A stretch of DNA of 64,000 nucleotides. Origin: Alphaproteobacteria bacterium (GTDB taxonomy: Bacteria > Pseudomonadota > Alphaproteobacteria > UBA9219 > RGZA01). Below are positions 1 through 64,000 of this stretch, one piece after another (positions within the stretch are counted from its first letter, which is position 1; the number at the start of each line of letters is the position of its first letter). A program made the translations under genes and the position numbers. The DNA is taken from positions 1-64,000 of the forward strand of contig JANRLI010000002.1 of the NCBI GenBank assembly GCA_033762625.1. The letters are read 5' to 3'. Under the pieces are notes generated by a model. The model ran no database searches, was not told the origin of the DNA, and saw nothing but the letters and a program-made list of their open reading frames with translations.

Positions 1-794
1 GGGCCGTGCATGTAGTTTGCGCGCAATTGCATCGCACGGGCCATATAAGAAGGCATTGGCTTACCGGGTTGCATTTGCTTCAGGTTCAATGCGCCTTTTG
101 CGCCTTCCATATTTACGCCAGCAACATCGCTACCACCAAAATTGGTGTTCGCAACATTCGCGCCAGTGAAATCGGAATTGGTGAGGTGTGCGCCGCCAAG
201 GTTTGTGCCTTGCAGCTTCACATTCTTTGCCTTCAAATTGGTTGCTGAATTTTCGCCAATGAAATTTGCGCCAGCAAGATTTGCGCCAGTGAATATCGAA
301 CCATCCAAACGGCTGTCACGCACGGTTACGTTTTCCATATCGGCGTTTGCTGCATTAAGCGGAGCAGAAATACCGATCAGGGTTGCATCTTTCATCTTGG
401 CGTTGGAAAGGTTGATGGAACCAACGCCGCCGGTCAAAACCATGCCAGATAAATCCATGCCGGATAAATCAGCATTGCGTTCGGTGATGGCGATAATCGG
501 GGTGCGCTTGATTTTCAATTCGGCCATCTTGTCTTTAACAGCCTGAATTAAACCGCGTGTGGTGCCTGAAGGATTTTGCACCAGCAATTCACCGCCACCT
601 GCGAGTTGCACTTTTTGCAAACGTGCCGCATTGGAGGTTGGAGCTGGTTTCAGATTATCAAAACGGATGCTGGATTTTTGTGGCTTCAACCCATCCAATG
701 CAAAGTTCATCACTGGCTTTGGAGCAGCAGCGGAAAGTTCGGACTTAAGTCCTTGGTAATTTCTGCGGCTTGCTGTGTAGGTCTGTAAACTCAT
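1..794 (-). CDS. Pentapeptide-repeat protein, 3' end beyond window
   Basis: Reverse-strand reading frame open from an ATG at 794 to the left edge, so the C-terminus is missing. The about 264 visible residues start MSLQTYTASRRNYQGL. The first third is unremarkable; from about residue 105 there are tandem A(D/N)LxG-type pentapeptides (NADLSGMDLSG, TGANLAGANF, TNSDFTGANV), which fold as a right-handed quadrilateral beta-helix. No signal peptide or membrane segment is evident. Such proteins have many roles (structural, topoisomerase-protecting, unknown), so no function is assigned. Identity as a pentapeptide protein is clear; role unknown. Confidence 0.8.
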   Translation of the reverse strand, partial: MSLQTYTASRRNYQGLKSELSAAAPKPVMNFALDGLKPQKSSIRFDNLKPAPTSNAARLQKVQLAGGGELLVQNPSGTTRGLIQAVKDKMAELKIKRTPIIAITERNADLSGMDLSGMVLTGGVGSINLSNAKMKDATLIGISAPLNAANADMENVTVRDSRLDGSIFTGANLAGANFIGENSATNLKAKNVKLQGTNLGGAHLTNSDFTGANVANTNFGGSDVAGVNMEGAKGALNLKQMQPGKPMPSYMARAMQLRANYMHG

Positions 795-934
795 AGATAC
801 AAACGTACCCGAAACGAGTTAACGAGACCTTGAAATTGTCCGGTATCTTATTGATATTATTAGATAATTTCGGATTTAGGCTAAATGTATTTTGTATTTT
901 ATACAACCCAGCGCAGTCGCGGTGGTGCCTCATT

Positions 935-977
935 CCGCCCGAGCGGTTGCGCCCTTTGGCGCAGAGCGAATGGCGGA
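935..977. repeat. Palindromic element, family A, copy 1
   Basis: The core TGCGCC-CTTT-GGCGCA forms a hairpin, flanked by the family arms (CGAGCGGTTG on the left, CAGAGCGAATGG on the right). It ends 11 bases from the stop codon of the LpoA-like gene at 989, between that gene and the pentapeptide gene. The arms match the copies inside hemH, yggS and pyrD. Confidence 0.85.
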
Positions 978-988
978 TATAACCAGTT

Positions 989-2275
989 TTATTGAAACTT
1001 TCTAGGGGCGGGGTCAACCACCTTTGACCCGGTTGCGGTAACTTCCAACACCGCCAGCCCGCGCTCGGCTATGCCTTCATGCGTTAACCGGAAAATTCCA
1101 TCCAATCCCGCAAACCCGCTAGGGTTGGTTAATGCCTGTTCATCATAATTCAACCCTTGCTTGGCCAATACCGCGACGAGGGCGGTTGCATCATAGGCTA
1201 GGCTGGCAAGACGCACAGGTTTTGAACCATAAGCTTTCTGGTAGCGCGAAGTAAATTTCGAACGCTGCGCGGGATCACTGGTTGCAAAAAATCCGCCGAC
1301 CAGAACATTGTATTGCTGCACATTTTGTTCATCCCATAATCCCGTGCCGATAATGGGAATGTCATGCGATGACAATGCAACCGCAGTAAGTTCTGCTGCC
1401 ACATTGCCCAATGCTGCGCCGCCATCCGGCAATAAAATTCCCTGAATTTCGCTGCGCCGTGCCGATATCGCGGCAACGGCTTTCTTGATGCTGTCTTTGG
1501 TGTTGGTATAACGCTGCGTTTCCACAATGCTGATGCCGCTGTTATTTGCTGCCGCCACCGCCATATCGCCGTAGATGGATGACGGCGCAAGAATAGCGAT
1601 ACTGCGAATGCCCTTTGCGCTTGCGTATTGCAAGGCGCGCTGCACTTGTTGCGCAGGGCTAAAGCCAAGCACATAGGTTCCATTGCCCGCAACATTCGCA
1701 TCATTGGTCAGCGCCAAGACGGGAACGCGATTATTGATGAATGTTTTTACCTCCGCCGCGCTTTCGGAAAAGACGGGGCCGATAATTACCTGTGCGCCTT
1801 CTTCCATGGCCATGGTTGCCGCGCGCACGGCTTCGGTCGGCGTTGCGCCACTATCGCGCGGAATAAGTTCAAAATTATCCGCCGATAAATCATTCACCGC
1901 CATTTGCGCAGCGTCCTGAAAACTCTTGCCCATGCTGGCGTTTTTACCCGAAAGCGGCAACAGCAATGCTACTTTTACCGCGCGCGCATTGCTCGCTTTG
2001 CCGGTCATGCTTTGCGGCGGCACATTGTTATTAGACAGGGTCCCATCAAGCGACCCTTGTTGCACTGAACTGGCTAATGGCTCGCTGGTTACAGCGGTTG
2101 CTGGCGCAGCGGCGGGCGTTTCCGTACTGCCATTTTGTTGACCGCCTGCATTATATCCGCCCGTTGCACGGTCTGTTCGAAACCAGCTACCCACTTCGCG
2201 TGACATATTGGAAGCCGTGTTGCAGCCCGTTAATACGACCAGCAATGAAACGACAAGAAGAAGGGGGGTTCGCAT
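989..2275 (-). CDS. LpoA/LppC-like penicillin-binding-protein activator, lipoprotein
   Basis: About 428 residues. The start at 2275 puts a signal peptide with lipobox LTGC at the N-terminus (MRTPLLLVVSLLVVLTGC); a longer frame to 2305 would bury it. After a low-complexity linker, the body from about residue 100 has the periplasmic type-1 binding-protein fold seen in LppC/LpoA (VALLLPLSGKNASMGKSF, then VIIGPVFSESAAEV). Family knowledge: LpoA is an outer-membrane lipoprotein that activates PBP1A during peptidoglycan synthesis. Divergent from rsmI, the usual neighbour of this family. A palindromic element lies just past its stop. Confidence 0.85.
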   Translation of the reverse strand: MRTPLLLVVSLLVVLTGCNTASNMSREVGSWFRTDRATGGYNAGGQQNGSTETPAAAPATAVTSEPLASSVQQGSLDGTLSNNNVPPQSMTGKASNARAVKVALLLPLSGKNASMGKSFQDAAQMAVNDLSADNFELIPRDSGATPTEAVRAATMAMEEGAQVIIGPVFSESAAEVKTFINNRVPVLALTNDANVAGNGTYVLGFSPAQQVQRALQYASAKGIRSIAILAPSSIYGDMAVAAANNSGISIVETQRYTNTKDSIKKAVAAISARRSEIQGILLPDGGAALGNVAAELTAVALSSHDIPIIGTGLWDEQNVQQYNVLVGGFFATSDPAQRSKFTSRYQKAYGSKPVRLASLAYDATALVAVLAKQGLNYDEQALTNPSGFAGLDGIFRLTHEGIAERGLAVLEVTATGSKVVDPAPRKFQ

Positions 2276-2316
2276 GGCGCAAATGCTCGTGTAGGTTGAG
2301 GGCAAGGAGAATAGGC

Positions 2317-3279
2317 GTGTCTAGCGGTAAAAAATATAAGGGCGAAGCAGGTAAAAAGCAAGCTAGCGCAGGGCTGGTTGGGCGAAGCGCAGAGGCATCG
2401 CGCAAAAACATACAGGGCCAACTTACATTGGTTGCTACTCCCATCGGCAATTCTGCAGATATATCGCTACGCGCGCTGGATACGTTGCGTAACGCCGAAC
2501 TCATCTTTTGCGAGGATACGCGGCAAACGCAAAAACTGTTGATGATGCACGGGATTACCGGCAAAAAACTGGTGGCGGCGCACCAGCATAATGAAGCTGC
2601 TGCTGCGCAAAAAATCCTTGCCGAAATCGATGCGGGTAAATCGGTTGTCTATGTCAGCGATGCGGGATTGCCGCTTATTTCCGACCCAGGCGAAACCATC
2701 ATGCACGCAGCGATTGATGCGGGCGCAAAAGTCACCAGCATTCCCGGCGCGAATGCCGCGCTAACGGCGCTGCAACTTTCGGGCTTGCCGCCACTGCCGT
2801 TTTATTTTGCAGGCTTTCTGCCACCCAAAACCAAAGCGCGAAAGGACGTGCTCAAACTCCTGCAATCCATTCCTGCAACCTTGGTCTTTTACGAAGCGCC
2901 GCATCGCTTGGCTGAAACACTTGCCGATATGCTATCGGTGCTTGGCAACCGCAATGCCGCCTATGCACGCGAGCTTACGAAAATGTATGAAGAGGTACGG
3001 CGCGGCACGTTATCGCAGCTTTCAAAACACACTGAAGCACAAGAAACTATTCGCGGTGAATGCGTCATTTGTATTGCGCCGCCTGCGCAAGAAACCGCAC
3101 AAAATAATGATGCCGATGAAACCGATAAGCTGCTGCTCGCCGCGCTCAAAACCCTTTCCCCGCGCGATGCCGCGTTTGATGTTGCGGCCAAAACCGGCCT
3201 ACAGCGCCGCACGCTTTACCAGCGTATTCTGGAATTGAAAAACAATGCAGGCACGGTTGCGGGGAGTGAATGCAAGTGA
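2317..3279 (+). CDS. rsmI: 16S rRNA (cytidine-1402-2'-O)-methyltransferase
   Basis: RsmI methylates the 2'-OH of C1402 in 16S rRNA using SAM. The tetrapyrrole-methylase fold is clear: LTLVATPIGNSADISLRAL near residue 35, FCEDTRQTQKLL, YVSDAGLPLISDPG and IPGANAALTALQLSGLP. The chosen GTG at 2317 follows AAGGAGA at 2303 and gives 320 residues, about 30 more than usual because of a Lys/Gly/Ser-rich N-terminal tail; the frame stays open further upstream. Overlaps yraN by 10 bp, so the two are probably co-transcribed. Confidence 0.95.
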   Translation: MSSGKKYKGEAGKKQASAGLVGRSAEASRKNIQGQLTLVATPIGNSADISLRALDTLRNAELIFCEDTRQTQKLLMMHGITGKKLVAAHQHNEAAAAQKILAEIDAGKSVVYVSDAGLPLISDPGETIMHAAIDAGAKVTSIPGANAALTALQLSGLPPLPFYFAGFLPPKTKARKDVLKLLQSIPATLVFYEAPHRLAETLADMLSVLGNRNAAYARELTKMYEEVRRGTLSQLSKHTEAQETIRGECVICIAPPAQETAQNNDADETDKLLLAALKTLSPRDAAFDVAAKTGLQRRTLYQRILELKNNAGTVAGSECK

Positions 3280-3653
3280 ACGGTCCGCAGAGTGTTCGCA
3301 CAAAAAAAGGCGCGCAGAATTATGCCTACGGTTTATGGGCCGAAAAATTTGCCGAACTTATTTTGCGCATCAAGGGTTATCAGATTTTGGGCCGGCGCAT
3401 TAAAACACCATCGGGAGAAATCGACATTCTGGCAGCAACCAAAAAAACGCTGGTCGTTGTTGAGGTCAAAAAACGCGGCGATGATTTTTCGGCTGCATCC
3501 GCCATCCGCCCTGCGCAGCAAGCGCGCCTGATTGCATCGGGCAGTTACATGATGGGGCAGGTTCAAGGCTATGAAACGGTGCGCTTTGATGCCGTGTTAT
3601 TCGCGCCCAAAACCTTGCCAAAACACATCAAAAATGCGTTTTTTGCCCCATAA
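3270..3653 (+). CDS. yraN: YraN family (UPF0102) nuclease-like protein
   Basis: 127 residues with the UPF0102 core: AEKFAELILRIKGYQILGRR, then TPSGEIDILA and VVVEVKKR, the restriction-endonuclease-like E/D...ExK pattern. The biological role of the family is not firmly settled. Its position behind rsmI and the LpoA-like gene is the standard arrangement. Overlaps the rsmI stop by 10 bp. Confidence 0.92.
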   Translation: MQVNGPQSVRTKKGAQNYAYGLWAEKFAELILRIKGYQILGRRIKTPSGEIDILAATKKTLVVVEVKKRGDDFSAASAIRPAQQARLIASGSYMMGQVQGYETVRFDAVLFAPKTLPKHIKNAFFAP

Positions 3654-3695
3654 ACGCAGCATTAAGATATTTTTACTGTTCTCGATTAGACTACA

Positions 3696-3739
3696 AGGAC
3701 AGCGACTGCTGTCCCGCGAGCTTATGCGAGCGAAGCCAT
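3696..3739. repeat. Palindromic element, family B, copy 1
   Basis: Perfect stem GGACAGC-GACT-GCTGTCC followed by CCGCGAGCTTATGCGAGCG. The reverse complement of the mltA insertion at 34224-34265 matches it at about 39 of 42 positions, and the differences inside the stem are compensatory (A-T for T-A). Lies between yraN and the sirB1-like gene. Confidence 0.85.
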
Positions 3740-3756
3740 ACGGCGTTTGAGTAAAA

Positions 3757-4602
3757 ATGCAGGTAGAGCAAGATCAAGCATTGCGCATTTTGATGTCGGC
3801 GGGCGAAGCACCGGATGACAAGCTGGATATCGGCGAAGTGGCGCTTGCCCTTGCCGCGCTGGAAGATAATCTTGCCGCACTGCCATCCTATCGCTCTTTC
3901 CTTGATATGGTGGTGCGCGACATGATCCGCAAAGGCGGGGATCTATCCAATTCCAAACTCACACTTGATGAACAGATTTTATTATTGCGCAATACGCTGG
4001 TGCATAATTACGGCTTTACCGGCGACCGCGATAGTTACAACAGTTTGGAAAATGCCAATCTGATGCGCGTGATTGACCGGCGCAAAGGGCTTCCTGTTGC
4101 ACTGGGCATCCTCTATTTACACATTGCACGAAAGTTGGAATGGAACATGGTGGGGCTCAGTTTTCCGGGCCATTTCCTGCTGCGGCTGGAAGCGGGCGGT
4201 GACCGCGCGATTTTAGACCCGTTTGATAATTGCGTGGTGCGCCACACGATTGACTTGCGCGAGCTATTGAAATCAACGCAAGGCCTTGATGCCGAATTAC
4301 TGCCCGAACATTATGAACCGGTCAGTGACCGCCAAGTGCTGCTGCGGCTGCAAAACAATATCAAGATGCGACGCTTGCAACATGGCGCGCTGGAAAAAGC
4401 GATTGATTGCCTGCAAACCATGGTGCTGTTTGCGCCCGCCGAAGCGATGCTATGGCGCGAGCTTGGATTATTTCATGGCAAGATGGGCAATATCAAAAGC
4501 GCGGTCACCGCGTTGGAAACCTTTATGAAGCTGGGCGTGCCGGAAAGTTTGAAACATCAAACCGCGCTTATCCTGCAAAAACTGCGTAGCGGGTTGCAAT
4601 AA
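3757..4602 (+). CDS. SirB1-like protein, transglutaminase-like with TPR tail
   Basis: 281 residues. The central part matches the SirB1 family: NTLVHNYGFTGDRDSYNS, then DRRKGLPVALGILYLHIAR and VGLSFPGHFLLRLE. The C-terminal about 80 residues look like TPR helices (HGALEKAIDCLQTMVLFAPA). No canonical catalytic cysteine is evident in the transglutaminase-like part, so it may not be an active peptidase. Function of the family is poorly defined. The start ATG follows a family B palindromic element by 18 bp. Confidence 0.85.
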   Translation: MQVEQDQALRILMSAGEAPDDKLDIGEVALALAALEDNLAALPSYRSFLDMVVRDMIRKGGDLSNSKLTLDEQILLLRNTLVHNYGFTGDRDSYNSLENANLMRVIDRRKGLPVALGILYLHIARKLEWNMVGLSFPGHFLLRLEAGGDRAILDPFDNCVVRHTIDLRELLKSTQGLDAELLPEHYEPVSDRQVLLRLQNNIKMRRLQHGALEKAIDCLQTMVLFAPAEAMLWRELGLFHGKMGNIKSAVTALETFMKLGVPESLKHQTALILQKLRSGLQ

Positions 4603-4620
4603 ACAGATAGCATCAAGACG

Positions 4621-5355
4621 TTACTGGTAACGCTGCCCGCTTGGGTTCGCGCCAGCGCCATGCCATGCTTTGGCAATCAACCGCGCGCGCGCAGCATCTG
4701 CATCTGCCAGCGATGATGACTTAACCGGCGCCCCCGCCGATGCATCAGAAAGCCCGTCGCCCAGAACGCGGCTAATTGCACCGTTCAACACACCGATGGT
4801 GAATTGATTATGCGCCGTCATCCCGCGGCGAACGATTTCTTGTCCAAGAAAGGCTCTGGTTTTGAAAGTTCCTGCTGCTTCATCTTGTGCCAGCAACGTG
4901 GAAATTTGCGCATGCCAGATCTCCATCAGCTGGCTGCGCAGGCCAAACGTCTCGCTAAAACTTCCATCGAGTATGCTGAATATATCCAGCGTGCGCCGCG
5001 CAATACCTTCAGGGTCAATCGTGCGGGGAGCGGGGTGTTCACATGCGCGTCCTGTCGCTGCCTCGGCCAGCGCTTGTGTGGCTGCTTCAATCGCATGGTT
5101 TTTTTGGCCATCATTTGCCGCATGCGTTGCAACAAAGCTATAGAAATCAATCCGCAGCAACGGGGCACTTACATCTTTTGCAATGGCGGCTGCGCGGCCA
5201 ATGATGCTTTGGCGCTCATCATATTTGAACGCTTCTTTAAGCTGGGCGAGCGCTGCCGCCGGGTCGTTCAAGATATTTTCAGCAACCTCGACATGCGCAT
5301 CCGCAAATTCAGCGGCGGTGGTTGGCTCTGATGATGATCCATATTTTCTTGGCAT
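4621..5355 (-). CDS. Hypothetical protein
   Basis: 244 residues, soluble and mostly alpha-helical by composition, with no signal peptide or membrane segment. Alanine-rich, with several short helices (AAALAQLKEAFKYDERQS, AIEAATQALAEAATGRA). I recognise no family. It sits convergently against the sirB1-like gene (18 bp between stops) and divergently from gshB with 84 bp between starts. Confidence 0.65.
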   Translation of the reverse strand: MPRKYGSSSEPTTAAEFADAHVEVAENILNDPAAALAQLKEAFKYDERQSIIGRAAAIAKDVSAPLLRIDFYSFVATHAANDGQKNHAIEAATQALAEAATGRACEHPAPRTIDPEGIARRTLDIFSILDGSFSETFGLRSQLMEIWHAQISTLLAQDEAAGTFKTRAFLGQEIVRRGMTAHNQFTIGVLNGAISRVLGDGLSDASAGAPVKSSSLADADAARARLIAKAWHGAGANPSGQRYQ

Positions 5356-5439
5356 AGCGATGAAACTAACCTTTTACTTTACTTTCAAAAAGCATTTTTT
5401 GCCTTTCCTTTTCAAGGTTTCCGTCTAATTTCATTCATC

Positions 5440-6390
5440 ATGAGCAAGAAATTACGCATCGCGCTGCAAATGGACCCCTTGCAGGGGATTAATATCAATG
5501 GCGACAGCACCTTTGTGCTGGGTCTGGGCGCGCAGGAATTGGGCCACACCCTTTACAGCTATCACCCCAAAGACATGCACTGGCAAAACGGGCAGGTGGT
5601 TGCGCGGGCACAGGAAGTCGCCTTGCGCCGCGAAGCGGGCAATCACTTCACCATTATTGGCGATAAGCGTTTAAATCTTTCAACAGATGTCGATGTGATT
5701 TTGCTACGGCAAGATCCGCCCTTTGATATGGGCTATATCACCAATACGCATCTGCTCGACCAGATTGTTGGCCCGCGCATCATCAATAACCCAACAGGTG
5801 TGCGCAACGCACCGGAAAAACTGCTAATGCTGCGCTGGCCTAATTTATTGCCGCCCACGCTCATTGCGTATGATGGGCGCGATATCACCGAATTCACCAA
5901 GCAGCACGGCACCGTTGTTGCCAAAAAACTTTACGGCAATGCGGGGCGTGATGTGTTTCGCTTTGCGCTCAATGAACTGGATGAGCTGCTAACGCTTGCC
6001 AAGGAACATCTTGAAAAAACCGGGGAGCCGATGTTGCTGCAACCGTTTTTGCCGGAAATCTCCAACGGCGATAAACGCATCATTCTGTTTGATGGCAAGC
6101 CCGTTGGCGTGATGCAACGCATGCCCAAGGAAGGCGAATTCCGCGCCAATCTTGCGCTTGGCGCATCGGCACATAAATGCGAACTAACACAGCGCGATAG
6201 GGATATTTGCAGCATCATCGCGCCGACGTTACGTGAAATGGGCCTTTATTTTGCAGGCATCGATGTCATCGGCGATTACCTGATTGAAATTAACGTGACA
6301 TCCCCCACGGGGCTGCAAGGCATTAATAATCTTTATGATTTAAAGGGTGATGCACGCATGGAAATGCTGTTCTGGAGGGGCCTTTCTTAA
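5440..6390 (+). CDS. gshB: Glutathione synthetase
   Basis: 316 residues, normal for bacterial GshB, which joins gamma-glutamylcysteine and glycine with ATP. The N-terminal domain starts LRIALQMDPLQGINI. The ATP-grasp part shows KKLYGNAGRDVFRF, MLLQPFLPEISNGDKRIILFD cut by usual loops, and the metal-binding EINVTSPTGLQGI near the C-terminus. Single-gene unit, divergent from the preceding hypothetical. Confidence 0.96.
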   Translation: MSKKLRIALQMDPLQGININGDSTFVLGLGAQELGHTLYSYHPKDMHWQNGQVVARAQEVALRREAGNHFTIIGDKRLNLSTDVDVILLRQDPPFDMGYITNTHLLDQIVGPRIINNPTGVRNAPEKLLMLRWPNLLPPTLIAYDGRDITEFTKQHGTVVAKKLYGNAGRDVFRFALNELDELLTLAKEHLEKTGEPMLLQPFLPEISNGDKRIILFDGKPVGVMQRMPKEGEFRANLALGASAHKCELTQRDRDICSIIAPTLREMGLYFAGIDVIGDYLIEINVTSPTGLQGINNLYDLKGDARMEMLFWRGLS

Positions 6391-6463
6391 GCTTTTTTCG
6401 TGAATTGCTTTCACAGCTTTGCGGTATAACTGCCAGTATATTTTTTAACATATTGGACATTAT

Positions 6464-6841
6464 ATGACATCATCCCCACTTCGCATGGTTCGCATCGTAA
6501 CCGTTGCTGCTGCATGGTCACTAACCGCGCTTGGTATTGCAAGCGCCCAGCAAGCAACAGAAGAACGAGGCAACATTGAAGTAATGGCCATCATTCCTGT
6601 GGATTGCAAACTGGATGATGCAGCCCTTGCCGAGGTCCTTGCTGAAAAGCTTGGTGCTTTTTTAACGGCGGAAAACGAAAGCGGCACCCTCGGCATCAAA
6701 AAAGGCCCGGTTGCAGCATCGGTGTTTCCCGCAGCTATGCTTGCCTATCTTAGAGAAAATGGCCATGCCGATATGGATGTCAGCACCCGCGCACGGTTTC
6801 AACGCGGCCCGCGCTTCCAGTGCATTCGCGGAGTATCGTAA
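6464..6841 (+). CDS. Hypothetical secreted protein
   Basis: 125 residues. An N-terminal signal peptide is probable (RIVTVAAAWSLTALGIASAQ, cleavage after ASA). The mature part is about 95 residues with two cysteines (VDCKLDD and FQCIRG) that could form a disulfide in the periplasm. No family recognised. Lies between gshB and dnaQ. Confidence 0.65.
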   Translation: MTSSPLRMVRIVTVAAAWSLTALGIASAQQATEERGNIEVMAIIPVDCKLDDAALAEVLAEKLGAFLTAENESGTLGIKKGPVAASVFPAAMLAYLRENGHADMDVSTRARFQRGPRFQCIRGVS

Positions 6842-6922
6842 ATCATCCCTCATAAATCACCACTGGCATAACCTTCCAAAACGCGCTTGAATGGTCACGT
6901 GTTCATTCTAAATGGAAGCAGC

Positions 6923-7600
6923 ATGCGCCACGTCATCCTTGATACCGAAACCACAGGCTTTGATCCCTTGCAAGGCCACCGTATCGTCGAAATCGGCTGT
7001 GTTGAAATGGTGGGGCATATTGCCACCGGCAAAACATTCCAATGCTATCTAAATCCTGAACGTGACATGCCGCCCGAAGCGCAAAAGGTGCATGGGCTTA
7101 CCGACGCGTTTCTTGCCGATAAACCGCTCTTTAGCCAGGTCGTGGAAGAATTCCTCGATTTCATCAGCGATGATCCACTGGTCATTCACAACGCGCCATT
7201 CGATATGGCATTTTTAAATGCGGAATTAACGCGCATCGGCTTTTCTGCGCTGCCTAAAACCCGCGCGATTGATACGGTCATCTTGGCGCGCAAAGCATTT
7301 CCCGGCGCGCCAGCAAGCCTTGATGCCTTGTGCAAACGCTTCAAGGTCGATGCATCATCGCGCCAATTGCACGGCGCGTTATTGGATGCACGCCTGCTTG
7401 CAGACGTATTCGTTGAATTATCGGGCGGCAAGCAAACCGGCCTTAATATGGAATTTGGCGCCAAAACCAAAACCGAAAAAGCCGCGAGTAAAAACACCCT
7501 GCGCGCGGTGCGCGAATTCCCGCTTTCCGATGAAGAACGCGCCGCGCATGATGCGGCGATTGCCACCATCAACGGCCATATCTGGAACAAAGCGTCTTAG
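6923..7600 (+). CDS. dnaQ: DNA polymerase III epsilon subunit (3'-5' exonuclease)
   Basis: The replicative proofreading subunit. All three DEDDh exonuclease motifs are present: [11 protein letters not shown] (Exo I), [14 protein letters not shown] (Exo II) and [14 protein letters not shown] (Exo III with catalytic His and Asp). The ATG at 6923 begins directly with [13 protein letters not shown] as in the family; the frame is open 12 codons further upstream but those residues are not conserved. 225 residues; the C-terminal tail presumably binds the alpha subunit. Confidence 0.95.
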
Positions 7601-7609
7601 CGTCTATAA

Positions 7610-8320
7610 TTAAAGCGGTGTGCTAAGGTTCACATCCAAAAATTTAGTACTGCGTTCAAACGCTTTCTTGGCCGCATCGGCATCAAAATGTTCACCGTTA
7701 ATGCGCGAAAACGCATGTTCCACACCGGCGTACACATAACTTTCAATTCTGGGATTCTTGGCAACCGCATCGCGTACGTTTTGTAATGCATCCCCGTTCA
7801 GGTATTTATCATTCTCGGCAAAATGCATCAGCAACGGATTTTTGATATTGGGAACTTCATTCAGTAATTCCGTAAGGCCAACGCCGTAATAGCTGATGTT
7901 GCAATTCGCATCGGAACGCGCGGCCATCAGATACGCAAGTTTACCGCCAAGGCAAAAGCCCATTGTCCCAATGCGGCCATTGGTTCCCGGCATGGCGCGC
8001 GCCTGCTTTAATGTGCTTTGCAGATCCTTCAAACACAGTTCCAGATCCATGCCGTTCATATACGCAATTGCCTGCTGCCACTCGGCGGGGGTTTTATCGG
8101 TCAGCTCCACACCCGGTTGCTGGCGCCAGAAAATATCGGGGCAAATGGCATGATAGCCTTCACGCGCCCAGTTGTCGCACATGGCGCGCATGCTCTCATT
8201 CACGCCAAAAATTTCCTGAATAACCAGCAGGACAGGGGCATTGGCCTTATTGGCCTTGGCCAGATATGCGCCAAAGGTCTTGCCGTCATGGCTTTGGATT
8301 TCAATATTAAATGGGGGCAT
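7610..8320 (-). CDS. Dienelactone hydrolase family protein
   Basis: About 236 residues, alpha/beta-hydrolase. The catalytic triad of the family is visible: nucleophile Cys in MGFCLGGKLAY, Asp in FAENDKYL and His in GVEHAFSR. The start at 8320 (MPPFNIEIQSHDGK) is preceded by a GAGGAG-type ribosome site on the reverse strand; a longer frame to 8380 lacks one. Substrate unknown; family members hydrolyse dienelactones or other small esters in the cytoplasm. Confidence 0.92.
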   Translation of the reverse strand: MPPFNIEIQSHDGKTFGAYLAKANKANAPVLLVIQEIFGVNESMRAMCDNWAREGYHAICPDIFWRQQPGVELTDKTPAEWQQAIAYMNGMDLELCLKDLQSTLKQARAMPGTNGRIGTMGFCLGGKLAYLMAARSDANCNISYYGVGLTELLNEVPNIKNPLLMHFAENDKYLNGDALQNVRDAVAKNPRIESYVYAGVEHAFSRINGEHFDADAAKKAFERSTKFLDVNLSTPL

Positions 8321-8426
8321 TCCGAACTCCTCGAATAAAGGCAGGCCTATTCCTATATACTTCCTCATTGCTCCATTCAAGCGGGGAGCTTATTGTGCTT
8401 TCATCATAACCTTGAAAGGTCATCCG

Positions 8427-8690
8427 ATGAAGTTCACCGTGAATATGGAATGCACACCCGAAGAAGCCCGTGCTTTTTTTGGTCTGCCTGATGTGCAACC
8501 GATGCAACAGGCAATGATGAAGGAGATGCAGGAACGCATGATGTCCGGCATCAAACAGATGGAACCCGATAAAATGATGCAGCAATGGCTGCCCATGAGC
8601 ATGCAGGCCTTTGACCAATTCCAGAAAATGTTCTGGTCTTCGATGCAAACCCCGAACGTGCCAAGCGCACAAGCAGCAAATAAAAAATAG
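8427..8690 (+). CDS. DUF6489-like small protein
   Basis: 87 residues, methionine- and glutamine-rich. The start MKFTVNMECTPEEARAFFGL with LPDVQPMQQAMMKEM and QKMFWSSM fits a small protein family I know from alphaproteobacteria (DUF6489). Function unknown. Followed 11 bp later by a membrane-anchored hypothetical with its own AGGAG, so the two may be co-transcribed. Confidence 0.82.
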   Translation: MKFTVNMECTPEEARAFFGLPDVQPMQQAMMKEMQERMMSGIKQMEPDKMMQQWLPMSMQAFDQFQKMFWSSMQTPNVPSAQAANKK

Positions 8691-8701
8691 GAGCGATCCT
8701 T

Positions 8702-9277
8702 ATGAACTGGAACAAACAAACGATTATCATCTGTGTATGTGTGGTCGTCCTGCTCATCGGTATCGGTTATGTGATCACGCGCAAATCGGATATTGAAACG
8801 CAACCCTCCGCCCCTGTGGTCGCAAACGAAGAAAAACCAAGCGCCCAAACCGCTGAAAAAGAGGCCGAAACGCCTGCCGAAAAAGCAGCGGAATCCGCCA
8901 AAGAACCCGTAAAAGAACAGGTGAAGCAGGAACCTGCCCAACTGCCCCTTGATGAAAACGCGGCGCAAGAAACCAAAAACCTTGAAAAATCATTAGGCAT
9001 CAAAGGCAAGGATGCGCTGGCACGAACGGTTAATTTCGTTGGCGTTCCGGGCAAGCAAATGACGACCATCATCTTTGTTGCACAAGACAAGATGTATAAA
9101 ATGGATATTGCGAATACGTTGCTCTATTCCTGCAAGCTTGCTTCCGCTGTTACCTATTTCACGATCAAACGCGCGGCATTGGGTGCGGGCGATACGGTGA
9201 ACGGTGCGGATGCAGGTGATCTGCATGTCTATGGCAGCGACACATCCAAACCGCCCACTGTGTGCAAGTTGAACTAG
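8702..9277 (+). CDS. Hypothetical membrane-anchored protein
   Basis: 191 residues. One N-terminal membrane helix (IIICVCVVVLLIGIGYVI) is followed by a Glu/Lys/Ala/Pro-rich linker to about residue 85 and a globular C-terminal domain of about 95 residues containing two cysteines (YSCKLAS, TVCKLN). Topology suggests a periplasmic or cytoplasmic domain tethered to the inner membrane. AGGAG precedes the start. No family recognised. Confidence 0.75.
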   Translation: MNWNKQTIIICVCVVVLLIGIGYVITRKSDIETQPSAPVVANEEKPSAQTAEKEAETPAEKAAESAKEPVKEQVKQEPAQLPLDENAAQETKNLEKSLGIKGKDALARTVNFVGVPGKQMTTIIFVAQDKMYKMDIANTLLYSCKLASAVTYFTIKRAALGAGDTVNGADAGDLHVYGSDTSKPPTVCKLN

Positions 9278-9421
9278 ATGTACTTCGAAAATCATATTTT
9301 CTGTTGCACACAGCGTGCGAGCGGTTGCGTCACTTGCAGGGTCAGTTGTGCGAAGCACAGCGACCTCGCAACAATAGGGCGCAGAGCGAGCCGCAATTTC
9401 ATGGGGTTTGTGCATGACTGA
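9278..9421 (+). pseudogene. Duplicated N-terminal fragment of the ferredoxin gene
   Basis: An ATG immediately after the previous stop codon opens a 47-codon frame beginning MYFENHIFCCTQR. This copies the real ferredoxin start 140 bp downstream (LYFENHIFCCTNQR). The two DNA copies differ mainly at synonymous third positions. After residue 13 the fragment runs into a palindromic element (9315-9394) and stops just past the start of the intact gene. Probably a broken duplicate; it could alternatively be a translated leader peptide. Confidence 0.6.
9315..9394. repeat. Palindromic element, family A, long copy
   Basis: The outer arms are of family A type (GCGAGCGGTTGCG on the left, GGGCGCAGAGCGAG on the right). 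The middle is longer than in most copies and holds a second hairpin, TGTGC-GAA-GCACA, at about 9348-9360. It lies inside the ferredoxin N-terminal duplicate, just before the intact ferredoxin gene. Confidence 0.75.
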
Positions 9422-9734
9422 ACTCTATTTCGAGAACCATATATTTTGTTGCACAAACCAGCGCCCTGATGGCCATGAACGTGGTTCTTGCGCACAAAAG
9501 GGCAGCGAGAAATTGCGCAATTATATGAAGGATAAAGCCAAGGAACTGGGCATCCCTTCGACGCGCGTCAATGGCGCGGGCTGCCTTGACCGCTGCGAAC
9601 ATGGCCCCGTCATTGTGATTTATCCCGAAGGCGTGTGGTACAGAGCGGAGAACAAGAACGACATTGATGAAATCCTCATCTCCCATGTTCAAAACGGCAA
9701 ACCCGTCGAACGCTTAATGCTTCCTTCCAAATAA
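9414..9734 (+). CDS. Thioredoxin-like [2Fe-2S] ferredoxin family protein
   Basis: 106 residues. The cysteine pattern is that of thioredoxin-fold 2Fe-2S ferredoxins: HIFCCTNQRPDGHERGSCAQ at the N-terminus, then GAGCLDRCEHGPVIVIYPEG. Members are small cytoplasmic electron carriers or iron-sulfur proteins of unclear partner. Ends 1 bp before mnmE, so it is probably translated as part of the same unit. A damaged copy of its first codons lies directly upstream. Confidence 0.88.
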   Translation: MTELYFENHIFCCTNQRPDGHERGSCAQKGSEKLRNYMKDKAKELGIPSTRVNGAGCLDRCEHGPVIVIYPEGVWYRAENKNDIDEILISHVQNGKPVERLMLPSK

Positions 9735-9735
9735 A

Positions 9736-11058
9736 ATGAGCAGCGCTGACACCATCTATGCACTTTCATCGGCTGCGGGGCGGGCAGGGGTGGCGGTGTT
9801 TCGCGTATCGGGCGCGAATGCAAAATTTGCAATCGGTGCGATGGCGAATGTGCAACATCCAAAACCGCGTCATGCCTATTTTCTAAAGCTCAACACCCAA
9901 AACGGGGAACATCTGGATGATGCATTGGTGCTTTATTTTGCTGCGCCAAACAGCTTTACCGGCGAAGACGTTGCCGAGTTTCACGTGCATGGCGGGCGCA
10001 CGATTATCACGGCAGTTCAATCGACGTTAAGCAGCCTTGGCTGCCGTCTGGCAGAAGCAGGTGAATTCACGCGCCGCGCTTTTGAAAACGGCAAGCTGGA
10101 TTTAACGCAAGCCGAAGGCATTGCCGACATCATTGATGCGGAAACGCAAATTCAGCGCGTGCAGGCGCTCAAACAAATGGGCGGCGCGTTGTCGCAGCTT
10201 ACGCAAAGCTGGCGCGAAAAACTATTACGCATTCTTGCGCATCTTGAAGCGGATATCGATTTTCCGGATGAAGATTTGCCGCCCGAAATCACCCGGCAGC
10301 GCTTGCAAAATTTGAATGAATTATCGGCTGAAATCGCAGCGCATCTTGCGGATAACCGTAGGGGCGAGCGCTTGCGTGATGGGTTTTCCATAGCCGTGCT
10401 TGGCGCGCCCAATGCCGGTAAATCCAGCCTGATTAATGCGCTGGCGCAGCGCGATGCGGCGATTGTATCGGCGCGTGCGGGTACCACGCGTGATATCATC
10501 GAAGTGCATTTGGACGTTGCGGGATACCCCGTTATTTTGGCGGATACCGCGGGCCTGCGCGATACAGCTGATGAAATTGAAAGCGAAGGCATCAAACGCG
10601 CACTGAAACGCGCCGATGAAGCCGATTTGAATATCGTATTGTTTGATGCGGGCACCGCGCCCGATGAACCCAGTTTGAAATTGCTGGGTGATAAAAGCTT
10701 TGCGGTCATTAATAAAATTGATGTCGCGAATAATACTAACCTTCCAAATGCATTTTACATCTCCGCGCAATCGGGCAAGGGCATTGCCGAATTGCTGGAT
10801 GCAATTGCGGCACGCTTAAAACACATGCTGGATGAACAGCCTGCCGCGCCGCTCACCCGCGAACGCCACCGCGAAGCGCTCACCCATTGCCAGCAGCATC
10901 TGCAACGCGCGATTGCGGCAGTTCAATCGGGCAAGCCGCCGGAATTAGCGGGTGAGGATATTCGCCTTGCTACGCGCGCGCTTGCGCGCATCACGGGCGC
11001 TGTTGATGTCGATGATATTCTCGACATTATTTTTAGAGAATTCTGCATCGGGAAGTAA
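9736..11058 (+). CDS. mnmE: tRNA uridine-5-carboxymethylaminomethyl modification GTPase
   Basis: 440 residues, full length. MnmE works with MnmG to modify U34 of certain tRNAs. The N-terminal folate-binding domain is followed by an embedded GTPase: GAPNAGKSSLINAL near residue 223 (G1), TTRDIIE (G2), DTAGLRDTADE (G3), NKID (G4). The C-terminus ends CIGK, the family's conserved C(I/L/V)GK motif with its catalytic cysteine. Unusually, the partner mnmG is 6.7 kb downstream. Confidence 0.97.
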   Translation: MSSADTIYALSSAAGRAGVAVFRVSGANAKFAIGAMANVQHPKPRHAYFLKLNTQNGEHLDDALVLYFAAPNSFTGEDVAEFHVHGGRTIITAVQSTLSSLGCRLAEAGEFTRRAFENGKLDLTQAEGIADIIDAETQIQRVQALKQMGGALSQLTQSWREKLLRILAHLEADIDFPDEDLPPEITRQRLQNLNELSAEIAAHLADNRRGERLRDGFSIAVLGAPNAGKSSLINALAQRDAAIVSARAGTTRDIIEVHLDVAGYPVILADTAGLRDTADEIESEGIKRALKRADEADLNIVLFDAGTAPDEPSLKLLGDKSFAVINKIDVANNTNLPNAFYISAQSGKGIAELLDAIAARLKHMLDEQPAAPLTRERHREALTHCQQHLQRAIAAVQSGKPPELAGEDIRLATRALARITGAVDVDDILDIIFREFCIGK

Positions 11059-11066
11059 CTATATTT

Positions 11067-11109
11067 GGGGCGACTGCTCTGCGCCTTACGGCGCAACCGC
11101 GACTGCCCA
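11067..11109. repeat. Palindromic element, family A (GCGACTGC-arm variant)
   Basis: Stem TGCGCC-TTAC-GGCGCA with outer arms GGCGACTGCTC and AACCGCGACTGCC. Begins 8 bp after the mnmE stop. The arms match the two copies inside leuS more closely than those in hemH or yggS. Confidence 0.85.
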
Positions 11110-11114
11110 GGTAC

Positions 11115-11645
11115 TTACTTTTCTACGACTTCTTTCAGGTTTTTCAGGCCTTCTTCAAACATCCCGCCAACCATTTTTTCGCAATCCATGACGATGCTCA
11201 TCATCTTCTGGATAAGGCCCATCTTGCCTGACATCGACCAGGTCACGTTGGTGCCTTTGCCTTCTGGCTTGAAGGTAAAGATAGCGGTATTGGTACCCTG
11301 CATCGGTTTTTCAAACTCCAGCAAGAATACGATGCGTTGATTGGTCACACTTTCGGTAATGGTCATTTTGCCAGTGCCCACTTCCGGCTTTTCGCTGGTC
11401 CATGCCATCACCGCGCCATTGCCCTGCGTTGCGCCGGAAAAAGTTGGGGTAGCGGTCGGGTCAAGTTTTGCCCATGGGCTCCACGCATCCCACTTATGCA
11501 AATCGTTGATGTGCGGGAAAATCTTTGCAACCGGCGCATTGATTACGGCGCTGCGTGATACCTTCATCTCATCGGGCTTGGTCAGCGCGATGCCCACAAA
11601 AATCAGCACAATCAAAATAAGTCCGGCAAGCAGCTTGTTAATCAT
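11115..11645 (-). CDS. SRPBCC (polyketide cyclase-like) family protein
   Basis: 176 residues. One N-terminal membrane segment (LLAGLILIVLIFVGIAL) is followed by a START/Bet v1-like lipid or hydrophobic-ligand fold: KVSRSAVINAPVAKIFPHI and HKWDAWSPWAKLDP are typical of this family, as is GKGTNVTWSMSGKM. Ligand unknown. AAGGAAT precedes the start. Convergent with mnmE. Confidence 0.88.
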   Translation of the reverse strand: MINKLLAGLILIVLIFVGIALTKPDEMKVSRSAVINAPVAKIFPHINDLHKWDAWSPWAKLDPTATPTFSGATQGNGAVMAWTSEKPEVGTGKMTITESVTNQRIVFLLEFEKPMQGTNTAIFTFKPEGKGTNVTWSMSGKMGLIQKMMSIVMDCEKMVGGMFEEGLKNLKEVVEK

Positions 11646-11805
11646 GGCAATTCCTTATGAAGGAGGGGGATATCGGATAAGCCACTATTCAATAACAGCT
11701 CTATACAAAAAGTCAAAAAATCTGCGCTGCCGGCAATCTGGGCACTGCTGGTTTGAAATCGATATATGAATTTAAGAAGTTAAGACGCGGGCAGGCTAAG
11801 AAAAA

Positions 11806-12063
11806 CTAACCGCCGCCACCAAGGAAATAGCCTGCTTTATAAGCAAGGCTGGACCCTTGGTATTCCGGTGGGCGTGGAGTTGACCATACCGTTTTTACTC
11901 GGTTGAAAGCAACGGCGCCAAACAACTTCCATGCTAATCGCAATCCTTGGGCGTTTTGAATGTCACGTGGGACAATCATCGTGGGATAGCCTGGTGTCTC
12001 CGAAAATTCCCTGCCATCCGCAACACCAGCGCGCAAATCCTTCCAAGCTGAAGCAATGCCCAT
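11806..12063 (-). CDS. Small hypothetical protein
   Basis: 85 residues starting MGIASAWKDLRAGVADGREF and ending with four glycines. No signal peptide, membrane segment or recognised motif. Aromatic and charged content looks protein-like. Supported only by an intact frame in a gap that would otherwise be about 550 bp, so it is less certain than its neighbours. Confidence 0.5.
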   Translation of the reverse strand: MGIASAWKDLRAGVADGREFSETPGYPTMIVPRDIQNAQGLRLAWKLFGAVAFNRVKTVWSTPRPPEYQGSSLAYKAGYFLGGGG

Positions 12064-12125
12064 ATCTATCTCCGTTAGAAATTCGTTTATCTAGTATTAT
12101 GAAGTTATTATGATATTGGGCACAC

Positions 12126-12144
12126 GAAACTAAAAGTGTTTTAC
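12126..12144 (+). promoter_or_regulatory. Possible upstream motif of pyrC
   Basis: GAAACTAAAAGTGTTTTAC lies 57 bp before the pyrC start. A near copy, CAAACTAAAGTGCTTTAC, lies 67 bp before the amidotransferase-like gene (15522-15539), and a looser version is found before the small gene at 30851. The half-palindromic shape could be an operator or promoter element. No regulator is identified. Confidence 0.3.
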
Positions 12145-12200
12145 GTGGTTAATATCTTTTACATCCCAAGGTTATGTGATAGAAAAAGCCAGTCTATTCA

Positions 12201-13331
12201 ATGGGTCTTATGGCTGGTACTTCATTCACACTCCCCAAATGGTATGATTTGCATACGCATATGCGTCAGGGGGCGTTGCTTGCACCGCTGATTGAACAGC
12301 ATTTGAAAATGGGCTGCGCGGGCATTCTGGCGATGCCCAACACCAAACCGCCCGTTGCCAAGGTTTTGAAAAGCGATGCGGGCGCTGATTTATCGATTGA
12401 AGAATACGTCTCGCAATTGAACGCGGCCGGTGGCCATGCCTTTTCCGACATCATCGTGCCACTGTATTTATCGGCGGCAACAACACCGCAGATGATTGCC
12501 GCTGGCGCGCAAACGGGATTGCTGCGCGCCGTAAAATACTACCCGCCGCATGGCACGACCAATTCGGAAAAAGCCATGTCGCTGAACCATTTTATCCAGA
12601 ACGGTGTCATCGCCGCGCTGGAAGAACATGGCGTGGTGCTGTGCCTTCACGGCGAAATGCATGATCTGGAGGGCGAGGCGTATTTTGGCCGCGCCAGCAA
12701 CGCCGAAGAAGCGTTTTATGAAGAAAAAATGCATTTGCTATGCGCAACCTATCCCAATTTGAAGGTGGTATGCGAACACATCACCACCAAAGTTGCTGCC
12801 GATTTCGTGCATGGACGCGGGCCGAATGTGGTTGCCACCATCACGCCGCAGCATCTGTTATATAACCTTGGGCATATGATGCAGGGGTTGAAATATCACC
12901 TCTATTGCATGCCGATTGTAAAATTCGAAGAAGATCGTCAGGCCCTGTGTCAGGCGGTGCTTGACCCTGTAAACACCAAATTCTTTGCCGGCACCGACAG
13001 TGCGCCGCATAGCGTGAAAGCAACGCCGTGTGGCTGCGCGGCGGGCTGTTATACGGGCGGGATTGCCCCGCAACTTTACGCGCAGGCATTTGAACAAGCA
13101 GGCGCCGATTTATCCACCCTGGCAGGGCAGGAAGCCTTTATTCATTTCCTGTGCACCAATGGCGTGCGGTTTTATAACCTGCCTGTGCCTTCAGAAACCT
13201 TCACCCTTACTAAACAGCCATCGGAAATCCATGTACTGAAAACAGAGCTTGGTACCATTACGCCGTTACCAATCGGCATGCTTCCATCGCCAGCCAGCAG
13301 CTGTACGCTGAACTGGAGTGTGCAATGCTGA
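12201..13331 (+). CDS. pyrC: Dihydroorotase
   Basis: 376 residues; the third step of pyrimidine synthesis. Class II (E. coli-like) signature: YDLHTHMRQG metal site, AMPNTKPPV, the carboxylated-lysine segment AVKYYPPHGTTNS, LCLHGE, CEHITT and the Asp in FAGTDSAPHS. Start at 12201; an in-frame ATG at 12210 is an alternative. The last 7 bp overlap pyrD, so the two are translationally linked. Confidence 0.95.
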   Translation: MGLMAGTSFTLPKWYDLHTHMRQGALLAPLIEQHLKMGCAGILAMPNTKPPVAKVLKSDAGADLSIEEYVSQLNAAGGHAFSDIIVPLYLSAATTPQMIAAGAQTGLLRAVKYYPPHGTTNSEKAMSLNHFIQNGVIAALEEHGVVLCLHGEMHDLEGEAYFGRASNAEEAFYEEKMHLLCATYPNLKVVCEHITTKVAADFVHGRGPNVVATITPQHLLYNLGHMMQGLKYHLYCMPIVKFEEDRQALCQAVLDPVNTKFFAGTDSAPHSVKATPCGCAAGCYTGGIAPQLYAQAFEQAGADLSTLAGQEAFIHFLCTNGVRFYNLPVPSETFTLTKQPSEIHVLKTELGTITPLPIGMLPSPASSCTLNWSVQC

Positions 13332-14377
13332 TGGAATTATTGCGTTTGCTGCCCCCTGAAGCCGCACATGCAGTGACCATTCAAGCATTAAAACTGGACC
13401 TCGCGCCTGAACTTCAAAACACGTCCGACTTACACCTGTCCTTATTCGGCAAAACCATCCGCAATCCAATCGGTCTATCCGCAGGAGCAGATAAGGAAGC
13501 AGCCGCGCTTGCCGGCTGGTCGAAAATGGGCTTTGGCATTGTCGAAGCTGGCACCGTCACGCTGCATCCGCGCAGCGGTAATCCGCAACCGCGCTTATGG
13601 CGAATAAAAACCGCCCAAGCAGTTGCGTCACCCGCGTCAGCGGCAGACGCAGAGCGAATGGCAGATAACGCGCTCATAAACTGGCTGGGTTTACCGGGCA
13701 AAGGGCTAGTGCCATTTGTTGAAAATCTTCGCGCGTTTCAACATCACCCTTCACGCAAACATCTATGTGTGGGTGCCAGCATCGCATCACCCGATAATAT
13801 ACTGGATGAATTCAAACAACTGGCAGAGGCCGTTGCACCTTATGTCGATTACATCACGCTGAATGCATCCTGCCCTAATGTTGCGGGTCACAGTAATGAT
13901 CAACGTGATGATCACTGCATCGAAGATAATGCCGCCGCGCAAATTAAAAAAACCAAGCAAGGGGCAGGGCGCATTCCCGTGCTGCTCAAGCTTGGCCCAA
14001 CCCGTGAACAGGCCTCCGTCGAACGCATGGTCAAGGCAGCCTTGGCCGCCGGAATAGATGGGTTTATTGCCACCAACACCGTGCCGTTTGGAATCAGTAA
14101 TTTGCTAAACGAAAAACCGCAATGGCCAACCCATGACGGAAAAGAAGTTGGCGGCTATTCCGGAAAGCAATTGTTGGAAATTTCCTGCTGGATGGTTGCA
14201 CAAATCCGCAACCTTGTTCCCGCATCCATGCCGGTTATCGGCGTGGGCGGTGTGCAAAGCGGGGAAGATGCGCGCCGCCTGATGCATTCGGGCGCAAATG
14301 CTATCCAGCTTTATACGGGGCTTGTCTATAAAGGCCCCGCGCTGTTGAATGACATCGCGCAGGCCCTTTCACGCTAA
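13325..14377 (+). CDS. pyrD: Dihydroorotate dehydrogenase (quinone), with in-frame repeat insertion
   Basis: 350 residues; oxidises dihydroorotate with FMN and passes electrons to quinone at the membrane. Class 2 motifs: NPIGLSAGADKEA, VEAGTVTLHPRSGNPQPRLWR, TLNASCPNVAGH, LLKLGPT, ATNTVP and IGVGGVQSGEDA. The class 2 catalytic Ser/Cys position should lie in the NASCPN region. Residues about 96-114 (QAVASPASAADAERMAD) are encoded by a palindromic repeat and break the usual PRLWR...NALINWLG spacing; the frame is kept, so the enzyme is probably functional. Confidence 0.95.
   Translation: MLMELLRLLPPEAAHAVTIQALKLDLAPELQNTSDLHLSLFGKTIRNPIGLSAGADKEAAALAGWSKMGFGIVEAGTVTLHPRSGNPQPRLWRIKTAQAVASPASAADAERMADNALINWLGLPGKGLVPFVENLRAFQHHPSRKHLCVGASIASPDNILDEFKQLAEAVAPYVDYITLNASCPNVAGHSNDQRDDHCIEDNAAAQIKKTKQGAGRIPVLLKLGPTREQASVERMVKAALAAGIDGFIATNTVPFGISNLLNEKPQWPTHDGKEVGGYSGKQLLEISCWMVAQIRNLVPASMPVIGVGGVQSGEDARRLMHSGANAIQLYTGLVYKGPALLNDIAQALSR
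13611..13665. repeat. Palindromic element, family A, inside pyrD
   Basis: Inverted arms AGCAGTTGCGTC and GACGCAGAGCGAATGG; the inner stem is TGCGTC/GACGCA instead of TGCGCC/GGCGCA, a compensatory change. It adds about 18 codons to pyrD without a frameshift, in the orientation opposite to the hemH and yggS copies. Confidence 0.85.
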
Positions 14378-14383
14378 TCACGA

Positions 14384-15457
14384 TTATCCGAATTGCGCAG
14401 CAGGTTTTGCAGCATTGCGGCGGGCGAGCGCCAGTTCTGGAAAAACATTTTCCAGCGCATCGCGCAATGCCGCCTGTTCGGAATTTTGCGCATCACCCAG
14501 ATAACGTGCAACCATTTGTGTTGCCACGCGCAGATATAACGCGCGGGTTTTCTGGTAGTCCTTGCTGGTCATCACGCCGTTGGGGGTCAGATAACCGTTT
14601 TCATCAAAGCCACGGCCTTCTTCCATCGCCTTGTAATACCCGCCGCTCATATCGTAATGGCCATTGGCAAATATCGGCGTTTGCGCATTATCAAATGTTT
14701 CAAAAAACACCTCGGCCTTATCCAGCGGCGCAGCATAGGCGCGAACACGCCGAAACACTTCGCCGACAGCAGCGCGCCATTGTTTGATGGTACCGGTATT
14801 GGTGCTGGCGATGCGCGTGGTAATTTTTGCATGGGCAATTGCATCATATTTTGGCGCAACGACATCCCACAGATCATGACCTGTATGCTCATCGATGCGG
14901 CCCGCGCAATCGCGCTGCAAACTGCCACGTATGTATGAAAGTGCCATTTTTTCTTGCGACATTTTATTGCCGTTGGCAAAGCCGGCCATGGCATGCCGAT
15001 CCAAAGGAATGCCCAATGCGGCTGCTTGCTCCAAGCGTTTTAAGCCGGGATAGACGATATCGAAGATCTCGCCCATCGTGCCTGTCACTGGCGGTTTTTG
15101 TTCATGGCTCGCCTGTAATGGCGAAGCATCTAATAATTTATTAAATTCTTTTTTTGCGGATGCGGGGTCTGCTTTCCAGCCGGATGTGTTCGATAAAATT
15201 GCTTCCCAGCCCATCTCGATCAACCAAGGTTGACTAGGATGTGAAATGTTATTCAAGATGTTGCTAAGATATTTTTCGGATATGCCAAGCAAACGCGCCA
15301 TATCTTTGCGGTAAACAGCTTCGCCAAACATCCGTTCAATAAAACTGCCCAGCGGCGATAATTCAGAAATATCGCTTCTGATGCCTTGGCCAATCATTCG
15401 GGCATGCGATGCGGCTTGTTGCTGCGGTTGTTGTTTGTCGGTGGCGCTATCACTCAT
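14384..15457 (-). CDS. Hypothetical protein with HTH-like segment
   Basis: About 357 residues. Near residues 45-75 the stretch YRKDMARLLGISEKYLSNIL looks like a helix-turn-helix of the Cro/C1 type. The rest is helical and unrecognised, with Gln-rich ends. No signal peptide. Convergent with pyrD (6 bp between stops). A role in gene regulation is possible but is inferred only from the short segment. Confidence 0.65.
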   Translation of the reverse strand: MSDSATDKQQPQQQAASHARMIGQGIRSDISELSPLGSFIERMFGEAVYRKDMARLLGISEKYLSNILNNISHPSQPWLIEMGWEAILSNTSGWKADPASAKKEFNKLLDASPLQASHEQKPPVTGTMGEIFDIVYPGLKRLEQAAALGIPLDRHAMAGFANGNKMSQEKMALSYIRGSLQRDCAGRIDEHTGHDLWDVVAPKYDAIAHAKITTRIASTNTGTIKQWRAAVGEVFRRVRAYAAPLDKAEVFFETFDNAQTPIFANGHYDMSGGYYKAMEEGRGFDENGYLTPNGVMTSKDYQKTRALYLRVATQMVARYLGDAQNSEQAALRDALENVFPELALARRNAAKPAAQFG

Positions 15458-15521
15458 CAAGGCAATCTATCCCAAATGTTCGAAACTAAAAACCATCGGT
15501 GGCCTGCCATTCTCGCACCCG

Positions 15522-15539
15522 CAAACTAAAGTGCTTTAC
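15522..15539 (+). promoter_or_regulatory. Possible upstream motif, second copy
   Basis: CAAACTAAAGTGCTTTAC closely matches the motif before pyrC. Another partial hit, CGAAACTAAAAA, is at 15481. Located in the gap between two divergent genes. Confidence 0.28.
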
Positions 15540-15606
15540 TTGCAATCCGCCGGATTTTAGTCTTATGGGGTTGTTTTTTTAATCATAATGAATTGCTTTG
15601 GACCTG

Positions 15607-16611
15607 ATGTTATCTGATTTTATTGAACGCGATAAACGCTTCGACCCTTTTCCGCCCTCCAAAATCCCCGATGCAAACGTCAAGCGTGTCTTGCTTGTGG
15701 TTACAACGGCCCATCAAAAATGGCGCGTTGACAGTTACGTGGATGCGCTGCGCCAATATTCCAATGTCGCGGTCGATATCATCCGCCCCACGCAAGAAGT
15801 GCTCGATGAATTTCCGTTTGAGCTTGCCTTGCGGAATTACAAAACCAACCCGACGGGCTGCGATTTCTCCGAATTATTCGAACGCTATGATGGCTTTGTG
15901 CTTTCGGGTGGGCGCCCGAATGTAATGCCCGAATTATACGGCGAAAAACCTGAATTTGATAAAAGCGTGCATGACGCCGCGCGGGATTATCTAAGCCTCG
16001 GCATCGTGCAACAGGCGCCGGCCAAAACACCTGTCCTTGGCATTTGTCTTGGCATGCAACAAATGGCGGTGGCTTTTGGCGCCAAGCTGAAAAAAATTGA
16101 TGATCACGGCCCCAAAGACATCAATGATGATAAGGCCTATCAGCCCGCGCATGGCATCAAAATAAGAAGTCATACGGTGCTGCATGTCTTGCAACCAACG
16201 GCAGGCGAAGTATTCGGGCGCAAGGGCGCAGCAGAGCTTACCGCCCGCACCACCGCACGATTTAAAATGCCCGGAAAAACGGTTATCAATTCGGTGCATT
16301 GGCGCGCGATTGATGAAGCATCCATTCCGCCTGAAAGCCACATCACCGTCATGGCGCATGCGCCCGATGACACAATTGAAGCCATTCACATCAAACACAC
16401 CAATTTTATCGGGGTGCAAAACCATCCTGAAAAAGATGTGGAAACGAACCCTCACAGCCGCCGCTTATTTGCGGCCTTCGGCATGATGCTGCACGGCAAG
16501 CTGGATTTGCATGAACCCGCCCAATTTGAATCCTTCCCCAAACGGTTTATCCTGCGGCAAAGAATTGCCGCACGCAGCGCATGGAGCAGGTTAGTGGCAC
16601 CGCGAGGGTAA
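15607..16611 (+). CDS. Class I glutamine-amidotransferase-like hydrolase (peptidase C26)
   Basis: About 334 residues. The nucleophile elbow LGICLGMQQMAVAFGA and the His-Pro-Glu of QNHPEKD identify the gamma-glutamyl-gamma-aminobutyrate hydrolase group. FVLSGGRPNVMPELYGE is the usual loop ahead of the active site. Likely hydrolyses a gamma-glutamyl amide in polyamine or amino-acid metabolism; substrate not determinable. ATG at 15607 is chosen; a TTG lies 9 bp earlier. The protein is longer than typical by about 80 residues, at both ends. Confidence 0.88.
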   Translation: MLSDFIERDKRFDPFPPSKIPDANVKRVLLVVTTAHQKWRVDSYVDALRQYSNVAVDIIRPTQEVLDEFPFELALRNYKTNPTGCDFSELFERYDGFVLSGGRPNVMPELYGEKPEFDKSVHDAARDYLSLGIVQQAPAKTPVLGICLGMQQMAVAFGAKLKKIDDHGPKDINDDKAYQPAHGIKIRSHTVLHVLQPTAGEVFGRKGAAELTARTTARFKMPGKTVINSVHWRAIDEASIPPESHITVMAHAPDDTIEAIHIKHTNFIGVQNHPEKDVETNPHSRRLFAAFGMMLHGKLDLHEPAQFESFPKRFILRQRIAARSAWSRLVAPRG

Positions 16612-16614
16612 GTT

Positions 16615-17484
16615 TTATTTTGTATCGCGCGTACGATTTATCAAATAAGAAACAAACGAGGCGCAAGCACCAATCATAAAAATTGCGTCGGTTTCATCAA
16701 CCGCAGATGTAGCATCATCCAGCAAAGGATGGCGAATACCCTTTTCATCGGATGTAAAACCATACAGCGCCCCGAAGCCTTTTTCTAAAGCTGGGTGAAC
16801 CGCTTTTTTAGATTTGAGTTTCTGAAGCGCGCCACCTAATGAATTTGTGCCACCCAGTAAACGCGCCACCGATTCCACTGCATGTATGCTTTCCCGAATA
16901 CTATCAGCATAACCACCAGATGTAAGATTTTGTGCAGCTGTGCGTAAATGCGTGCGAGCGCCATCAAATTCTTGTGCTCTTAAATCTAGAAACGCTTGAT
17001 TTATAGCACCAACTTCTTCTTCAGAGCTAATTGGTATGAAAGTCGGTGGGTCCTCAATTAAGCGGTAGGCAGCATGAGTTCTTTTTAATATCAATTTTAC
17101 TTTTTCAATATCAATAGCTTCTTTGTTTTCTCTTAGCACCCATTGTAAAAATCCATACACCTCTACATAGTCGCCGCTATTTATAATTTTTTTGACCTTA
17201 GAAATTAAAACACTAGGGTCGCTTATAAATTCATCGACCATTTTATGATCCACAAATATATGTTTACGATGCAAAAGTTTTTCCCACTTTGCGCTTAAGT
17301 GAAAGTTATTATCAAAACGGGAAAAATATTTACCTTGTTGTAAGTCAGTGTGAATTAGCAGCCATAACATTGCTCGTAGCTCAGGAGATATTTCATCTCT
17401 TCTCAGCTGTCGTGGTAATTCATCCACGCCTTCAGCTTGTGCGAAGGTGAGCTCCTTACGTTTTGCATGAACATCTGTGGGCAT
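16615..17484 (-). CDS. HEPN/AbiJ-like (STM4504/CBY_0614 type) protein
   Basis: About 289 residues, visibly more AT-rich than the neighbours. The N-terminus (LTFAQAEGVDELPRQLRRDE) resembles the AbiJ N-terminal domain type 4. The C-terminal about 110 residues match the HEPN-like domain of the STM4504/CBY_0614 group: YADSIRESIHAVESVARLLG, ALYGFTSDEKGIRH and ACASFVSYLINRT. HEPN proteins are often RNases in abortive infection or toxin systems, so phage defence is plausible but unproven. No antitoxin partner is seen. Start: ATG at 17484, TTG at 17541 possible. Confidence 0.75.
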   Translation of the reverse strand: MPTDVHAKRKELTFAQAEGVDELPRQLRRDEISPELRAMLWLLIHTDLQQGKYFSRFDNNFHLSAKWEKLLHRKHIFVDHKMVDEFISDPSVLISKVKKIINSGDYVEVYGFLQWVLRENKEAIDIEKVKLILKRTHAAYRLIEDPPTFIPISSEEEVGAINQAFLDLRAQEFDGARTHLRTAAQNLTSGGYADSIRESIHAVESVARLLGGTNSLGGALQKLKSKKAVHPALEKGFGALYGFTSDEKGIRHPLLDDATSAVDETDAIFMIGACASFVSYLINRTRDTK

Positions 17485-17580
17485 TTGGATTTTCAATAAA
17501 GAGGTTTTATGTAATTTATTAGTGCGCCTTTTTCTGCACAAGATTTAAGAAAATAATTTTTTAAAACCAATTTTCAACTT

Positions 17581-17653
17581 TTGGTTGTTTCATTAAGCAT
17601 CAATACATACTATAGCATGTGTTTCACGTGAAACATTTTTGATAAGTCATTGT
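17581..17653. repeat. Direct repeat flanking mnmG, left copy
   Basis: About 73 bp that recurs at 19699-19772 on the other side of mnmG. Shared blocks include TTGGTTGTTT, CAATACATACTAT and the parS site followed by TTTTTGATAAGTCATTGTT. Few differences, mostly in the first third. Confidence 0.88.
17620..17635. promoter_or_regulatory. parS: parS centromere site 1
   Basis: TGTTTCACGTGAAACA is a perfect 16-bp palindrome and identical to the conserved bacterial parS. ParB (encoded at 28751) should load here as a CTP-dependent clamp for origin segregation. Confidence 0.95.
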
Positions 17654-17688
17654 TATAAAATATAATTTCAAAAATCCTCTTGTTTTTG

Positions 17689-17764
17689 TCATGCCCACGC
17701 AGGTGGGCATCCACGAACTTGTTTCTTTTTTTCATGCGTGGATCCCCGCCTTCGCGGGGATGAC
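17689..17764. repeat. Y-shaped inverted repeat upstream of mnmG
   Basis: Outer GTCAT...ATGAC and ATCCACG...CGTGGAT arms enclose hairpins; TGCCCACG-CA-GGTGGGCA and ATCCCCGCCTTCGCGGGGAT are two clear ones. This resembles interspersed palindromic repeats common in alphaproteobacterial genomes. It ends 57 bp before the mnmG start. Confidence 0.75.
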
Positions 17765-17820
17765 CGATGGATGCAGTTTTCCTTGTTTCATAGTGTTAAA
17801 AAATATATGTTCCGCTCACA

Positions 17821-19686
17821 ATGAAAAGCGCACTTAAATTCGATGTCGTCGTAGTGGGCGGTGGTCATGCGGGCTGTGATGCCGCGGCTGCGGCTGCGCG
17901 CGCAGGTGCTAAAACCCTGCTCGCCACCCACAAGGTCGATACCATCGGGGAGATGTCCTGCAACCCCGCCATTGGCGGTTTGGGCAAGGGTCATCTGGTT
18001 CGGGAAATTGATGCGCTGGATGGGGTGATGGGGCGCGTTGCCGATGCCGCCTCCATTCAATTCCGGTTATTGAACCGCTCCAAGGGCCCCGCCGTTAGAG
18101 GCCCACGTGCGCAAGCCGACCGCAAGCTTTACCGCCAGCATATGCAGGCCGCGCTGAATGCGCAGGAAAACCTGACCATTTTACCCTACGCAATTGAAGA
18201 TATGCTGCTGGATGATGCCGGAAATATAAGGGCAGTTGTAACAGCAGATGGCACCGAAATCGCCTGCGGCGCCGTTGTTCTAACAACGGGTACTTTCCTT
18301 CGCGGCCTCATCCATCAGGGGGAAACCAAGACCCCGGCGGGGCGGGTGGGGGAAGCGCCATCGATGGGTCTCTCCAACACCCTTGAACGCTTTGGCTTTC
18401 CCTTGGGCCGCCTTAAAACCGGAACGCCTGCACGGCTGGACAGCAAGACAATTGATTGGGCCGGTCTGGAAATGCAGCCCGCCGATGATACCCCCTATTA
18501 TTTCAGCACGCTAACCACCAAAACCGCGAACCGGCAAATCGCCTGCGGGATTACCTATACCTCTCTTGAAGCGCATAAGATTATCACCGATAACATCCAC
18601 CGTGCGCCGATGTATTCCGGCCAGATACAGGGAACCGGCCCGCGTTATTGCCCGTCGATTGAAGATAAGGTCGTGCGTTTTGCCGAAAAGGAACGCCACC
18701 AGATTTTCCTCGAGCCGGAAGGCTTGGATGACGACACCATTTACCCGAATGGTATTTCAACTTCTCTTCCTATCGATGTTCAAGATGCTTTTGTACGGGC
18801 TATTCGCGGGCTTAAACATGTGCGCTTTATCCGCTATGGCTATGCAATTGAATATGACTTTGTGGACCCGCGCGAATTGAAGCAAACCCTTGAAACAAAA
18901 CGCGTTCCAGGCCTTTTCCTCGCGGGGCAAATCAACGGCACAACCGGCTATGAAGAAGCGGCAGCGCAGGGGGTTGTGGCAGGGCTAAATGCCGCCATGA
19001 AAACCAGCGGGTCAGCCCCCGTCATTCTCGACCGCAGTCAGGCCTATATCGGGGTGATGATCGATGATCTGATTACCCGCGGGACGAATGAGCCCTACCG
19101 GATGTTCACTAGCCGCGCCGAATACCGCCTAAGCTTGCGGGCGGATAATGCCGACCAGCGCCTTACCGCTTTGGGGATGCAAATCGGCTGCATCGGGGAG
19201 GAGCGTTCCAAGGCGTTCACGCAGAAGGCTTCCCGGTTAGAAGAAGCCCGCGAGCTGGCGAAAGGCCTAACCGCCACCCCGCATGAGCTGGCGAAGATGG
19301 GGTTGAATGTGAACCAAGACGGTGTGCGCCGTAACGCCTATGACCTGTTATCCAGCGGGGTGGAATTCGCCCAGCTTTGCCAGCTATGGCCGGAATTAAA
19401 AAAGCTTTCCCCCGAAATTGCCGAGCAAGTGGAGATCGATGGCAAATACGCCGGATATATGGAACGCCAAGAAGCCGACATCAAAGCCTTCCTTCGTGAC
19501 GAAGCGCTGGCGCTGCCAGCGGATCTGAACATTGACGAAGTGGGCAGCCTGTCGGCCGAAATCCGCCAGAAACTCAAGACCGTAAAACCCGCCACCCTTG
19601 GCGCAGCAGCACGCATTCCGGGGATTACGCCTGCTGCAATTATCTCCCTTTTGCGCTATGTAAAGCGTACCAAAAAGGCAGCCTAA
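17821..19686 (+). CDS. mnmG: tRNA uridine-5-carboxymethylaminomethyl modification enzyme, FAD subunit
   Basis: 621 residues, full length. Dinucleotide-binding motif [17 protein letters not shown] near residue 10, the family block [32 protein letters not shown], and the second GidA block [16 protein letters not shown]. The C-terminal helical domain contacts MnmE and tRNA. Flanked on both sides by a parS-bearing direct repeat and followed by a hairpin terminator. Confidence 0.97.
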
Positions 19687-19690
19687 AAAA

Positions 19691-19709
19691 AACAACCCTT
19701 GGTTGTTTT
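19691..19709 (+). terminator. Rho-independent terminator of mnmG
   Basis: AACAACC-CTT-GGTTGTT hairpin 4 bp after the mnmG stop, followed by a short T tract. Its right arm is also the first part of the parS-bearing direct repeat. Confidence 0.6.
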
Positions 19710-19772
19710 GAAACAGGTCAATACATACTATTGTATGTGTTTCACGTGAAACATTTTTGATAAGTCATTGTT
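19699..19772. repeat. Direct repeat flanking mnmG, right copy
   Basis: Counterpart of 17581-17653, nearly identical from CAATACATACTAT through the parS to GATAAGTCATTGTT. Confidence 0.88.
19738..19753. promoter_or_regulatory. parS: parS centromere site 2
   Basis: Second perfect TGTTTCACGTGAAACA, 2.1 kb from the first and in the same direct repeat context. Confidence 0.95.
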
Positions 19773-19871
19773 TTACATAATAATTTTCAAAATGGCCTTA
19801 AAATATTCGTGCTTTCTGCAAATATTAAAGCGCCGCTTGTATATTGAGGATTATCAACAATGAGATAGGCT

Positions 19872-20801
19872 TTGCAAAACCTTCAAAGTTTCATACGAGG
19901 CGGGCCGCAATTCATCCTGCTTGGCGATACCCACCACTCCAGTGAGCGGATCAGTGGGTTCTTTCACTCGCCCCAATTTATAGAAACACTCAAACAGGCC
20001 GGGGTCAAACATCTCTTTCTGGAAACGCCCAGAAATTATCAGGAAATGCTGGAGATGGATAAGCGTTTATTCGAAGGCATGACTACCCCCGCGCAGGTTG
20101 AACAAAAAGTAAATGAAGAAATCGCAAGAATGCGTCAATCAACAGGTGTACAAGGCCCTGAAACACCCACTGAAAAAGGCTACCGGGATATGCTTCGCCT
20201 GACCGGTCATGCCCATATCAACGGCATACAATTGCATTACTATGACCATGACAGCGATAAGGACCCGACGAAAACAGGAAGCGCCGCAGGCGGGGTACGT
20301 GATGATGCATACCGATGCTATACCGACCAATTTAAAGACAAAGATCTTCGCCCCCCTGATAATAGAACCATGACGGCTGAGGATTACCGCGACAGATTCA
20401 AAGAAACTGCGCGGCTGCGTGAGCGGGGTATGCATGATGACCAGCTGGCGGCACATATCACCGCCACCGCAGGTAATGATAAAAGCGTTGTTATTATCGG
20501 CGCGGCGCATCTCTCGCATCCAAATGGACTTGCAACGATCCTTGCAGCGCGCGCGGCAAGCCTGAACATTCATTCCAACCAGCAAACCCAGCAAGCCTAT
20601 TTCGCCAACAAAGCCAACCCTGCATACCGGAATTTTATAGGCCAAGATCATACGCGGATTGCGACTATCCCTACGTATCAGATTGACGCGGACAGAATTG
20701 CAAAACCCGAAGGGCAAGATGCGGCCAATGCCTTGCAAGCCAAAGGCCAATGGCAAGGCCCCGTCTGTCCGCCAAAGGCTTCGCCAGCGGCTGCGCAATA
20801 G
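19872..20801 (+). CDS. Hypothetical protein, possible TIKI/ChaN/EreA-like fold
   Basis: 309 residues. FILLGDTHHSSERI near residue 14 and VVIIGAAHLSHPNG near residue 205 resemble the paired metal or active-site motifs (GDxHH... and IGAxH) of the ChaN, TraB/TIKI and erythromycin-esterase-like group. Overall similarity is too weak for a function. No ATG fits; the TTG at 19872 is the best available start, since an in-frame ATG at 19860 runs into a stop. Proline- and alanine-rich C-terminus. First gene of the block that separates mnmG from rsmG. Confidence 0.65.
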   Translation: MQNLQSFIRGGPQFILLGDTHHSSERISGFFHSPQFIETLKQAGVKHLFLETPRNYQEMLEMDKRLFEGMTTPAQVEQKVNEEIARMRQSTGVQGPETPTEKGYRDMLRLTGHAHINGIQLHYYDHDSDKDPTKTGSAAGGVRDDAYRCYTDQFKDKDLRPPDNRTMTAEDYRDRFKETARLRERGMHDDQLAAHITATAGNDKSVVIIGAAHLSHPNGLATILAARAASLNIHSNQQTQQAYFANKANPAYRNFIGQDHTRIATIPTYQIDADRIAKPEGQDAANALQAKGQWQGPVCPPKASPAAAQ

Positions 20802-20888
20802 ATTGTCAAATTGTCAAACGATGCCGGCTTGAAAAGCTTTCACCTCAGCACTACATAGCCAAGATCGGGCACGGTTTTTCGGTGCAGA

Positions 20889-21653
20889 TTAGCCAAGCGC
20901 CGCACCGGAAGCCTGTGCCCCAGTTTTTTTCGATGCAGCGATAATAGCTGGATCCATTTTTGCTGCGAGCGGATCAGGACGTGTTGGAACACGACCCGCA
21001 TAAATATCATCAAGAATTTGGTGCATCTGCGCCTTTAGTGCTTCAGCTTCCATGCGGCGGGAGGGTGGAATATGGCAATTCAAAACCTTGCCGCCGAGAA
21101 TTTCGGTGGCAACAGCTTCCTCGAATTTAGCCTGCGCATTATTCGGACTGGAACTAAGGAAATAATATGGATTGCCTTCCCAGTGAAGCTGTATGTGCCT
21201 CGTGGCCAAAAGCTTTACGGTCAGATCTTTTATTAATTGGCCTTTGACAAATATATTGGTCTGCGTGATCAGAACTTTGCCGCGCTGTCCGCAATCAAAA
21301 ACCATCGCGTTGTCTGTGCTGAATATCCGTTCAGCACCCAGAGCCGCCCATTCTTTTTCTATTCGCTTGGTGTCGAGTGGCGCAAGCACTCTATTGGACA
21401 ACGTGCCGTGAATGACTTGCCCATCCAAGCCGCGCTGGGGTCGTATTCCATTGCCAGCATCATCTTTGGTGTTGAGGTATTGTTGCCGTAACTCCTCTGC
21501 TTCAGCTTGCATACGCTGATGAGTCTCACGATCATTTTTGGTAAGCGCTTCCTTTGCTGCAGCTTCCAGCTTTTCAATCATGCCGATGGTGGCCGCGCGC
21601 CATAGACGCTTTTCAAAATCCTCGGTCGTATCAACAATAAGCGGGATCGTCAT
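20889..21653 (-). CDS. Hypothetical protein
   Basis: 254 residues. N-terminal helices look coiled-coil-like (IEKLEAAAKEALTKNDRETH, RMQAEAEELRQQYL). The middle section about residues 110-205 appears alpha/beta (KVLITQTNIFVKGQLI, YYFLSSSPNN, ILGGKVLNCHIPPS). There is a faint resemblance to LPD7-type domains of mobile-element proteins, not strong enough to name. May be the last gene of the adjacent nucleotide-enzyme operon (112 bp gap, same strand). Confidence 0.6.
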   Translation of the reverse strand: MTIPLIVDTTEDFEKRLWRAATIGMIEKLEAAAKEALTKNDRETHQRMQAEAEELRQQYLNTKDDAGNGIRPQRGLDGQVIHGTLSNRVLAPLDTKRIEKEWAALGAERIFSTDNAMVFDCGQRGKVLITQTNIFVKGQLIKDLTVKLLATRHIQLHWEGNPYYFLSSSPNNAQAKFEEAVATEILGGKVLNCHIPPSRRMEAEALKAQMHQILDDIYAGRVPTRPDPLAAKMDPAIIAASKKTGAQASGAALG

Positions 21654-21765
21654 GCGCTTCCTCCCAACTGAATTATTCTATTTAAAATATACACAAAACC
21701 GTACAGGGCTAAGTGCTAAAATTTGGTTAAGTATTAGTTAAGATACTTAGAAAACAGGGGATGCC

Positions 21766-22680
21766 CTAAATATTGTGGCGATAAACGATATGACGATGCT
21801 TGACGCCATGCGCATGGAGCGTGCGATGCGCCTGCTCCATTTCCGTCAAGCGCTTCGGCTTCATTTCATGGCGGTGCAATTTATCGCTAATCACCACCGC
21901 AACGCCCACATCAATCACCGCCTGCGTGCAGGAATAGCACGGGTCAGCGGTGGTGATGAGGATGCTTTCATGGAATAATTTGCTGTTGGCCGCTTTGCGT
22001 GAAACGCGGTCAAGGAATCTGATGCGGCGCTGCGCCATCTTATGCGGCGAAATAAAATCCTTATTGCGCAATTCATCGCGGCCCGCATGCGCGCGTTTCT
22101 TGATGCTGGCTTTGCTGCGCAGAGTAAAATGTGTTGCCAGCTCAGCGTGGCCAACGGCTTTGGCGATTGCTGCGGGCTCGGCGCATATGTTGAATGCCGC
22201 GCGGCCTTTCGTGTAGGTCAAATGCTTGCGCTGCAATTTTTCCGAGGGCTGCATTTCCTTTAACCAGAAATTCGCCGCCGCATAGCTAATCATCTGATTA
22301 TCCGGATTGACATAAAGCGCGCCCGGGCCTTTGGCCGGATTATGCCGCAGGGTTTGCACCACATGCGCCAGCGCCATCCATGCCTGCACGATATCGTCAT
22401 CCTTGTCCCAGCCCTTACCGCCCAGTGCAGAAATTTTTCCAGCGATTGCGGTGAGCGTTGGATCCATCGCTTCGCGCACAACTTCCACTTCACCGATATA
22501 GGCCATCATGGTTGTGCCATACAGTGTTAGCGTTGCTTCATCGGGCTGCGGGTCTTCGGCCTTATCCGGCATTTTGATGTTTGGCACGGCCTCCGCATGC
22601 GGCGCCAGGCGGCGCGTGATCTCTTCCTTGGCATCGGCAAGCAGCGTTAGAATTTCATTGATTTGTTCTGTGCGGGTCAT
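21766..22680 (-). CDS. CDA-fold zinc deaminase-like protein
   Basis: 304 residues. C166-A167-E168 in ICAEPAAIAKAVGH and P247-C248...C251 in TTADPCYSCTQAVIDVG give the zinc-binding and catalytic pattern C-A-E plus PCxxC of cytidine-deaminase-like enzymes. The first motif resembles free-nucleoside cytidine deaminases. About 160 N-terminal residues are unlike the small deaminases and unrecognised; basic C-terminus. The substrate could be a nucleoside, nucleotide or the product of its neighbours. Its ATG overlaps the upstream gene's TGA (ATGA), so it is translationally coupled to the LOG-domain gene. Confidence 0.8.
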   Translation of the reverse strand: MTRTEQINEILTLLADAKEEITRRLAPHAEAVPNIKMPDKAEDPQPDEATLTLYGTTMMAYIGEVEVVREAMDPTLTAIAGKISALGGKGWDKDDDIVQAWMALAHVVQTLRHNPAKGPGALYVNPDNQMISYAAANFWLKEMQPSEKLQRKHLTYTKGRAAFNICAEPAAIAKAVGHAELATHFTLRSKASIKKRAHAGRDELRNKDFISPHKMAQRRIRFLDRVSRKAANSKLFHESILITTADPCYSCTQAVIDVGVAVVISDKLHRHEMKPKRLTEMEQAHRTLHAHGVKHRHIVYRHNI

Positions 22681-24860
22681 GTAGGCGCCCTCCCGCGTTT
22701 GGCAATGCGCCGCGCATCGGCCGGTGGCCGGACACCATGCGCTGCGCGATAATCAAGCACGCGGTCTTTCAATTCTAGGGTAAGCGCTTTAAGTTCATCA
22801 AGGGTGGTTGCCAGCACAACCCCTTTATCGATATGCGCTTTATGATCGTCCAGCATGGCATCCACAAAGGCGCTGCCATACACTTCGCGCATCAAATCCA
22901 TGTTGATGTTATCGCTGTAATCATCGCGGTGAATGCCGGGCGCATAAAAAATTTTGTATTTATTGATTGCGGTTTCGGGTTTGATGGCGCGCCATGCCGC
23001 GCCATTCAATTCTTCTTCAATCGTGCCATACCCGCCCCACGCTACAACTTCGATATCCGCCAAATGATAAAGTGAATTCCGGCGCTGCGTGATATCGGGG
23101 TACACTTCCCAGCGATGCATGCCCACGGGCACGCGGCCCTTGGATGTTTCATTGCGTAGCAAATCAAAAGTTGAAACGCAGGTAATGTGGTGGCCTTTTT
23201 TATCGCGGTAGCCTTTGGCGAATGCGCCCATGGCGTGCAAATCGCCGCCGCCATAGGCCGCTGCAAACTGGTTCTCCGCCAGAAATGCGCCATAGGCCTG
23301 ATTGGCATCCATGATGTATTTATTGTCGTTGCTGGCGGAGGTGTAAAAGCTGACCGTCACATCATCGGGATTAATCTCGGCGCCGCCAATGCGCGCTTGG
23401 GTGGGCTGAATTTCAGCCGACACAAAGGGTTCGTAATACGAAAAACGGAATTCAAGAATTTGATTGATGGCGGTGCGGATTTGCTGGGTGCTGAGCTGCT
23501 TGCCTGTATTCGATTTAATGACATCGACATAGCTGTCGGAAAAATGTGCGACATCCTTATCGGAAATCACCGTATCGATGCCGCGGAAGAGGGGACGATT
23601 GAGAAAGTTTTTGACAAAGCCGCTGCGGTACAACTTCGCGCAGAACGCAATCACATTCGTCATCGTGCCATCATCAACCACAATAATCGGGCAATGCCGC
23701 GAACGTGAACGCGTTTGCCTGTCCACCAGGGCTGCGAAGAAATGCAGCAGGCGCATGGTTTTTTGCTTCACCGACAGGCCTTTTAGCCCTTGGAAAATCA
23801 ACGCATCGGCGTTTTCGAGCAACGGCTCGATGGTCAGGGATGTATCATCGGTTTTATTGACACCGCTTGATAAAATCTTGAAGCGGCCAATACGTTCATC
23901 GGTTTTACCAAATGAATAAATCACCGGATCCTGCAAGGGTTCGATGCGGCGGATAAAGGTGTTTTGCGCCGAAGCCGTCCACACGATTCGCACATCGGCT
24001 TCGGGCGCTGCCGCGCCCAGAAATGCCGCGAGTTCGCGCACGATTTTGCTGCGCGGGCTGACATTTAACATCCAGTTCAGGTAATTCGCGCTTTGCGGCT
24101 GGTCGGGGCGCTCCACATCCGCAAGGTAATCTTCCACTTCATCCATCAGGATATCAGGGCGCTTGATTGCAACATCAAGACCCAGCGGCATATGCGCGCG
24201 GTAGGATGACTGACCTTCAAAGACGCGGCGCGGTTCCAAGGGGTCATCCTTCGCGCTATTCAAAATGAAGGTGATGATCGAAGTTATCTTGGGCGGAATT
24301 TTTTTGCCAAGCTGCTGGGCGGCGATGCGTAATTCATCCATCAAGGTTTCAAGCGTCACATTCGCAAGTACCGCAGCGGTTTCTGCTGCTGGCCCTGCCT
24401 GCGTGCCGTTATTGGCGATGCCATGCAACAACGCTTCCGGCACGAATGGCGCAAGGCTGTCATGCAAAATTTGCCATTCGGCAAGCTCGGCGGTGATGGT
24501 CGCATCCTCCACCGCCATGTGGTAAGTCACGTTCTTATCCTTGATGCCAAAGGCGGCGAGACGTTGACGCAGCACTTTGCGCAGCGCGGATTTTGGATCG
24601 TTTAGCGCAGCGACGACCTTTTCATGATCGACCATTTTCTGTTCGGCGTTTTCAACCCTATCGCCGGTATCTTCATCGGCGACCACAAACCCATCCATCA
24701 CATCAGTAAGGGCGATGAAATGCAGCGGTACATTCCAATAACGCGCAATCGCTTCATAGGTGACGGGTTTGAATGGCGTGGTGGTTTTGACAATGATGAC
24801 GTGTTTGATAGGCACGGGTTCGTGCGCACGCTCAGCCAAGGCAGCGTTGGAGCTTTTCAT
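22677..24860 (-). CDS. LOG-family phosphoribohydrolase-like protein with large N-terminal extension
   Basis: About 727 residues, roughly four times a normal LOG protein. The C-terminal region from about residue 505 is a LOG/TIGR00730 Rossmann domain: AAAYGGGDLHAMGAFAKGY, DITQRRNSLYHLADIEVV and WGGYGTIEEEL, matching the family's RKxxM and PGGxGTxxE motifs with Pro replaced by Trp. LOG enzymes cleave nucleoside monophosphates to base and ribose 5-phosphate. The first 150 residues (IVKTTTPFKPVTYEAIA, DTGDRVENAEQKM) resemble HAM1/RdgB-type NTP pyrophosphatases, but weakly. The middle is unrecognised. ATG at 24860 chosen; TTG at 24875 possible. Confidence 0.78.
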   Translation of the reverse strand: MKSSNAALAERAHEPVPIKHVIIVKTTTPFKPVTYEAIARYWNVPLHFIALTDVMDGFVVADEDTGDRVENAEQKMVDHEKVVAALNDPKSALRKVLRQRLAAFGIKDKNVTYHMAVEDATITAELAEWQILHDSLAPFVPEALLHGIANNGTQAGPAAETAAVLANVTLETLMDELRIAAQQLGKKIPPKITSIITFILNSAKDDPLEPRRVFEGQSSYRAHMPLGLDVAIKRPDILMDEVEDYLADVERPDQPQSANYLNWMLNVSPRSKIVRELAAFLGAAAPEADVRIVWTASAQNTFIRRIEPLQDPVIYSFGKTDERIGRFKILSSGVNKTDDTSLTIEPLLENADALIFQGLKGLSVKQKTMRLLHFFAALVDRQTRSRSRHCPIIVVDDGTMTNVIAFCAKLYRSGFVKNFLNRPLFRGIDTVISDKDVAHFSDSYVDVIKSNTGKQLSTQQIRTAINQILEFRFSYYEPFVSAEIQPTQARIGGAEINPDDVTVSFYTSASNDNKYIMDANQAYGAFLAENQFAAAYGGGDLHAMGAFAKGYRDKKGHHITCVSTFDLLRNETSKGRVPVGMHRWEVYPDITQRRNSLYHLADIEVVAWGGYGTIEEELNGAAWRAIKPETAINKYKIFYAPGIHRDDYSDNINMDLMREVYGSAFVDAMLDDHKAHIDKGVVLATTLDELKALTLELKDRVLDYRAAHGVRPPADARRIAKRGRAPT

Positions 24861-24976
24861 AATACGTTCAGGCAATTAGTTAGTGTTAGCAAGCACATAT
24901 CTATCATTCCAATATGGGAACGAAAAGCAAAAAATCTCCGCGTCGCGCATCTTTTCCATAGGGGTTTTATTAACCT

Positions 24977-27034
24977 CTACGGATTTCGTGTAACCCTTGG
25001 CTGCGCTGCGCGGTGTTCCGGCGATATCCGGTTTTCAATCGCTACAAAGGTTTCGGCAACCGCCAAAAACTGCGATGCTTTTGAAATATCAAACACGTCG
25101 TTTTCGCTGCGCAAATTGGTTTCCGCATCAACCCATGTGGTGTGGCCGGGCGCAATTTTTTGAATACGTTTTATTTCTTCGGCTAAATTATGCGGACCCA
25201 AGCCACCGGCATACCCCGTAAAGCGTCCTTCCACCGGCGGAAGATATTCACGCGCAACCTTGCCAGCACCAGCCGAGACATCGTGGAATACCGATACATT
25301 TTCAACATCCGTGAACAAGGCCAGTAATGCCTTCTGGTCTTGCCCGTACTGAATAACAAATTCGGTGTTGGGATATTTTTTTATCTGTTCAACCAAATCG
25401 CTTGGGTTGATGTGATCACCCGCATGTTCAAAGCGCAGATTAAGTTGCACACGCTTGAATTGGGTTGCCAGTTTGACGGTATCGGCATCGCCCGCTGCAA
25501 AATCAGCCAGCGCCGAACCACATAAATGAATGGCCGCATGCTGGCCCTTATAATCTTTGACAAAGCGGTTGATCCATTCGCGCGTTGGATAGCGGGATTC
25601 CCCTGCATGTTCGGGATACCATAAAATGCCCACTTCCATGAACGGGAAACGCTTGGCAAGTTTGCTGAGATCGCGGATGCGCACAGCATCATCGACGCCC
25701 GATATCGCGCAATATTTGAGCTTGATGTCATCATCATTGGGTTTCAATGTCGGCACACCGGCGTATAAATCGCTTAAGGTCACACCGGGCACAAAACCTG
25801 CTTCCTTGGCGGCCTGAACGTAGTTATAAGCGCCGGCATAGTAATTATCATCGGTGACTTTGCCGACCATTTCCTGCCAGGCTCTGGGCGGCACGCGGTC
25901 AGGCGGCAAGGATACGCGCACGCCAACGGTGGTGTCTTTGCCAGCGATATTGGCAAACTTCGCGCCGTTCATGGAATAGAGGAAATGGATGTGCTTCAAA
26001 CCAAAAAGCTGCGCGGTTTCGCCCAGAATTTTATGCAAGCGCACATCTTCGCCGCCCACATAATCATGCGTGTGCTGGAAATAAAATTCGGCCGTGTCCG
26101 GCAATTGCTGGGACTCACGCGACGCATAAACGCCTTTTTTAACAACGGCGCCAAGCGCGCGGCCTTCAAAGCGGCGCTGCGCCAAAATGAACACGCCGCC
26201 CGCACGCGCCAAACGCACGCCTTCTTCTTTTGCAAAATCCATATAGGCCTTGCAGGTGCAGCGTGACGAGTCATGGATATCGGAATTGTCGCATGCATCA
26301 TGGATGCGCAGACCAATCACGGTTTCCGGATTGGACAAGCGGCGGATATCACCGATCACCTGAAAATTGATGCCTTCATAGGTTGGCAAATAAACTTCCA
26401 AATCCCGGCGGTTGATGAAATCAGGATTATTGGTGCCTTTGAATAATGCTTCGCGCAGCGTGTCTTCGCTCATCTCGAACAACTTGGCAACGCTGGGCAA
26501 ATGCCATACGGCATTCGTTGAAACCTGCGTGGTTTGCACATAGACATCGCCGTTCTGGTCTTGGCGCACGACAACACCGTCGGGCTGCATGGTTCCGGCT
26601 TTTACTTCGCGTTCGATGCCTTCAATATGGGCTTCATCCGGCGTTGCGGAAATCATTGGTTTGATTTGCGCGCCGTCATTCATCAGATCGCCAAAGTATT
26701 CATGCGGGCGGAAACCGAATGGATCAAGCGTCGCAAGCTTGGTTGGATCAAAGGTGCCAGCGCCTTCCTTGGCGGCCTGCGCAGCTTCACTTAACGGGCG
26801 CGGTAATGGCACAAAGGTGGAGCGCAATAGGGCAGGCGTTGGATCATGCAAATCGGTAATCTCGCCTTTGGCGCGCGCAATCTCGTAAAAAATACCGTAA
26901 GGGCCCGGGAAATTTCCAATCACATTGCGCGCATAGCCATTGCCATCGCGGATAATCAGCGGGCCGCGTTCCTGCGCGGTTGATGCACCCCAATGAATTG
27001 GAACATGCTTGAGCTCGGTTGCTGGGGTCGTCAT
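24977..27034 (-). CDS. URC1-type GTP cyclohydrolase II fused to PRAI-like barrel
   Basis: 685 residues in two parts. Residues 1-430 match the URC1-type GTP-cyclohydrolase-II branch: an N-terminal domain, then zinc ligands C248 (HDACDNSDIHD), C259 and C261 (SRCTCKAY), and the FEGRALGAVVK loop equivalent to QEGRGIGL of RibA. Residues about 438-665 resemble phosphoribosylanthranilate isomerase: LKYCAISGVDDAV, ESRYPTREWINRFV, FTGYAGGLGPHNLAEEI and TWVDAETNLRS. URC1 is implicated in opening the ring of a uracil nucleotide; PRAI catalyses an Amadori rearrangement. First gene of a three-gene operon with the LOG and deaminase genes. Exact reaction unknown. Confidence 0.82.
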   Translation of the reverse strand: MTTPATELKHVPIHWGASTAQERGPLIIRDGNGYARNVIGNFPGPYGIFYEIARAKGEITDLHDPTPALLRSTFVPLPRPLSEAAQAAKEGAGTFDPTKLATLDPFGFRPHEYFGDLMNDGAQIKPMISATPDEAHIEGIEREVKAGTMQPDGVVVRQDQNGDVYVQTTQVSTNAVWHLPSVAKLFEMSEDTLREALFKGTNNPDFINRRDLEVYLPTYEGINFQVIGDIRRLSNPETVIGLRIHDACDNSDIHDSSRCTCKAYMDFAKEEGVRLARAGGVFILAQRRFEGRALGAVVKKGVYASRESQQLPDTAEFYFQHTHDYVGGEDVRLHKILGETAQLFGLKHIHFLYSMNGAKFANIAGKDTTVGVRVSLPPDRVPPRAWQEMVGKVTDDNYYAGAYNYVQAAKEAGFVPGVTLSDLYAGVPTLKPNDDDIKLKYCAISGVDDAVRIRDLSKLAKRFPFMEVGILWYPEHAGESRYPTREWINRFVKDYKGQHAAIHLCGSALADFAAGDADTVKLATQFKRVQLNLRFEHAGDHINPSDLVEQIKKYPNTEFVIQYGQDQKALLALFTDVENVSVFHDVSAGAGKVAREYLPPVEGRFTGYAGGLGPHNLAEEIKRIQKIAPGHTTWVDAETNLRSENDVFDISKASQFLAVAETFVAIENRISPEHRAAQPRVTRNP

Positions 27035-27214
27035 AAAGAAGGCCTCGCGCTGGAAAATAAATAAAAAATCTGCCCCCTCTTAGCATTCCGGCGAAGAAAC
27101 AAAAAGAAAAAATCTCGTTGATTTTCTTAATTTTTTAGCGCCCAGTTACTTCATTGGTAACGCTTAACCAATTCCCCTAAATCGGTTTTAACAGTTTTAA
27201 ATTAACGTCACGAA

Positions 27215-27844
27215 ATGGCTGGCTTTTTCACCGAAGATGATTTCTTAACAGCGACCGAAGTATCCGCAGAGGTCATGGGGAAGCTGCGCCATTATCATGC
27301 GAAATTATTGGAATGGAACCCGAAGATTAATTTGGTTTCAGCAAGCACCCTTGATGAAGCATGGCAGCGCCATTTCATGGATAGCGCTCAGCTTTACCCT
27401 GTTTACCGCCATTCAGGTGATCAAAACACAACCCTTGCCGATATGGGCAGCGGCGCCGGCTTTCCCGGTATGGTGCTGGCGATTATGGGAGCACCCAACG
27501 TGACCCTGATTGAAAGGGATGTAAGGAAAGCCGCGTTTCTTCGTACCATCGCCGCTGAAACCAAAACCAAGATTAACTTGCTGAACCTCGATATCAAGGA
27601 CGTGACCCTTAAATTTGATGTGATTACCAGCAGGGCTTTGGCTGATCTTTCCGAGCTGCTGGAAATGTCGGAACATATCCGTAAACCATCCACACATTGC
27701 TTGTTTTTAAAGGGGAAAAACCTTGACGCTGAACTCGTAAAAGCGCAAAAAGATTGGACAATGGCGGTGCGCAAAATGGAAAGCGTGACCGACAATGAAG
27801 CCTATATAATCAGGCTTACGGAATTGAAACGAATATCGCCTTAG
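27215..27844 (+). CDS. rsmG: 16S rRNA (guanine-527-N7)-methyltransferase
   Basis: 209 residues, standard length. SAM-binding motif LADMGSGAGFPGMVLAIMG near residue 70, KINLVSASTLDEAWQRHFMD ahead of it and ITSRALADLSELLE in the C-terminal half are typical GidB features. In most alphaproteobacteria rsmG directly follows mnmG; here a 7 kb block intervenes. Confidence 0.96.
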   Translation: MAGFFTEDDFLTATEVSAEVMGKLRHYHAKLLEWNPKINLVSASTLDEAWQRHFMDSAQLYPVYRHSGDQNTTLADMGSGAGFPGMVLAIMGAPNVTLIERDVRKAAFLRTIAAETKTKINLLNLDIKDVTLKFDVITSRALADLSELLEMSEHIRKPSTHCLFLKGKNLDAELVKAQKDWTMAVRKMESVTDNEAYIIRLTELKRISP

Positions 27845-27888
27845 CGCAGATTATGCTGCGTTTTTAGGCAGCATAAAGGGGGCGCGCT

Positions 27889-28716
27889 TTGGTTGAGACT
27901 TTTCCGAACTGTCGCATTATCGCATTAGCAAATCAAAAAGGCGGCGTTGGTAAAACCACAACCGCGGTCAATCTTGCAACGGCCCTTGCTGCGGTTGGCA
28001 AAAAAGTACTGGTCGTGGATGCCGACCCCCAAGGCAACGCATCAACCGGTTTTGGCATTATGCGCTCCAAGCGCGGCATGGGTACGTATGAATTGCTCGC
28101 TGCCGAAGCGCGGGTGAGTGAAGTTGCACAAGCAACCATCATTCCGAATTTATCTATCGTTACATCCTCCACCGCGCTTGCTGGCGCGGAAATCGAATTG
28201 GTTTCTGCTGAACAGCGTGAATACCGATTGCGCAACGGGTTGGAAGAAGCGCGTGATACCTATGATTTTGTACTGATTGATTGCCCGCCGTCACTTAACA
28301 TGCTCACGCTTAACGCACTCGTTGCAGCCGATGACGTGCTGGTGCCTTTGCAATGCGAGTTTTATGCATTGGAAGGTGTATCGCAATTGGTGCGCACCAT
28401 TGAACGCGTAAAGCAGGCATTTAATCCTGATCTGGAAATCGAAGGCGTGGTACTGACCATGTATGACAAGCGCAACGGGCTTTCGGCCACGGTTGAACAT
28501 GATGTGCGCGAATTTTTCGGCGAGAAGGTTTTTGAAACGGTTATTCCGCGCAATGTGCGTGTATCCGAAGCGCCTTCGCACGGCAAACCGGTTCTGGTGT
28601 ATGATTTGAAATGCCCCGGCAGCCAAGCCTATATGCACCTTGCGCGTGAAGTGTTGCTGCGCGACCGCGCCATGCTGGCACAAAAGAAATCAAGTCACGA
28701 ACAACGCGTCGCCTAA
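27889..28716 (+). CDS. parA: Chromosome partitioning ATPase ParA/Soj
   Basis: 275 residues. Deviant Walker A KGGVGKTTTAVNLA at about residue 18, DADPQGNASTGFG, and LIDCPPSLNMLTLNAL. TTG start at 27889 preceded by AAAGGGGG. Works with ParB and parS to segregate the origin region. A 9-bp inverted repeat (TTATGCTGC/GCAGCATAA) at 27851-27875 lies between rsmG and the start. Confidence 0.96.
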   Translation: MVETFPNCRIIALANQKGGVGKTTTAVNLATALAAVGKKVLVVDADPQGNASTGFGIMRSKRGMGTYELLAAEARVSEVAQATIIPNLSIVTSSTALAGAEIELVSAEQREYRLRNGLEEARDTYDFVLIDCPPSLNMLTLNALVAADDVLVPLQCEFYALEGVSQLVRTIERVKQAFNPDLEIEGVVLTMYDKRNGLSATVEHDVREFFGEKVFETVIPRNVRVSEAPSHGKPVLVYDLKCPGSQAYMHLAREVLLRDRAMLAQKKSSHEQRVA

Positions 28717-28750
28717 GTTTTTTAACGAGCTTTTTTTAAAAAGATAGACC

Positions 28751-29776
28751 ATGACAAATCCATTGCGGAACCCCCAAGGAAACAACACGATGAACGCCCC
28801 CATTTCCCAACAGAACAATCCCGCCAAGCCAGCGCGTTTAGGCAAGGGTCTATCAGCGATTTTTGCCGATGAAGATCCAACCGCACCTGACCAAACCGGC
28901 AATCCGCGTACATTGCCCGTTACCCAGATTTACCCCAACGCCAAACAGCCGCGTAAGATTTTTGACAAGGCTGCACTGGATGATTTAACCGCGAGCATCA
29001 AGGAAAAGGGCATTTTGCAACCCATTTTGGTGCGCCCGCATCCTGATAAATCGAATGCCTATGAAATCGTGGCCGGTGAACGCCGCTGGCGCGCATCGCA
29101 GCAAGCGCAATTGCATGAAGTGCCGGTAATTATCCGCGACATCAAAGACCGCGATGCGCTGGAATTCGCGCTGATTGAAAACATGCAGCGCGATGATTTA
29201 ACGCCGATGGAAGAAGCAGAAACCTTCCAGCGGTTGACATCCGAATTCGGCCACAGCCAGGAAGAGATTGGTACGGCGCTGGGTAAATCACGTACCTATA
29301 TCGCCAACACGCTTCGCTTGCTGCAATTGCCTGATGCAGTAAAGCAATTGATGCGCGATCATAAAACACTGACCGCAAGCCATGCGCGCGCATTGCTTTC
29401 GGCGAAAAACCCGCTGGCACTAGCCAATGAAGTGGTGCAAAGCGGATTATCGGTGCGCCAGACCGAAAACCTTGCCAAGACCAGCCATGATGAAAAAGGC
29501 ATAGCGGCGGGCGAGGGCGGCAAGCGTAAACCGCAACTGCAACTGCCGAAAACGGCACGCAAAGGCAGCGCGGTACAACGTGGCCAAGCCGCGCGCACCA
29601 TTACCAGCAATGACAGCGCCGATATTAAAGCACTGGAGCGTGAAGTATCCTCATGGCTCGGGCTTAAAGTCGCGCTCACCCAAAAGGGGGATGGCGGCAA
29701 ATTGCTGATTGAATATCAGACGCTGGACCAGTTGGAAGACGTGCTGAAACGCCTTTCAATTCCACCTAAGGAATAG
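28751..29776 (+). CDS. parB: Chromosome partitioning protein ParB/Spo0J
   Basis: 341 residues. N-terminal CTPase domain with NAKQPRKIFDKAALDDL and GERRWRASQQAQ; helix-turn-helix SQEEIGTALGKSRTYIANTL; C-terminal dimerisation region LEREVSSWLGLKVAL. An in-frame ATG at 28790 after AAGGA could be the true start. Its target sites are probably the two parS copies around mnmG, 9-11 kb upstream. Confidence 0.96.
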   Translation: MTNPLRNPQGNNTMNAPISQQNNPAKPARLGKGLSAIFADEDPTAPDQTGNPRTLPVTQIYPNAKQPRKIFDKAALDDLTASIKEKGILQPILVRPHPDKSNAYEIVAGERRWRASQQAQLHEVPVIIRDIKDRDALEFALIENMQRDDLTPMEEAETFQRLTSEFGHSQEEIGTALGKSRTYIANTLRLLQLPDAVKQLMRDHKTLTASHARALLSAKNPLALANEVVQSGLSVRQTENLAKTSHDEKGIAAGEGGKRKPQLQLPKTARKGSAVQRGQAARTITSNDSADIKALEREVSSWLGLKVALTQKGDGGKLLIEYQTLDQLEDVLKRLSIPPKE

Positions 29777-29802
29777 GCCGCGAAAAACAACTGATTGATT
29801 TC

Positions 29803-30066
29803 TTAGCGTGTGCCCGGCATGTAAATCGGCCTAATGCCATATGCGCCTGTGCGCGTATCAAATCCGGCGGCGCCATGGGTAACGGTTTTACCGCCAAGGG
29901 TTGCATAACCATTCACATTGAATAATTGACGTGTCGCCAAATCAGATGCCCAACCATTCTTGAAATCAAGTTCGGCAGTCTGGATCATTGGCTCAACTTT
30001 AGCTGGTTTTGCAGCAACCCGTTCGGTCATACCGCTAAAATTCGTTATAAAAGCATCTACAGCCAT
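29803..30066 (-). CDS. Small hypothetical protein
   Basis: 87 residues, MAVDAFITNFSGMTERVAAK at the N-terminus, Gly- and Thr-rich C-terminus. No motif recognised. Convergent with parB (26 bp). Confidence 0.5.
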   Translation of the reverse strand: MAVDAFITNFSGMTERVAAKPAKVEPMIQTAELDFKNGWASDLATRQLFNVNGYATLGGKTVTHGAAGFDTRTGAYGIRPIYMPGTR

Positions 30067-30170
30067 GAAAGCACCCGATAAATAAAATGGAATATGGGTG
30101 CATCATAGAAAATTATGATTACAGCGACGTTAATGATGGTGCGGATTTAGTTTGAATTTTATGGATGAGA

Positions 30171-30656
30171 TTAAGCTACGTCTGTGCCGGGTTCTGTGGG
30201 TTTAATATCGCGCACCAGATGCGGGCGGCCCGCCACAATAACCGTTGATTTGAATTGGTGATTAGCCGCTTTGGGCAAGGCCGCCAAAACTTCGGCAACC
30301 GGTTGGTTTACAAGCACAAAACGCTCCCGGCCATTTATCTTCCATGCGATTTTGGTTTGTTGCTCTGGATGCGACCGTTCTTCAGCTTCAACTGCCGTGA
30401 TGGTGTAATGCGCATAAGCAGGGTTCACCGCCACCATGCCTTCACGCGCCGTAAAGGTTACAAATTCGAGCGCGGCGGCTAATTCTTTTACGCTGCGTCT
30501 GGCGGGGATTTGCCCGACATCACGGACATGCACAATCGCTTGTGCGGTATATGGAATTTTACTGGTGTCGAAAAATGAAAATTCGTTGTAAGGCCGGATA
30601 AGCATGATGCCGTCTGTTGAAACAGCTGCGCCATTAATCTTCGTACGATGCGGCAT
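30171..30656 (-). CDS. Hypothetical protein
   Basis: About 161 residues. The start at 30656 (MPHRTKINGAAVS) follows GGGGAGC on the reverse strand, so the open 8 codons before it are probably untranslated. Mixed alpha/beta, no signal peptide, no recognised family. It forms with the gene at 29803 a small reverse-strand pair. Confidence 0.62.
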   Translation of the reverse strand: MPHRTKINGAAVSTDGIMLIRPYNEFSFFDTSKIPYTAQAIVHVRDVGQIPARRSVKELAAALEFVTFTAREGMVAVNPAYAHYTITAVEAEERSHPEQQTKIAWKINGRERFVLVNQPVAEVLAALPKAANHQFKSTVIVAGRPHLVRDIKPTEPGTDVA

Positions 30657-30850
30657 TACAAGCTCCCCTTTATTACTCAATAGCGAATTGGGTTTAGGAC
30701 GGTATGAAAAGCGTAACCGTAAGGCACGAAACTAAAAAGGGAGAAGTGTTTAACCCAAGCAGAAAGGGAAAAAATGAAAGTAATAAGCCCTCTATTCATT
30801 AATGGCTTGGGCACTTATAAGGAGCGGGACATATTTAAAAAGAGGCATAA

Positions 30851-31078
30851 ATGGCAAGAAAACCCGTTGTTATTCAAGACGTTCCCGCAGATGTCGCCGC
30901 GCGCATCGCCGATGAAATGGTGGAACTAACCCAATCCCGTACACCCGATGCTACGGATGGCGAAGCCTTCGAGCCGCATATGAATAATGCCGCTTCGCCA
31001 AATCTTGGGCCGCGCCGTCCATCCCGATTACCGCCAAAGCCAACACCGCGGTACCGCACCTTTGACGATATCAACTAA
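30851..31078 (+). CDS. Small hypothetical protein
   Basis: 75 residues, proline- and arginine-rich toward the C-terminus (GPRRPSRLPPKPTPRYRT), probably partly disordered. ATG preceded by a region with the GAAACTAAAA...GTGTTTAAC motif at 30727-30754. Function unknown; its 3' end overlaps the smr stop by 4 bp. Confidence 0.55.
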   Translation: MARKPVVIQDVPADVAARIADEMVELTQSRTPDATDGEAFEPHMNNAASPNLGPRRPSRLPPKPTPRYRTFDDIN

Positions 31079-31641
31079 CGCTTCTTTAGGGTGATAATAA
31101 ACGCACCCGCACCGCCTAATTCGCGCGGCGCGGGCGCTATGCCTGAAATATGCTGTGCGCTTGCCGCATGTGCAGCAAGCCATCGTGATAAGTTCTTCTG
31201 CAATACACCTTCGCTATTCGAAGCACTGCCTTTTCCCGTAATAATCAGAACAGTTTTTAAACCGCGCGCAACACTTTGCGCGATGAAGGCGATGGCTTTG
31301 CGATATGCCGTATCCTGCGTTAGTCCGTGCAGGTCCAGCCGTGCATCGATGGTGCGTTTCTTGTGTTTGATGTTTGAAAATACATCGGCCGCAATAGCGG
31401 GTAATTCGTGTGGTGCTTTTTTAACTGCGGGTTTTGCAATGGGCGTATGGGCTATCGCGTGCCACTTTTTCTTGAACGCTTCGTGTGATGATTTGGTGGA
31501 AGGTGGCAATTCCGGCTCTGCGTCCGCTTTGTGTTGGCGTTTTTTCTGATGCTTTTCGGTTTTCTTGTGCGGCTCGATCACTGACGTCGCATGCTTCCAC
31601 AACGCGCGGTCTTCATCCGTTAAATACGATTTCTTTTTCAT
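31075..31641 (-). CDS. Smr domain protein
   Basis: About 188 residues. The C-terminal Smr domain is clear: ARLDLHGLTQDTAYRKAIAF (LDLHG motif) and VLIITGKGSASNSEGVL (TGxG motif), associated with nuclease activity in MutS2 and SmrA/B. N-terminal half is basic and disordered. Together with mltA and the TimA-like gene it keeps an old alphaproteobacterial order, though an outer-membrane gene now sits between smr and mltA. Confidence 0.88.
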   Translation of the reverse strand: MKKKSYLTDEDRALWKHATSVIEPHKKTEKHQKKRQHKADAEPELPPSTKSSHEAFKKKWHAIAHTPIAKPAVKKAPHELPAIAADVFSNIKHKKRTIDARLDLHGLTQDTAYRKAIAFIAQSVARGLKTVLIITGKGSASNSEGVLQKNLSRWLAAHAASAQHISGIAPAPRELGGAGAFIITLKKR

Positions 31642-31681
31642 AAGTTTCACATGTTTTGGGCGAACCCTCTGCGCTCTTATT

Positions 31682-31734
31682 CGTCATTCGCTCTGCGCCT
31701 TCTTGTTAAAACAAGCGGCGCAACCGCTCGGACG
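31682..31734. repeat. Palindromic element, family A, upstream of smr
   Basis: Arms TCATTCGCTCTGCGCC and GGCGCAACCGCTCGGACG enclose an additional pair CTTGT-TAAA-ACAAG, so the stem is longer than average. A partial second left arm (CGAACCCTCTGCGC, 31661-31674) lies just before it. Confidence 0.85.
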
Positions 31735-31762
31735 AAGTTGGTGCAACCGGCCCTGCCCTAAT

Positions 31763-31795
31763 AAAAAACCCCGGTATTGCTACCGGGGCTTAGAT
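31763..31795 (-). terminator. Rho-independent terminator of the outer-membrane gene
   Basis: On the reverse strand CCCCGGTAGCAATACCGGGG followed by TTTTTTA, about 20 bp beyond the stop of the gene ending at 31816. Confidence 0.85.
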
Positions 31796-31815
31796 TAGTT
31801 CACCTGCATCCGCGA

Positions 31816-33480
31816 TTAAAGATTATTGCGGAAGCCAATCATGATGACGTGCTTGCTTAAATCGGTTGTTGTAGAGGTTCCATCGCCTGCTTTCAGGGTC
31901 AAACCGGTGTTCTGCTGATAACGGTAACCGAAATCAACCATTGAGCTGTTGGAAAGGTTGATACCGAGCCCTGCCATCATCTGCCATACAAAGCCGACAT
32001 CATTATCATCCATCACCACGCCGGTTGGGCCGGTACCAAGGCGATCAAAATCGCTGTAGCCCAAACCGATACCGCCGCCAAGGTAGGGCGAGAGATAGCG
32101 GTTAGCGCGGAAATCAAGATAACCATTGGCCATTAAATCAAGGCTGCGCACAAACCCATATGCAGCAGGGTCGGTGAATTTGGTTGCACCAATTTTATGG
32201 CTGTCAACCAAGGCCTGATCATAGGTCAGCTCGATTTCAGCGCGCGGCGCAAGCCAGCTATTGAATGATTTGAACTCGTAACCTGCGGCGGTGCCAAGCT
32301 GCCAACCGGTTTCAAATTCCTGTTCCACTTTGCTTCCACCGAAATTGAAACTGGTGCCTTGCGGAATGGTAAGGCCAGAGCGAATGGCGAGATACCATGG
32401 GCTGCTGGTGGTTGGATCAAACGCCATGGATGCATCGCCGGACCGCGTTGACGCAGCCGATGCTGTTGGTTGCGGATAGCTGTCTTGCTGAACAGCAAAT
32501 GCTGTGGACGGCGAATAGATTTGCGTCTGGGTTGTATAGCCTTGCGGTGCATAACCTTGTGCGGGTTGCTGCGAGGCATAGGTATAGGCTTGCGCCTGTG
32601 ACTGCTGCGCAGCGTCTTGTCCAACGGGTACTTGCGCATATTGCGGCTGTGCATCCGCTGGCGATTGATAGCCGTAATTTGGCGCAGTGTAGGATGGCGC
32701 GGACACAGGCGCGTTCGATGCCACCTGATAGGATGACTGGGTGGACGAAGTGCCGTCATAGGTCGGCGACGCCGTGATGCTGCCGGCTGGCGCTGAATAG
32801 GTCGGGCTTGGATAAGTTGTAACTGGAACTTGTGCGGTTACAGCCGGCGTGGTCATGGATGGCGGCTGGTAGCTTGGAGGTTGCACGCTAACCGATGGTG
32901 CTTGATAGCCCGCAGAATAATTCGGTGCGCTTGCTGTTGGCGCTTGACCACCGTACGCGTAAGCTTGGGTTTGCACATAGCCCGAACCTGCAGGTGCGGT
33001 CATAGATTGTGAATATGGGGTTTGTTGTGCGTTTGGTGCGGCACCATAGGGTTGTGGCTGCGCGCCTGCTTGGCCGCCATTTACAACATAGCCCACGCTG
33101 GATGCTTGCGGCGTAGTTGTGCCATAGGATGAGATGCGTGTTGCAGGAAGATAGGTTGGAACAACACCGTATTGCGCGGTTGTTACTGGATGCGGCGTTG
33201 CTTGGCCATAGCTAACGGCGCCTTGTGAACCATATTGTGAACCATATTGGCCCGAATATTGATTGAGCGGCGCATAACCTTGTTGCGCTTGAAACGATGG
33301 CATCATCATGGATTGGGGTTGTGGCGGTGGCAATGGAACAGTGCCATAGCCATAAGGGTCGATATTCGATGCCGAATAATTTTGTGCGAGAACAGGCGCA
33401 CTAAAAATAAAGGGGGTGAAAAATGAAAGCGCTAAAATAGAAACGGATTTGAGTAATAATTTTTTTGGCAGGATGGGCAT
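31816..33480 (-). CDS. Outer-membrane beta-barrel protein with long Gln/Pro/Tyr/Ser-rich region
   Basis: 554 residues. Signal peptide at the N-terminus (SILALSFFTPFIFSAPVLAQ). Residues about 35-360 are low complexity, rich in Q, P, Y, S, A and T, with short tandem pieces such as QYGSQYGSQG. The C-terminal about 190 residues look like an OmpA/porin-type barrel (SPWYLAIRSGLTIPQG, ANRYLSPYLGGGIGLGYSDF, MVDFGYRYQQNTGL) ending in Leu. The extended part may span the periplasm or be surface-exposed; function unknown. It interrupts the smr-mltA order. Confidence 0.8.
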   Translation of the reverse strand: MPILPKKLLLKSVSILALSFFTPFIFSAPVLAQNYSASNIDPYGYGTVPLPPPQPQSMMMPSFQAQQGYAPLNQYSGQYGSQYGSQGAVSYGQATPHPVTTAQYGVVPTYLPATRISSYGTTTPQASSVGYVVNGGQAGAQPQPYGAAPNAQQTPYSQSMTAPAGSGYVQTQAYAYGGQAPTASAPNYSAGYQAPSVSVQPPSYQPPSMTTPAVTAQVPVTTYPSPTYSAPAGSITASPTYDGTSSTQSSYQVASNAPVSAPSYTAPNYGYQSPADAQPQYAQVPVGQDAAQQSQAQAYTYASQQPAQGYAPQGYTTQTQIYSPSTAFAVQQDSYPQPTASAASTRSGDASMAFDPTTSSPWYLAIRSGLTIPQGTSFNFGGSKVEQEFETGWQLGTAAGYEFKSFNSWLAPRAEIELTYDQALVDSHKIGATKFTDPAAYGFVRSLDLMANGYLDFRANRYLSPYLGGGIGLGYSDFDRLGTGPTGVVMDDNDVGFVWQMMAGLGINLSNSSMVDFGYRYQQNTGLTLKAGDGTSTTTDLSKHVIMIGFRNNL

Positions 33481-33647
33481 GATTTCCTCGTGAGTGGGGG
33501 CCTTAGAGTAACGTGTTTGAAGCGGATTTTCTGAATAAAAAATAGAAACTGAATTTGGCGGCGTATCGCTTAGCGGTCAAGCGGAACATTCCGTTTTAGC
33601 CCAAAAAATATGTTAATAATAAAGGGGTTAAGATGGTGCACAGTGTT

Positions 33648-33730
33648 GTCCGCCCGCATTAGCGGGCGAGACCGCAGGATTATCTTCTGGCGCGGTCTTT
33701 GGTTACCTGATTAAGTCTTAATCAGGTAAC
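33648..33730. repeat. Tandem inverted repeats overlapping the mltA 3' end
   Basis: Three hairpins in a row: CGCCCGC-ATTA-GCGGGCG, a GACCGC...GCGGTC arm pair, and a 13-bp inverted repeat GTTACCTGATTAA/TTAATCAGGTAAC at 33702-33730. The last one includes the final codons and stop of mltA. No T tract follows, so a standard terminator is not shown. Confidence 0.7.
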
Positions 33731-34608
33731 AATACCCACATTTCGCCTTGCGCATTCATCGCGCCAGCGAGCGCTCCAGCGGCATCGCCAGAGCCAAAAT
33801 AAATATCTCCGCGAATGGTGCCACGAATGGCCGAACCCTTATCGGCTGTGCGTAATTTGCGAATAAAAGGCTTGTTTTGTTCAATTGGATGAGTGGTAGC
33901 CACAATGACATCAAGCCCATAGGGCCAGGTGCTGTCATCAATCGCAAGGCTGGCTTCGGGTGTTAACACTTCGCCGCTTGCGCCAATCGGGCCAGCTCCA
34001 TCAATCATCTTAAAGAAGATGAAGGACGCATTGGAACAAAACACGTCCACTTGTTGTTCGGGGTTGGCGCGCAGCCAAGCCTTGATCGATTGCATGGTGA
34101 TGGGCAATGGCCCAGATGATGTTTGAAAGGCGCCCATATCCTTCAACGTCTTGCCAATCGCGGTATAGGGGTGGCCCGATTTGGCGGCAAACCCTATGCG
34201 AACTATATGCTCAGACGCCGCAAGGCTTCGCTCGCATAAGCTCGCGGGACTGCGGTCGCAGTCCTCATCATGCAGCAGCACAGCAGCGCTGCCTTGCACA
34301 TGCGCAAAAAATAAATCCACCGCATCATCCGTGTACAACAGTTCAAGGTTTTGTCCATCGAGGGCGCCATTGGCAACATCACGTCGTGTTACCTTGGGCG
34401 TGACAGATGGTGCTCTGTACACCGCGTGGATATAGGGGTGTTTTTTGGTGCGGCTGCCGCGCAGCAAGGGTTCAAAATATCCGGTAAACAGGCCTTTTGT
34501 TGCGCCATGTTCATCAACAACGCGGTACGGGATCAACCCCGCCTCGGGCACATGCGGAACATCATTCCAAGAAACTTTTTTTAGAAATTTCCTGAAATCT
34601 GTCGCCAC
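33718..34608 (-). CDS. mltA: MltA-like lytic transglycosylase, short N-terminus, in-frame repeat insertion
   Basis: 296 residues. MltA features: LFTGYFEPLLRGSRT near residue 40, VQGSAAVLL, GHPYTAIGKTL and the C-terminal RTADKGSAIRGTIRGDIYFGSG with the probable catalytic Asp. Family members cleave peptidoglycan to 1,6-anhydro ends. This frame lacks the usual about 100 N-terminal residues and any signal peptide; a stop lies 3 bp before the GTG start, where the MAPEG gene ends. Residues about 115-129 (CDRSPASLCERSLAA) are encoded by a family B palindromic element. Export and activity are therefore uncertain; it could be a degraded copy. Confidence 0.82.
   Translation of the reverse strand: MATDFRKFLKKVSWNDVPHVPEAGLIPYRVVDEHGATKGLFTGYFEPLLRGSRTKKHPYIHAVYRAPSVTPKVTRRDVANGALDGQNLELLYTDDAVDLFFAHVQGSAAVLLHDEDCDRSPASLCERSLAASEHIVRIGFAAKSGHPYTAIGKTLKDMGAFQTSSGPLPITMQSIKAWLRANPEQQVDVFCSNASFIFFKMIDGAGPIGASGEVLTPEASLAIDDSTWPYGLDVIVATTHPIEQNKPFIRKLRTADKGSAIRGTIRGDIYFGSGDAAGALAGAMNAQGEMWVLLPD
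34224..34265. repeat. Palindromic element, family B, inside mltA
   Basis: Stem GGACTGC-GGTC-GCAGTCC next to GGCTTCGCTCGCATAAGC. Near copy of 3696-3739 in reverse orientation, with compensatory stem differences. Adds about 20 codons between VQGSAAVLL and HIVRIGFA. Confidence 0.85.
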
Positions 34609-34611
34609 GTT

Positions 34612-35028
34612 CTAGTGGATGTAGCCGAGCAGAATTCCGCCAAGCGTGAACTGGCATGCCACACCGACGATGAAGGAAAGCGTGCGAAGAAAAGGAACGC
34701 CAAGGGTATAAAGCACGTAATGCGCCGCGCGCGCATAGAAATAGATTTGGCAGGCAAGTGCAGAGGTTGAATTGCCAAAGCCGGAAAAATTCACAATCAG
34801 CACCAGCGTTGCAAATACCACCAGATTTTCAACCGCGTTGTAATGTGCGCGTTTCGCGCGCTGCGCCCAATGTGCGCTTAATACGGTATCGCCAAACCGG
34901 TCCGTGAATGCCTGAACCGGACCAAGCTGGATGATAAGCCGCGCAATATAGGGAACCCACATCGCCGCGGTCATCAGTGCCGTTAGGGTAAGCCAGAACA
35001 ATTCAGGTGAAAGGGAAGGGGTTGTCAT
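34612..35028 (-). CDS. MAPEG family membrane protein
   Basis: 138 residues, four predicted membrane helices (FWLTLTALMTAAMWVPYIAR, VVFATLVLIVNFSGF, YFYARAAHYVLYTLG, FIVGVACQFTLGGILL). RAKRAHYNAVENLVVFA and YFYARAAHYVLY are MAPEG signature segments; family members include glutathione S-transferases of membranes, but many bacterial ones are uncharacterised. Located between the TimA-like gene and mltA, which are neighbours elsewhere. Confidence 0.9.
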   Translation of the reverse strand: MTTPSLSPELFWLTLTALMTAAMWVPYIARLIIQLGPVQAFTDRFGDTVLSAHWAQRAKRAHYNAVENLVVFATLVLIVNFSGFGNSTSALACQIYFYARAAHYVLYTLGVPFLRTLSFIVGVACQFTLGGILLGYIH

Positions 35029-35037
35029 GAACAGCTC

Positions 35038-35760
35038 CTATTCTGATTTGGTTTCAGCAAGTTGCCAGTTGGGATTGGTGGATTTGGTATCGCGTTTGAA
35101 TGTCCAGATATCGGTCAGGCGTTCAAGTTCGCGCCCCGGATCCTTGAGCAGCGTCCCGTTCTTGTCATAGACCATTTTTGATTGGTCGCTGACGCATTGC
35201 ACGGTAATGAGCGCATAGCTTCCATCCATCGCGGCGCCAATCAAATCCATATCGCGGATGATGACGGTTTTCATTTCCCAGCGCTCGCCCTGCAATTCGC
35301 GCGCTGAAATCGCGTTTTCAAACGCTACATACAGTTTGGGCGTGAGCAGGTTCTTCAAGGTCCCGCGTTCACCGGCCGCAAAGGCGCGCACGATAATTTC
35401 AAAGGCAAGCCGCGCACCTTTTAAAAAGCTGCGCTCATCAAAGCTGGGATCGGCGCGCTGAATAGAAAAAAGTGCGCCGGCCAAAGATTCCTGCGCGGGC
35501 TCTGCGGCAAAGGGCTGGCCGGGAACGGGTGGTTGCAGACCAATAACTTTTTGCGTCGCCAGCGGCAAGGCCAGCAAATCATCCTTGCTGGCTTGCGGTT
35601 GGGCTGGTTTCTCGCCAGACGGAGGGGTGGGTTTTTGCGCAAAGGGATTACCCGCGCGCCATGACGGGCGGTTGCTTTCATTCCCGTCGCGCTGACCAAG
35701 AATGGTGTAGAGCCGGTAAATCAAAATGCCTGCGATGACTGCGTAAATCAGGGTTTCCAA
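35038..35760 (-). CDS. Tim44/TimA family protein
   Basis: 240 residues. N-terminal membrane anchor ETLIYAVIAGILIYRLY, a proline-rich linker, then the Tim44-like domain (FLKGARLAFEIIVRAFAAGE, LKNLLTPKLYVAFENAI, DIWTFKRDTKSTNPNWQL). Related to mitochondrial Tim44; in alphaproteobacteria this is an inner-membrane protein often found beside secB and mltA. TTG start preceded by AAAGG. Confidence 0.9.
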   Translation of the reverse strand: METLIYAVIAGILIYRLYTILGQRDGNESNRPSWRAGNPFAQKPTPPSGEKPAQPQASKDDLLALPLATQKVIGLQPPVPGQPFAAEPAQESLAGALFSIQRADPSFDERSFLKGARLAFEIIVRAFAAGERGTLKNLLTPKLYVAFENAISARELQGERWEMKTVIIRDMDLIGAAMDGSYALITVQCVSDQSKMVYDKNGTLLKDPGRELERLTDIWTFKRDTKSTNPNWQLAETKSE

Positions 35761-35974
35761 GGAACAACCTTTAATAAAGATGAGGTTTTAAAATAGCGGG
35801 GGCAGCACGCTCGCGCAAGTATGCAAAGGTGAAATGCAAATCACCCACAGATATCACAGTTCAGCCACATTTTCTGATTACTTTAATATTGACCCAGCCT
35901 TGAGGAACCATAAGCTTCACGACTGATCTTAAAAAAATACCCCAACGATGAGAAACCCTTAAGGAGACATTTAC

Positions 35975-36250
35975 ATGAAAATTGCACGTACGTTAACCAC
36001 CGCTTTGCTCGCTGTCGCATTGCTCGCACCTGTTGCTGGATTTGCCGCGCCAGCTGCGCCAGGCACAGCGCCAACTGGAGCAAACGCCGGTATTCACCAC
36101 GTAAGCGCCAAGAAGCACCACCATGCCGTAAAGAAGCATCACCGTGCCAGCAAGAAGCACACCAAAAAAACATCTGCTTCCCAAGCAGCGCCAGCAGCAT
36201 CCGAAGCTGATGTGGCTGCACCAGAAGCCGGCGCACCTGTAACTCAATAA
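35975..36250 (+). CDS. Small secreted His/Lys/Ala-rich protein
   Basis: 91 residues. Signal peptide TLTTALLAVALLAPVAGFA, then an unusual mature part dominated by histidine, lysine and alanine (KKHHHAVKKHHRASKKH). Could bind metals, nucleic acid or anionic cell-wall polymers; no family recognised. AAGGAGA precedes the start and a strong terminator follows, so it is probably a monocistronic, well-expressed gene. Confidence 0.78.
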   Translation: MKIARTLTTALLAVALLAPVAGFAAPAAPGTAPTGANAGIHHVSAKKHHHAVKKHHRASKKHTKKTSASQAAPAASEADVAAPEAGAPVTQ

Positions 36251-36275
36251 TAGTTCCAGTGTATAATTGATTTTA

Positions 36276-36305
36276 AAAGGGGGCGAATTTTCGCTCCCTT
36301 TTTTA
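36276..36305 (+). terminator. Rho-independent terminator
   Basis: AAGGGGGCGA-ATTT-TCGCTCCCTT followed by TTTT, 26 bp after the stop of the small secreted protein gene. Confidence 0.88.
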
Positions 36306-36329
36306 TTCGAATGTTGTTATGACCAGTTC

Positions 36330-36911
36330 ATGTATTTTGTTCGTCACGGCCAGTCCGAATTTAATGTTGTCTATTCCGCTACCTTGCAAGATCCGGGTAT
36401 TCGCGATGCGCCCATTACCAAGCGCGGCGCGGATCAAGCGCTTGGCGCAGCCAAACATCTAAAGAGCAGGCCTATCACCAAAATCATTTGCAGTCCCTAC
36501 ACGCGGGCATTGCAAACGGCTGATATTATCGCCAAGCATTTAGGTATCAAGGAGATGATGGCAGAGCCTTTGGCGGGGGAACGGCGCTTATTCACCTGCG
36601 ATATCGGGACACCGCTTTCGCAATTAAGAAAAAAATGGCCATCGGTTGACTTTACGCGCGTTGAAAATGCCCACTCGGATAACAATAGCGGGGGCAGGGA
36701 TGAGTGGTGGCCCGCAAGCGACGAAAGCGATGACGATATTGCGCGGCGCGTAAATGCGTTTGCCAAGCTTTATACGGGCGCGGTTGATGCGCACACCACC
36801 TTGGTGGTCAGCCACTGGTATTTCATTTTTACCCTTTCCGGTAAAGACACTGAAAATGCGCAAATTGTACGCCTTGATGAAAAGGGCATATACCATCGTG
36901 AAGGGCTTTAA
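36330..36911 (+). CDS. Histidine phosphatase (phosphoglycerate-mutase-like) family protein
   Basis: About 193 residues. The catalytic VRHGQSEFNVV is at the very N-terminus when the ATG at 36330 is used, as in the family. TRALQTADIIAKHL and VVSHWYFIFTL supply the other conserved elements, including the second histidine. Substrate unknown. A family A palindromic element begins 3 bp after its stop. Confidence 0.88.
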   Translation: MYFVRHGQSEFNVVYSATLQDPGIRDAPITKRGADQALGAAKHLKSRPITKIICSPYTRALQTADIIAKHLGIKEMMAEPLAGERRLFTCDIGTPLSQLRKKWPSVDFTRVENAHSDNNSGGRDEWWPASDESDDDIARRVNAFAKLYTGAVDAHTTLVVSHWYFIFTLSGKDTENAQIVRLDEKGIYHREGL

Positions 36912-36914
36912 TTT

Positions 36915-37003
36915 CGCCATTCGCTCTGTGCCATTTTTTGATAGCGATGCCTGTGCGCTAAAGCGCAACCTGCCCTGCTGACGCATCACAACCGCTCGGG
37001 CGC
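36915..37003. repeat. Palindromic element, family A, long nested copy
   Basis: Outer arms CGCCATTCGCTCTGTG and CACAACCGCTCGGGCG; inside them a second hairpin TGCGC-TAAA-GCGCA with its own GATGC...GCATC arms. The length (about 89 bp) is twice that of simple copies, as if one element had inserted into another. Confidence 0.8.
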
Positions 37004-37085
37004 AAGGTAACCCTTGCCAACCTAGCTAAAGCCACTTAAAACCTAGGCATCACCCCGTTTCCTCTTTTTAAAGAAAAATCCCATC

Positions 37086-37547
37086 ATGGCCGCGATCACT
37101 GAACCTGCACCCATTTCCTTCAGCATCAATGCGCAATACATCAAAGATTTATCCTTTGAAGGTCCTGCGCATCCCGGCGATGTCATCAGCCCCAACCCGC
37201 CAAAGATTGATGTGCAGGTTTCGGCAGAAACGCGCCCGTTGGAACTCAACGTCTTTGAAGTGACGCTTAAAACACGCGCAAGCGCAACGGTTGAAAACAA
37301 GCACGCCTTTTTAATCGAGCTTGCCTATGCCGGCATCATCTCCACCCCACCAGGGCTTGAAGATCATGCGCTTAAATATTTGTTGCTGGTGGAAGTTGCC
37401 CGCCAGTTATTCCCGTTTGCACGCAATATCATTGCCAATGCAACACGGGATGGCGGCTTCCCGCCTTTGCTGTTGCAGCCAATTGATTTCAATGCGCTGT
37501 ATAACCAGCAATTGCAGCATGAAGCAAAAACCGCCGGCACTGCTTAA
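37086..37547 (+). CDS. secB: Protein-export chaperone SecB
   Basis: 153 residues, normal length. INAQYIKDLSFEGPAHP, VTLKTRASATVENKHAFLIE, YAGIISTPP and FPFARNIIANATRDGGFPPL are the SecB signature. It forms a tetramer that holds preproteins unfolded for SecA. Lies divergent from and slightly apart from the TimA-like gene, its usual neighbour. Confidence 0.97.
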   Translation: MAAITEPAPISFSINAQYIKDLSFEGPAHPGDVISPNPPKIDVQVSAETRPLELNVFEVTLKTRASATVENKHAFLIELAYAGIISTPPGLEDHALKYLLLVEVARQLFPFARNIIANATRDGGFPPLLLQPIDFNALYNQQLQHEAKTAGTA

Positions 37548-37664
37548 AAAGCACCTGTATTCATTAGATTATTTTGCTGTTTTTTACTTTCGACACGCGC
37601 GTGCTAGAACCACGCGGTGATATTTTGCGTGTTTATTTTATTGATTTGAATGCCGCGTATTTAA

Positions 37665-38807
37665 ATGACTGCCGAACCTGACGACGAACCGGTTGTTCCG
37701 CCTGCCAGCGACCCCAAACTTGACCGCATCCCGGAGCAAGGCCAGTTCCATTTCGCCAACACCGCCGATATGGCAAAAAATCTGCGGCATCAATTCAACG
37801 ATGCGCTGATGGAAATCCTCACGCCCAAAAAAGGACAGGCGGCCGCCTATGCGGGCTGCGATGTATTGCTGACCTATGTGGGCGCCACCAACCATTCCAC
37901 CATTCTGGTGATTGCAGGACTTGCAAGCCTGGTGGGCAGCTTGAACAATGCGCTGTTTGTTGGCGGGAATGTGCCGCATCTTATTCACGCCTACGGTATT
38001 TTGCGCGCACGTGAAATGATTGATTATCTAAAGCGCCGCCGCGGTGATGAAGACATGCGGTATCCCGCATTTCTTAGCAAAGCCGCGTTTGACGTCGCAT
38101 TGCGAAAAGCCCTTCCGCCCGCAGCGCCTGAAATTGGCGAAGGCCATTCCGACAGTTATAAACGCACCCTGTATTGTTATGCGGTGGCGGGGGTTTGTTT
38201 TGTTGTAGCCGGCGCAACCGGAACCGGGTTTGACCAGTTATTATCGTTCATGAAGGGTGATGGACAGTTCACCGCTTCCGAAAAAGTGATTACGGGCGCG
38301 GTGAATGCAGCAAGCATCGGATATGGTATTTTATTTACGCTTGGCAATGCGATGAATCTTGCGCACACAACCTATCTGACAAAAATGACCATGCGTAACG
38401 CATTCATACATGCCAAAAACGAACCGGGCTGGGCGGCAAAATGGCAAAAATTCTGCGCCCATGCGCGTATTGAACATGCCAGCTCCGACACCTTGCTTGC
38501 TGCCAGCACCAGCTGGCTGGTTGCGGGCGCTGCGCTGGTCACTGGCGGGATGCTGTATGGCTCGCCCATGATGGTGAAGGCAGGCGGATTATTAATTACC
38601 GCAGCAGCGGTTTCGTATGTCGGGGATTATTGCGTCAGGCTGGATGAAAACAAATCGCTGCGTAGCGCATTCAAACGCAAGTCAAAAATGGTGTATCGCA
38701 GCAAAGCCAGCACGCGCATGCATTGGCTGACCAGCAGCAAGGTGCGCCGCATCAGCCGAATTGTGCGCAGCATTAAACAGAGTATGCACAAGAAGAACGA
38801 GTTATAA
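37665..38807 (+). CDS. Hypothetical multi-pass membrane protein
   Basis: 380 residues. Several hydrophobic segments: ILVIAGLASLVGSLNNALFV, YCYAVAGVCFVVAGATG, LLAASTSWLVAGAALVTGG and GGLLITAAAVSYVGDYC. Acidic proline-rich N-terminus and very basic C-terminus (RRISRIVRSIKQSMHKK), consistent with a cytoplasmic tail. No family recognised. Confidence 0.7.
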   Translation: MTAEPDDEPVVPPASDPKLDRIPEQGQFHFANTADMAKNLRHQFNDALMEILTPKKGQAAAYAGCDVLLTYVGATNHSTILVIAGLASLVGSLNNALFVGGNVPHLIHAYGILRAREMIDYLKRRRGDEDMRYPAFLSKAAFDVALRKALPPAAPEIGEGHSDSYKRTLYCYAVAGVCFVVAGATGTGFDQLLSFMKGDGQFTASEKVITGAVNAASIGYGILFTLGNAMNLAHTTYLTKMTMRNAFIHAKNEPGWAAKWQKFCAHARIEHASSDTLLAASTSWLVAGAALVTGGMLYGSPMMVKAGGLLITAAAVSYVGDYCVRLDENKSLRSAFKRKSKMVYRSKASTRMHWLTSSKVRRISRIVRSIKQSMHKKNEL

Positions 38808-38810
38808 TCC

Positions 38811-39563
38811 CTAGAACTGGATCGCGTATTTAAGCTTCCATTTCAGCGTAGCATCCGCTGTTGCAGGTGTTGCGCCAAAAGTATAAACAACCTCGTAACC
38901 CAGCTTTTGCGCTTTATCTGCGCCAAAGAGTTCATCAAACCCAAGATTGCCGAAAACGCTAGGGCCTATGCCCAACGTGCCATCGCGGAATGCATTTTGC
39001 TTTTTGGTATCACCCAGAATTTCAAAGCCGGGCTGGAATGCCGGCATCAGATTATATTTGGTTTGCCAGCGATAGATGAAGTTGATGCCCGCCTGCGCAG
39101 TATCGCCAAAATCTTTTTTCACATAGACGTTTGCGGTGTTTGAAAAATCTGCAATGTCTTTACGCGCCAATACGCCAAAGGTTACATCATGGCTGCTATC
39201 GGAACGGTCAGCGATAGTGAAATCATTATAAAGCGCGGTATCGGCAAAAAAGCCGTTTTTGGCCTTGGTCAGTTGCAGCACATTTTCAAAGCGCGTGCGG
39301 CGATAGGTGGGATCGCCCTTCTTGTCATCATCCGTCACCAGTTCCAGCTTGGTCTTCCAGTGGTTGGTAACGCCATAGATGATATTGTATTCGAATTCTT
39401 TGAGATGATCTTTGGGCAGCGCGCTATCGGATTGGTAGCGGCCCTTTTGTTCAATTTCCAAAAGCCCCTGCTCCACATTAGGACTTTTGACAGATTCACC
39501 TGCCACGGCAGGCGCTGCACCCAGCAGCAACAGGGAGGCAAGAATACGGGCAAAATATTTCAT
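38811..39563 (-). CDS. Hypothetical outer-membrane protein
   Basis: About 250 residues. Start at 39563 (after AAGGT) gives the signal peptide KYFARILASLLLLGAAPAVA. The mature part has alternating amphipathic strands with aromatic ends (HLKEFEYNIIYGVTNHWKTK, AGINFIYRWQTKYNLMPAF) and ends ...LKYAIQF, the C-terminal Phe typical of beta-barrels. Role unknown. Convergent with the previous gene (3 bp). Confidence 0.72.
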   Translation of the reverse strand: MKYFARILASLLLLGAAPAVAGESVKSPNVEQGLLEIEQKGRYQSDSALPKDHLKEFEYNIIYGVTNHWKTKLELVTDDDKKGDPTYRRTRFENVLQLTKAKNGFFADTALYNDFTIADRSDSSHDVTFGVLARKDIADFSNTANVYVKKDFGDTAQAGINFIYRWQTKYNLMPAFQPGFEILGDTKKQNAFRDGTLGIGPSVFGNLGFDELFGADKAQKLGYEVVYTFGATPATADATLKWKLKYAIQF

Positions 39564-39613
39564 GGGTGACCTTTTCAAATGAGCCATGAAATCACCACAT
39601 TGAATAAAGGAGG

Positions 39614-40210
39614 TCAACCCGCCTTAATGATGCGAATAAATGCCTTTAACCGCGCAAAGGTTACCGCCTTGCCAATACCGGTTGGAATAACACTATCCGC
39701 GCGGTGACGCTTTTTGGCATCGGGGATTTGACGCGATAAAATGGCCTTTAATTTCTGCGCATTCATGCCTTTGCGCGCCATCACGCGCTGGCGTTGAATA
39801 AAGGCAGGCGCGGAAACCACCATCACCTTGTCAACGCGCCGCTCTGCACCGGTTTCATACAGCAGCGGAATATCCAGCACCGCGATTTTTTTGCGCATGG
39901 CGCGGCAGCGTTTTAAAAATGCGTTTTGCTCTGCTTGAACCAGCGGATGCAAAATGCCTTCAAGCTTTTTTAAAAGCGCCGGATCATCAAACACTGCTGC
40001 GCCAAGTTTTGCGCGGTCAATCGAATTTGTTTTTTTGTCATAGGATGCGCCGTGAAGTTTGGCGACATCTGTAACGGCCTTTCCGTCCGGGCCCAGCAAC
40101 GCATGGACCACATCATCGGATGACAATACGGGAAAGCGCAACCGCCTTAACATCTGCGATGCGGTGCTTTTCCCCATTCCGATTGAACCGGTAAGGCCCA
40201 ATATGCGCAT
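39614..40210 (-). CDS. coaE: Dephospho-CoA kinase
   Basis: 198 residues. P-loop LGLTGSIGMGKSTASQML at the N-terminus, SSDDVVHALLGPDG and IPLLYETGAERRVDKVMVV are CoaE signatures. Catalyses the last step of coenzyme A synthesis. Part of the maf-aroE-coaE-dnaQ neighbourhood usual in this class, though dnaQ has moved away. Confidence 0.95.
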   Translation of the reverse strand: MRILGLTGSIGMGKSTASQMLRRLRFPVLSSDDVVHALLGPDGKAVTDVAKLHGASYDKKTNSIDRAKLGAAVFDDPALLKKLEGILHPLVQAEQNAFLKRCRAMRKKIAVLDIPLLYETGAERRVDKVMVVSAPAFIQRQRVMARKGMNAQKLKAILSRQIPDAKKRHRADSVIPTGIGKAVTFARLKAFIRIIKAG

Positions 40211-40308
40211 GTTTCCCCATATTTTATGGTGGTTCGTGACACTTTTGATGAAACTATTTTAACCCTTAAAACGCTTTATAATCAAACCATATTCTAGGGA
40301 AATTTATA

Positions 40309-40842
40309 ATGCGTCACCATATTGCAAAGATATTAGAAGCCGTACGAAAAGCCAAATTGACCGATGAACGTAGCCGCGCGCGCGTCATCCGCCAATTGAA
40401 CACCATCAATCCTTCCGGCGCGGTGTTCTGCGCCAAGGAATACGCGCAAGCGGTTGCCGATGTGATGGAGCATGAATTGCGCGGCTATTGCGACCCGTTC
40501 AAGGACGGTGAAGCCAGCGGCCCTGAAGAACGCCGTAAAGCGTTGGAACAAGTATTGGTGGATTGCAAATACAACGCCGAAGAATATGGCGAAGGCATCG
40601 TGGCACTGACCAATTTGATCGAGAACTTCCATATGTTCCTTGGCAAATTGGCGGATCAACACAATCTGGTGCTGTTGCACACCATCGTTGCGGCACATCC
40701 CGAATTGGTGATGCCAAAGCATTTCCCGCATTTGCTGGATGATGTACAGATCCACACGCTGACCATCGCATTTGCAGGACATGAAGAACGCGGCGGCACC
40801 CCTTCGTTGCCCCTTGCGGAAATGAAAGCGGCGTTGAATTAG
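40309..40842 (+). CDS. Hypothetical protein, paralogue of the next gene
   Basis: 177 residues, soluble, mostly helical, AGGGA before the start. Unrecognised. The C-terminal stretch VAAHPELVMPKHFPHL aligns with APQFPELILPMSFGMK in the gene at 40896, and the overall size is alike, so the two are probably diverged duplicates. Confidence 0.68.
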   Translation: MRHHIAKILEAVRKAKLTDERSRARVIRQLNTINPSGAVFCAKEYAQAVADVMEHELRGYCDPFKDGEASGPEERRKALEQVLVDCKYNAEEYGEGIVALTNLIENFHMFLGKLADQHNLVLLHTIVAAHPELVMPKHFPHLLDDVQIHTLTIAFAGHEERGGTPSLPLAEMKAALN

Positions 40843-40895
40843 TATGTATTTATTTACCGTTTAAAAAGCGCGCCTTTTGACATAAGATTTTTGCC

Positions 40896-41447
40896 ATGCC
40901 ATCCCCCACCGCAGACATTCTGACGCGTGCCTTGCTTGCCAAAGCGCCGATGTTCGGCAAGCTTGACAAAGCGATCAAGGAACTGAGCCGCATCGATATC
41001 CAGGATGTGATGGAATGCCCGGCGGAATATCTGGGCGCAGTTGCCAATCTGGTGGACATTGATCTCCGTGAAGCGATTGAAGAAGGACAGGAGCCTGACA
41101 CCCTTTTGCGTGCCAAGCGCGCCTTTCTGATGGAATATCTGCGCGAGCGCAAGAACCGGCCCGAAAGTTGCGGCGCGTTTCTAAACGACATGGCGATGCT
41201 GATTACCAATGTGCAGCGCGTATGGTTGCGGTTAGCGGCAGAAGTTCCGCGCACGCGTATTTTTCAAATTGCGCCGCAATTTCCGGAATTGATATTGCCG
41301 ATGAGTTTTGGAATGAAATTCTATTTTGCGCAGGACATCATCGACCCGAATTTGGTAACCGTGGTGCGTTCGGCTGCACAAACACCGGAAGAAGCGTTGC
41401 GGTTGCGTCGCACGCCGCTGCCACACGAACATATCAAGGTGCAGTAA
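40896..41447 (+). CDS. Hypothetical protein, paralogue of the previous gene
   Basis: 183 residues, soluble and helical (MFGKLDKAIKELSRIDIQDV, REAIEEGQEPDTLLRAKRAF). Similar size and a shared PELxxP segment with the gene 54 bp upstream. Unrecognised family. Convergent with aroE. Confidence 0.68.
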   Translation: MPSPTADILTRALLAKAPMFGKLDKAIKELSRIDIQDVMECPAEYLGAVANLVDIDLREAIEEGQEPDTLLRAKRAFLMEYLRERKNRPESCGAFLNDMAMLITNVQRVWLRLAAEVPRTRIFQIAPQFPELILPMSFGMKFYFAQDIIDPNLVTVVRSAAQTPEEALRLRRTPLPHEHIKVQ

Positions 41448-41450
41448 AAC

Positions 41451-42335
41451 TTATTCAGGCGCTTTGCTGTTCATAATATCGGTCATCAGCAGCAAGCGCG
41501 CGGTATCATCCACCACTGGCTTTACGCCGTACCATGCATGAAAGCCCGGCACCGCTTGGTGCAACAGCATGCCTAAGCCATCCATAATTGCATGACCACG
41601 GCGTTTGGCTTCGAGCAAAAGCGGGGTGTGAAGCGGCGTATAAACCAAATCAGTCACGAGCGCGGTATCATCGAGCGCGCGCAAATCAACATCCAGCGCT
41701 GGCTGGCCCTGCATGCCCTGCGTGGTTGTGTTCACCAGCAACGCACAATTTTTCATGGCATCATCACGGTCTTGCCAAGCCACCGGTGTAATTTTTTTTA
41801 CAAACGGTTGCATTTCCTTTGCCAATATAATCGCGCGGTCATTGGTGCGGTTTGTTAAACGGATTTCACTGCACCCGCTTTCAGATAACGCAATAATCAC
41901 TGCGCGCGATGCGCCACCCGCGCCCACAACAAGCGCAGGTTTCTTTTTCTGCCACGCCTTGCCCGCGCCTTCCAGATTGGTGGTAAAGCCATAGACATCG
42001 GTATTGCTGCCCGCCAAACTTCCTTTTTCGCCGACCACCACGGTATTGATTGCGCCGACTTTTTTGGCAAGTTCATCCACTACGTCCACGAGTTGTATGG
42101 CGTTTTCCTTATGCGGGACAGTGATATTGCAGCCTGCAAAGCCAAGCGGCGCTAGCGAACGAAGCGCCGATGGCAAGCTGAGCGGATCAACCGCCATGGG
42201 CACATAGGCACCATCAATCTGATAGCGGCGTAGCCAGTAATTATGCAGCAGGGGCGAGCGCGAATGCGCAACGGGAAACCCCATCACGCCTGCAATTTTT
42301 GCCTTACCGGTTATGTGTTGATATGGTTCAGTCAT
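41451..42335 (-). CDS. aroE: Shikimate dehydrogenase
   Basis: 294 residues. Shikimate-binding SRSPLLHNYWL, catalytic Lys in NITVPHKENA, NTDVYGF, NADP-binding VVGAGGASRAV and VNTTTQGM are all present. Reduces 3-dehydroshikimate in the aromatic amino-acid pathway. Reverse strand, between two uncharacterised genes and the metallopeptidase gene. Confidence 0.96.
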   Translation of the reverse strand: MTEPYQHITGKAKIAGVMGFPVAHSRSPLLHNYWLRRYQIDGAYVPMAVDPLSLPSALRSLAPLGFAGCNITVPHKENAIQLVDVVDELAKKVGAINTVVVGEKGSLAGSNTDVYGFTTNLEGAGKAWQKKKPALVVGAGGASRAVIIALSESGCSEIRLTNRTNDRAIILAKEMQPFVKKITPVAWQDRDDAMKNCALLVNTTTQGMQGQPALDVDLRALDDTALVTDLVYTPLHTPLLLEAKRRGHAIMDGLGMLLHQAVPGFHAWYGVKPVVDDTARLLLMTDIMNSKAPE

Positions 42336-42399
42336 CGATTATCCTGCGGCGCGAAGTTTAAACGCGGAACGCCTGATAATAAAAGTCCTATTTTCAGGT

Positions 42400-43239
42400 T
42401 TAAGGGGCGGCGGGGTCAGGAAGCGTTTTAGGCTTGCAGTTAAACATGCCGTTGGGGAGTTCTTTGCAATCCTTATCCGGATAAAGTTGTCGCATGCCTT
42501 CAGCAGGATTGGTCCTAAGAAGCTCGTTGATATCGGCAATCCGCTGCGCTTCAGCCGGGTCGTGTTTGGCAATATAAGCCGCCATGGCTTCACGCACCAA
42601 TTTTGTGGTTTCAGGAAAATCGCGCTCGATATCAATTGGTGTTCCATCCGGACGATTAAAGGAATGAATACCGCCATTAGATGCAAAAGATAAAATCTCG
42701 CAAAATGCTTCTTTGGCTGCGCCAGCACGGTCAAATGTTCCGCCCGGCATAAAATAATCGGCAACAGGTTTGATTTTGGAAGGATCCGTTTGGCCCGGAT
42801 CATTCATTACAGCGAGCGCCTGCAGTTTTTGAATCTCGCGTGCATAAGTAGCTGCAAACTCAGCACGGAAATTCCTGTTTCGCGGATTATAATCGCTAAA
42901 TACATTATGCCCGATCTCGTGATAGAGATTGCGTTTCAAATCATTATAAGGGCGCACTTCCATGTTGTCGTTGCGACCGGTGAATTGCACATGGCTTGTT
43001 GGCGGATCGGGCCGCGTATAACCCACAAAAAACGGTTTATAGGATGGGTTTAGCATGCGGATTTTTTCAGCAACCGCAATTTCACCACCACGACTTCCAT
43101 ATTGGGTGATGACGGCGGCATATAAATCCCGAGGCATTTCGGAAAACATTTGCTGATACTGCGCGCGGATGTGTTCCGGCACCGAGGAATGATACCTGAT
43201 TACCTTTGCTTCACGCTGTCTGAATAACTCACCCGTCAT
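42400..43239 (-). CDS. Putative HExxH zinc metallopeptidase
   Basis: 279 residues. NLYHEIGHNVFSDYNPRN near residue 105 is an HExxH zinc site, and GAAKEAFCEILSF near residue 175 could supply the third ligand (Glu), an arrangement seen in lethal-factor-like (ATLF) peptidases. No signal peptide. Ends DCKELPNGMFNCKPK, a possible disulfide-bonded tail. Interrupts the usual maf-aroE pair. Substrate unknown. Confidence 0.7.
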   Translation of the reverse strand: MTGELFRQREAKVIRYHSSVPEHIRAQYQQMFSEMPRDLYAAVITQYGSRGGEIAVAEKIRMLNPSYKPFFVGYTRPDPPTSHVQFTGRNDNMEVRPYNDLKRNLYHEIGHNVFSDYNPRNRNFRAEFAATYAREIQKLQALAVMNDPGQTDPSKIKPVADYFMPGGTFDRAGAAKEAFCEILSFASNGGIHSFNRPDGTPIDIERDFPETTKLVREAMAAYIAKHDPAEAQRIADINELLRTNPAEGMRQLYPDKDCKELPNGMFNCKPKTLPDPAAP

Positions 43240-43310
43240 GCGGGAATTATGCTCAAAAGATGCAAAAAAGCCCTTAAAAGCCAGAAAATGCTTATTTTAA
43301 AAGGTTTTAA

Positions 43311-43967
43311 CTAACGAAGTAAAATACCCTGTTCGCGCAAGCTTTCCAAAAATGCCAGTAGCGGCAAGCCCAGCACCACAAAATGATCGCCTTCCACTTT
43401 TTCAAAAAGCTGGCTGCCAAGCCCTTCCAGCGCATAGCAGCCAACGCTGCCCAGTAAGCGTTCACCCATTTGCGCAACATAGGCATTGATGAATTCAGGT
43501 GAAAGGGTGCGCATAACCAATGTGGCAATTTCGGTTTTCTGCCACACCACTTTGCCATCGCGCAGCAATACGGCTGCGGAAATCAGCTGATGGGGTTTGC
43601 CGGATAACAGGTTCAACTGCTTACGGGCAATGTTTTCATCGCCGGCCTTATCAAACCAATGACCATCGCATTCCAGCATCTGGTCGCAGCCCAATACCAG
43701 CATGCCTTTGCGTTCGCTGCTGATTTTTTTTGCCTTGGCGAGCGCAAGCGCTTCGGCGGTTGCGCTAATGCTTGCGCCTTCGGCCTTGCAGATTTTCTTG
43801 ATGCTGTCTTCATCCACATCCGATGCATCCGCAATGAAATCGAGGCCGGCGTTTTTAAGCATGGCGCGGCGGGTTGCGCTGCCGGATGCCAATACAAACA
43901 GCTCGCGCTGCCAAAGGTTATCTTGCTGAGCCCCATGAGTTCCTGGGTGATTGTTTTGCTGCGTCAT
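43311..43967 (-). CDS. maf: Maf/YceF-like nucleoside triphosphate pyrophosphatase
   Basis: 218 residues with about 24 extra N-terminal residues. VLASGSATRRAMLKNAG (a variant of SxSPRR), VLGCDQMLECDG, GKPHQLISAAVLL and LGLPLLAFLESLR are Maf features; the GCDQ motif is closer to YceF-type enzymes that hydrolyse modified GTP. Stop-to-start distance to ppsR is only 4 bp, so the two form one operon. Confidence 0.92.
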   Translation of the reverse strand: MTQQNNHPGTHGAQQDNLWQRELFVLASGSATRRAMLKNAGLDFIADASDVDEDSIKKICKAEGASISATAEALALAKAKKISSERKGMLVLGCDQMLECDGHWFDKAGDENIARKQLNLLSGKPHQLISAAVLLRDGKVVWQKTEIATLVMRTLSPEFINAYVAQMGERLLGSVGCYALEGLGSQLFEKVEGDHFVVLGLPLLAFLESLREQGILLR

Positions 43968-43971
43968 CGGA

Positions 43972-44814
43972 TTATCCCTTCAGGCGTTTTTTATTGAGCA
44001 GAATGAGAATTTCAGCGGATGTTTCTTCAATCGAGCGACGCGACACGTCTATCACCGGCCAGCCACGTTTGGAATAGAGGCGCCGCGCCTGCAATACTTC
44101 TTCTTCCACCGCATCTTCATTGATGTAGTCGGTTTCGCCTGTTTCATGCAGGAAGCGCAAACGATTACGGCGGATATCAATCAAACTGCCGGCATCGCGC
44201 GTCAGGCCAATAATCAGCGGCGTGGATAAATCATGCAGCACATCGGGCGGTTCAACATCTTTGACCAGGGGAATATTCGCCGCAAAGATACCGCGATTGG
44301 CAAGATAGAGGCAGGTCGGTGTTTTCGATGTGCGCGACACGCCCAGCAAAATGACATCAGCTTTATAAAGTTTATCCAGTCCTTGGCCATCATCGCATGC
44401 CAATGCAAATTCCATCGCTTCAATGCGCGCGTAATAATCGGTATCGAGGGTGTGTTGGCGTCCTGCTTCCTTGCGTGCGGTTTCCCCAAGATATGCGGAT
44501 AATGCGCCCAGCACTGGTTCCAGCACGGGAATGCAGGGAATTTGCAACGTGCGGCAATGGTCAAGCAATTTACGGCGCGGGCCTTCGTGAATGACCGTGA
44601 ATAATACAATGCCGGGCTTTTGTGAAATACCTTCCAAGACCATATCCATCTGGCGCTCATGACGGATCAGCGACCAGATGTGCTGATCGGCCTCCATATC
44701 CTCGAATTGCGCAACGCAGGCGCGCGCAACATGGTTTAATGTCTCGCCGGTTGAATCCGAAACCAGATGCAGATGAAAGACTTTTTTTTCTTTTTGATTT
44801 TTTTCTTCAGACAT
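43972..44814 (-). CDS. ppsR: PpsR-type (DUF299) bifunctional kinase/pyrophosphorylase
   Basis: 280 residues. VFHLHLVSDSTGETLNHVAR at the N-terminus and P-loop LGVSRTSKTPTCLYLANRG are DUF299 signatures. The family regulates PEP synthase or pyruvate phosphate dikinase by phosphorylation and dephosphorylation. In Caulobacter this gene (RP001 homologue) borders the chromosome origin opposite hemE, exactly as here. Confidence 0.95.
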   Translation of the reverse strand: MSEEKNQKEKKVFHLHLVSDSTGETLNHVARACVAQFEDMEADQHIWSLIRHERQMDMVLEGISQKPGIVLFTVIHEGPRRKLLDHCRTLQIPCIPVLEPVLGALSAYLGETARKEAGRQHTLDTDYYARIEAMEFALACDDGQGLDKLYKADVILLGVSRTSKTPTCLYLANRGIFAANIPLVKDVEPPDVLHDLSTPLIIGLTRDAGSLIDIRRNRLRFLHETGETDYINEDAVEEEVLQARRLYSKRGWPVIDVSRRSIEETSAEILILLNKKRLKG

Positions 44815-45256
44815 TTTTCACTTTTTTTTACTAGATTTGCGTTTGTGATTTTTTGTGACGGATTGCTTAGCTTATCTCGATTTCATTCTATTCACATTTT
44901 TACTCACGCGGCCTGTGCAGGGATTCCGCGTAACTAAAAAATTATCGCGCATCTAAAGTTTTGACATCGCGTTCCGTTTTCGCTCCGCCATTTTATCTGT
45001 CTGCGCATAAAAACTATAAAGTGTTTTCGGACATCGTGGTTTCTTTTTTTAAGGCCTTGTTTTCCTCCAACTTATCCACTTCCAAACCGCAGGGTTTTAG
45101 CGGATTGGCGCATATTTTTATTCGTTTTTTACACGTTTATACACATCGGCTTGCCTGCGTGCGTTTTCCGGTATCGAACGCTGGATAAAATGTGGAAAAC
45201 CTTGTATCACCGTTATTCACAGCCATCTACTATCTACCTCTATTAAAAATAAAATA
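44815..45256. other. oriC: Probable chromosomal replication origin (oriC)
   Basis: 442 bp, AT-rich, without genes, between divergent ppsR and hemE. DnaA-box-like 9-mers: CTATTCACA (44888), TTATCCACT (45072), TTATACACA (45137, perfect), TGTGGAAAA (45191, reverse of TTTTCCACA), TTATTCACA (45213, perfect). T-rich tracts at 44820-44855 and 45051-45062 could be unwinding elements. The hemE-origin-ppsR arrangement is established for Caulobacter and Rickettsia. A GC-skew switch and more boxes would be needed for proof. Confidence 0.85.
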
Positions 45257-46300
45257 ATGAAGAAGAATAAAAATATTTTATCCGTCTTAAAAAACGAAGT
45301 GCCTGCGCATACGCCGATTTGGCTCATGCGTCAGGCTGGACGCTATCTTCCCGAATATCGTGACTTGCGTAGTCGCGCAGGTTCGTTTATGAACCTATGC
45401 TTCAATCCTGAAATGGCTGCCGAAGTCACGCTTCAACCGGTTCGTCGTTTTGGTGTTGATGGCGCGATTTTATTCTCTGACATCCTGGTAGTTCCTTATG
45501 GCCTCGGTTACCAACTTGATTTCATCGAAAACGAAGGACCAAAACTTGAAACCGCTTCACAGCACGATGTTTCAAACCGATTGGCCGCGTTTGAAGCCGA
45601 AAGCTTTTTCAAGCGCACTGCGCCGATTTATGAAACTGTGCGCAACACAAAAGCCGCCCTCCCGCCTCATGTAACCATGATCGGCTTTGCCGGTTCGCCG
45701 TTTACGGTTGCGTGCTATATGCTGGGCGGAAAAGGCAAGGATGAATTCATCGAAGCCCGCTTAAAAGCCCAACAAAACCCCGCTTTTTTCCTCTCGGTTA
45801 TTGATGCGTTAGTCACAGCCACCAGCTTTTATTTGAAAGAGCAAATCAAGGCTGGCGCGGAAGTTGTGCAGCTATTCGATAGCTGGTCGGGATTGGTGCC
45901 CGCACCCTTATTTGATGATTGGGTCATCAACCCCACCAAAAAAATCGTTGCCAATATCCGTTCCGAATTTCCGGAAATTCCGATCATTGGTTTTCCGCGC
46001 ATGGCGGGCGCGAAAATTTTACGCTACGCAGAGCAAACAGGTGTGAATGCCCTTTCGCTCGATCAATCCATGGACCTTGCCTGGGCACAAAAAAACCTGC
46101 CAGCGCAAATCGCGCTTCAGGGAAATCTTGACCCGCTGTTGATGCAAGCCGAAAAAAATGTTTTACTCAAACATGCCGAACAGGTGATGCGCGATATGCA
46201 ACGCCCGTTCATTTTCAATTTGGGCCATGGCCTGACGCCGCAAGTACCGCCGGAAAATGTCGCAGCATTGGTGGAATTTGTGCAGGGCTATAAAAAATAG
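45257..46300 (+). CDS. hemE: Uroporphyrinogen decarboxylase
   Basis: 347 residues. IWLMRQAGRYLPEYRDLR near the N-terminus contains the invariant arginines; FSDILVVPYGLGY, GFAGSPFTVACYMLGGKG and FNLGHGLTPQVPPENV complete the signature. Converts uroporphyrinogen III to coproporphyrinogen III. Directly followed by hemH (11 bp) and starts at the edge of oriC. Confidence 0.97.
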   Translation: MKKNKNILSVLKNEVPAHTPIWLMRQAGRYLPEYRDLRSRAGSFMNLCFNPEMAAEVTLQPVRRFGVDGAILFSDILVVPYGLGYQLDFIENEGPKLETASQHDVSNRLAAFEAESFFKRTAPIYETVRNTKAALPPHVTMIGFAGSPFTVACYMLGGKGKDEFIEARLKAQQNPAFFLSVIDALVTATSFYLKEQIKAGAEVVQLFDSWSGLVPAPLFDDWVINPTKKIVANIRSEFPEIPIIGFPRMAGAKILRYAEQTGVNALSLDQSMDLAWAQKNLPAQIALQGNLDPLLMQAEKNVLLKHAEQVMRDMQRPFIFNLGHGLTPQVPPENVAALVEFVQGYKK

Positions 46301-46311
46301 GCGTAGAAATA

Positions 46312-47352
46312 ATGAAAACAGCGGTCATTCTGTTCAACCTTGGCGGGCCCGATAAGCTGGACAGCGTAAAGCCGTTTTTGTTCAATTTATTCAAGGATAA
46401 AGCCATTATCGGCGCGCCGTGGTTCGTGCGTTATCCGCTGGCGCTCCTCATATCCTCAAACCGCGAAAAGGAAGCGCAGCATATTTATTCGGCGATTGGT
46501 GGCGGATCACCGCTGGTACCCAATACGCTGGCGCAGGCAAAAGCACTTGAAGAAAAACTTGGTGCGGATTTCAAAGTATTCACCGTAATGCGCTATTGGC
46601 ACCCGATGGCGGCAGAAGTTGCAAAAGAAGTCGCAGCCTATGCGCCGGATAAAATCGTGTATCTGCCGCTATACCCGCAATATTCAACCACTACCACGCA
46701 ATCATCTTTCGATGACTTTGATAAACATTTTTCTGCCATTCGCTCTGCGCGCCGTTTGAATAACGGGACGCGCAACCGCTCGGGCACGGACGTCACCGTT
46801 TCACGCATCAATTGCTATCCGGTGCAGGCAGGGTTTGTGAACGCCTATGCCGACCTCATCAAACCGATTTACGAGGATGTAAAAAACAAATCCGGTAAAG
46901 CGCCGCGCATTTTATTCTCCGCACATGGCTTGCCGGAAAAGAATATCAAGGCGGGGGACCCTTACCAATGGCAGGTGGTTGAGACAACAAAGGCCGTGGT
47001 TGCTGCATTAAACATCCCCCAGCTTGATTGGAAAAACACCTTCCAAAGCCGCGTGGGGCCATTGAAATGGATCGAACCTTATACCGATAAGGAAATCGAA
47101 ATTGCGGGCAGCGAAAAAGTTCCATTGCTGATTGTGCCCATCGCGTTTGTCAGCGAGCATTCCGAAACCTTGTATGAAATCGAACAGCAATACCGCGAAT
47201 TGGCGGCATCATGCGGCGTGCCGGTTTTTGCGCGCGTGCCGGCGGTTGCAACGCATCCCGCATTTATCGATGGCTTGGCGCGATTGGTGCGCGGCGATGA
47301 GGTTGTGAAAAGAACTTGCCCCGCCGAATTTACAAAATGCAGATGCGTTTAG
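46312..47352 (+). CDS. hemH: Ferrochelatase with in-frame repeat insertion
   Basis: 346 residues; inserts Fe(II) into protoporphyrin IX. VILFNLGGPDKLDSV at the N-terminus, PLYPQYSTTTTQSS, ILFSAHGLPEKNIKAGDPY with the metal-binding His, and IAFVSEHSETLYEIE. Residues about 141-159 (AIRSARRLNNGTRNRSG) are encoded by a family A palindromic element inserted between QSSFDDFDKHF and the conserved INCYPVQAGFV; the frame is intact. The active-site motifs lie outside the insertion. Confidence 0.96.
   Translation: MKTAVILFNLGGPDKLDSVKPFLFNLFKDKAIIGAPWFVRYPLALLISSNREKEAQHIYSAIGGGSPLVPNTLAQAKALEEKLGADFKVFTVMRYWHPMAAEVAKEVAAYAPDKIVYLPLYPQYSTTTTQSSFDDFDKHFSAIRSARRLNNGTRNRSGTDVTVSRINCYPVQAGFVNAYADLIKPIYEDVKNKSGKAPRILFSAHGLPEKNIKAGDPYQWQVVETTKAVVAALNIPQLDWKNTFQSRVGPLKWIEPYTDKEIEIAGSEKVPLLIVPIAFVSEHSETLYEIEQQYRELAASCGVPVFARVPAVATHPAFIDGLARLVRGDEVVKRTCPAEFTKCRCV
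46734..46786. repeat. Palindromic element, family A, inside hemH
   Basis: Arms GCCATTCGCTCTGCGC and GCGCAACCGCTCGGGC around a CCGTT-TGAAT-AACGG inner stem. Translated as AIRSARRLNNGTRNRSG. Confidence 0.88.
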
Positions 47353-48039
47353 TTATTTAGGATCCGGGTCGCGGTGCGCGTGACCATTCCCGTTGCTTTT
47401 TCCGTTACCTTTTCCATTTCTGGGACGTACCGCACCGCCCATGGGCGCATGGTTGGCGGTGAACATCACATAAATGGTATGCGCCAATATCTGCGCATCC
47501 AGTTTTAATAATGGCCAGCCACCGCGCTTTTTCATGCGTACATACAAAAGATCAAGCGCGCGTTTTTCTTCATCCGTTAAAAAATTATCGGGACGGGTAT
47601 TCACCTGCGTAAGGCCGGTTAGCCCCGGCAGAACTTCATAGCGCTTATCCCAGCCGGGGACATGGCTAACATCTTCTTCCATCGGGCGCGGGCCGATAAT
47701 CGCCATATCGCCTTTGAGCACATTTAAAAGCTGCGGAATTTCATCGATAGTGGTGGCGCGTAAAAGCGAACCGATTTTTGTGCGGCGCGCATCATCGGGC
47801 AATAATTGGCCATTCGCATCGCGTTCATCGGTCATGGTGCGTATTTTGTAGATGGTGAAGATGCGCTTGTTTTTGCCATAGCGCGGCTGCGTGATGAAAA
47901 TGGGCCGCCCAATGGTGATATAGGTAGCCGCCATGGCGAATAGCAATGCGGGCGAAAGCAGCGCCGCCATGGGAAGCGCGGCAAGACGTGTTATCAATCC
48001 GCTGCGCGGTTTCAGTTTTTTCAGATACGAAAATTTCAC
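47353..48039 (-). CDS. Undecaprenyl-phosphate sugar transferase-like protein
   Basis: About 228 residues. N-terminal hydrophobic segment LAALPMAALLSPALLFAMAA, then the bacterial sugar-transferase domain: IYKIRTMTDERDANG, ATTIDEIPQLLNVLKGDM, AIIGPRPMEEDV and LPGLTGLTQVN. Starts surface polysaccharide synthesis by moving a sugar phosphate onto a lipid carrier. The reading frame extends to 48192 but that would overlap hemJ; the GTG at 48039 is preferred. The gene interrupts the hemE-hemH-hemJ series. Confidence 0.88.
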   Translation of the reverse strand: MKFSYLKKLKPRSGLITRLAALPMAALLSPALLFAMAATYITIGRPIFITQPRYGKNKRIFTIYKIRTMTDERDANGQLLPDDARRTKIGSLLRATTIDEIPQLLNVLKGDMAIIGPRPMEEDVSHVPGWDKRYEVLPGLTGLTQVNTRPDNFLTDEEKRALDLLYVRMKKRGGWPLLKLDAQILAHTIYVMFTANHAPMGGAVRPRNGKGNGKSNGNGHAHRDPDPK

Positions 48040-48156
48040 GCTTGGCCTGTGGCTGTTTTCCGCGCTATTCTCGCAAATATGGGGCGTTAACGCACCCGTC
48101 TTAAATACTTTCCAGCCCTTGATTAACCATAGTTTCCACGCCCACAGGCATACCCC

Positions 48157-48591
48157 ATGATGAATTATTATAACCTCATTATTGCGCTGCATATTATTGC
48201 CATGGTCGCGTGGATGGCAGGAATGCTGTATTTGCCGCGTTTATTTGTGTATCACGTGGGCGCCGCCAAGGGCGGGGAGCTTTCCGAGACGTTAAAGGTG
48301 ATGGAGCGCCGTTTATTAAAATTCATCATCAACCCCGCGATGATTGCGACCTTCATTTTCGGCATCACCTTATTGGTATTGCAACCCGTTTATCTGCAAA
48401 TGGGGTGGATGCATGTGAAAATCGGCCTCGTGCTCATCATGAGCGCGGTGCATGGATTTTATGCTGCCAGCGTGCGGCGCTTTGCCAATGACCAGAACCA
48501 GCGCAGCAGCAAATTCTGGCGGATTATGAACGAAGCGCCCACGGTATTGATGATTGCAATTATCATATTAGCGGCGACAAAGCCGTTTTAA
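48157..48591 (+). CDS. hemJ: Protoporphyrinogen oxidase HemJ
   Basis: 144 residues, four membrane helices. LHIIAMVAWMAGMLYLPRLF with the conserved histidine, and LQMGWMHVKIGLVLIMSAVHG with conserved His/Lys, are HemJ signatures. Heme-dependent oxidation of protoporphyrinogen IX at the inner membrane; completes hemE-hemH-hemJ. A second ATG at 48160 is possible. Confidence 0.93.
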   Translation: MMNYYNLIIALHIIAMVAWMAGMLYLPRLFVYHVGAAKGGELSETLKVMERRLLKFIINPAMIATFIFGITLLVLQPVYLQMGWMHVKIGLVLIMSAVHGFYAASVRRFANDQNQRSSKFWRIMNEAPTVLMIAIIILAATKPF

Positions 48592-48684
48592 GGGTTGTTT
48601 TAAGGAATCTTTATTCACGAATTACTTTCAAAACTGTGAGCTAGAGTTATTCAGCCATTTCATTTTTATGAATAGGAAGCAAGC

Positions 48685-49302
48685 ATGGCAGATGTCGTTC
48701 GCCTAAAGCATTTCAGAAAAAACCCCGAGCATGATTGGAACGAACTTCGCCCCCGTATCGTGCAACGCCAGCTAGGCTCCGCCGATTTCAGCGAGATTAT
48801 GCAGAGCCCGTTACTCGTTGCGGCAATTTTGGTGGATCGCCAGACGATCGAAGTGGGCGATAAATTATACGGCGAACATTCCACGCATCATTACCGCAGT
48901 TATGAATTGATCTACCGTGACGATGTAACCGGAAAACTCGAACAGCGCCGCATCGATAATGTGGATGAAGAATTGGCAGGCCGCGTATTCGAACAACGTC
49001 TTGACCTGGTGCGGCATGAAGAAGCCCATATCAATATGGACCTTGTTGCGCGCATCTATCCGCATAATTCAAAGACCACAATTGTGCCGCGCTTTGATGA
49101 TGGCGCGCATGCAGATGCGCGTTTCATCATCCCCAACAATACCAACCTGTTGCGCTTTTATTTGATGCAGCTTGGTTTTGGGTTTGATAACAGCGTCATT
49201 AACAAACGCCCCGCTGAACCACCGCGCCGCAAAACACGCGCCGAGCAATATGCCGAGCTTATTGCCCATGCCAACGCGCCCCAATACACAACGGAATGGT
49301 AG
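48685..49302 (+). CDS. Hypothetical protein
   Basis: 205 residues, soluble. AGGAAGC precedes the start. HEEAHINMDLVARIYPHNS and RFDDGAHADARFIIPNNTN are the most distinctive parts but fit no family I know. Basic proline-rich region near the C-terminus (RPAEPPRRKTRAEQY). Between hemJ and rho. Confidence 0.7.
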   Translation: MADVVRLKHFRKNPEHDWNELRPRIVQRQLGSADFSEIMQSPLLVAAILVDRQTIEVGDKLYGEHSTHHYRSYELIYRDDVTGKLEQRRIDNVDEELAGRVFEQRLDLVRHEEAHINMDLVARIYPHNSKTTIVPRFDDGAHADARFIIPNNTNLLRFYLMQLGFGFDNSVINKRPAEPPRRKTRAEQYAELIAHANAPQYTTEW

Positions 49303-49605
49303 TCGAAGGTCGCCAAACCATCGCGTTGGCACGAATTTGCGTCTTATTTACCTTGACAGTTAACCGGAAGTTTAGATATTCTGGGTAAAGTTTTAAAGCG
49401 TTTGGTTGTTTTTGCGGCCTAACCCATAGGTCGTAACACTCAAAAAATACGCAATTTTGGCGTTTAGCACTTCTTGAAAATCCCGTTCTGCCTAACTCAC
49501 GCTTCTGCATTATTGCACGGAAATGTGGCTTAGGAAAAATCAGAAAAATTTTGGGATATGGAATGCGCGGCGTAAAACACATCCCCCTCATACCCATAAG
49601 AAACC
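49303..49605 (+). promoter_or_regulatory. rho leader region with probable promoter
   Basis: 303 bp without a gene. TTGACA at 49353 and TATTCT at 49377, 18 bp apart, resemble a sigma-70-type promoter, leaving a leader of about 220 bases before rho. rho genes are often autoregulated through their leaders; no specific attenuator structure was identified. Confidence 0.45.
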
Positions 49606-51030
49606 ATGACCGATACTCCTGAAAAGCCCCCAGTTAAAAAAGAACGCCTCACTGTAAAGCTCGCTGAAAAACCAGCGCCTGCCGCGCCCGCAGAAGAAGC
49701 GGTTGCTGCGCCTGCGCCCGTTGTTGAAAGCGCAGCAGAGCCCTTTGGCGCCAATAACGGCGAAGACAAGCCGATGAATTTGAAGGAATTGAAGGTCAAG
49801 AATGCCGGTGAATTGCTGAAAATCGCCGAAGAATTGCAAATTGAAAATGCGGGCACGCTGCGCAAGCAGGATATGATGTTCGCGATTTTGAAATCGCTGG
49901 CCGAAAAAGATGTGCCGATTGCGGGCGACGGCGTTTTGGAAGTATTGCAGGACGGCTTTGGCTTCTTGCGCTCCCCTGAATCCAATTATTTGCCCGGGCC
50001 CGATGATATTTACGTAAGCCCATCGCAGGTTCGCAAATTTGGTTTAAGAACCGGCGATACGGTGGAAGGCCAAATTCGTTCCCCCAAGGATGGGGAGCGT
50101 TATTTTGCGCTGCTCAAGGTGAATTCCATCAACTTCGATGATCCGGAAAAAATCCGCCACCGCATCAATTTTGATAACTTAACGCCGCTTTATCCGATGA
50201 AGAAGCTGAACCTTGAAATCATCGATGCGAAGGCAAAGGATTTAACAACCCGCATTATCGATTTGGTGTCGCCACTCGGTAAGGGCCAGCGCGCATTGAT
50301 TGTGGCGCCGCCCCGTACCGGTAAAACCGTGATGATGCAAAACATCGCGCATGCGATTACCGCAAACCATAAAGAAGTTTATCTTATCGTGCTGCTCATC
50401 GATGAACGCCCCGAAGAAGTGACCGATATGTCGCGCAGCGTAAAGGGCGAAGTAATTTCTTCAACATTTGATGAACCCGCATCACGCCACGTGCAGGTGA
50501 CCGAAATGGTGCTGGAAAAAGCCAAACGTCTGGTCGAAGCAAAACGCGATGTGGTTATCTTGCTGGATAGCATTACGCGTTTGGCGCGTGCCTATAACAC
50601 CGTTGTGCCATCATCAGGAAAAGTGCTGACCGGCGGTGTGGATGCCAACGCCTTGCAACGCCCCAAACGCTTTTTCGGTGCGGCGCGTAATATTGAAGAA
50701 GGCGGTTCGTTGACGATTATTTCAACGGCCCTCATCGATACCGGCAGCCGTATGGACGAAGTGATCTTTGAAGAATTCAAAGGCACGGGTAACAGCGAAA
50801 TTGTTCTGGATCGTAAATTGGCGGATAAACGCACCTTCCCATCCATCGATATTTCGAAGTCAGGAACGCGTAAGGAAGAATTGCTGGTGGATAAGGCAAC
50901 CCTCACCAAAATGTGGGTGCTGCGCCGTATTCTTATGCCGATGGGTACATCCGATAGCATCGAATTCCTGGTTGATAAGCTTAAGACAAGCAAGTCGAAC
51001 CATGATTTCTTTGATAGCATGAATACGTAA
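49606..51030 (+). CDS. rho: Transcription termination factor Rho
   Basis: 474 residues. The Pro/Ala/Glu-rich N-terminal extension (about 50 residues) is longer than in E. coli. Then the Rho N-terminal domain ([20 protein letters not shown]), cold-shock RNA-binding domain ([20 protein letters not shown]), Walker [31 protein letters not shown], and the Q/R loops [18 protein letters not shown] and [20 protein letters not shown] (parts). Hexameric RNA helicase. Confidence 0.97.
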
Positions 51031-51040
51031 AAACTATAAA

Positions 51041-52453
51041 TTATAGTAGATCAAAACGGACAGGGATTTCGAATGTATCTATGATGCCTTTTTTTTCTGA
51101 GTAAAAGGCTTGATAGAATTTGAATTCCTGCCGTTTTTCTTTTTGGCATTTCTTCTCGATTATTTTTATAATTTCTAGCTTGTCCTTCTCAGTAGTTCTT
51201 AAGCCGAAAATCACAGCCTCAAGACTATTAAATTGATATTTAAGTTTACGCTCCGACACCCCGCTTAAATCAAGCATTTGTGGCATTAATATTAGTCTAT
51301 GTTCTTTTTCATATGCCCAGTCAGCTAGTTTAGTTGATAATAGCAATGTTCTAGTGCGCCAATAATCTTTTCTCCAATCATCTCCTTCATCAAAGTATGT
51401 TTGTGCGTGCGCACTTTTTCTTTTATCGTCAAATAACCATGTTCCCGACACTGTTAACCCCGGCAAAACACCCAATGATTTGAAGAAATTAATTTCTGGA
51501 TATGACTCTGTATATTTTATTTGGTGAAAGTTTAGTTCTGTATCTGACCATGTATGTCTAAAGCGTTTTTTGTTTACTTCAGTGCCAGTGACACAAGAAA
51601 GTGTCAGTGTAGGCTGGCTGTTGCGTGAATTTGTCTTAAACCTTAAACAAACACCCCTATGGCTATCTGCATAGTGTCCCCACATTGATGCGTTGTGTGG
51701 ATTGTCGGCAAATGTTGCCGTATACCAGTTTCCATGAACAATTTTTTCTAATTCAGTTAGGTAAATAAAAGGGTAACGCCCAAACACAAATCGACGATTG
51801 TTTAGCGCAGTGATGTTAATTGTAGTTTCCTGCGTATTGTGAAATTTTATCAAATCATCAAAGGCGTACCAGTGCTCGATTAATTGACAGAAATCGCTGT
51901 CGCTTTTTAATTGATTGATACCCAGGCCAACAATGTCTTGTGGTTGCATGGTACGCAATTTATCAGTTGAGGGCGGCCAATCGCTGATAATTTTATGCTT
52001 TACTAAAATAGTAAAAATAGTTTTTAACGCGTATGCATGAATGCCCATCAAGTAAGTAGATAGCTCATAACGACTAATAGGATTTTTACTTAATGCTAAA
52101 GAGTTAGGCCAACTTGCTGCTATTGAGCTCTCGAAAAATAGCAAGATGATTTCGTTGAATATTTCGTCGCTTTCCTCAGGAATATTCGCAAAAACAGGTA
52201 TTTTGTTGGAAGCAATCTCTACGTCTGTTCCTACAGTGAAATATATTTTACATATGTGAGTGAGGCAAAAAATATAATGCTTAATAAGGTTTTTCCAGAC
52301 AATATCGTCTCCATGCCAAAAAAGGTTTTTGAAGCCTTCTACCGGATCGTTGAGTTCTTCTGGAGACGCAAAATATATTTCTTGGTTTTCTAGTTCTTGA
52401 AAAGGTTGGGACAATAATTTTTCCGTTGAACGGAAACGATACATGTAAGGCAC
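51041..52453 (-). CDS. DUF2971-like protein
   Basis: 470 residues, markedly AT-rich compared with neighbours, suggesting recent acquisition. N-terminal YRFRSTEKL...IYFASPEELNDPVEG and the central FADNPHNASMWGHYADSHRG block, with GVCLRF, are DUF2971-type features. Function of the family is unknown; members occur in accessory and defence-rich regions. GTG start at 52453 follows AAGGA; ATG at 52444 is an alternative. Inserted between rho and holA. Confidence 0.75.
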   Translation of the reverse strand: MPYMYRFRSTEKLLSQPFQELENQEIYFASPEELNDPVEGFKNLFWHGDDIVWKNLIKHYIFCLTHICKIYFTVGTDVEIASNKIPVFANIPEESDEIFNEIILLFFESSIAASWPNSLALSKNPISRYELSTYLMGIHAYALKTIFTILVKHKIISDWPPSTDKLRTMQPQDIVGLGINQLKSDSDFCQLIEHWYAFDDLIKFHNTQETTINITALNNRRFVFGRYPFIYLTELEKIVHGNWYTATFADNPHNASMWGHYADSHRGVCLRFKTNSRNSQPTLTLSCVTGTEVNKKRFRHTWSDTELNFHQIKYTESYPEINFFKSLGVLPGLTVSGTWLFDDKRKSAHAQTYFDEGDDWRKDYWRTRTLLLSTKLADWAYEKEHRLILMPQMLDLSGVSERKLKYQFNSLEAVIFGLRTTEKDKLEIIKIIEKKCQKEKRQEFKFYQAFYSEKKGIIDTFEIPVRFDLL

Positions 52454-52480
52454 GTGCGTATCCTTGATATAAGTACTTAT

Positions 52481-53512
52481 CTACTTCCCGAGCCTTGCCA
52501 CATTATACAGCGCGCGTTCGCCAAGGCGGTCTGCCGGCATGCCGGTGGTTTTGACTTTCATCTCCGCTTCCAATAATGCGCACATCGCATCCATCACTTT
52601 GCCCAGCGTCCATGTGCGGAGTTGTTTTTGCATTTGTGCTTCGCGCTTGAAGAAAATGGGCGGGCGCATGGTTTTCACCGCTTCCATCGCGCCCATATGC
52701 TCTTCCTCCATTTTGCCCAAACCTTCATAAATCTTGGTCAGATGGCGTGTGGCGGCGCGTAAAAACTGGATGGGTTGCACGCCTTCGGCATGCAGTTTGG
52801 CCAGCATCGCATCCAGCTTCGCAATATCGCCGCTGGCTGCGGCCCATACCGCATCATCCACTTCCTCCCCTGCGGCGTCGGTGATGCAGGCGGAAATATG
52901 TTCAGTCGTAATCTTCTTATCGGTTTCTTTCCACGCATAGGAAATGAGCTTATCTACCTCCATGCGGATGCCAGAACGGTCGGGCGGCAGGACTGCGGCC
53001 AATGCTGCCAACGCGTCACGGTCGATGGTGAAGCCTTCGGCCTTTATCATGCTTGAAATCGTTGCGGTTAAATCCGCGCCTTCCTCCGCATAGCACGGAA
53101 TGGCCATTGCTTTCGCATCATCTTCCACTCGGTTGCGCAGTTTGGAGCGTTTATCAAGCTCGCCTGCTTCCAAAACCAAGACGCTATCGCCCGATGGCAG
53201 ATTGGAAAGCAGATGGTCAATCGCGCTGAATGCGGAAGCTTCGCCCGCATCGCGCATGCGCACCAAGCGCCGCCCGCCCATCATGGAAATGGATGACATT
53301 TCATCGTGCAGACGCGAGGGATTTTCATCGAGCGTCGAGGGCGAAATTTCCGAAACCGAAAACGGGTCGTTCACATCGGGAACGCATTTGGCGCAGAGTT
53401 TTTGCGCGCGTTCGCGCACCAGACCGGCATCCGGCCCGTATACTAAAAACACGCGCATCGCCATGTCGGGCTTTTCAATAAAACCAGCGGATTTGTTGGC
53501 GGTTAGCTTCAT
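52481..53512 (-). CDS. holA: DNA polymerase III delta subunit
   Basis: 343 residues. RVFLVYGPDAGLVRERAQKL, a HolA-type N-terminal motif, DSVLVLEAGELDKRSKLRN and LHAEGVQPIQFLRAATRHL in the C-terminal half. Loads the beta clamp as part of the clamp-loader complex. Separated from lptE by 10 bp, forming an operon. Confidence 0.94.
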   Translation of the reverse strand: MKLTANKSAGFIEKPDMAMRVFLVYGPDAGLVRERAQKLCAKCVPDVNDPFSVSEISPSTLDENPSRLHDEMSSISMMGGRRLVRMRDAGEASAFSAIDHLLSNLPSGDSVLVLEAGELDKRSKLRNRVEDDAKAMAIPCYAEEGADLTATISSMIKAEGFTIDRDALAALAAVLPPDRSGIRMEVDKLISYAWKETDKKITTEHISACITDAAGEEVDDAVWAAASGDIAKLDAMLAKLHAEGVQPIQFLRAATRHLTKIYEGLGKMEEEHMGAMEAVKTMRPPIFFKREAQMQKQLRTWTLGKVMDAMCALLEAEMKVKTTGMPADRLGERALYNVARLGK

Positions 53513-53522
53513 TTAAAGATAC

Positions 53523-54137
53523 TCATTTAAAGATGCTGCCCCCTTGCAGTTCGGGCTTGGTCAGCGCATCGGGCCGCGTGGCAGGCGGGGTGGTGAGCGG
53601 GCGGTTGAGCTGTTCTTCCGTCATGGGCGTTGGCGAAAATTCTTTCTGGCCATAATAGGCGAGCAATTGCGTGACGATAAGGTCGGACAATTCGCGAAGC
53701 GCACGCTGCGCCGAATTTTCACGTGACGATAAGGCGCCATATTGCGCATCAATTTTATCGTAGCTTACAAACGTGCGCGAGGTTCCGGTATAAAGTTTTT
53801 TATTCGTCGCGTTATCGGTCAAGGTATAGTTGGCAATGTACGTGATTTTTTTGCGAAGCGTGGTTGCGTCTTTTTGCAAACCCAGATCTTCCTGCGTAGT
53901 GGCAAGGCCGATTTGCAGCGTCGCATCGGTTTTTTCAGGGCGGCCTTCGCCATACATGCGGTCAATCAGATTGTTGCGGAGTTGCTGGCCCAGCTCGTCG
54001 CCGATATTGGCGATAAAAATGCGGTTAAGGCGCTTTTCCTGAGCGGTTGCCTCTGCACCAAAGGGGCGTTCCCCGTAAATCGGGCGGTAGCAGGAGGAAA
54101 GCAGGAGCGGGAGAAGAAGTATAATGAATATGCGCAT
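53523..54137 (-). CDS. lptE: LPS-assembly lipoprotein LptE
   Basis: 204 residues. Lipoprotein signal FIILLLPLLLSSCYRPIYG; GQQLRNNLIDRMYGEGRP and LTDNATNKKLYTGTSRTF... regions match the LptE family, as does the leuS-lptE-holA position. Partners LptD for lipopolysaccharide insertion in the outer membrane. Glu/Ala-rich GAEATAQEK near residue 27. Confidence 0.9.
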   Translation of the reverse strand: MRIFIILLLPLLLSSCYRPIYGERPFGAEATAQEKRLNRIFIANIGDELGQQLRNNLIDRMYGEGRPEKTDATLQIGLATTQEDLGLQKDATTLRKKITYIANYTLTDNATNKKLYTGTSRTFVSYDKIDAQYGALSSRENSAQRALRELSDLIVTQLLAYYGQKEFSPTPMTEEQLNRPLTTPPATRPDALTKPELQGGSIFK

Positions 54138-54182
54138 GCCTTCAGATTAAAGGAGGCATATGCGCTTGTCCATCTGGCTTGG

Positions 54183-55769
54183 TTACTTTTGCTCCTGCTT
54201 ATCCCACATGCCTTTCCACCATTCCTTGCCTTCGACAGGGGTTGGGGTGTTATCAACCGATTGGCCATTCGCCGCCATCTTCGCGCGGATGTCGTTAATC
54301 GACCAGCCGGTTAACCGTGCCAGCGTTTCCGCTTCATGCGCATAACGTGTGGGCAGGCTTTGCAGATACATTTTGGCTTCTTCGCAGTTATTTTCGGCCG
54401 ATGGGTTTTTGCCGGGATCCCATGGATGACGCAAGATAAAGCGCCCCTGGAAATTTTCACGGTCCGATGTTTCCTGCAACATCAGATCTTCGGGGAAGGT
54501 CTGCGCATTGTAGCGGGCATGCAGGCGTGTGATGAAGGCGTTGACCCCGCCGCCGCCAATAATTCCCGCAGGCGCGCGCGCCATTTGCGGGCCGCGCGGC
54601 GCAATGCCATTGGGCAGCATCGAGCCGCCAATCAGGTTATTGGCATTGGGGTTGGTGTTGGGCATCTGGCTGGTATCTTGTGCGGGTTCATCAAGCCAGA
54701 ACACGCCCAGTTCTTTCAGCTGGTCAGGGCGCAGCGGGTCAGCCGCGCAGGGATCGCACCAGCCCATATCCCATGCGTATTCAAGGAATACTGCTGATCC
54801 TTCCGCCTTGGCGCGGCGGCGGAACATATCACGATAGAAACGCGCAAAATCATCCTTGATGAACAAGGGCACGTCTTTGTCATTATCGATTTTGACATTG
54901 CGGTAATTGGTGGCTTCGACGCGGCCATTGCGCGTCAGCACCATCAAGATCACATCTTGCGAACCATCATTATAAATGGCTTCGTTGGCGACTTGCGGGG
55001 TGGAGCGGTCAGGGCGGGAATTGAGCACCGTTGCGCCCGGTTTTTTATTGGAAAGATCTTCAACCGGCGGCGCATTCAATGTGCCAAGACGAATGGGCAA
55101 CATGAATTTGGGGGAGTTATATGCAACCTGCAACGGGCGAAGATATGAATAGCCAAGCTTGGCCTGTTCATCGAGATTAACCTTGGCAACAAAGAACCGC
55201 ATTTGCTGGCGGATATAGGAGCCCAGAATGCGTTCAGCGCCCGCGGGCAATTTATAGCCGTTCTCGTTCAAATAGGTTTGCAGGCCCGAGCTTTGCTCCG
55301 CCGATAAAATCGCGATGTCGTATTCACCAACGGTATATTGCGCTTCAATTTTTACGCCCAAGGCCTTGGCGCGTGCGGCGCTGTCGGCAGCGGCCGATGC
55401 GGGCGCCGCGCTTTTCATCATCATGCCTTCATAGCGTTTGTGCATGCAGGGATTTTCATCGAAATATTCGACCAAACGCGGCGCGGAATAGCTGTCGAGC
55501 TGGTCAATCAGCGCGTTATTCGTGACGTGAATTTGTTCGCGCGCAATGCTGGTTGGAACGGGAATAACGATCGCAAAATCTTTGGCATCGCCCTGAAAAT
55601 CATTGGCCATAGTGATGACCGCGCGCCCCTTGTTATAGGCCAGCACCACCTTTGATGCTTGGTTGAATAATTTGCTGTCGGCCTTGGCGACATAAAACCC
55701 GCAAAAGGCGTGGGCGGATACAGGGGAAAGAAGCGCGAGCAGCAGAAGGGCAAGGAGGGTTTTTTTCAT
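54183..55769 (-). CDS. DUF2330 domain protein
   Basis: About 528 residues. Signal peptide KKTLLALLLLALLSPVSAHA with the family-typical start of the mature part, FCGFYVAKADSKLFNQAS, then VVLAYNKGRAVITMANDFQG and IVIPVPTSI. Periplasmic or surface protein; function unknown. The start at 55769 overlaps the upstream gene's TGA, so they are coupled. This pair separates lptE from leuS. Confidence 0.9.
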   Translation of the reverse strand: MKKTLLALLLLALLSPVSAHAFCGFYVAKADSKLFNQASKVVLAYNKGRAVITMANDFQGDAKDFAIVIPVPTSIAREQIHVTNNALIDQLDSYSAPRLVEYFDENPCMHKRYEGMMMKSAAPASAAADSAARAKALGVKIEAQYTVGEYDIAILSAEQSSGLQTYLNENGYKLPAGAERILGSYIRQQMRFFVAKVNLDEQAKLGYSYLRPLQVAYNSPKFMLPIRLGTLNAPPVEDLSNKKPGATVLNSRPDRSTPQVANEAIYNDGSQDVILMVLTRNGRVEATNYRNVKIDNDKDVPLFIKDDFARFYRDMFRRRAKAEGSAVFLEYAWDMGWCDPCAADPLRPDQLKELGVFWLDEPAQDTSQMPNTNPNANNLIGGSMLPNGIAPRGPQMARAPAGIIGGGGVNAFITRLHARYNAQTFPEDLMLQETSDRENFQGRFILRHPWDPGKNPSAENNCEEAKMYLQSLPTRYAHEAETLARLTGWSINDIRAKMAANGQSVDNTPTPVEGKEWWKGMWDKQEQK

Positions 55770-56581
55770 GACGCGGTTGGTTCCTTCTTCCAAGAGTAAT
55801 TCGCACCTTTCATCATGAGATCAAGGAGCGGGGTAAGGGGCGAGATAAAAAACAGCGCGAGGATAAGCCCAGGGCGAATTTGCAGTTTGAACTGTAAATA
55901 AAACGCTAACAGCGACACCAGCAGCACAAACAGAAACCGCATCGGCAACCGGCTTGGCGTGCTGACCGGATCGGAAATCATGAAGAAGGCAAAAATCAGC
56001 AAGGATACGCTTTCCATCTGGTGCAGCGGAATTTCTAACGGGTCACCCAGATACAGCGCACGAGCGAGCAAAAGCCCGCCAAAACATGCAAAGAACATCA
56101 GCGTCGTATCAATACGCCGCGCGCCAGTAATCACCATCATGCCCGCGCATAACACCAGAATGCCCAGCCAGCCAGTTGCGCCCCATTGCCCCGGCGCGAC
56201 CCACACCATATCGGGCAGGGCAAGCAGCAGCAGGGCGATGGCAAAGTTCGCCGGATTGAACATGTGTTTATTATTCACGCGAATAAGAAATTTGGACGCG
56301 ATGGCAAGGAAACCCGCCAGCGCATACATCCACAACGCATCGCTGCGCAGCAGCAGCGTGATGCCAAGCCCTGTGATAAACGGGCTGCGAAAATCCATAT
56401 TGGAAATGCCCCACATTCTGAAACACGCATATTGCGTGAGCAAGGTTGCGGATAGCGCAATGAAGAGCTGATAAGGCTCTGGCCCGAAATCGAGCCAAGC
56501 CGCGCCCAGCACCATAAGCAGTGACAGGGTTACGATTTGCGCATGGCGCGGGTCTTTGGAAAAGGTCGCGGCAAGGGTCAT
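55766..56581 (-). CDS. RnfD/NqrB-like membrane protein
   Basis: 271 residues, about nine membrane helices. KHMFNPANFAIALLLLALP and FFMISDPVSTPSRLPMRF are typical of the RnfD/NqrB/RseC-neighbour membrane family. No other Rnf subunits nearby, so it is unlikely to form a classical Rnf complex; it is often found with DUF2330 proteins and may bind flavin. Coupled to the DUF2330 gene by ATGA. Confidence 0.87.
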   Translation of the reverse strand: MTLAATFSKDPRHAQIVTLSLLMVLGAAWLDFGPEPYQLFIALSATLLTQYACFRMWGISNMDFRSPFITGLGITLLLRSDALWMYALAGFLAIASKFLIRVNNKHMFNPANFAIALLLLALPDMVWVAPGQWGATGWLGILVLCAGMMVITGARRIDTTLMFFACFGGLLLARALYLGDPLEIPLHQMESVSLLIFAFFMISDPVSTPSRLPMRFLFVLLVSLLAFYLQFKLQIRPGLILALFFISPLTPLLDLMMKGANYSWKKEPTAS

Positions 56582-56609
56582 GCCGCATATTTAAATGCAG
56601 TTTCAAACT

Positions 56610-59201
56610 TTACGCCACAACATTCACGATTTTATTGGGCACAATAATCACTTTTTTCGGCGCATTGCCATTGAGTGCCCGTTTGACCGCATCTTGCGAA
56701 AGGGCGATTTCCTCGGCCTTATCCTTGGCGCAATCGCGCGGCAGGGTGATGGTGGCACGAAGTTTCCCGTTCACCTGTACGGCAATCGTCACTTCGTTAT
56801 CAATCAATAATGCAGGGTCGGGGGTGGGCCATGCTTCATCCACCAATGCAGTTGTGTGACCCAGTTTTTCCCACATCTCCGAAGCAATATGCGGCAGCAT
56901 GGGGGACAATAACCGCGTGAGGGCCTCCACGGCCTCGCGATAGACGGTGCCATTGGCATCTGCGCTGCTGGCATATTCTTCCATCGCGTTGGTCAGCTTG
57001 CGGCACGCGGCAACGGCGGAATTGAAGGCAAAGCGTTGCAGATGGTCAGTGACTTCCGCGATGGTTTTATGAATGGATTTGCGTAGCAACGTATCTGACG
57101 CAGTCACGGTTGCGCCACTTGGCGCAGAGTAGTCGCGTGATAATAAAGGTTCTTCATCCACCAAACGCCACAGACGGTTGATATAACGCCATGCGCCATC
57201 AATGCCGCTTTCGGTCCATTCCAGATCCCGTTCTGGCGGGCTGTCGGACAACATGAACAACCGCGCGGTATCTGCGCCATAGGCATCGATGATGCGGCCG
57301 GGATCGACCACGTTCTTTTTCGATTTGCTCATGACTTCGACGCGGCCCACCGTGACCGGACGCCCCGTTTTTACATGCACGGCAGTGCCATCGGGGCGTT
57401 TTTCCATTTCTTCCGGATAGAGCCATTTGCCGTTTTCGTCTTTGTAGGACTCATGGCAAATCATCCCTTGGGTGAACAAACCCGCAAACGGTTCTTTCAA
57501 ACCCACATGTCCTGTTTCTTGCATCGCTCTTGTGAAGAAACGCGAATAGAGCAAATGCAAAATGGCATGTTCCACACCGCCCACATATTGATCCACCGGC
57601 AACCAGTAATCGGTTGCGGATTTGGTGATCGGCGCTGCATCATTTTTGGGTGAGCAGAACCGCGCGTAATACCAGCTGCTATCGACAAAGGTATCGCAGG
57701 TATCGGTCTCGCGTTGCGCATCAGCGTTACAGCTTGGGCATTTCACATGCTTCCATGTGGGGTGGTTATCGAGTGGATTGCCGCCTTTTTTAAAATCGGC
57801 ATCTGCTGGCAATTCGACCGGCAATTGGTTTTCCGGCACGGGCACCACGCCGCAGGTTTTGCAATGAATGATGGGTATCGGGCAGCCCCAATAGCGTTGG
57901 CGCGAAACACCCCAATCACGCAGACGGAATTGCGTCACGCCTTCGCCGATGCCCATGGACTTCAATTTCTCAATGGCGGTCTTCTTGGCGGTTGCGACAT
58001 CCAGCCCGTTTAAAAATTCGGAATTCTTCAAAACGCCATCGCCGGTATAGGGCAGAGGCTCCGCGCCATCTTTCTGCGCGATCACTTCAATGATGCTCAA
58101 TTTATATTTGGTGGCGAAATCGAAATCGCGTTGGTCATGCGCAGGGCAACCGAAGATCGCGCCTGTGCCGTAATCCATCAACACGAAATTGGCGACATAG
58201 ATAGGCAATGTTTTACCCGCAATGAACGGATGCGCGACGGTAAGCCCTGTATCGAAGCCCATTTTTTCTGCAGTTTCGATAGCGGCAGCAGTGGTGCCGA
58301 TGCGATTGCATTCGGTGACAAAATTCGCAAGTTTTTGGTTGGTCTTTGCCAATTCGGCAGTGATGGGATGACCAGGGGACAATGCAATAAAGGACGCACC
58401 GAATAATGTGTCAGGCCGCGTGGTAAATACCTCGATGGTTTGAGGGAGATTATGTGTCGTTTTGAAGAAAACCCTCGCTCCCTCACTCTTACCGATCCAG
58501 TTCTCCTGCATCAGGCGAACCTTGTCTGGCCACCGATCTAAGGTGGATAGCGACTGGAGCAGGTCTTCTGCGTAAGCGGTGATCTTGAAGAACCATTGGT
58601 TCAGTTCGCGCTTTTCAACGAGCGCGCCGGAGCGCCAACCGCGGCCATCGATCACCTGTTCATTCGCCAATACCGTTTCATCAACAGGATCCCAGTTCAC
58701 AAAAGATTTGCGGCGGTAAGCGAGACCTTTTTTATAAAAATCAAGAAACAGTTTTTGCTGTTGCTTGTAATAGCTGACGTCGCATGTTGCGAATTGGCGT
58801 GACCAGTCGATGGAAAGACCGATGCGTTTCAATTCGCCGCGCATGGTCGCGATATTATCGTACGTCCAATCCTTTGGGGAAATGCCGCGTTCACGCGCCG
58901 CATTCTCTGCGGGTAATCCGAACGCATCCCAGCCCATAGGATGCAGCACATTAAAGCCCTGTGCGCGTTTTAAACGCGCAACCACATCGCCCAAGGTATA
59001 ATTGCGCACATGGCCCATATGGATGCGCCCCGATGGATAAGGGAACATGGAAAGGACGTAATATTTAGGACGCGACTGCTCTGCGCCCAAAGAAGAATTG
59101 GGCGCAACCGCGACTGCGTCAGGCTCTTTCGCTTCGAAACTTTTTTTATTGTTCCAAAATTCCTGCCATTTTTTTTCAGTTGCGCCGTGATTGTAATTCA
59201 T
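56610..59201 (-). CDS. leuS: Leucyl-tRNA synthetase with two in-frame repeat insertions
   Basis: About 863 residues. HIGH-region [20 protein letters not shown], editing-domain [20 protein letters not shown] (part), [13 protein letters not shown], and KMSKS loop [17 protein letters not shown] at 59201 gives [16 protein letters not shown]. Two palindromic elements are translated: residues about 28-44 ([17 protein letters not shown]), just before the HIGH region, and residues about 688-702 ([15 protein letters not shown]), in the linker to the anticodon-binding domain. Both sit at variable positions, which would explain tolerance. Confidence 0.96.
57097..57138. repeat. Palindromic element, family A, inside leuS (C-terminal part)
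   Basis: TGCGCCA-CT-TGGCGCA hairpin with arms GACGCAGTCACGGT and GAGTAGTCGCGT. Same arm type as 11067-11109 and 59071-59120. Confidence 0.85.
59071..59120. repeat. Palindromic element, family A, inside leuS (N-terminal part)
   Basis: TGCGCCCAA...TTGGGCGCA stem with arms CGCGACTGCTC and ACCGCGACTGCG. Opposite orientation to the second leuS copy relative to the gene's reading direction is apparent from the arms. Confidence 0.86.
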
Positions 59202-59230
59202 AATCAAAAACCATTTTATTTTTAAAAAAA

Positions 59231-59761
59231 TTATTCCCGCTTACCATCATCACCCAATTGTTTGACACGCATTTGCCGTGCGCGCGTCAAGATGCTGTCT
59301 TCCATCGTGCCTGCGGTTGCGACATTCGTATTCACATCAACCCAAGCCCCGGTTGTATCGCGTTGCTGGCGGAATACGGAAACGCGCACCGCATCGGCGC
59401 GAAGTTCGCGCGATAAAATAAATACATTCAACTTGATGCGTTCATAAGGAGAAGATGGCGGCGAATACCAATCGGTAATAATCGTGCCGCCAAACGGATC
59501 AGCCGATGCAAGCGGCATGAATGAAAGTGTATCGAGCGCAGCACGCCATAAATACGCATTTACGCCAACGCCGCCAGCACCTGACGCTTTTTTATCTTCA
59601 CGGCCACCCAACAAAGATATGCCGCCCTTTTCCGAAGCAACACTGCCATTGGCGTAGCGGGCGTTGCGGTCTTTGTCTGTATTATAGGTGTCCTCGCGTT
59701 CAACCCCGCCGCAACCCGCCAAAAGTACAGAAAACATAATCAAAACAAATAGATAATTCAT
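59231..59761 (-). CDS. DUF3576 lipoprotein
   Basis: About 176 residues. Signal peptide [16 protein letters not shown] with lipobox. [35 protein letters not shown] and [20 protein letters not shown] match DUF3576, commonly encoded before leuS in alphaproteobacteria. Probably outer-membrane associated; function unknown. Confidence 0.93.
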
Positions 59762-60120
59762 GGGTGTTTTGTTTTTATAAGGGGTTATGGGCAATAAAAC
59801 GGGGTCGTGGGCGACAGAGACGCTATTAAATAGGTTGAAGCGATAAAAGCAAGAAATTATGGACGGGATAAGGCCAAAACTGCCTTATTCTTCCCCTTAC
59901 CTGCATGCATGAACGCTAACGGTTTAGTGCATAATCGCTAAGAATGTTGCCCTAAACGTTAATTTTCGTGTTGTTTGTGCCACACTCACCTAGCAAGGTT
60001 CAAAATCAGCCATTTTAAACTTGCTTGGGCAGCCTCTTTGAACAACATTGTCGGCATCGGACGGGTTTCAATCTCGTCTTTTTCTCTATCAATATCTACC
60101 ACCTTTTGGGGGAACAAAAC
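59762..60120. promoter_or_regulatory. Intergenic region between DUF3576 and porin genes
   Basis: 359 bp without a convincing gene. It should hold divergent promoters for the lipoprotein gene and the strongly expressed porin gene. One hairpin, AAGGC-CAAAACT-GCCTT, lies near 59870-59886. The stretch from 59995 to 60120 is probably the porin's untranslated leader; no clear -35/-10 pair was identified. Confidence 0.4.
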
Positions 60121-61311
60121 ATGCGTAAACTTTTACTCGCGACCACCGCTCTTGCTGGTGCTGCTCTTTGCGGCGCAGCTGAAGCGAACATGGAAGTGAC
60201 GGTTGGCGGTTACAACGATTTCCGTGCCGGCTTCACTGGACAAGATCTATCTGCAGGCCCAGGTACTGGCCGTCGCAGCAACGATTTCCAAAACGAATTC
60301 CAATTGGAAGTTGAAGCCAAGAACAAGACCAGCAATGGCTTGGAATATGGCGCAGTTGCTACTCTTTGGAACGGCTCTCAGCTTAATAAAAGGCCGATAC
60401 AACAAGCTAACAACGTGAGCTTTCACCAGACCTATGGTTACGTGAACGGTTCATGGGGTCAAGTACGTGCCGGTGACGAACATGGCGCTTCTGATTTCGA
60501 AGTACACGCTCCAATGACCTATGATTTCGGCGCCCAAGTTGATGGCAACTACACCGAATTCCTTCGTCCACAAGACGTGTTCGCGATCACTCCTAGCTTC
60601 ATCGATGATGATGAAAACTCAACCAAGATCAGCTACCTGACACCAAAACTCGGTATGGGTGCTCATAAGGTTCAGTTGGGCGTAAGCTATGCTCCAAACT
60701 TTTATGATCAAGGTGTAAACACAACTTTCGTAACAACTGGTACAGGTCCTGTTTATAAGAACCTTGTAAAAGTAGGCGGCCAATATAACGGCAGCTTCAT
60801 GGACAAGGTGAACGCAAGCTTGGGCTTCGTAGTTCAAACGGCTGAATCAACCGGTCGCGGCGTTGGCGTAACCACGGGTTCCGCTCGTGACTTCACGTCA
60901 TGGAATGTAGGCGCTCAGTTGGGTTATGCTGGCTTCACCGTTGGCGGTAACTACACCGACGCAGGTCGCTTCAACACCACCACCGCACAAAATGCTGATC
61001 AACATGTTTGGTCAGTTGGTGCGACCTACAAGTTCGACCGCGCATCTGTTGGCGGTAGCTACTTGCAAGGTAAAGGCTACAACAACGCTGGCGTAGTTGC
61101 TGGTTCAACCGGTTTCGCGACCGTTGCTCCTGCAGTTGCAACAGACAACTATGTTGACAGCTACTCTGTATGGGGTATCGGCGCAGGTTATTCCTTGTTT
61201 GAAGGCATGACCACCAGCGTTGACACCGCGTTCTTCAAGCAAGAACGTCCAGCAGGTGTTGGCAACAGCGAAGGTCACGTTGTTATCCTCTCCAACCGCG
61301 TTGCTTTCTAA
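60121..61311 (+). CDS. Outer-membrane porin
   Basis: 396 residues. Signal peptide KLLLATTALAGAALCGAAEA, then a Gly/Asn/Thr-rich 16-strand-type barrel (NDFRAGFTGQDL, FHQTYGYVNGSWGQVRAGDE, VGATYKFDRASVGGSYLQGK) ending ...ILSNRVAF with a terminal Phe. Passive diffusion channel. GGGGG precedes the start; codon choice differs from neighbouring genes (more pyrimidine-ending preferred codons), consistent with high expression. Strong terminator follows. Confidence 0.92.
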   Translation: MRKLLLATTALAGAALCGAAEANMEVTVGGYNDFRAGFTGQDLSAGPGTGRRSNDFQNEFQLEVEAKNKTSNGLEYGAVATLWNGSQLNKRPIQQANNVSFHQTYGYVNGSWGQVRAGDEHGASDFEVHAPMTYDFGAQVDGNYTEFLRPQDVFAITPSFIDDDENSTKISYLTPKLGMGAHKVQLGVSYAPNFYDQGVNTTFVTTGTGPVYKNLVKVGGQYNGSFMDKVNASLGFVVQTAESTGRGVGVTTGSARDFTSWNVGAQLGYAGFTVGGNYTDAGRFNTTTAQNADQHVWSVGATYKFDRASVGGSYLQGKGYNNAGVVAGSTGFATVAPAVATDNYVDSYSVWGIGAGYSLFEGMTTSVDTAFFKQERPAGVGNSEGHVVILSNRVAF

Positions 61312-61347
61312 GTTAAAGCAACTCTGTTAAAGAGTTAAAAAATTGGA

Positions 61348-61380
61348 AGGGGCGGTTCGAAAGAGCCGCCCTTTCTTTTT
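61348..61380 (+). terminator. Rho-independent terminator of the porin gene
   Basis: GGGCGGTTC-GAAA-GAGCCGCCC followed by TTTCTTTTT, about 40 bp after the porin stop. Confidence 0.92.
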
Positions 61381-61393
61381 GTGTTTATGCGGT

Positions 61394-61467
61394 ATGCCCC
61401 ATCGCAAGATGGGGCCTAGTTTGATAATACTGGACACCAGCTTTCGCTGGTGCATGCACAGTATCAA
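61394..61467. repeat. Inverted repeats between porin and yggS
   Basis: CCCCATCGCAAGATGGGG and, further on, outer arms TTGATA...TATCAA and ATACTG...CAGTAT enclosing CACCAGCTTTCGCTGGTG. Architecture resembles the Y-shaped repeat before mnmG. Confidence 0.7.
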
Positions 61468-61479
61468 CAACCATAGCGT

Positions 61480-62172
61480 ATGAGTTCAATGTCCATATCC
61501 GAAAACCTTCAAACCATCCGCGCCAAAATCCCTGCCTCCGTCACATTGGTGGCGGTCAGCAAAACGGTGGATGAACCGCGCTTGCGCGAAGCATTAGCGG
61601 CCGGGCATAGGGTGTATGGCGAGAATTATGTGCAGGAAGCCAAATCGAAATGGACGAATTTAAAAAGCGAATTTCCGGATACAAAACTCCATTTGATTGG
61701 CCATTTGCAAAGCAATAAGGCGGATGATGCGGTGGCGCTATTTGACCGCATCGACACGCTTGACCGTGTAAGCCTTGCCTCGGCACTTGCCAAATCCATG
61801 GCCAAGCAAGGGCGCAAGGTACCCTGTTTGATCGAGGTAAATATTGGCGATGAACCGCAAAAGAGCGGCTGCGCAGTGGCGGAACTGCCCGCGCTGATTG
61901 ATGTTGCGCGCGGGCTTGGAATTGAGATTGAAGGGCTGATGTGCATCCCGCCCATTAATATGAATGCCATTCGCTCTGTTCCATCTGACGATGGAACAAC
62001 CGCTCGGGCGGAAACGATAGACCCCGCGACCTATTTCGAAAAACTGGCGCAATTGGCAAAAGCCAATCAACTAAAAACCATCAGCATGGGTATGAGCGCG
62101 GATTACGAAACGGCGATTGAATGCGGTTCAACCGAAATTCGCGTGGGTACGGGGATCTTTGGCAGAAGGTAG
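61480..62172 (+). CDS. yggS: YggS/PLPBP pyridoxal-phosphate homeostasis protein, with in-frame repeat insertion
   Basis: 230 residues. PLP lysine in TLVAVSKTVDEPRL, VYGENYVQEAKSKW, HLIGHLQSNKA, GLMCIPP and MGMSADYETAIECGST are family signatures; binds PLP without known catalysis and affects vitamin B6 balance. Residues about 162-178 (NAIRSVPSDDGTTARAE) come from a palindromic element inserted between GLMCIPP and DPATYFEKLA. Convergent overlap of 45 bp with the next gene. Confidence 0.95.
   Translation: MSSMSISENLQTIRAKIPASVTLVAVSKTVDEPRLREALAAGHRVYGENYVQEAKSKWTNLKSEFPDTKLHLIGHLQSNKADDAVALFDRIDTLDRVSLASALAKSMAKQGRKVPCLIEVNIGDEPQKSGCAVAELPALIDVARGLGIEIEGLMCIPPINMNAIRSVPSDDGTTARAETIDPATYFEKLAQLAKANQLKTISMGMSADYETAIECGSTEIRVGTGIFGRR
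61965..62012. repeat. Palindromic element, family A, inside yggS
   Basis: Arms GCCATTCGCTCTG and CAACCGCTCGGGCGG as in hemH, but the inner stem is TGTTCCATC-TGAC-GATGGAACA, different in sequence yet fully paired. Confidence 0.9.
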
Positions 62173-63636
62173 AAGATCATTGCGCGCAAGGTCGCGCCGT
62201 GTGAATGCGGCTTCAATCTGCGGCAATGCTTCGGATTTATGGAAAAACCCAAGTACGGCGGGTTTATCAAACCCGTAATGTTCAAATACGCCAACATCAT
62301 TGGTGTAGCTGTAAGCCATCATCGCAAAATAATAGGGCAGGGCCTGTTTGATAAAAAATTCGGGTGCGCCTTTTGGAAACGCCGCAACCAGCGCGCTGTT
62401 TACTTCGGCAAGCGCGATGCAATATTTGCCATTGATCTTGGAGCGTTCCCATACAACATAGTTGTCATCGCTGCGGTCGTTGGCGGCTTTATCTGGGTTT
62501 TTCAGATCATCGAGTCCGCCCAATGCGACCCCCAGCTTGTTCAGCGCAGGCAGAATTTCGGCGCTGCTTTGCGGGAATGACCCAAAACCCGCGCGCAAAA
62601 ATACCTTATCCAGCTTGGCCATGAACTCGCGGTCATCCCACAAATAGACAAATTTTTTCCATGCGGCATCAAGCGGGCCAAACTTTCCGGCGTTTTGTTT
62701 ATCCCGCAGATCGGCCAGCGATGTGCGCAGGATGCCGGCAAAGAATTTTCCAAATGGCAAGGGCGGCTTATTGAGTGCATCGGGCATGGATTTGCGTTCG
62801 CGCAAGACGCGCGCACGCTCGGCGCGCATGGCATGGCGCATGTAATCATGGGGAACGCCCAAAGCTTCTTGTACAGCGTGATAGGATTCTTCGCGCGTCG
62901 CATATTTTTTCTTGCGCACGACATCGGCGGGTTTGCGAATAAAATCGCGGTAGATGAACAAGGCGATGCGCTGATCGCGGCTGAGCACGATGCCGTTATG
63001 TTCAACTACTTCGCGCGCGGCGATCTTTTGCAGTGCGGCAATAGTGCGGATTTTTGGACCGATAAACGCAGTATATTTGGATTTAAGCCGTTTGGCCCGC
63101 AGCTCGCGCTTGATGCTGGCTGTTAATCCTTCCACCAATGGTTCTTCGGGCGGGGTGGGCAGCAACGGCGTTTCAATGGTTTGTTCTGTGGTTTGTTCTG
63201 TGATTTGTTCTGTGGTTGGTGCCGGTGTTGGTTTGTCGCGCATCATGCGCGCGATATTGAAATAGATGAACTGATGCTTACCTGAAGGCGCGCGCAATTT
63301 ACGTCGTTCCAGATCGCTTTGCGACATGCGAATAGCGCGCGTTGTTGTATCATCCTTGCTATAGGCGCCCATGTAAACTTGGGTCTCTTTAAGCACCGAA
63401 AGATCGGACGCAGGCGTGACCATCAACGAACCACCCGTTGCCTGCCAAACCGACAACAAGTCGGATTGCACAAAGGTCACGCCTTCGGTAGCGGGTTTTT
63501 CGGGAAGATTAGGGTTGTGTTGCGTTAGGGTTTGCAAAAGCCATGTCGGAAATTTTTTCGCCGGCAAGGGCGGCGAAATGCTTTCCAGATCAATCGTCTT
63601 TGATGGCGTTGTGACCGTCATGAACCTATTTTTCAT
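62128..63636 (-). CDS. Large hypothetical protein
   Basis: About 502 residues, soluble, basic. A short tandem TEQITEQTTEQT run at about residues 142-155 separates an N-terminal region (about 140 residues) from a helical C-terminal half. No family recognised. Its 3' end overlaps yggS by 45 bp on the opposite strand. ATG at 63636 used; ATG at 63621 (MTVTTPSKT) is an alternative. Confidence 0.72.
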   Translation of the reverse strand: MKNRFMTVTTPSKTIDLESISPPLPAKKFPTWLLQTLTQHNPNLPEKPATEGVTFVQSDLLSVWQATGGSLMVTPASDLSVLKETQVYMGAYSKDDTTTRAIRMSQSDLERRKLRAPSGKHQFIYFNIARMMRDKPTPAPTTEQITEQTTEQTIETPLLPTPPEEPLVEGLTASIKRELRAKRLKSKYTAFIGPKIRTIAALQKIAAREVVEHNGIVLSRDQRIALFIYRDFIRKPADVVRKKKYATREESYHAVQEALGVPHDYMRHAMRAERARVLRERKSMPDALNKPPLPFGKFFAGILRTSLADLRDKQNAGKFGPLDAAWKKFVYLWDDREFMAKLDKVFLRAGFGSFPQSSAEILPALNKLGVALGGLDDLKNPDKAANDRSDDNYVVWERSKINGKYCIALAEVNSALVAAFPKGAPEFFIKQALPYYFAMMAYSYTNDVGVFEHYGFDKPAVLGFFHKSEALPQIEAAFTRRDLARNDLLPSAKDPRTHANFG

Positions 63637-63719
63637 CAAAAATGCGAAAGTAATGAATCAAATAGGCTTTTCAACAAAATTAGTTGTTGCAGTGCAGCGG
63701 AAACCCTAAGCTTGGTGCT

Positions 63720-64000
63720 ATGAACGATGCAGCAATCACCCACAGCCCCGTTACCTTTACCATCGACCTTGAAGACCATCTGGGCGTGTATGCGGGCGAT
63801 GGGCGCTGGCTGCGCAATACACAAACAATTCTGGATTTTTGCGCACAAAAACACATCCGCGCCACGTTCTTCACGGTGGGCAAGGTGGCGGCGCATCCTG
63901 AATTATTGAAACGGATTGTAAATGATGGCCACGAGCTGGCGTTACATTCGTATGACCACATCGCGCTTACACAAGAAAACCCCGCAACCTATGCGGCGCA
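63720..64000 (+). CDS. Polysaccharide deacetylase family protein, 5' part
   Basis: First 93 residues visible, continuing past the right edge. VTFTIDLEDHLGVYAGDGRW carries the metal-binding Asp-x-Glu-Asp pattern, and ATFFTVGKVAAHPELLKR with GHELALHSYDHIALT gives the HSxxH motif of NodB-type deacetylases. Resembles the type found in exopolysaccharide clusters. Divergent from the large hypothetical. Confidence 0.88.
   Translation, partial: MNDAAITHSPVTFTIDLEDHLGVYAGDGRWLRNTQTILDFCAQKHIRATFFTVGKVAAHPELLKRIVNDGHELALHSYDHIALTQENPATYAA

Follow-up and report, generated by a model that had tools for sequence, protein, structure and literature searches.

Fusion of a URC1-family cyclohydrolase with a PRAI-like barrel, alongside LOG- and deaminase-fold partners, in an alphaproteobacterium: a candidate nucleotide-remodelling module

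From the letters of a 64,000-nucleotide stretch of alphaproteobacterial DNA (contig JANRLI010000002.1 of assembly GCA_033762625.1; hereafter the window), a sequence-only reading singled out three neighbouring genes and proposed that they dismantle or remodel a nucleotide. What would such enzymes do together, and does their combination correspond to a known pathway? The genome concerned comprises 2.23 Mb in 26 contigs and is estimated to be 100% complete. The genes, named P3, P2 and P1 in their order of reading, and the features discussed below are as follows.

27078-27116, minus strand: promoter-like element upstream of P3, TTTTTnCTTTTnGTTtC...GGAATGmTAgA, kept in the sister species
24977-27034, minus strand: P3, fusion of a divergent URC1-family cyclohydrolase and a PRAI-like TIM barrel, 685 aa
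26438-27019, minus strand: GTP_CH_N domain (PF12471), P3 residues 6-199, Pfam E 1e-32
25922-26353, minus strand: GCHII catalytic domain, P3 residues 228-371, GTP_cyclohydro2 E 4.7e-4 (weak)
24989-25744, minus strand: PRAI-like TIM barrel, P3 residues 431-682, by AlphaFold, Foldseek and profile match
24899-24938, minus strand: matching promoter-like element upstream of P2, inside the P3-P2 gap, kept in the sister species
22677-24875, minus strand: P2, with Ham1-like, degenerate Rossmann-like and LOG parts, 732 aa from TTG
24501-24800, minus strand: probable Ham1/RdgB-like N-terminal domain, P2 residues ~26-125, by profile-profile comparison (moderate)
22980-23357, minus strand: LOG domain, P2 residues 507-632, LOG TIGR00730 E 5.8e-9
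21766-22680, minus strand: P1, CDA-fold deaminase, 304 aa

The layout described earlier, three same-strand genes with a 117-bp gap and then an ATGA overlap, was confirmed: the overlap joins P2 and P1 at 22677-22680, and the gap between P3 and P2 holds when P2 starts at the ATG at 24860, which is the likely translation start and gives a protein of 727 aa. The promoter-like element, about 35 bp long, stands in front of P3 as well as P2 in the two sister species, and this common element suggests that the two genes may be co-regulated. Further copies at a similar level were not seen elsewhere in the window. No riboswitch or tRNA was found, and no mobile-element repeats were convincing. The four fold assignments made from the letters (URC1-branch cyclohydrolase, PRAI-like barrel, LOG domain and CDA-fold deaminase) all hold in domain or structure searches, and the zinc and catalytic residues, the loss of which had been named as grounds for refutation, are kept in P3, P2 and P1.

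The first half of P3 has the GTP_CH_N and GCHII architecture of the URC1 family and matches PRK07198 (E 1.1e-79, 268 bits, below the equivalog cut-off of 403). The solved structures nearest to P3 by sequence are 7ej3/7eev (E 6e-64), which we believe represent the UTP cyclohydrolase described by Zhang et al. 2021 and cited in PMC12507026. In a tree, P3 groups with URC1 and apart from RibA (split support 99/97), on a long branch whose placement within the URC1 side is unsettled. The zinc cysteines C248, C259 and C261 are kept, as are the EGR motif at 290-292 and the residues D330, R332 and K359. P3 retains 93 of the 186 positions that are invariant among 12 canonical URC1 proteins and has lost the other 93, so its substrate may be other than UTP/UMP. 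Since TrpF and RibBA are encoded separately in the genome, the parts of P3 are not housekeeping copies: P3 as a riboflavin-pathway RibA was rejected because RibBA is found on a different contig and P3 falls with URC1 in the tree, and the barrel as the PRAI of the tryptophan pathway because TrpF is encoded elsewhere in the genome.

Comparison with the URC pathway of Lachancea and bacteria shows where the set departs from known chemistry. In that pathway, URC4 acts on ribosylurea, which like 3-hydroxypropionate arises through URC1 and URC6 (PMC7530994). P3 shares with it the URC1 family, the GTP_CH_N and GCHII domains and the intact zinc cysteines, but half of the URC1 invariants are lost, a PRAI-like barrel is fused to the enzyme, LOG and CDA partners accompany it, and URC4 is missing. 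The lack of URC4, previously noted for the neighbourhood, extends further: URC4 (DUF1688) is absent from the whole genomes of the window's species, its sister species and a distant member of the order, and a canonical URC operon was rejected for this reason. URC4 adjoins canonical URC1 in all 12 genomes tested, and the P3 search returned no PRAI-like match among about 26 sampled canonical-URC1 genomes of the phylum, whereas a PRAI-like partner accompanies each of the three URC1-like genes that lack URC4. Because there is no URC4, the step after ring opening in this set must differ or be absent, and the PRAI-like half of P3 most obviously suggests itself for it.

The barrel is modelled by AlphaFold with pLDDT >90 across most of residues 431-682. 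In Foldseek, the highest TM-scores by target length belong to TrpF structures (0.69-0.74, with 1dl3 at 0.74 on top), but E-values are slightly better for aldolase-like barrels. The barrel itself does not match the Pfam PRAI model, one member of its family passes that model's cut-off (27.3 vs 22.7 bits), and the profile match to TrpF spans the last two strands. The catalytic pair of TrpF is Cys7 and Asp126. In P3 these positions are taken by C442, in strand 1, and by D585, where strand 6 ends; R481, H503, D636 and E638 were also noted. The TIM barrel, the order of motifs, this Cys and Asp and an AGGLxPxN phosphate loop thus align P3 with TrpF (PF00697), from which it differs by very low identity, by extra invariant His, Asp and Glu residues and by the absence of a trp context. 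Across the PRAI-like family, in window numbering, H503, D585 and D636 do not vary and E638 hardly does. The catalytic Cys is replaced by V, I, M or L in 80 of 85 members; the five that hold it, as the window's barrel also does, are the sister species (L018), the distant genome of the order (L031), one plasmid and two viruses. Because the TrpF Cys is present there, the cyclohydrolase-linked barrels are the family members that look like true Amadori isomerases.

Most proteins with the PRAI-like fold belong to phages. A single motif retrieved 148 loci in viral contigs, of which 80 were kept; matches occur in phages, plasmids and prophages, the majority being free-standing hypothetical proteins some 240 aa long, and the members tested are captured poorly by Pfam and PHROGs. 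No strongly conserved phage neighbourhood was found, the commonest neighbour cluster occurring in 7 of 65 independent loci. A PRAI-like gene lies near MazG in a mega-phage, and a 0.9-Mb genome (G100) carries three PRAI-like genes close by, two of them in tandem (L062, 7598-10681, plus strand). Two plasmid barrels are fused to a C-terminal region that was not identified (L072, 6037-7350; L074, 5890-7629), the former adjoining cytosine methyltransferases and DUF5131. In another genome (G469; L185, 4828-9013, minus strand), a nucleoside hydrolase, a PfkB kinase, a PRAI-like protein and a Xan/ur permease are encoded in a row, with a GntR-UTRA regulator nearby; this context is a single instance, with no second among 300 genomes of the same order. 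An origin of the whole set from a phage or plasmid was rejected: neither phages nor plasmids yielded relatives of P2 or P1, and none of the plasmid matches covers 80% of P3.

P2 ends in a LOG domain in which R598 and the GGYGTxxE motif (E621) are invariant among 8 relatives, and a PGGxGTxxE motif has been described as predicted catalytic (PMC6717881). The domain, the conserved Arg and GGxGTxxE are those of the LOG/PpnN nucleotide 5'-monophosphate nucleosidases; P2 differs from these in its length of 732 aa, its N-terminus and its degenerate middle, and no PAG (DUF4478/DUF3412) domains were found in it. Its N-terminus, overlooked in the earlier reading, is probably Ham1/RdgB-like, judging from profile comparison (hhalign P 2e-5, Prob 77, over 58 columns) and from K36, N76, K80 and E123/D124, which follow the order of the Ham1 motifs SNxxK, NAxxK and DDSG, with E123-D124 in place of DD. 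The middle of P2, by eye, resembles a further Rossmann/LOG-like unit that has degenerated; AlphaFold gave no usable model of the protein (pLDDT 30). Outside the two sister species, relatives of P2 stand alone, and in three genomes (L021, L022 and L023) they adjoin a Tag-like gene, named by eye as a 3-methyladenine DNA glycosylase.

P1 carries the zinc motifs of dCMP/cytidine deaminases (PF00383, phrog_174), as C166-A-E168 and P247-C248-x-x-C251 (PCYSC). Unlike them, it has some 100 extra residues at its N-terminus and a long insertion separating the two motifs, and its Pfam and dCMP-deaminase matches are weak, that to dCMP_cyt_deam_1 (E 9.8e-5) falling below the Pfam cut-off.

These partners bear on a reading in which the set sanitises damaged or non-canonical nucleotides, by Ham1-like hydrolysis, deamination and LOG cleavage, while the barrel of P3 recycles the sugar. 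The stand-alone P2 relatives of the order, three of them next to the Tag-like gene, would fit such a role, and so would the proximity of MazG to the mega-phage gene, but the Ham1 assignment is moderate, the P2 model is useless, the Tag adjacency is perhaps mere synteny around a gene named by eye, and the ring-opening enzyme is left without explanation. Sanitation is considered improbable.

If the genes form a functional set, they should recur together. The sister species (G002; loci L018/L032) has all three at the corresponding locus and in unchanged order, with 77-90% identity. Values of omega of 0.10-0.20 against that species indicate purifying selection on P1-P3, and dS values of 0.65-0.83 are like those of mnmG, parA and rsmG; the shared locus, low omega and core-gene-like dS imply that both lineages have retained the set at least since they diverged. 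In G032, a distant member of the order (contig C167, locus L031), genes for a RibA-like GCHII of 397 aa, a PRAI-like protein of 243 aa and a URC1-like protein of 386 aa run head to tail with overlaps of 1-4 bp, and a CDA deaminase gene converges on them from 43 bp away. PRAI-like and URC1-like parts are separate, adjoining genes there and fused in the two sister species. The deaminase is modestly similar to P1 (24% identical, E 3e-7). The idea that a 90-aa gene beside it corresponds to a detached P1 N-terminus found no support (E 0.65). The bin of this genome has 9% contamination; C167 is not obviously a contaminant, because its sucB is of the type usual in the order, with 72% identity to the G013 gene. 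The relative of P2 lies on another contig (L025), unlinked to the L031 set.

The expectation that the gene set would be found in other genomes was thus borne out for the URC1-like, PRAI-like and deaminase genes, which recur in G032, while P2 adjoins P3/P1 only in the two sister species. The set is also rare, which the earlier reading had missed: URC1-like genes of its type occur in 3 of 33 genomes of the order, with a PRAI-like partner in all three.

Altogether, P1-P3 are known enzyme families in a new combination, which we read, at a probability of roughly 0.45, as a nucleotide-remodelling module following a URC-like route with a different second step. We infer its order of steps, substrate, product and physiological role as follows. 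P1 would deaminate a cytosine-type or amino-pyrimidine nucleotide, and the Ham1-like part of P2 would perhaps trim a triphosphate to the monophosphate. The URC1-like half of P3 would open the nucleotide ring hydrolytically to leave an N-(5-phosphoribosyl) fragment, which the PRAI-like half would isomerise from aldose to ketose in an Amadori-type reaction that replaces processing by URC4. The LOG domain of P2 would split the N-glycosidic bond of a nucleotide monophosphate, and LOG and deaminase may handle the monophosphate either before or after ring opening and isomerisation. A pyrimidine nucleotide is most likely the substrate of P3, favoured over a purine because the enzyme is URC1-type; a purine or modified base is possible, since P3 has lost URC1 residues and a RibA-like enzyme accompanies the set in G032.

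The module is favoured by the fusion in two species together with the separate but adjoining PRAI-like gene in G032, by the invariant LOG Arg and Glu, and by the PRAI-like gene of G469 within its nucleoside hydrolase, PfkB and permease row. Counting against it are the unlinked P2 of G032, the modest similarity of P1 to the L031 deaminase and the chemistry itself, since an N-ribosylurea suits an Amadori reaction poorly by comparison with aryl- or imidazolyl-amines; moreover, the second, RibA-like GCHII of L031 would suit a purine substrate.

The same chemistry could instead make a small heterocycle or a modified nucleoside, as a biosynthetic branch of riboflavin or pterin type that uses GCHII-type opening, an Amadori step and CDA-fold deamination. 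Ring opening with a CDA-fold deaminase parallels RibA and RibD, and ring opening with an Amadori step parallels GTP cyclohydrolase I. The parallels are logical ones, to which the RibA-like GCHII of the G032 cluster adds, and the TrpF-type residues would suit an arylamine ribotide. However, the cyclohydrolase is URC1-type rather than RibA-type, an isomerase replaces the reductase of the riboflavin branch, and the host has a separate RibBA; the LOG and Ham1-like domains are degradative, and the set includes no ligase, methyltransferase, oxidoreductase or transporter. Such a branch appears quite unlikely.

The location of the genes raises a further alternative. In 5 genomes from two other families of the order, mnmG directly adjoins rsmG, whereas in the window's genus the two are 7.5-7.9 kb apart, P1-P3 being part of a 7.5-kb insertion. 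A further genome of the genus, G001, was examined as a possible empty site, and rsmG was not found in it. The remainder of the insert is not alike in the two sister species. In the window it consists of two unrelated genes: one between mnmG and the set (19872-20801, plus strand), with a weak match to TraB/PrgY/GumN-like proteins (E 1.8e-4), and one of 254 aa downstream of P1 (20889-21653, minus strand), which has no Pfam, NCBIfam or above-noise PADLOC match and no counterpart seen at the sister-species locus. In the sister species it holds an HxlR-type regulator and an oxidoreductase, both named by eye, and, immediately after P1, a DUF4268 protein that matches the PADLOC candidate PDC-S11 (L032, 11033-11995, minus strand; E 1e-122). 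Just outside mnmG in that species, NADAR and PRTase-CE genes are adjacent (L032, 5927-7533, minus strand). Immediately before mnmG in the window stands an AbiJ_NTD4 protein, PADLOC candidate PDC-S32 (16615-17541, minus strand; E 4e-58). The mnmG-rsmG region is a variable spot with conflict-type genes.

It is mainly because of these neighbours, which the earlier reading had not remarked on, that we retain a reading of the set as a defence or conflict module, whose enzymes would destroy or alter the nucleotide pool, or a modified phage nucleotide, on infection, with the mnmG-rsmG gap as a defence hot spot. The insertion, the PDC-S11, NADAR and PRTase-CE genes of the sister locus, the window's PDC-S32 gene and the mostly phage-borne PRAI-like family are consistent with it. 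On the other hand, P1, P2 and P3 match no PADLOC model, which speaks against a known anti-phage system, the PDC models have no more than candidate status, the set lacks a sensor, toxin or nuclease, and both species keep it at core-gene dS and low omega, unlike fast-turnover defence genes. A defence role is accordingly regarded as unlikely, if worth retaining.

The original proposal of nucleotide dismantling or remodelling therefore stands as regards the folds and the kept catalytic residues; the pathway itself is plausible but unproven, and the defence-type neighbours would allow a non-catabolic role. Under the remodelling reading, it is conceivable, if doubtful, that the set represents an undescribed pathway: the cyclohydrolase would open the ring of a nucleotide, and the PRAI-type isomerase on the same chain would carry out the Amadori step, giving a deoxyribulose-type metabolite. 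The phage PRAI-like proteins would then be a second new enzyme family acting on N-phosphoribosyl compounds. The analysis exposes these proteins as a large, unnamed phage-borne family. URC1 chemistry is among the least understood of pyrimidine ring openings, and a URC1 relative fused to an isomerase in a genome without URC4 provides a testable handle on the fate of the phosphoribosyl product.
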